Shown here: piece after piece, positions 1 through 11,951 of the stretch
Layout: each line of letters begins with the position of its first letter
Numbering within the stretch: position 1 is the stretch's first letter
Source: an uncultured Erysipelotrichaceae bacterium
GTDB lineage: Bacteria; Bacillota_I; Bacilli_A; RFN20; CAG-826
Assembly: GCA_900321535.1 (NCBI GenBank)
Contig: ONWJ01000184.1
Coordinates: forward strand, 1-11,951
Direction of reading: 5' to 3'
Length of the DNA: 11,951 nucleotides
The notes under the pieces: generated by a model
Seen by the model: the letters and a program-made list of their open reading frames with translations, nothing else
What the model was told of the DNA's origin: nothing
Databases searched by the model: none
Position numbers and translations under genes: made by a program

Positions 1-105
1 AAGGGTAAAAAGGCGCACGATAAACGCGATGCAATCAAAGAACGCGATGCCAAACGGGCAATCGGCAAAGCGATGAGAGAAGGAGGCAGAGGCGATGGAG
101 AATAG
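1..105 (+). CDS. smpB: SsrA-binding protein SmpB, 3' end only
   Basis: Frame 1 is open from the window edge to a TAG at 103-105 and encodes a 34-residue, very basic tail. It opens GKKAHDKR and continues with an IKERDAKR segment. This matches the C-terminal tail of SmpB, where a GKK-x-x-DKR-x-x-x-K-x-R-D pattern is diagnostic. SmpB binds tmRNA and brings it to ribosomes stalled on broken mRNAs; the basic tail becomes helical and occupies the empty mRNA channel. The beta-barrel core lies upstream of the window. The stop overlaps the next gene's start (folC at 95), so the two are probably co-transcribed and translationally coupled. The call rests on the tail motif alone, but that motif is distinctive. 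Confidence 0.85.
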   Translation, partial: KGKKAHDKRDAIKERDAKRAIGKAMREGGRGDGE

Positions 106-1303
106 GCTCGTTTTTGATTTCCAAGCAGAAGACTACGATAGCTATCAGAAGTTCATTAAAAAGGCTGGACTCTCTTTAGATGCGCCGGTGATTCATATCG
201 CGGGAAGCAATGGCAAGAGTTCGACGGCAAACATGATCGCCGCGATTTATGAGAAGGCTGGCTATCAAGTTGGCTTGTTCCTCAATACTTATTTTGTGAA
301 TCCTTCGGAAATGATTCAAATCAATCATGTTCCGATGGAAATGGCGGAATTCCAACAAATCGAAGCGGGTTTTGCCAAGCTTTTTGAGAAATACGATATT
401 TCTAATTTCCAAAAAGCATTCGCGATCGCATTGTCTTACTTCGCCAAAAAGAAACTTGATTTGGTAGTCATTGAAACCGGCCTAGGAGGCGCATTTGACG
501 CGACCAATCTCCCATACCCAAACAAGTTACTTTCAATCATCACCAACATCTCGCTAGAACATACGGAGCTTCTTGGAACAACATTATCTCAAATCGCTTA
601 TGAGAAATCGGGCATCTTCCAAGACGGCACTCCAGTCCTTTTAGGATCGGTTGGAGATAACTGCAAGGAAACCTTGGTTGAAAACGCCTTATCCTCTCAT
701 TGCCAAATCCATGAAATCGGAAGACCTTATAACGTCTTCTTCGATGGGCAAAGCTTTGTGTTCGATTATGGCACGATGCTTCAAATCAAAATGAAATCCA
801 ACGCAGCCTATGATGTGGCAAATGCTTGCCTTGCTATCGAAGCGACGATTTGTCTTGCTCATCAGCTAAATGCTGGTGAATCTATCATTCGTGAAGCACT
901 TGCGTCCTTAGACCATCTTCCAGGCCATTTCCAACTTGTGGATGGCATCTTGTTTGACGGAGCAGAAAATCCATTTGCCATGGAAGGACTAGCCCGTTCT
1001 ATCGGGGCTATCAATCCAAATGGAACCGTCCACGTGATCTTTGCCTCTTTGAAAGGCCAAAACATCGCAGTGGAGCTTCCCCTTATCGATAACTATGTCG
1101 ACACGATTACCATCACAACCTTCGATGATGAAAGGGCGAGAGTGGAAGACGACTACTTCCTATTTGCCCCAGATTATGAAAGCGCGCCGACTTTCTTTGA
1201 TGCGGTGAAGAACCTTCAGACCCGTTTCCCGGGTGAACTAATTGTCGTCACCGGGTGCATGGAATTTGTCTATGCTTGCCTGAAGGAGTGGAGAGAAGCA
1301 TGA
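95..1303 (+). CDS. folC: Bifunctional folylpolyglutamate synthase/dihydrofolate synthase family protein (FolC-like)
   Basis: 402-residue Mur-ligase-fold enzyme. FolC enzymes use ATP to join glutamate to dihydropteroate and/or to extend the glutamate tail of folates, which keeps folate in the cytosol. Visible motifs: the P-loop at 36-43 (AGSNGKSS), the ETGLGGAFDATN block at 127-138, the ITNISLEH block with the LGTT loop at about 149-163, the lysine of YEKSG (K171) where the family has its carbamylated metal-bridging lysine, LPGHFQLV at 275-282, and DGAENP at 288-293 opening the C-terminal domain. Length is normal for the family. The ATG at 95 follows AAGGAGG with about 8 bases of spacing and overlaps the smpB stop. 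Three usually conserved positions differ from consensus: GTNGKGS reads GSNGKSS, WPGR reads LPGH, and DGAHNP reads DGAENP. It may therefore be a specialised or single-activity member. Family assignment is firm; whether it has both activities is not known. Confidence 0.88.
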   Translation: MENRLVFDFQAEDYDSYQKFIKKAGLSLDAPVIHIAGSNGKSSTANMIAAIYEKAGYQVGLFLNTYFVNPSEMIQINHVPMEMAEFQQIEAGFAKLFEKYDISNFQKAFAIALSYFAKKKLDLVVIETGLGGAFDATNLPYPNKLLSIITNISLEHTELLGTTLSQIAYEKSGIFQDGTPVLLGSVGDNCKETLVENALSSHCQIHEIGRPYNVFFDGQSFVFDYGTMLQIKMKSNAAYDVANACLAIEATICLAHQLNAGESIIREALASLDHLPGHFQLVDGILFDGAENPFAMEGLARSIGAINPNGTVHVIFASLKGQNIAVELPLIDNYVDTITITTFDDERARVEDDYFLFAPDYESAPTFFDAVKNLQTRFPGELIVVTGCMEFVYACLKEWREA

Positions 1304-1473
1304 AGAAGGAAGACGATATCCCACAAATCGACGAATCATTGCTCACCCCTGAACAAAAAGCGGAGATGGAAAAGGAATCTCATTTCCCTTGGAAGTGGGC
1401 GATTTTCACTGGTGTCATCCTCCTTTTGATGATTGCCTGCATTATCGTCATCGTTGCCCTTCCAAAAGAGTGA
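1300..1473 (+). CDS. Small single-pass membrane protein, unknown function
   Basis: 57 residues. The start ATG overlaps the folC TGA as ATGA (1300-1303), and GGAG at 1290-1293 sits 6 bases upstream, so the start is well supported. A longer in-frame version from 1255 would lie inside folC and lacks comparable support. Residues 1-31 are charged and hydrophilic (the acidic EDDIPQIDES stretch, then TPEQKAEMEKES). Residues 32-54 form one strongly hydrophobic helix beginning WKWAIFTG, followed by a short PKE tail. There is no signal-peptidase site or lipobox. With an acidic N-terminus and few basic residues after the helix, topology cannot be assigned with confidence. The overlap places it in the smpB-folC operon. 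I recognise no family; small proteins of this form often follow folC-type genes in Firmicutes without a known role. A thymine-rich run follows at 1474-1486. Confidence 0.72.
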   Translation: MKKEDDIPQIDESLLTPEQKAEMEKESHFPWKWAIFTGVILLLMIACIIVIVALPKE

Positions 1474-1522
1474 TTTTTTCTTTTTTCGGTCTCTTGCTAT
1501 TAATCCCAAAAAATTATTACAG

Positions 1523-1537
1523 TGTCCTAGAAGGACA
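1523..1537. repeat. Inverted repeat TGTCCT-aga-AGGACA, possible operator
   Basis: A perfect 6-bp inverted repeat with a 3-base spacer. It ends 2 bases before the -35 box at 1540 of the promoter serving the 42-codon gene. It has no T-run and lies upstream of the transcription start, so it is not a terminator of that unit. A position directly abutting -35 suits an activator or repressor site, but a 6-bp arm can also arise by chance. Confidence 0.35.
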
Positions 1538-1539
1538 TC

Positions 1540-1567
1540 TTGAAAGCAATTCATCTTTCGGTATGAT
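1540..1567 (+). promoter_or_regulatory. Sigma-70-type promoter for the 42-codon gene
   Basis: TTGAAA (1540-1545), 16-bp spacer, TATGAT (1562-1567): 5 of 6 matches to each consensus box. The predicted start is near 1574, leaving a leader of about 15 bases that carries the GGAGG ribosome binding site at 1576-1580. This is the best promoter in the window by inspection. Confidence 0.7.
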
Positions 1568-1588
1568 TTGGCGCCGGAGGATGAAGTT

Positions 1589-1717
1589 ATGGACGAAATG
1601 AATTACCTTGCTAAGTGCGATCAAAACGATTACGAGGCACTCATGAGTCTAGCTTTATCAACTGAAGACGAATCCGTCGCGAAAGCGTTGGAGGAAGTCT
1701 CCTACGAAGCGGAATAA
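1589..1717 (+). CDS. 42-residue acidic microprotein, unknown function
   Basis: A short frame from ATG 1589 to TAA 1715-1717, beginning MDEMNYLAKCDQNDYEALM. Three independent signals support it: a GGAGG ribosome binding site at 1576-1580 with 8 bases of spacing, a close-to-consensus promoter just upstream, and an intrinsic terminator 20 bases after the stop. The product is strongly acidic, with 12 Asp/Glu against 2 Lys and no Arg. It has one cysteine (C10), no transmembrane segment and no signal peptide. Alternating hydrophobic residues (ALMSLALS around 17-24, VAKALEEV around 30-37) suggest two amphipathic helices. It has no overlap with neighbours and appears to be transcribed alone. I recognise no family. 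The alternative is that the roughly 180-base transcript acts as a small RNA and the frame is incidental; the placed ribosome binding site argues against this. Confidence 0.55.
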   Translation: MDEMNYLAKCDQNDYEALMSLALSTEDESVAKALEEVSYEAE

Positions 1718-1737
1718 CTCCCGCTCTATCGATTCCG

Positions 1738-1762
1738 AAGCCCCTTAGGGCTTTTTCTTTTT
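1738..1762 (+). terminator. Rho-independent terminator of the 42-codon gene
   Basis: Stem AAGCCC (1738-1743), loop CTTA, stem GGGCTT (1748-1753), followed by a thymine-rich tract (TTTTTCTTTTT) to about 1762. The downstream alpha-glucosidase starts only 25 bases later, so this element separates the two units and its T-tract runs into that gene's promoter region. Confidence 0.8.
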
Positions 1763-1774
1763 GCTTTTTATGAC

Positions 1775-1780
1775 GATAAT
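1775..1780 (+). promoter_or_regulatory. -10 element GATAAT placed for a leaderless GH13 transcript
   Basis: GATAAT (5 of 6 to TATAAT) ends 6 bases before the ATG at 1787, so the expected transcription start falls on or next to the start codon. No Shine-Dalgarno sequence lies between 1765 and 1786. No good -35 box is seen at the right distance; the preceding region is the T-tract of the terminator. The -10 call depends on this spacing and on the absence of a ribosome binding site. Confidence 0.45.
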
Positions 1781-1786
1781 TTAGCC

Positions 1787-3430
1787 ATGAAGAAACCTAC
1801 ATGGACCAACGCGGTCGTTTATCAGATTTACCCTCGCTCTTTTTGTGACTCCAATGGCGATGGCATCGGAGACATTCCTGGCATCATTTCCAAATTGGAT
1901 TATCTCAAAGATCTTGGCATTAAAATCATCTGGCTATCCCCGATCTACAAGAGCCCCCAATTTGATCTTGGTTATGACATTTCGGATTATTACGAAATCA
2001 ACCCTGAATATGGAACGATGGAAGATTTTGATCGGCTTCTAGAGGAGGCTAAAAAACGTGATTTGAGAATCGTCATGGACTTGGTGGCCAATCACACCTC
2101 CAATCAACACCCATGGTTCCTTGCTTCACTTGACCCATCTTCTCCTTATCATGACTATTACATTTGGAAGAAAGGCAAAGATTCTAACGGCAAGAAGCCG
2201 CCGAACAACTGGACGTCCAATTTCTCTGGCTCGGCTTGGACCTATGTGAAAGAGATCGATGAATGGTACCTCCATTTGTTTGCCAAAGAACAACCTGATT
2301 TAAACTGGCATAACCCAAAAGTCGTGGAAGAAATCGAGAAGATTATCGATTTTTATCTCTCCAAGGGTGTCTATGGCTTCCGTTGCGACGTCATCACCCA
2401 AATCTACAAGGAATCTTACGAAGATGGCAAAGGACATTTCCCAATTGGAAGAGGAGGAGAACATTATCTTCTCAGTGAAGGCAATCATCGTTGCCTAAGA
2501 AAGCTTTATGATGATGTTTATGTCCGTTATGAAGACCACCTTGTTGTCGGCGAGACCAGTGGAGTGACGCCAGCTCAAGGGGAAGCGATGATCAAGAACA
2601 AAGAACTGGATATGTTCTTCGAGTTCGATCACATCCTCCACGATTCCTATTCGTTGGTGTGGCCTAAGAAACTCAATGTCGAAGGCTTCAAGAACGCGAT
2701 TTTCAATTTCCAGAAAAACGTATCTTGGAATGCGCCTTATTTAGAAAACCACGACCAAAGAAGAAGCATTCCTCGTTATGGCAGTGAGAAATATCCTCTT
2801 GAGTCTGGAAAAGCGTTAGCTATGTTCTTGCTTTGCTTAAAGGGCACGCCGTTTATTTATCAAGGACAAGAAATCGGCATGCGAAACATCCCCAATAATA
2901 ATCCTCGCAAGTCTAAGGATGTCTGCATCAAAATGCTTTATAACATCTTAGACCGTTTCCCGTTGCTTCCTGCCATCAAACGGAAAATCCTCAATCAGCA
3001 TGACCGCGACCATGCGCGCACCCCAATGCAGTGGGATGACAGTGTGTCCGCCGGCTTCTCTTCTAGCGATAAGACATGGCTAGATGTGAACCCGAACTAC
3101 AAGCAGATCAATGTTGCCATCCAGCAAGATGACCCGAATTCTTTGTTATCGTTCTATAAGAAACTCATTCACCTTCGCCAGCAAGAAGAAGTGCTTCACG
3201 AAGGGGAATTCGCCGAAGTTCCAACCAAAGGAAGCCTGATTTGCTATCGACGTGTATTAAGCCAAAAATCAATGCTGATATTAATCAATCTTTCTGAAAA
3301 AACGCATACACGTCCCGCCTCTTTATCCAAAATCTGTGGGAAAGTAGTATTTTCAAATTACCCTGATTCCGACTGTACGTCCTCCTTGGATCTGCGTCCA
3401 TACGAAGCCATGCTCATAGACCTGGAATGA
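1787..3430 (+). CDS. GH13 alpha-glucosidase, probably oligo-1,6-glucosidase type
   Basis: 547-residue cytosolic enzyme without a signal peptide, the usual length for the GH13 oligo-1,6-glucosidase/dextran glucosidase group, which releases glucose from short alpha-linked oligosaccharides after import. Conserved GH13 regions are all present: the AVVYQIYPRSF opening at 9-19, a Ca-site-like DSNGDGIGD loop at 21-29, DLVANH at 98-103, QPDLNW at 169-174, GFRCDV with nucleophile D201, GETSG with acid/base E256, and NHD with D323. The residue after the nucleophile is Val (V202). In this family Val there goes with alpha-1,6 preference and Thr with maltase activity, so isomalto-oligosaccharides are the likelier substrate (inference). 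MKK at 1787 aligns with usual family starts, but there is no ribosome binding site, unlike its neighbours. A hairpin covers the stop codon. No sugar transporter or regulator is adjacent. A trehalose-6-phosphate hydrolase is less likely on overall motif pattern. Confidence 0.9.
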   Translation: MKKPTWTNAVVYQIYPRSFCDSNGDGIGDIPGIISKLDYLKDLGIKIIWLSPIYKSPQFDLGYDISDYYEINPEYGTMEDFDRLLEEAKKRDLRIVMDLVANHTSNQHPWFLASLDPSSPYHDYYIWKKGKDSNGKKPPNNWTSNFSGSAWTYVKEIDEWYLHLFAKEQPDLNWHNPKVVEEIEKIIDFYLSKGVYGFRCDVITQIYKESYEDGKGHFPIGRGGEHYLLSEGNHRCLRKLYDDVYVRYEDHLVVGETSGVTPAQGEAMIKNKELDMFFEFDHILHDSYSLVWPKKLNVEGFKNAIFNFQKNVSWNAPYLENHDQRRSIPRYGSEKYPLESGKALAMFLLCLKGTPFIYQGQEIGMRNIPNNNPRKSKDVCIKMLYNILDRFPLLPAIKRKILNQHDRDHARTPMQWDDSVSAGFSSSDKTWLDVNPNYKQINVAIQQDDPNSLLSFYKKLIHLRQQEEVLHEGEFAEVPTKGSLICYRRVLSQKSMLILINLSEKTHTRPASLSKICGKVVFSNYPDSDCTSSLDLRPYEAMLIDLE

Positions 3431-3443
3431 CAAAAGTCATTCC
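3424..3443. repeat. Perfect hairpin over the GH13 stop codon
   Basis: GGAATGAC (3424-3431), loop AAAA, GTCATTCC (3436-3443): a perfect 8-bp inverted repeat whose left arm contains the TGA stop (3428-3430). No T-tract follows (CTAAACACG), so it is not a standard intrinsic terminator. It may be an mRNA 3'-end stabiliser or processing point, or a weak terminator of the GH13 mRNA. Confidence 0.55.
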
Positions 3444-3480
3444 CTAAACACGCTCGCGCGAGTATGATTTTTCGCGTGAG
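3440..3480 (+). promoter_or_regulatory. Promoter with operator-like repeats ahead of dCMP deaminase
   Basis: TATGAT at 3463-3468 is a good -10 box; a poor -35 (TTCCCT, 3440-3445) lies 17 bp upstream. The 10-bp perfect palindrome CTCGCGCGAG (3453-3462) abuts the -10. A near-copy of its right part, TCGCGTGAG (3472-3480), follows at an 18-base offset from TCGCGCGAG (3454-3462) with one mismatch. Two such sites bracketing the -10 could be an operator for the seven-gene operon that starts at 3486. The -10 is the stronger evidence; the operator reading is inference. Confidence 0.45.
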
Positions 3481-3485
3481 GTAGA

Positions 3486-3974
3486 ATGAACATGGAAAAA
3501 CATCGTGAAGATTATCTAAATTGGGAAGAATACTTTATGGGCATCGCCCTTCTTTCGGCGCAGCGTTCCAAAGACCCTTCGACCCAAGTCGGCGCTTGCA
3601 TCGTCGATAAGGACAACAAAGTTGTTTCCATCGGCTATAACGGCATGCCACGAGGGGTGGACGATGAGAAGATTCCATGGGGGCACGGAGAAGGCGTCGA
3701 CTCCAAGTACCTTTATGTTTGTCACGCTGAATTCAACGCCATTCTCAATACGCGAGATGGAAGCGCGTTGAATGGCTGCAGAATCTATGTCACTTTATTC
3801 CCTTGCAACGAATGTGCGAAAGCCATCGTTCAAACCGGAATCAAAGAAGTCATTTACCTCGACGATAAATATCATGATCATGTCGAAGAGATTGCATCTC
3901 GCACGATTTTGAATATGGCTGGCGTAAAGTACCGCCGCTACGACGGACGGGCTTTCGAGGTAAAAGTGAAGTGA
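3486..3974 (+). CDS. dCMP deaminase family protein (zinc-dependent)
   Basis: 162-residue cytidine/deoxycytidylate deaminase-fold protein. dCMP deaminase converts dCMP to dUMP, feeding thymidylate synthesis in the cytosol. The zinc site is clear: HAE at 80-82 (H80 metal ligand, E82 proton shuttle) and PCNEC at 106-110 (C107 and C110 ligands). The SKDPSTQVGACIVD block (28-41) and the GYNGMPRG block (50-57) are typical of the dCMP deaminase/ComEB group and distinguish it from CMP/dCMP-kinase and tRNA-specific deaminases. Start choice: GAGG at 3478-3481 is 4 bases from ATG 3486 and 10 from ATG 3492 (MEKHRED), so the second ATG is a real alternative. It is the first gene of a tightly overlapping operon; its stop overlaps the next start as GTGA. 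The link to the downstream ECF genes is positional only. Confidence 0.9.
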   Translation: MNMEKHREDYLNWEEYFMGIALLSAQRSKDPSTQVGACIVDKDNKVVSIGYNGMPRGVDDEKIPWGHGEGVDSKYLYVCHAEFNAILNTRDGSALNGCRIYVTLFPCNECAKAIVQTGIKEVIYLDDKYHDHVEEIASRTILNMAGVKYRRYDGRAFEVKVK

Positions 3975-4165
3975 AAAAAGGCTACGCGTTCCGAATCATT
4001 GTCATCACGATTGCCTTCGTCCTTTTAGGGGTTTCGATTTTGATTCCGCTTGGGAAAGCACCGGATTCTAAGGTTTGGCTATTTGTGATGGGCGGCATTC
4101 TTTTGGCCGCTTATATCGGCGCGATCGTTTGGTCTTTGGTTTATTATGCAAGACACAAAAAATGA
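3971..4165 (+). CDS. Small two-helix membrane protein, unknown function
   Basis: 64 residues starting at GTG 3971, which overlaps the dCMP deaminase TGA (GTGA 3971-3974). GAGG at 3957-3960 is 10 bases upstream. Two hydrophobic helices at about 7-27 and 35-58 are joined by a short LGKAPDSK loop; the N-terminal KK and C-terminal RHKK suggest both ends lie in the cytoplasm. It overlaps the ecfA1 start by 20 bases, so it is inside the operon and probably translationally coupled. It is far too short to be an ECF substrate-binding S component (about 180 residues and six helices). No family recognised. Continuous overlap on both sides supports it as a real gene, though it lacks motif evidence. Confidence 0.62.
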   Translation: MKKGYAFRIIVITIAFVLLGVSILIPLGKAPDSKVWLFVMGGILLAAYIGAIVWSLVYYARHKK

Positions 4166-5000
4166 GAATACCGTGATCGAGTTAGATCAACTCAGTTTCT
4201 CTTACGATGAGGAGAGGATGGTCCTTGATGGCCTTTCTTTCAGCGTCCAAGAAGGTGAATATGTCTGCATCATGGGCCATAACGGCTCTGGGAAATCAAC
4301 GCTCGCGAAGTTATTGCTTTCGCTTTTATCCGGTTATACCGGCGATATCAGTCTTTTCGGGGAGAAATTGACCCGCAAGAACAGATATGCGTTACGCCAT
4401 AGAATTGGTATCGTCTTTCAAAACCCTGATAACCAATTCGTAGGATCAACCGTTGCCGACGATATCGCATTCGGCTTAGAGAATCAGCAAGTTCCGCATG
4501 AAAAGATGCAGGAAATCATTGGAAACTATGCCCAAGAAACGGGGATGATGGATTATTTGGACCATGAGCCCAATAACCTTTCTGGCGGACAGAAGCAGCG
4601 TGTTGCTTTAGCCGGTGTTTTGGCCATGAAGCCAGACCTTTTGATTTTAGATGAGGCGACAGCAATGCTAGACCCGCAAGGGAAAGCGGAGATTTCTAGA
4701 CTCATCAAAAAGACTCGTGAAATCCATCCAAAACTGACGATTCTTTCTATCACCCATGATGTAGAAGAAGCGCTTGAAGCGGATGAATTAATCGTTTTGC
4801 ATGATGGCAAACTCTTGGTGAAAGATAAGCCTGCCGCAGTGTTTGCTAACGTAGATAGTTTGGAACAGATGAAACTTGGTGTTCCTTTTGTTTTTGAACT
4901 TGCCTATGAACTTTCCAAGCAAGGCGTTGCAATACCGTCAAACATCTCATCGATGCAGGAAATGGAGGACTTTGTATGTCAATACGTTTCCTCGAAGTGA
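4146..5000 (+). CDS. ecfA1: ECF transporter ATP-binding subunit EcfA1
   Basis: 284-residue ABC ATPase of energy-coupling factor transporters. It pairs with EcfA2 and the membrane scaffold EcfT to energise exchangeable S components for vitamin, cofactor or metal uptake. Motifs in order: Walker A GHNGSGKST at 44-52, Q-loop block FQNPDNQF at 91-98, signature LSGGQKQR at 145-152, Walker B LLILDE at 165-170, D-loop LDP at 175-177, and switch His H204 in ITHD. FQNPDNQF is typical of the A1 subunit, against FQFPEYQLF in A2. No good ribosome binding site precedes ATG 4146; coupling to the overlapping upstream gene is likely, and an in-frame GTG at 4173 is a possible alternative start. Order A1-A2-T followed by truA matches other Firmicutes. 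There is no S component nearby, as expected for a shared (group II) module. Confidence 0.93.
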   Translation: MQDTKNENTVIELDQLSFSYDEERMVLDGLSFSVQEGEYVCIMGHNGSGKSTLAKLLLSLLSGYTGDISLFGEKLTRKNRYALRHRIGIVFQNPDNQFVGSTVADDIAFGLENQQVPHEKMQEIIGNYAQETGMMDYLDHEPNNLSGGQKQRVALAGVLAMKPDLLILDEATAMLDPQGKAEISRLIKKTREIHPKLTILSITHDVEEALEADELIVLHDGKLLVKDKPAAVFANVDSLEQMKLGVPFVFELAYELSKQGVAIPSNISSMQEMEDFVCQYVSSK

Positions 5001-5830
5001 GTTACCGTTACGGTAAGAAAACGAAAAACGAAATCCTTGCGTTAGACAAGTTATCTTTTGAAATCAACGAAGCTGAATTCGTTGCCGTTATCGGTCGCAC
5101 GGGCTGTGGCAAATCAACTGCCGCTCAAAACATCAACGCCCTTTTAAATCCGACAGAAGGACGTGTGGAAGTGGAAAACTTCATCAATGATGCCGAGAAA
5201 AAGAAAAGAACCAAAAACCTTGGCGATGTCAGGAAAAAAGTTGGCCTTGTATTCCAGTTTCCAGAATATCAGCTGTTTGAAGAAACCGTTGAAAAAGATG
5301 TTGCTTATGGACCAAAGAATTTTGGCGAGAAACCCGAAGATGCATTGCGCATTGCTCATGATTGCTTAATGCAGGTCGGCCTCGACGAATCCTTTTATGG
5401 ACGTTCTCCTTTTGAACTGTCTGGTGGAGAAAAGCGCCGCGTTGCAATTGCGGGCATCCTTGCTTTAAAGCCAAAGTATCTTGTGATTGATGAGCCAACT
5501 GCTGGATTAGATCCTAGCGGTACGAAGGCGATGATGGAACTGTTTCACAATCTCCATGAAAGCGGCATCACCATCATTTTGATTACCCACGACATGGAAC
5601 TCGTCCGTTGCTATGCGACTCGCGTCATTGTCATGGAACAAGGAAAGGTCGCAAAAGATTGCTCACCAAGTGAGCTCTTCAAAGGTGATTTATCTGAATA
5701 TAGCCTAGATCTGCCGCGAATTTCGCTTTTTTTGCAGCACCTTCAAGATAGGGGCGTTACCTTTAACGAAGAAGATTGCAAGAACGCAGAGACTCTAGCG
5801 AAAGCCATTGTTAGGAGGCGGAAGCAGTGA
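4976..5830 (+). CDS. ecfA2: ECF transporter ATP-binding subunit EcfA2
   Basis: 284-residue second ATPase of the ECF module. Motifs: Walker A GRTGCGKST at 40-48, Q-loop block FQFPEYQLFEETV at 93-105 (hallmark of EcfA2), signature ELSGGEKRR at 147-155, Walker B YLVIDE at 168-173, D-loop GLDP at 177-180, and switch H205 in ITHD. The start at ATG 4976 is supported by GGAGG at 4964-4968 with 7 bases of spacing, and it overlaps the ecfA1 end by 25 bases. The stop overlaps the ecfT start as GTGA. A1 and A2 have the same length but different Q-loop motifs, consistent with the usual heterodimer. The C-terminal roughly 60 residues after the ATPase core are as expected for this family. Confidence 0.94.
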   Translation: MSIRFLEVSYRYGKKTKNEILALDKLSFEINEAEFVAVIGRTGCGKSTAAQNINALLNPTEGRVEVENFINDAEKKKRTKNLGDVRKKVGLVFQFPEYQLFEETVEKDVAYGPKNFGEKPEDALRIAHDCLMQVGLDESFYGRSPFELSGGEKRRVAIAGILALKPKYLVIDEPTAGLDPSGTKAMMELFHNLHESGITIILITHDMELVRCYATRVIVMEQGKVAKDCSPSELFKGDLSEYSLDLPRISLFLQHLQDRGVTFNEEDCKNAETLAKAIVRRRKQ

Positions 5831-6684
5831 GTGTCGCGCTTGGAAGATATGTCCCGGTGAACAGTTGGGTTCATCGCTTAGACGCGCGAATCAAGATTCT
5901 CGCCACGATTTTAATCATGGTCTGTCTTTTCATGAACTACGCGAATTGGACCATGACTTACTCGATTACCGCGATTCTTGCGTTGATCATCATCGTCTTG
6001 CTTTATTCATGCAGGCTGACGATAGGGCAGGTATTAAGATCGTTCCGCTCCTTGATTTTCATGATCGTGTTTTTGCTCATCGTGTATCTGCTTGTTCCGA
6101 CCGCTAACCCAACACTTCCTTTGGTGTGGAATCTTAACGGGTGGAAAGTCTATTGGGACGCGTTTGCCCAAACCGGAAAGATTTTATTGCGATTAATGCT
6201 GATGATTATGACGACGATGATTCTCACTTCATCGACCAAACCGCTTGATTTGACCTATGCGTTTGAGTGGTATCTTGCACCGTTGAAACTAGTTAGGGCT
6301 CCTGTTCCAGAAATCTCGATGATGATTTCCATTGCCCTCCGCTTCATCCCAACGTTGCTTGAGGATGCCGAACGCGTCATGAAGGCGCAGGCTTCCCGTG
6401 GGGTAGACTTCACCAGAGGTCACTTATGGAGAAGAATCACTGGAATTACCTCGTTGATCATCCCTCTATTTGTCTCTTCCTTCTTGCGGTCAGAAGAACT
6501 CGCCAACGCGATGGAATGCCGCGGCTATGACCCTCGTTTACCTCGTACGAGATACCGCAAGCTTCGCTTCCATTGGTATGACCTCGTCACCTTCTTGTTC
6601 TTTGTTGCCCTTATTGTTGGCTGCGCGATTCTAGCGGCCCGCAACATTGATTTATTTGCCTTGATGGGGGTTTCAGTTTTATGA
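5827..6684 (+). CDS. ecfT: ECF transporter transmembrane scaffold EcfT
   Basis: 285-residue integral membrane protein that couples EcfA1/EcfA2 to S components. Hydrophobic segments lie at about 24-38, 44-61, 75-92, 118-136, 205-219 and 250-270. The two cytoplasmic coupling motifs that sit on the ATPases are visible: A-S-R-G at 189-192 (in KAQASRG) and C-R-G at 231-233 (in AMECRGY). The latter has Cys where many homologues have Ala or Ser. The opening GRYVPVNSWVHRLDARIK is typical of EcfT N-termini. It starts at GTG 5827, backed by AGGAGG at 5813-5818 with 8 bases of spacing, and overlaps the ecfA2 stop; its own stop overlaps truA as ATGA. Length and topology are normal. Confidence 0.93.
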   Translation: MSVALGRYVPVNSWVHRLDARIKILATILIMVCLFMNYANWTMTYSITAILALIIIVLLYSCRLTIGQVLRSFRSLIFMIVFLLIVYLLVPTANPTLPLVWNLNGWKVYWDAFAQTGKILLRLMLMIMTTMILTSSTKPLDLTYAFEWYLAPLKLVRAPVPEISMMISIALRFIPTLLEDAERVMKAQASRGVDFTRGHLWRRITGITSLIIPLFVSSFLRSEELANAMECRGYDPRLPRTRYRKLRFHWYDLVTFLFFVALIVGCAILAARNIDLFALMGVSVL

Positions 6685-7433
6685 AAATCGCTGCAAAAGT
6701 CTCCTATCTTGGTTGCCATTATGCTGGTTTTCAGCGTCAAAAGAACAAGGTTTCCGTTCAAGGGGAGTTGGAAAGAACGTTATCCCAACTCGCTTCTAAA
6801 GAAGTGTTGATACACGGGGCAGGGCGTACCGACGCCGGCGTTTCAGCTCTTGGCCAAGTAGTCTCCTTCGATTACCCAAAGCCCATCAAGAGTCTTGAGG
6901 ATTTCCGTTTCCATTGGAACATGATCCTCCCTGAAGATATTTCGGTGGTAAAGGTGGTTTCGGTGGGAGACGATTTCGATGCTCGTCATTCTTGCATCGG
7001 CAAGAGATACCGTTATCGCTTCTCGGTGGAGGAAAAGCATCCTCTGGAAAACGGGACCTTGGCTTTCCTTGGGAAGCGCTCCTTTGATGAGAAATCATTC
7101 TTTGATGCGATTCGATTATTTGAAGGGGAGCACAACTTCCAAAACTTCACGACCAAAGACCAAGACATCGATGGATTCGTTCGTAAGATTGAGCCCATTC
7201 AATTTCAAAAAGAAAACGGCGTTTACTCTCTCGTCTTAGAATCGAATGGTTTTATGACCTATCAGATTCGCTTTATGGTGGGCAGCGCTTTGAAGGTTGG
7301 CTTTGGCAAGATTGAGTCTTCTATCATCAAGACACATCTTGATTCCACGGCGCGTCATATTTTGCCCTATAAAGCCCCGGCTGAAGGGCTTATCCTAGAA
7401 GAGGTGTTATATGGATCCGATCTTTTTGCATAA
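6681..7433 (+). CDS. truA: tRNA pseudouridine synthase A (TruA)
   Basis: 250-residue enzyme that isomerises uridine to pseudouridine at positions 38-40 of the tRNA anticodon stem-loop. The catalytic block GAGRTDAGVSALGQ is at 46-59, with D51 as the catalytic aspartate; many homologues have His where this one has Ser (DAGV-H-A). The FDARHSCIGKRYRYRF block at 99-114 holds the conserved active-site tyrosine region, and the YQIRFMVG block near the C-terminus is also typical. The ATG at 6681 overlaps the ecfT stop (ATGA), with a GGGGG run 10 bases upstream. The ecfT-truA junction is conserved in Firmicutes, where ribosomal genes rplM-rpsI usually follow; here a PHP-family phosphatase follows instead. 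Its 3' end overlaps that gene by 23 bases. Confidence 0.93.
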   Translation: MKIAAKVSYLGCHYAGFQRQKNKVSVQGELERTLSQLASKEVLIHGAGRTDAGVSALGQVVSFDYPKPIKSLEDFRFHWNMILPEDISVVKVVSVGDDFDARHSCIGKRYRYRFSVEEKHPLENGTLAFLGKRSFDEKSFFDAIRLFEGEHNFQNFTTKDQDIDGFVRKIEPIQFQKENGVYSLVLESNGFMTYQIRFMVGSALKVGFGKIESSIIKTHLDSTARHILPYKAPAEGLILEEVLYGSDLFA

Positions 7434-8217
7434 CTATCATAGCCACACCAAACGCTGCGGACACGCCGAAGGCGAAGACGAAGAATACGTTCTCGCCGCG
7501 ATTGCAAATGGTTTCAAGACCATCGGGTTTTCTGATCACGTCATTCTTCCTGGCGTCGACCAAAAAAGAATGCGTGGTAGCTACGACCAATTAGAGGATT
7601 ACATTGCTTCTGTTTTATCGCTGAAGGCGAAATACAAAGGCCAAATCGATGTCAAGTTGGCGTTTGAATGCGAGTATTTCCATGACTCCTTCTCCGATTA
7701 TTATCGAGAGCTCTTAAGCGAAAGAGGATTCGAATATCTCATCCTTGGTCAGCATTGCTGCTATGACCGCATGTTCAACGCGATGATTTTCTATGGAGAC
7801 ATCGTCTCTAGACGCCAAAGACTAGAACAATATACCAAAGACTTAATTGACGGCATGAGGAGTGGGTTGTTCCTTTATGTCGCTCATCCAGACCTCTTCC
7901 TGCTGTTTTATCGGCAATGGGACGAACACGCTGAAAACGCGGCTAGGAAAATCTGCAAAACAGCCGAGCAATTACGCATCCCTTTAGAACTGAATATGGG
8001 TCGGACGAGAGGGTCTCATCGCGTAGAGCTTTGGGATGAGAACGCGATGATTTATCCTTATCCGAAGTTTTGGGAGATTGTTTCGCAATACAATATCGAT
8101 GTGGTGGTTGGGGTTGATGCCCATTCTCCGAAAGACTATTTCGATTCAGATTACGCGGCTTTTGCAGAGATTTTGAAAAAAATGAACTTGAAATATCGAC
8201 AAAAACTGCCCGTTTGA
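7411..8217 (+). CDS. PHP-domain phosphatase, histidinol-phosphatase (HisJ/HisK) family
   Basis: 268-residue PHP (polymerase and histidinol phosphatase) metal-dependent phosphoesterase. Metal-binding residues of the TIM-barrel-like fold are recognisable: HSH at 10-12, H18 in CGHAEG, DH at 42-43, E86/E88 in FECEYF, H115 in GQHCC, H159 in AHPD, and DAH at 236-238. Family members hydrolyse histidinol phosphate to histidinol in histidine synthesis. No other his gene is in the window, so the true substrate may be another phosphomonoester. Start ATG 7411 follows AGAAGAGG (7397-7404) with 6 bases of spacing, and it lies within the end of truA. It is the last gene of the overlapping operon; no clear terminator follows before the yebC promoter. 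Confidence 0.85.
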   Translation: MDPIFLHNYHSHTKRCGHAEGEDEEYVLAAIANGFKTIGFSDHVILPGVDQKRMRGSYDQLEDYIASVLSLKAKYKGQIDVKLAFECEYFHDSFSDYYRELLSERGFEYLILGQHCCYDRMFNAMIFYGDIVSRRQRLEQYTKDLIDGMRSGLFLYVAHPDLFLLFYRQWDEHAENAARKICKTAEQLRIPLELNMGRTRGSHRVELWDENAMIYPYPKFWEIVSQYNIDVVVGVDAHSPKDYFDSDYAAFAEILKKMNLKYRQKLPV

Positions 8218-8245
8218 TTTATGTGAATTCTACTCAAGATTTATA

Positions 8246-8287
8246 TTTATCTACATTTCCTGCAGTGGTATATTTGTTACACAAATA
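8246..8287 (+). promoter_or_regulatory. yebC promoter with a 17-bp inverted repeat over the start site
   Basis: Extended -10 TGG-TATATT (8266-8274), with a weak -35 TTTATC (8246-8251) 17 bp upstream. The predicted start is near 8281. A perfect inverted repeat, TATTTGTTACACAAATA (8271-8287; 7-bp arms, 3-base centre), overlaps the end of the -10 and the predicted start, the classic place for a repressor site. The ribosome binding site GAAGGAG (8288-8294) follows at once. The repeat is certain; operator function is inferred, and AT-rich DNA makes chance repeats more likely. Confidence 0.5.
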
Positions 8288-8300
8288 GAAGGAGTTTTCC

Positions 8301-9008
8301 ATGGGAAGACATTTCGAAGTGCGCGCCGCCGCAATGGCCGCGACCGCAAAAGCCAAATCGGCAATTTATATGAGGGCGTCGAAGGAAATCTACGCCGCCG
8401 CCAAATCTGGTGACCCAGATCCAGCATCAAACCTCGCTCTCCGTTCCGCGATTGAAAAGTATCGCAAGAGCTGCCCAAGAGACGTCATTGAAAGAGCCAT
8501 CGAAAGAGCCAAAGGCGGAGACGCCGTTGCCTATATCGAAGGCCGCTATGAATTCATGGGCCCAGGCGGATGCAACATCATCGTTGATACCTTGACCGAT
8601 AACGTCAATCGTGCGCTCGTCACCGTGCGTACCATCTGCACCCGCAAAGGCGCGAAGATGGCCTCTGTCGCCTATAACTTCCAGCATCTTGGTGTCCTCA
8701 ATTTCAAAGGCCCAAGCCGTGATGAAGTTGAAGAAGCCTTGATTCTTGGTGAAGTTGATGTCCAAAGCGTCGAAGCCGATGAAGAGGGCAACATCCAGGT
8801 GACCGTGACCCCAAGCGATCTTGAAAAAGCAAAAGAGGTATTAAAAGACCTCAACGTCACCGATTATGATCGTGCGGAGCTCACCATGATGCCAAACGAT
8901 TGGATGGAACTTTCCGAAGAAGATCTTGGAAAGGTTCGTACAATGCTTGGTGAATTGGATGAAGCCGAAGACGTCCAAGCCGTCTATCATAATATCGACA
9001 ATATCTAA
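8301..9008 (+). CDS. YebC/PmpR (TACO1) family protein, YeeN/YeeI-like branch
   Basis: 235 residues, a normal length. The N-terminus MGRHFEVRAAAMAATAKAKS, with KEIYAAAKSGDPDP at 28-41 and N-LAL-AIEK next, is the family signature. The MGR-FEVR opening matches the YeeN/YeeI branch, as opposed to the MAGHSKW type. Further family blocks are DVIERAIERAKGG at 61-73, YEFMGPGGCNIIVDTLTDN at about 82-100 and the acidic C-terminal domain (DVQSVEADEEGNIQV). Members were long annotated as transcription regulators; work on TACO1 and bacterial YebC points instead to a ribosome-associated role in translating difficult (for example proline-rich) stretches. Start ATG 8301 has GAAGGAG 6 bases upstream. It is alone between its own promoter and a terminator at 9026. 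Confidence 0.92.
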   Translation: MGRHFEVRAAAMAATAKAKSAIYMRASKEIYAAAKSGDPDPASNLALRSAIEKYRKSCPRDVIERAIERAKGGDAVAYIEGRYEFMGPGGCNIIVDTLTDNVNRALVTVRTICTRKGAKMASVAYNFQHLGVLNFKGPSRDEVEEALILGEVDVQSVEADEEGNIQVTVTPSDLEKAKEVLKDLNVTDYDRAELTMMPNDWMELSEEDLGKVRTMLGELDEAEDVQAVYHNIDNI

Positions 9009-9025
9009 TCCATTTTGGAAGAAGC

Positions 9026-9055
9026 GAGACCGGCTAAAGCTGGCCTCTTTTCTTA
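9026..9055 (+). terminator. Rho-independent terminator after yebC
   Basis: GAGACCGGCT (9026-9035) pairs with AGCTGGCCTC (9038-9047) with one A-C mismatch and one G-U pair, followed by TTTTCTT. It lies 17 bases past the yebC TAA. It separates yebC from the amino-sugar operon. Confidence 0.8.
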
Positions 9056-9126
9056 TATATAAATAAGATAATGCATTGGTCTCATACCTTGAATCTGAGT
9101 AGGCTCAAAAAGGCATGTAAACCTTT

Positions 9127-9136
9127 CGTTGCAACG
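9127..9136. promoter_or_regulatory. Palindrome CGTTGCAACG upstream of XRE-glmM, candidate operator
   Basis: A perfect 10-bp palindrome, 84 bases before the XRE-glmM start and 20 bases upstream of the candidate -35. Its core GTTGCA recurs at 9205-9210 next to the ribosome binding site. The following gene encodes an XRE DNA-binding domain; such proteins commonly dimerise on palindromes, so autoregulation is plausible but unproven. Confidence 0.35.
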
Positions 9137-9156
9137 CATCAAAATAAAAACTACCC

Positions 9157-9184
9157 TTGCGGAAAGCCTATTTAAGAGTAATAT
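9157..9184 (+). promoter_or_regulatory. Weak candidate promoter for the XRE-glmM operon
   Basis: TTGCGG (9157-9162), 16-bp spacer, TAATAT (9179-9184), giving a start near 9191 and a leader of about 30 bases. Other possible -10 boxes exist (GATAAT at 9067-9072, which would give a leader of about 140 bases), so the exact promoter is uncertain. The 212-base gap 9009-9220 otherwise holds the yebC terminator and the repeats listed here; no riboswitch or RNA gene was recognised. Confidence 0.3.
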
Positions 9185-9193
9185 ATGCCGCAG

Positions 9194-9210
9194 TGTAACT
9201 ACAAGTTGCA
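9194..9210. repeat. Inverted repeat TGTAACT-aca-AGTTGCA beside the glmM ribosome binding site
   Basis: A 7-bp inverted repeat with one mismatch (T against the expected C) and a 3-base centre, lying between the predicted start site and the AGGAG ribosome binding site (9210-9214). Its right arm shares GTTGCA with the palindrome at 9127-9136. It could be a second half-site pair for a repressor, or a small RNA hairpin next to the ribosome binding site. Confidence 0.35.
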
Positions 9211-9220
9211 GGAGAATTCT

Positions 9221-10858
9221 ATGACTTTAGGAGAGAAAATTACCCACCTCAGAATCGTCAACAACATCCCACAAGAGAGACTTGCGAACACCCTTAACGT
9301 GACGCGTCAATCCATCTCTAAATGGGAATCTGGCGAAACATTGCCCACGATTGACAAGATTCTCGAAATCTCAAAGCTATTCGCCATCAGCACTGACGAA
9401 TTGCTCAACGACGAGATCGTCATCCATCGTGGAATGAAAATCCCAAACACGATTTCTGGGAACACCAAAACCAAATACTTCGGCACTGACGGATTCCGCG
9501 GCGAGGCAAATAAAGTACTCACATGCGATCATGCTTATAAAATCGGCCGTTTCCTCGGCTGGTTCTATGGCAACCAGAAGTTCAACCTTCAAAAACCTGG
9601 TTATCGTCCACGCGTTGTCATTGGTAAAGACACCCGCCGCTCATCTTATATGTTCGAATATGCTTTAGCGGCTGGCTTAGCGGCATCTGGTGCGGAAGTG
9701 TCCTTGATGCACGTTACCACGACCCCAAGCATTTCCTTCATCGTCCGCCAAGATTGCTTCGATTGCGGTGTCATGATCACTGCTTCCCATAACGCCTTCT
9801 ACGATAACGGTATCAAGGTCATCAATTCCAATGGTGAAAAGTTGGAAGATAATGTTGCCTTACTAGCAGAAGCCTACATCGACGGCGATTTGAAGAAATT
9901 AGGCGTTGAAGAGGAAGATCTCCCCTTCGCCACAAGAGAGAACATCGGTTCCATTGTCGATTACACCTCTGGACGTAATCGTTATGTTGGCTACCTCATC
10001 TCCCTTGCCCGTCACTCTATGAAGAACCTTCGTATCGGTCTTGATACCTCCAACGGTGCTTCTTGGATGATCGCGAAGAACGTCTTCGATGCATTAGGTG
10101 CGAAAACCTTCGTCATCAACGACAACCCAGACGGCTTGAACATCAACCTCAATGCTGGCTCCACCCACATCGAAGTTCTCCGCAACTTCGTTAGGGAAAA
10201 CAAACTCGACCTTGGCTTTGCCTTTGATGGAGACTGCGACCGTTGCATTGCAGTCGATGAAAACGGCAATGAAGTTGACGGCGATAAAATCATGTATTTG
10301 CTCGCCATCAAGCTGAAGAGCGAAGGCGCGCTTACCAGAGACACATTGGTCACCACGATCATGTCGAACTCCGGCTTAACCAAAGCATTGAAGCAAGCGG
10401 GAATCGCCAATGTGCAAACCAAAGTCGGTGACCGCTTCGTCTTCGAAGAAATGCAGAAAGAAGGCTATGCCCTCGGTGGTGAGCAATCTGGCCACGTCAT
10501 CATCAAGAAATATGCGACGACTGGTGACGGCATCCTCACTGCGATCATGGTCACTGAAGAAGTGCTTTCTAGAAAAGAGAAGCTCTCCAAACTCGTCGCT
10601 CCGGTCAAATTACTTCCACAGAGAACCAAATCCGTCCGTGTCACCGATAAAGCGGCGACCGTCAATGATGAAGCGGTTCAAGCGAAGTTTGCTGAAGTGA
10701 ATAAGAAGATCGGCGACAATGGCCGCGCTCTTCTCCGCGAATCTGGCACCGAGCCAGTGATTCGTATCATGCTCGAATGCCCAACGATTGAAGAATGCGA
10801 CGAATATATCGATAAGATCTATGACGTCATCAAGAAACGGGGGTATCTCAGTGAATAA
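9221..10858 (+). CDS. glmM: XRE helix-turn-helix / phosphoglucosamine mutase (GlmM) fusion
   Basis: 545 residues, about 100 longer than ordinary GlmM. Residues 1-64 form a complete XRE/HTH_3 domain (LGEKITHLR, then QERLANTLNVTRQSISKWE with WESGE at 35-39, then FAISTDELL). A linker at about 65-83 leads into full-length GlmM: KYFGTDGFRG at 85-94, catalytic phosphoserine loop TASHN with S189, metal loop DGDCDR at 336-341, sugar-binding GGEQSGH at 419-425, and phosphate-binding RESGTEP at 506-512. GlmM interconverts GlcN-6-P and GlcN-1-P for UDP-GlcNAc and peptidoglycan synthesis. All catalytic motifs are intact. Start ATG 9221 follows AGGAG (9210-9214) with 6 bases of spacing; an in-frame ATG at 9185 lacks one. 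M72 (ATG 9434) could start a domain-free GlmM but has no properly spaced ribosome binding site. It leads an operon with a GlmU-like protein and nagB. A regulatory role for the XRE part is inferred. Confidence 0.92.
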   Translation: MTLGEKITHLRIVNNIPQERLANTLNVTRQSISKWESGETLPTIDKILEISKLFAISTDELLNDEIVIHRGMKIPNTISGNTKTKYFGTDGFRGEANKVLTCDHAYKIGRFLGWFYGNQKFNLQKPGYRPRVVIGKDTRRSSYMFEYALAAGLAASGAEVSLMHVTTTPSISFIVRQDCFDCGVMITASHNAFYDNGIKVINSNGEKLEDNVALLAEAYIDGDLKKLGVEEEDLPFATRENIGSIVDYTSGRNRYVGYLISLARHSMKNLRIGLDTSNGASWMIAKNVFDALGAKTFVINDNPDGLNINLNAGSTHIEVLRNFVRENKLDLGFAFDGDCDRCIAVDENGNEVDGDKIMYLLAIKLKSEGALTRDTLVTTIMSNSGLTKALKQAGIANVQTKVGDRFVFEEMQKEGYALGGEQSGHVIIKKYATTGDGILTAIMVTEEVLSRKEKLSKLVAPVKLLPQRTKSVRVTDKAATVNDEAVQAKFAEVNKKIGDNGRALLRESGTEPVIRIMLECPTIEECDEYIDKIYDVIKKRGYLSE

Positions 10859-11525
10859 GCTCAATATCACGGTGAAAGAACTCTTCGAAGAATGCCCAAT
10901 TCCATTCCTTAAAAAGGACTTCGAAGAAGTGACTTATCCCTGGGAGTTGCTCCCAAAAATCAAGACGATCGTTGCAAGAGAAATCGAAAAAGGACTTGAA
11001 GGTTATACCGAAATCGAGCCAGGCGTCTTCGTTGGAGAAAACGTTAAAATCGCGAAAACCGCGACCATCGAAGCCCCTGCGATCATCGGTAGTGGAACCG
11101 AGCTTCGCCCAGGCGCTTACCTTAGGGGAAACGTCATCATCGGCGAGAACTGCGTGGTCGGGAATTCCAGTGAATTAAAGAACTGCATCCTCCTCTATCA
11201 CGTGCAGGTTCCTCATTACAATTACGTTGGTGACTCCATCTTAGGAAGCCATAGCCACATGGGCGCGGGATCCATCTGCTCGAATTTGAAAAGCGGTGGT
11301 TCGAACATCGTGATTCATGGCGACAAAGAATATGTCACTGGTTTACGAAAGATTGGTGCGATCTTAGGGGATCACGCGGATATCGGTTGCGGATCAGTCC
11401 TCAATCCTGGCACCATCGTCGGGAAGAACACACAGGTTTATCCTCTCAGCATGTTAAGAGGATGCTTCCCGGAAAATTCTATTGTGAAAGAAAATCGCGT
11501 TGTTGTTGCAAAAGAAGAAAGGTAA
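10851..11525 (+). CDS. Stand-alone GlmU-like left-handed beta-helix acyltransferase
   Basis: 224 residues from GTG 10851, overlapping the glmM stop by 8 bases, with GGGGG at 10839-10843 giving 7 bases of spacing; an ATG farther upstream at 10788 would lie deep within glmM. After an N-terminal segment with TYPWELLPKI (28-37), residues about 55-215 consist of hexapeptide (I/V-G-x-x) repeats forming a left-handed beta-helix. The pattern follows the acetyltransferase half of GlmU: LRPGA at 85-89, ELK at 108-110, PHYNYVGDS at 121-129 and GAGSICSN at 138-145. By hand alignment H122, R86, K110 and Y125 match E. coli GlmU H363, R333, K351 and Y366, residues of its GlcN-1-P acetylation site. The GlmU uridylyltransferase half is absent. 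In databases such proteins are often labelled UDP-GlcNAc pyrophosphorylase. Context between glmM and nagB supports acetylation of GlcN-1-P, but no activity is proven. Confidence 0.8.
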   Translation: MNKLNITVKELFEECPIPFLKKDFEEVTYPWELLPKIKTIVAREIEKGLEGYTEIEPGVFVGENVKIAKTATIEAPAIIGSGTELRPGAYLRGNVIIGENCVVGNSSELKNCILLYHVQVPHYNYVGDSILGSHSHMGAGSICSNLKSGGSNIVIHGDKEYVTGLRKIGAILGDHADIGCGSVLNPGTIVGKNTQVYPLSMLRGCFPENSIVKENRVVVAKEER

Positions 11526-11529
11526 AAAA

Positions 11530-11951
11530 ATGAAAGTCATTGTTGGAAACGAAGATTACATCTCCGAGTTGATTGCCGAAGAATTTATCAAACAAGTTAA
11601 CGCCAAACCAAATTCCGTTCTTGGTCTTGCCACTGGCACCTCGCCGCTTAAGGTCTATGCGAACATGGTGAAAGCCAACAAAGAAGGCCGCGTCTCGTTC
11701 AAAGACGTCGCTACCTTCAACCTCGACGAATATATCGGTCTAGAAGGAACGCACAACCAATCCTATCGCTACTTTATGAACGATAACCTCTTCAATCACA
11801 TTGATATCGATAAAGCCAAAACCCATGTTCTTAAAGGCGTTGGGGATTATGTCGCTTATATGAATCAATATGATGATGAGATTGCTTCCTTCGGTGGCAT
11901 CGATCTTCAGATTCTTGGCATTGGAAGCGATGGACACATTGCCTTCAATGA
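11530..11951 (+). CDS. nagB: Glucosamine-6-phosphate deaminase NagB, 5' part only
   Basis: The first 140 residues are visible; the gene runs off the window end. ATG 11530 lies 4 bases after the previous stop, with GAAAGG at 11517-11522 and 7 bases of spacing. Family motifs are clear: phosphate-binding GLATGTSPL at 32-40, FNLDEYIGL at 63-71 with D66 matching the catalytic Asp72 region of E. coli NagB, HNQSYR at 75-80, and GIGSDGHIAFN at 130-140 containing D134 and catalytic H136. NagB reversibly converts GlcN-6-P and water to fructose-6-P and ammonia. Usually catabolic, it is placed here downstream of GlmM and a GlmU-like protein. It could therefore either drain GlcN-6-P or, at high ammonia, supply it. 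The C-terminal part, including any lid, is outside the window. Confidence 0.93.
   Translation, partial: MKVIVGNEDYISELIAEEFIKQVNAKPNSVLGLATGTSPLKVYANMVKANKEGRVSFKDVATFNLDEYIGLEGTHNQSYRYFMNDNLFNHIDIDKAKTHVLKGVGDYVAYMNQYDDEIASFGGIDLQILGIGSDGHIAFN

Follow-up and report, generated by a model that had tools for sequence, protein, structure and literature searches.

In an 11,951-nt stretch of DNA (i.e., the window), the gene hth-glmM (positions 9221 to 10858, + strand) encodes an XRE helix-turn-helix (HTH) domain fused to a complete phosphoglucosamine mutase (GlmM; 545 amino acids in all). On the basis of sequence comparisons, the product (HTH-GlmM) is probably a trigger-enzyme-like protein, i.e., a putative working mutase that is also a sequence-specific regulator of its own operon and of an amino-sugar regulon.

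Fused gene and protein

A first-pass annotation had read one uninterrupted frame encoding an XRE domain (residues 1 to 64) and an intact GlmM. This reading was confirmed by a frame that is open across 545 codons and by matches to Pfam and to the NCBIfam glmM model TIGR01455 (residues 87 to 538; 483.4 bits versus a cut-off of 447.55). The HTH domain (9221 to 9412, +; delimited by Pfam and an AlphaFold2 model) matched HTH_3 (residues 14 to 61; 43.2 bits versus 23) and HTH_19 (residues 4 to 63; 36.6 bits versus 30.2), and a match to HTH_31 fell below its Pfam cut-off. Its recognition helix, TRQSISKWE (9302 to 9328, +), occupies about residues 28 to 36. A linker (9413 to 9472, +; residues 65 to 84), which has the lowest pairwise identity among the regions compared, leads to the catalytic part (9473 to 10855, +; residues 85 to 545), in which PGM_PMM domains I to IV (PF02878, PF02879, PF02880, and PF00408) each score above the cut-off across residues 85 to 535. 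No kinase family was among the Pfam or NCBIfam matches. The four catalytic motifs, already annotated as intact, proved invariant in an alignment of 45 sequences: S189 (ASHN), D336/D338/D340, E421-S423-G424-H425, and R506-S508-G509-T510, which we take to be the catalytic serine, metal loop, sugar loop, and phosphate loop, respectively. By family criteria, the protein is a phosphoglucosamine mutase, and mutase activity is predicted.

The ribosome binding site, AGGAG (9210 to 9214, +; by eye), precedes the HTH and not the GlmM part, as originally annotated. Translation from an alternative in-frame ATG (9185) would lengthen the protein by 12 residues; the start at 9221 is favored because of the AGGAG at 9210 to 9214. 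An ATG aligned with 9221 is present in all 53 distinct fused sequences, with T following in 52 of them. Separate internal translation of the GlmM part was considered and rejected as unlikely, since no Shine-Dalgarno sequence was seen by eye before the internal Met72 and this residue is Met in only 1 of the 53 fused sequences.

An AlphaFold2 monomer model (mean pLDDT, 87.3) folds the HTH into five helices (residues 3 to 13, 18 to 24, 29 to 37, 44 to 53, and 58 to 62), with block-mean pLDDT values of 81 to 95 for residues 1 to 60, and leaves the linker disordered (pLDDT of <50 for residues 71 to 82). The closest PDB matches of the GlmM part are 3pdk, 7ojr, and 6gyz. Solved mutase chains match from residue 79 onward and solved XRE chains lie inside residues 1 to 65; no solved chain covers both parts by sequence at an E value of ≤0.001.

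Distribution and origin of the fusion

The first-pass annotation had proposed a search for the architecture in order to see whether it is conserved in a clade, and had allowed that it might occur in one assembly only. Among 7,993 sequences scored, all of the 120 best matches (78 to 100% identity over 100% of the query) carried both HTH and PGM domains, and the architecture spans many genera of one family. GlmM was detected at an E value of ≤1e-60 in 142 of 279 genomes of the order; 64 of the 279 carry a full-length fused gene without an internal stop, and five more (G018, G128, G195, G198, and G236) carry it only in pieces assigned by identity. The remaining GlmM-bearing genomes have a plain GlmM, mostly of 35 to 45% identity (exception, G007; 56%). 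The named fused metagenome-assembled genomes (MAGs) are labeled Bacilli, Erysipelotrichaceae, or Erysipelotrichia, except for four that are Clostridia-named (L036, L037, L063, and L104; labels Oscillospiraceae, Clostridiales, or Clostridia). That the fusion is an assembly artefact or chance read-through is therefore scarcely credible: the named source genomes are indeed mostly MAGs, but the 120 fused best matches, the intact frame in 64 genomes, its recurrence in Clostridia-named MAGs, and low dN/dS ratios throughout the protein rule out a one-off.

Those ratios, estimated from up to 40 sampled of 70 close pairs with synonymous sites near saturation, were 0.069 for the HTH (36 pairs) and 0.055 for GlmM (40 pairs), and the value for the linker was low as well. 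Mean pairwise identity among fused proteins was 65% for the HTH, 82% for the recognition helix, 49% for the linker, and 75% for GlmM.

In a GlmM tree built by a quick method from 137 distinct catalytic parts (160 entries, with identical parts counted once; long branches flagged among the plain sequences), 53 fused and 2 plain sequences formed one clade (support, 99) inside the Clostridia GlmM. The fused/plain label changed 3 times on this tree, compared with a mean of 42.3 when labels were shuffled, and none of 500 shuffles was as low. The fused gene of G011 (L004/L162) was removed by an ORF filter and is absent from the tree, synteny, and promoter sets. In one of the two plain members, L045, the protein begins MTVEEKIS and runs straight into VGNKYFGTDG, as if the HTH had been lost by internal deletion; no HTH remnant was found in the other, L038. 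Because both dropped the HTH and kept GlmM, the HTH is dispensable in some hosts. The simplest reading of the tree is one fusion event, horizontal spread between classes, and two HTH losses. The plain GlmM of G007 (L170), a genome of the window's genus, is Clostridia-like, is followed by a beta-helix gene, and lies outside the fused clade; it reflects either an independent transfer or an early divergence.

The two losses would suit the view that the HTH is a dimerization or stability module without gene control and that the promoter palindromes described below are relics of a captured promoter. We regard this as improbable, given that all 53 fused sequences have R29, Q30, W35, and E36 in the recognition helix and that the palindromes not only are kept (by eye) amid diverged sequence but also occur at glnA, nagB, and polysaccharide genes that are not linked to hth-glmM. 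We found no published description of an HTH-GlmM fusion in the literature searched, which covers few subscription journals.

Gene neighborhood

Downstream of hth-glmM in the window are a GlmU-like left-handed beta-helix gene (10851 to 11525, +), whose GTG start overlaps the glmM stop, and nagB (11530 to 11951, +; glucosamine-6-phosphate deaminase), which is truncated by the window end. The beta-helix protein is similar to one half of archaeal-type GlmU, the C-terminal acetyltransferase (TIGR03992; 147 bits against a full-length cut-off of 292.1). A beta-helix gene lies directly 3' of hth-glmM in all 29 fused loci read (L140 to L169; L162 gave no entry), and nagB adjoins in 25 of them (20 downstream and 5 divergent across the promoter). 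Among Clostridia-named loci, L037 and L104 have both neighbors, L063 has the beta-helix gene only, and L036 has neither. In the same family, nine plain loci were read (L171 to L179; labels by eye): a cdaA-like gene lies immediately 5' of glmM in all nine, glmS adjoins in six, and the beta-helix gene is found beside none.

Neither GlnA nor GlmS was found at an E value of ≤1e-60 in the window's genome (G000; 86.8% complete), and a GlmS match is also absent from fused genomes that are >90% complete (e.g., G036 and G117). In genomes without a GlmS match, the NagB encoded next to hth-glmM might work in reverse, as an aminating enzyme.

The rest of the window includes a gene matching a FolC subfamily model above the cut-off (95 to 1303), matches below the cut-off to the alpha-phosphotrehalase model TIGR02403 (1787 to 3430) and to a ComEB-like deaminase (3486 to 3974), and, at 4146 to 6684, genes whose arrangement is that of an ordinary ECF transporter: two for ABC transporter ATPases (the second identified by eye) and one for a CbiQ-type membrane protein. 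A tRNA pseudouridine synthase gene (6681 to 7433) follows the transporter genes.

Palindromes upstream of hth-glmM

Two palindromes recur in the promoters of fused genes: box A, GCAAC-N5-GTTGC, near the start site, and box B, TGTAAA-N6-TTWACA, upstream of the -35 element. The lower palindrome of the window, GTAACTACAAGTTGC (9195 to 9209, +), has one mismatch to box A and sits just 5' of the ribosome binding site. The upper palindrome, TGTAAACCTTTCGTTGCA (9116 to 9133, +), is a degenerate box B with two mismatches, located by eye 23 bp from the -35 element of a putative promoter (9157 to 9184, +; -35 TTGCGG at 9157 to 9162, a 16-bp spacer, and -10 TAATAT at 9179 to 9184; by eye). A family-wide scan for exact matches found no box B in the window's own genome.

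Within 200 bp upstream, box A (≤1 mismatch) occurred in 26 of 53 fused and 0 of 84 plain glmM promoters, and the exact box B core, GTAAAN6TTWAC, in 33 of 53 and 0 of 84, respectively. Since plain promoters are richer in G+C (0.43 versus 0.27 for the fused ones), mononucleotide-shuffled fused promoters are the fairer control; they gave means of 0.05 (box A) and 0.15 (box B). The other 27 fused promoters lack box A at ≤1 mismatch. By eye, the boxes persist where the flanking promoter sequence has diverged. Exact box A was present 0 to 5 times per genome over 42 genomes; because a reversed control pattern equals these counts in several genomes, the position of box A, and not its number, is the evidence. 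The four Clostridia-named fused genomes have 1 to 3 exact copies each, and in 4 of 4 a copy precedes the fused gene.

The recognition helix and the lower box may vary together. Across 67 promoters, L034 and L127 are the only entries with Asn at residue 33, and both have a TGTAA..TTACA-type lower site. Where residue 32 is Leu or Met, a lower box A (≤1 mismatch) was found in 0 of 17 sequences; where it is Val or Ile, in 28 of 50. With few independent events, and with a lower site of hybrid type in L114 (Ser33), this covariation is suggestive. Helical phasing between boxes A and B was discarded: 16 loci with spacings of 63.5 to 83.5 bp gave a resultant of 0.70 at a 10.5-bp period, which dropped to 0.47 when each distinct spacing was counted once (8 values).

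Box B at glnA and other genes

A box B matrix was trained on 27 hth-glmM sites and applied with a threshold at the 99th percentile of 324 other promoters (18.16). The four top background matches were divergent nagB promoters with a shared site. At glnA(-glmS) promoters, the matrix exceeded the threshold in 22 of 31 fused and 1 of 18 unfused genomes (Fisher P = 6.6e-6, counted without correction for relatedness between two sets that differ in phylogeny). These loci comprised the 30 best, 20 picked, and L262, drawn from 95 genomes with a match, less two that were too short. The other nine glnA promoters in fused genomes scored below the threshold. Box B is present at glnA in G181 (78% complete), in which the fused gene was not found, and G237 (18.1) lies just under the threshold.

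The exact scan, which spanned 224 genomes of the family, placed 51 box B sites in 37 genomes with a fused gene. Of these sites, 23 precede hth-glmM, 20 precede glnA, and 8 lie elsewhere (labels by eye), i.e., 1 before an unlinked nagB (G125), 3 before polysaccharide-type genes (G203 and G129; one of them 490 bp away), 3 inside genes, and 1 before an unknown gene. By our own loose rule for calling -35 elements, the gap from box B to the -35 was 9 to 10 bp at 20 of 24 glnA sites. A -35/-10 pair was called in 20 of 27 hth-glmM promoters, with gaps of 9 to 10 bp in ten, 6 to 8 bp in five, 18 to 19 bp in three, and 25 bp in two.

In the first-pass annotation, the protein was suggested to act on transcription, either of its own operon or of genes for the cell wall. 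This claim gains partial support: for the own operon, from the palindromes in the promoter and the conserved recognition helix; beyond it, from box B ahead of glnA-glmS, of an unlinked nagB, and of polysaccharide genes at three places, all in relatives and none in the window's genome.

Box B is not exclusive to HTH-GlmM, because 30 genomes in which no fused gene was found contain 38 exact entries (37 places). Of 24 such places read, 6 precede TldD-like genes of genus g40, 1 a stand-alone XRE gene, and 1 glnA (G181); the rest lie within genes or ahead of unrelated genes. A reversed control pattern is as frequent as box B in several genomes. The TldD-like genes (by eye; L379, L380, L383, L384, L386, and L387) have box-B-like palindromes in g40 genomes that gave no GlmM match at an E value of ≤1e-60; therefore, another regulator probably uses a similar site there. 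At L375, box B lies in the promoter of the stand-alone XRE gene itself, which encodes the recognition helix VSRQSISKWESGES. In many fused genomes (L280 to L309), another recurrent palindrome, TTAAC-NNN-GTTAA, is located 5' of the box B at glnA, and a close form was seen by eye in the unfused G105.

Candidate readers of the boxes

Because boxes A and B have different half-sites and spacings, two regulators are possible. Of 20 box A places read outside glmM promoters, 16 precede stand-alone XRE genes, 13 of which encode the helix SRQAVSKWE, and the remaining four are within open frames or ahead of other genes; these 20 and the 20 box B places read were our own picks and nonrandom. GCAAC-N5-GTTGC thus recurs ahead of stand-alone XRE genes, mostly with that helix (L240 to L257), and looks like a putative autoregulatory operator of this XRE type. 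HTH-GlmM might accordingly bind box A alone, repressing itself by dose feedback without metabolite sensing, with a different XRE protein reading box B. The occurrence of box A ahead of stand-alone XRE genes, the box B in the own promoter of a stand-alone XRE in G146, the box-B-like sites in genomes without the fused gene, and the presence of other XREs in 11 of 12 fused genomes searched all fit this alternative. It nevertheless seems somewhat unlikely to us: with the HTH of G227 as the query, the best other XRE in the 12 genomes was ≤49% identical; in G106 (79% complete), the fused protein was the sole HTH match, and two box B sites precede glnA; and 43 of the 51 box B sites in fused genomes precede hth-glmM or glnA.

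The place before glnA also invites the reading of box B as a GlnR/TnrA-type nitrogen site. A TnrA-like site is expected just upstream of the -35 at glnA, and a MerR_1 (GlnR/TnrA-type) protein is present in the fused genomes G000, G218, and G191. Against this, 7 of 10 fused genomes (including G227, G225, G179, and G106, all four of which carry box B at glnA) yielded no MerR_1 match in a search that gave matches in 12 of 14 control genomes (Bacillus subtilis included), and box B is an 18-bp dyad, compared with 17 bp for GlnR, that also precedes hth-glmM. A GlnR-type reader was hence rejected for those seven genomes, and the reading as a whole is very unlikely. The evidence favors the fused HTH as the predicted reader of the boxes.

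Comparison with known systems

NadR is an enzyme that also controls transcription of its pathway. NadR, PutA, and BirA differ from HTH-GlmM in enzyme fold, DNA-binding domain, and pathway, and to our knowledge none of them is a phosphoglucosamine mutase. ROK regulators such as NagC combine an HTH with a sugar-binding enzyme fold and control amino-sugar genes; NagC pairs a ROK kinase fold with a winged HTH, whereas HTH-GlmM pairs a mutase with an XRE domain. Plain GlmM of Bacillota belongs to the same catalytic family (TIGR01455; best solved relatives, 3pdk, 7ojr, and 6gyz) but has no HTH, has different neighbors (L171 to L179), and falls on another branch of the tree. PutA and BirA are described as active enzymes that also control transcription of their own pathway (PMC6978683).

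A close likeness in architecture is to BzdR, which is reported to consist of an N-terminal HTH-XRE domain, a linker, and a shikimate-kinase-like domain (PMC3602430), i.e., an HTH-XRE linked to a small-molecule enzyme fold, as in HTH-GlmM. According to the same paper, the BzdR HTH protects several operator regions of its promoter, shikimate kinase activity of the C-terminal domain was undetectable, an active chimera (Q1) repressed and showed no response in vivo, and loss of activity was proposed as critical (PMC3602430). The C-terminal part of our protein is GlmM rather than shikimate-kinase-like, and, in contrast to the inactive BzdR as described there, it keeps every catalytic motif. Because BzdR is inactive and its active chimera was unresponsive, the intact HTH-GlmM raises the question of how its state would be read under turnover.

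Proposed mechanism and significance

In the mechanism that we propose, one polypeptide carries both parts intact (the XRE domain and GlmM), as the open frame attests, and its XRE domain would bind the palindromes of its own promoter, as the conserved sites indicate. The position of box A near the start site in many relatives suggests repression (i.e., autorepression), and that of box B just 5' of the -35 suggests activation. Box B would also control glnA-glmS, as indicated in relatives and not in the window's genome, and in single genomes its control may extend to nagB and surface-polysaccharide genes. With box B at these targets, GlcN-6-P supply (GlmS), use (GlmM), and diversion (NagB) would therefore share one regulon. 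The first-pass annotation had raised the idea that GlcN-6-P, GlcN-1-P, or phosphorylation state may be sensed through the active site. Sensing by mutase state is attractive because the targets flank GlcN-6-P: phosphorylation or substrate state of the mutase could alter DNA affinity via the linker or the dimer, so that the cell would read flux at the GlcN-6-P branch point with an enzyme that draws on GlcN-6-P. We put forward only tentatively this fullest version, in which HTH-GlmM is a catalytically intact flux sensor whose phospho- or substrate state sets XRE-dependent activation of glnA-glmS and self-repression and so balances GlcN-6-P supply, use, and deamination.

In known species, UDP-GlcNAc flux is controlled by separate devices (the glmS ribozyme, the GlmM-CdaA contact, GlmR, and NagR). 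What is new here is the likely set of DNA targets, so far putative, of HTH-GlmM. If the proposal is true, a mutase doubling as a transcription factor would be a further solution to UDP-GlcNAc flux control and a natural test case of an enzyme turned regulator with catalysis retained. The flux-sensor reading, if true, would make HTH-GlmM a living form of the bifunctional intermediate built by hand in the BzdR work, one that, along with its operator, was transferred between Clostridia and Bacilli. The resulting prediction is sharp: one protein, two short palindromes, and a handful of target promoters.
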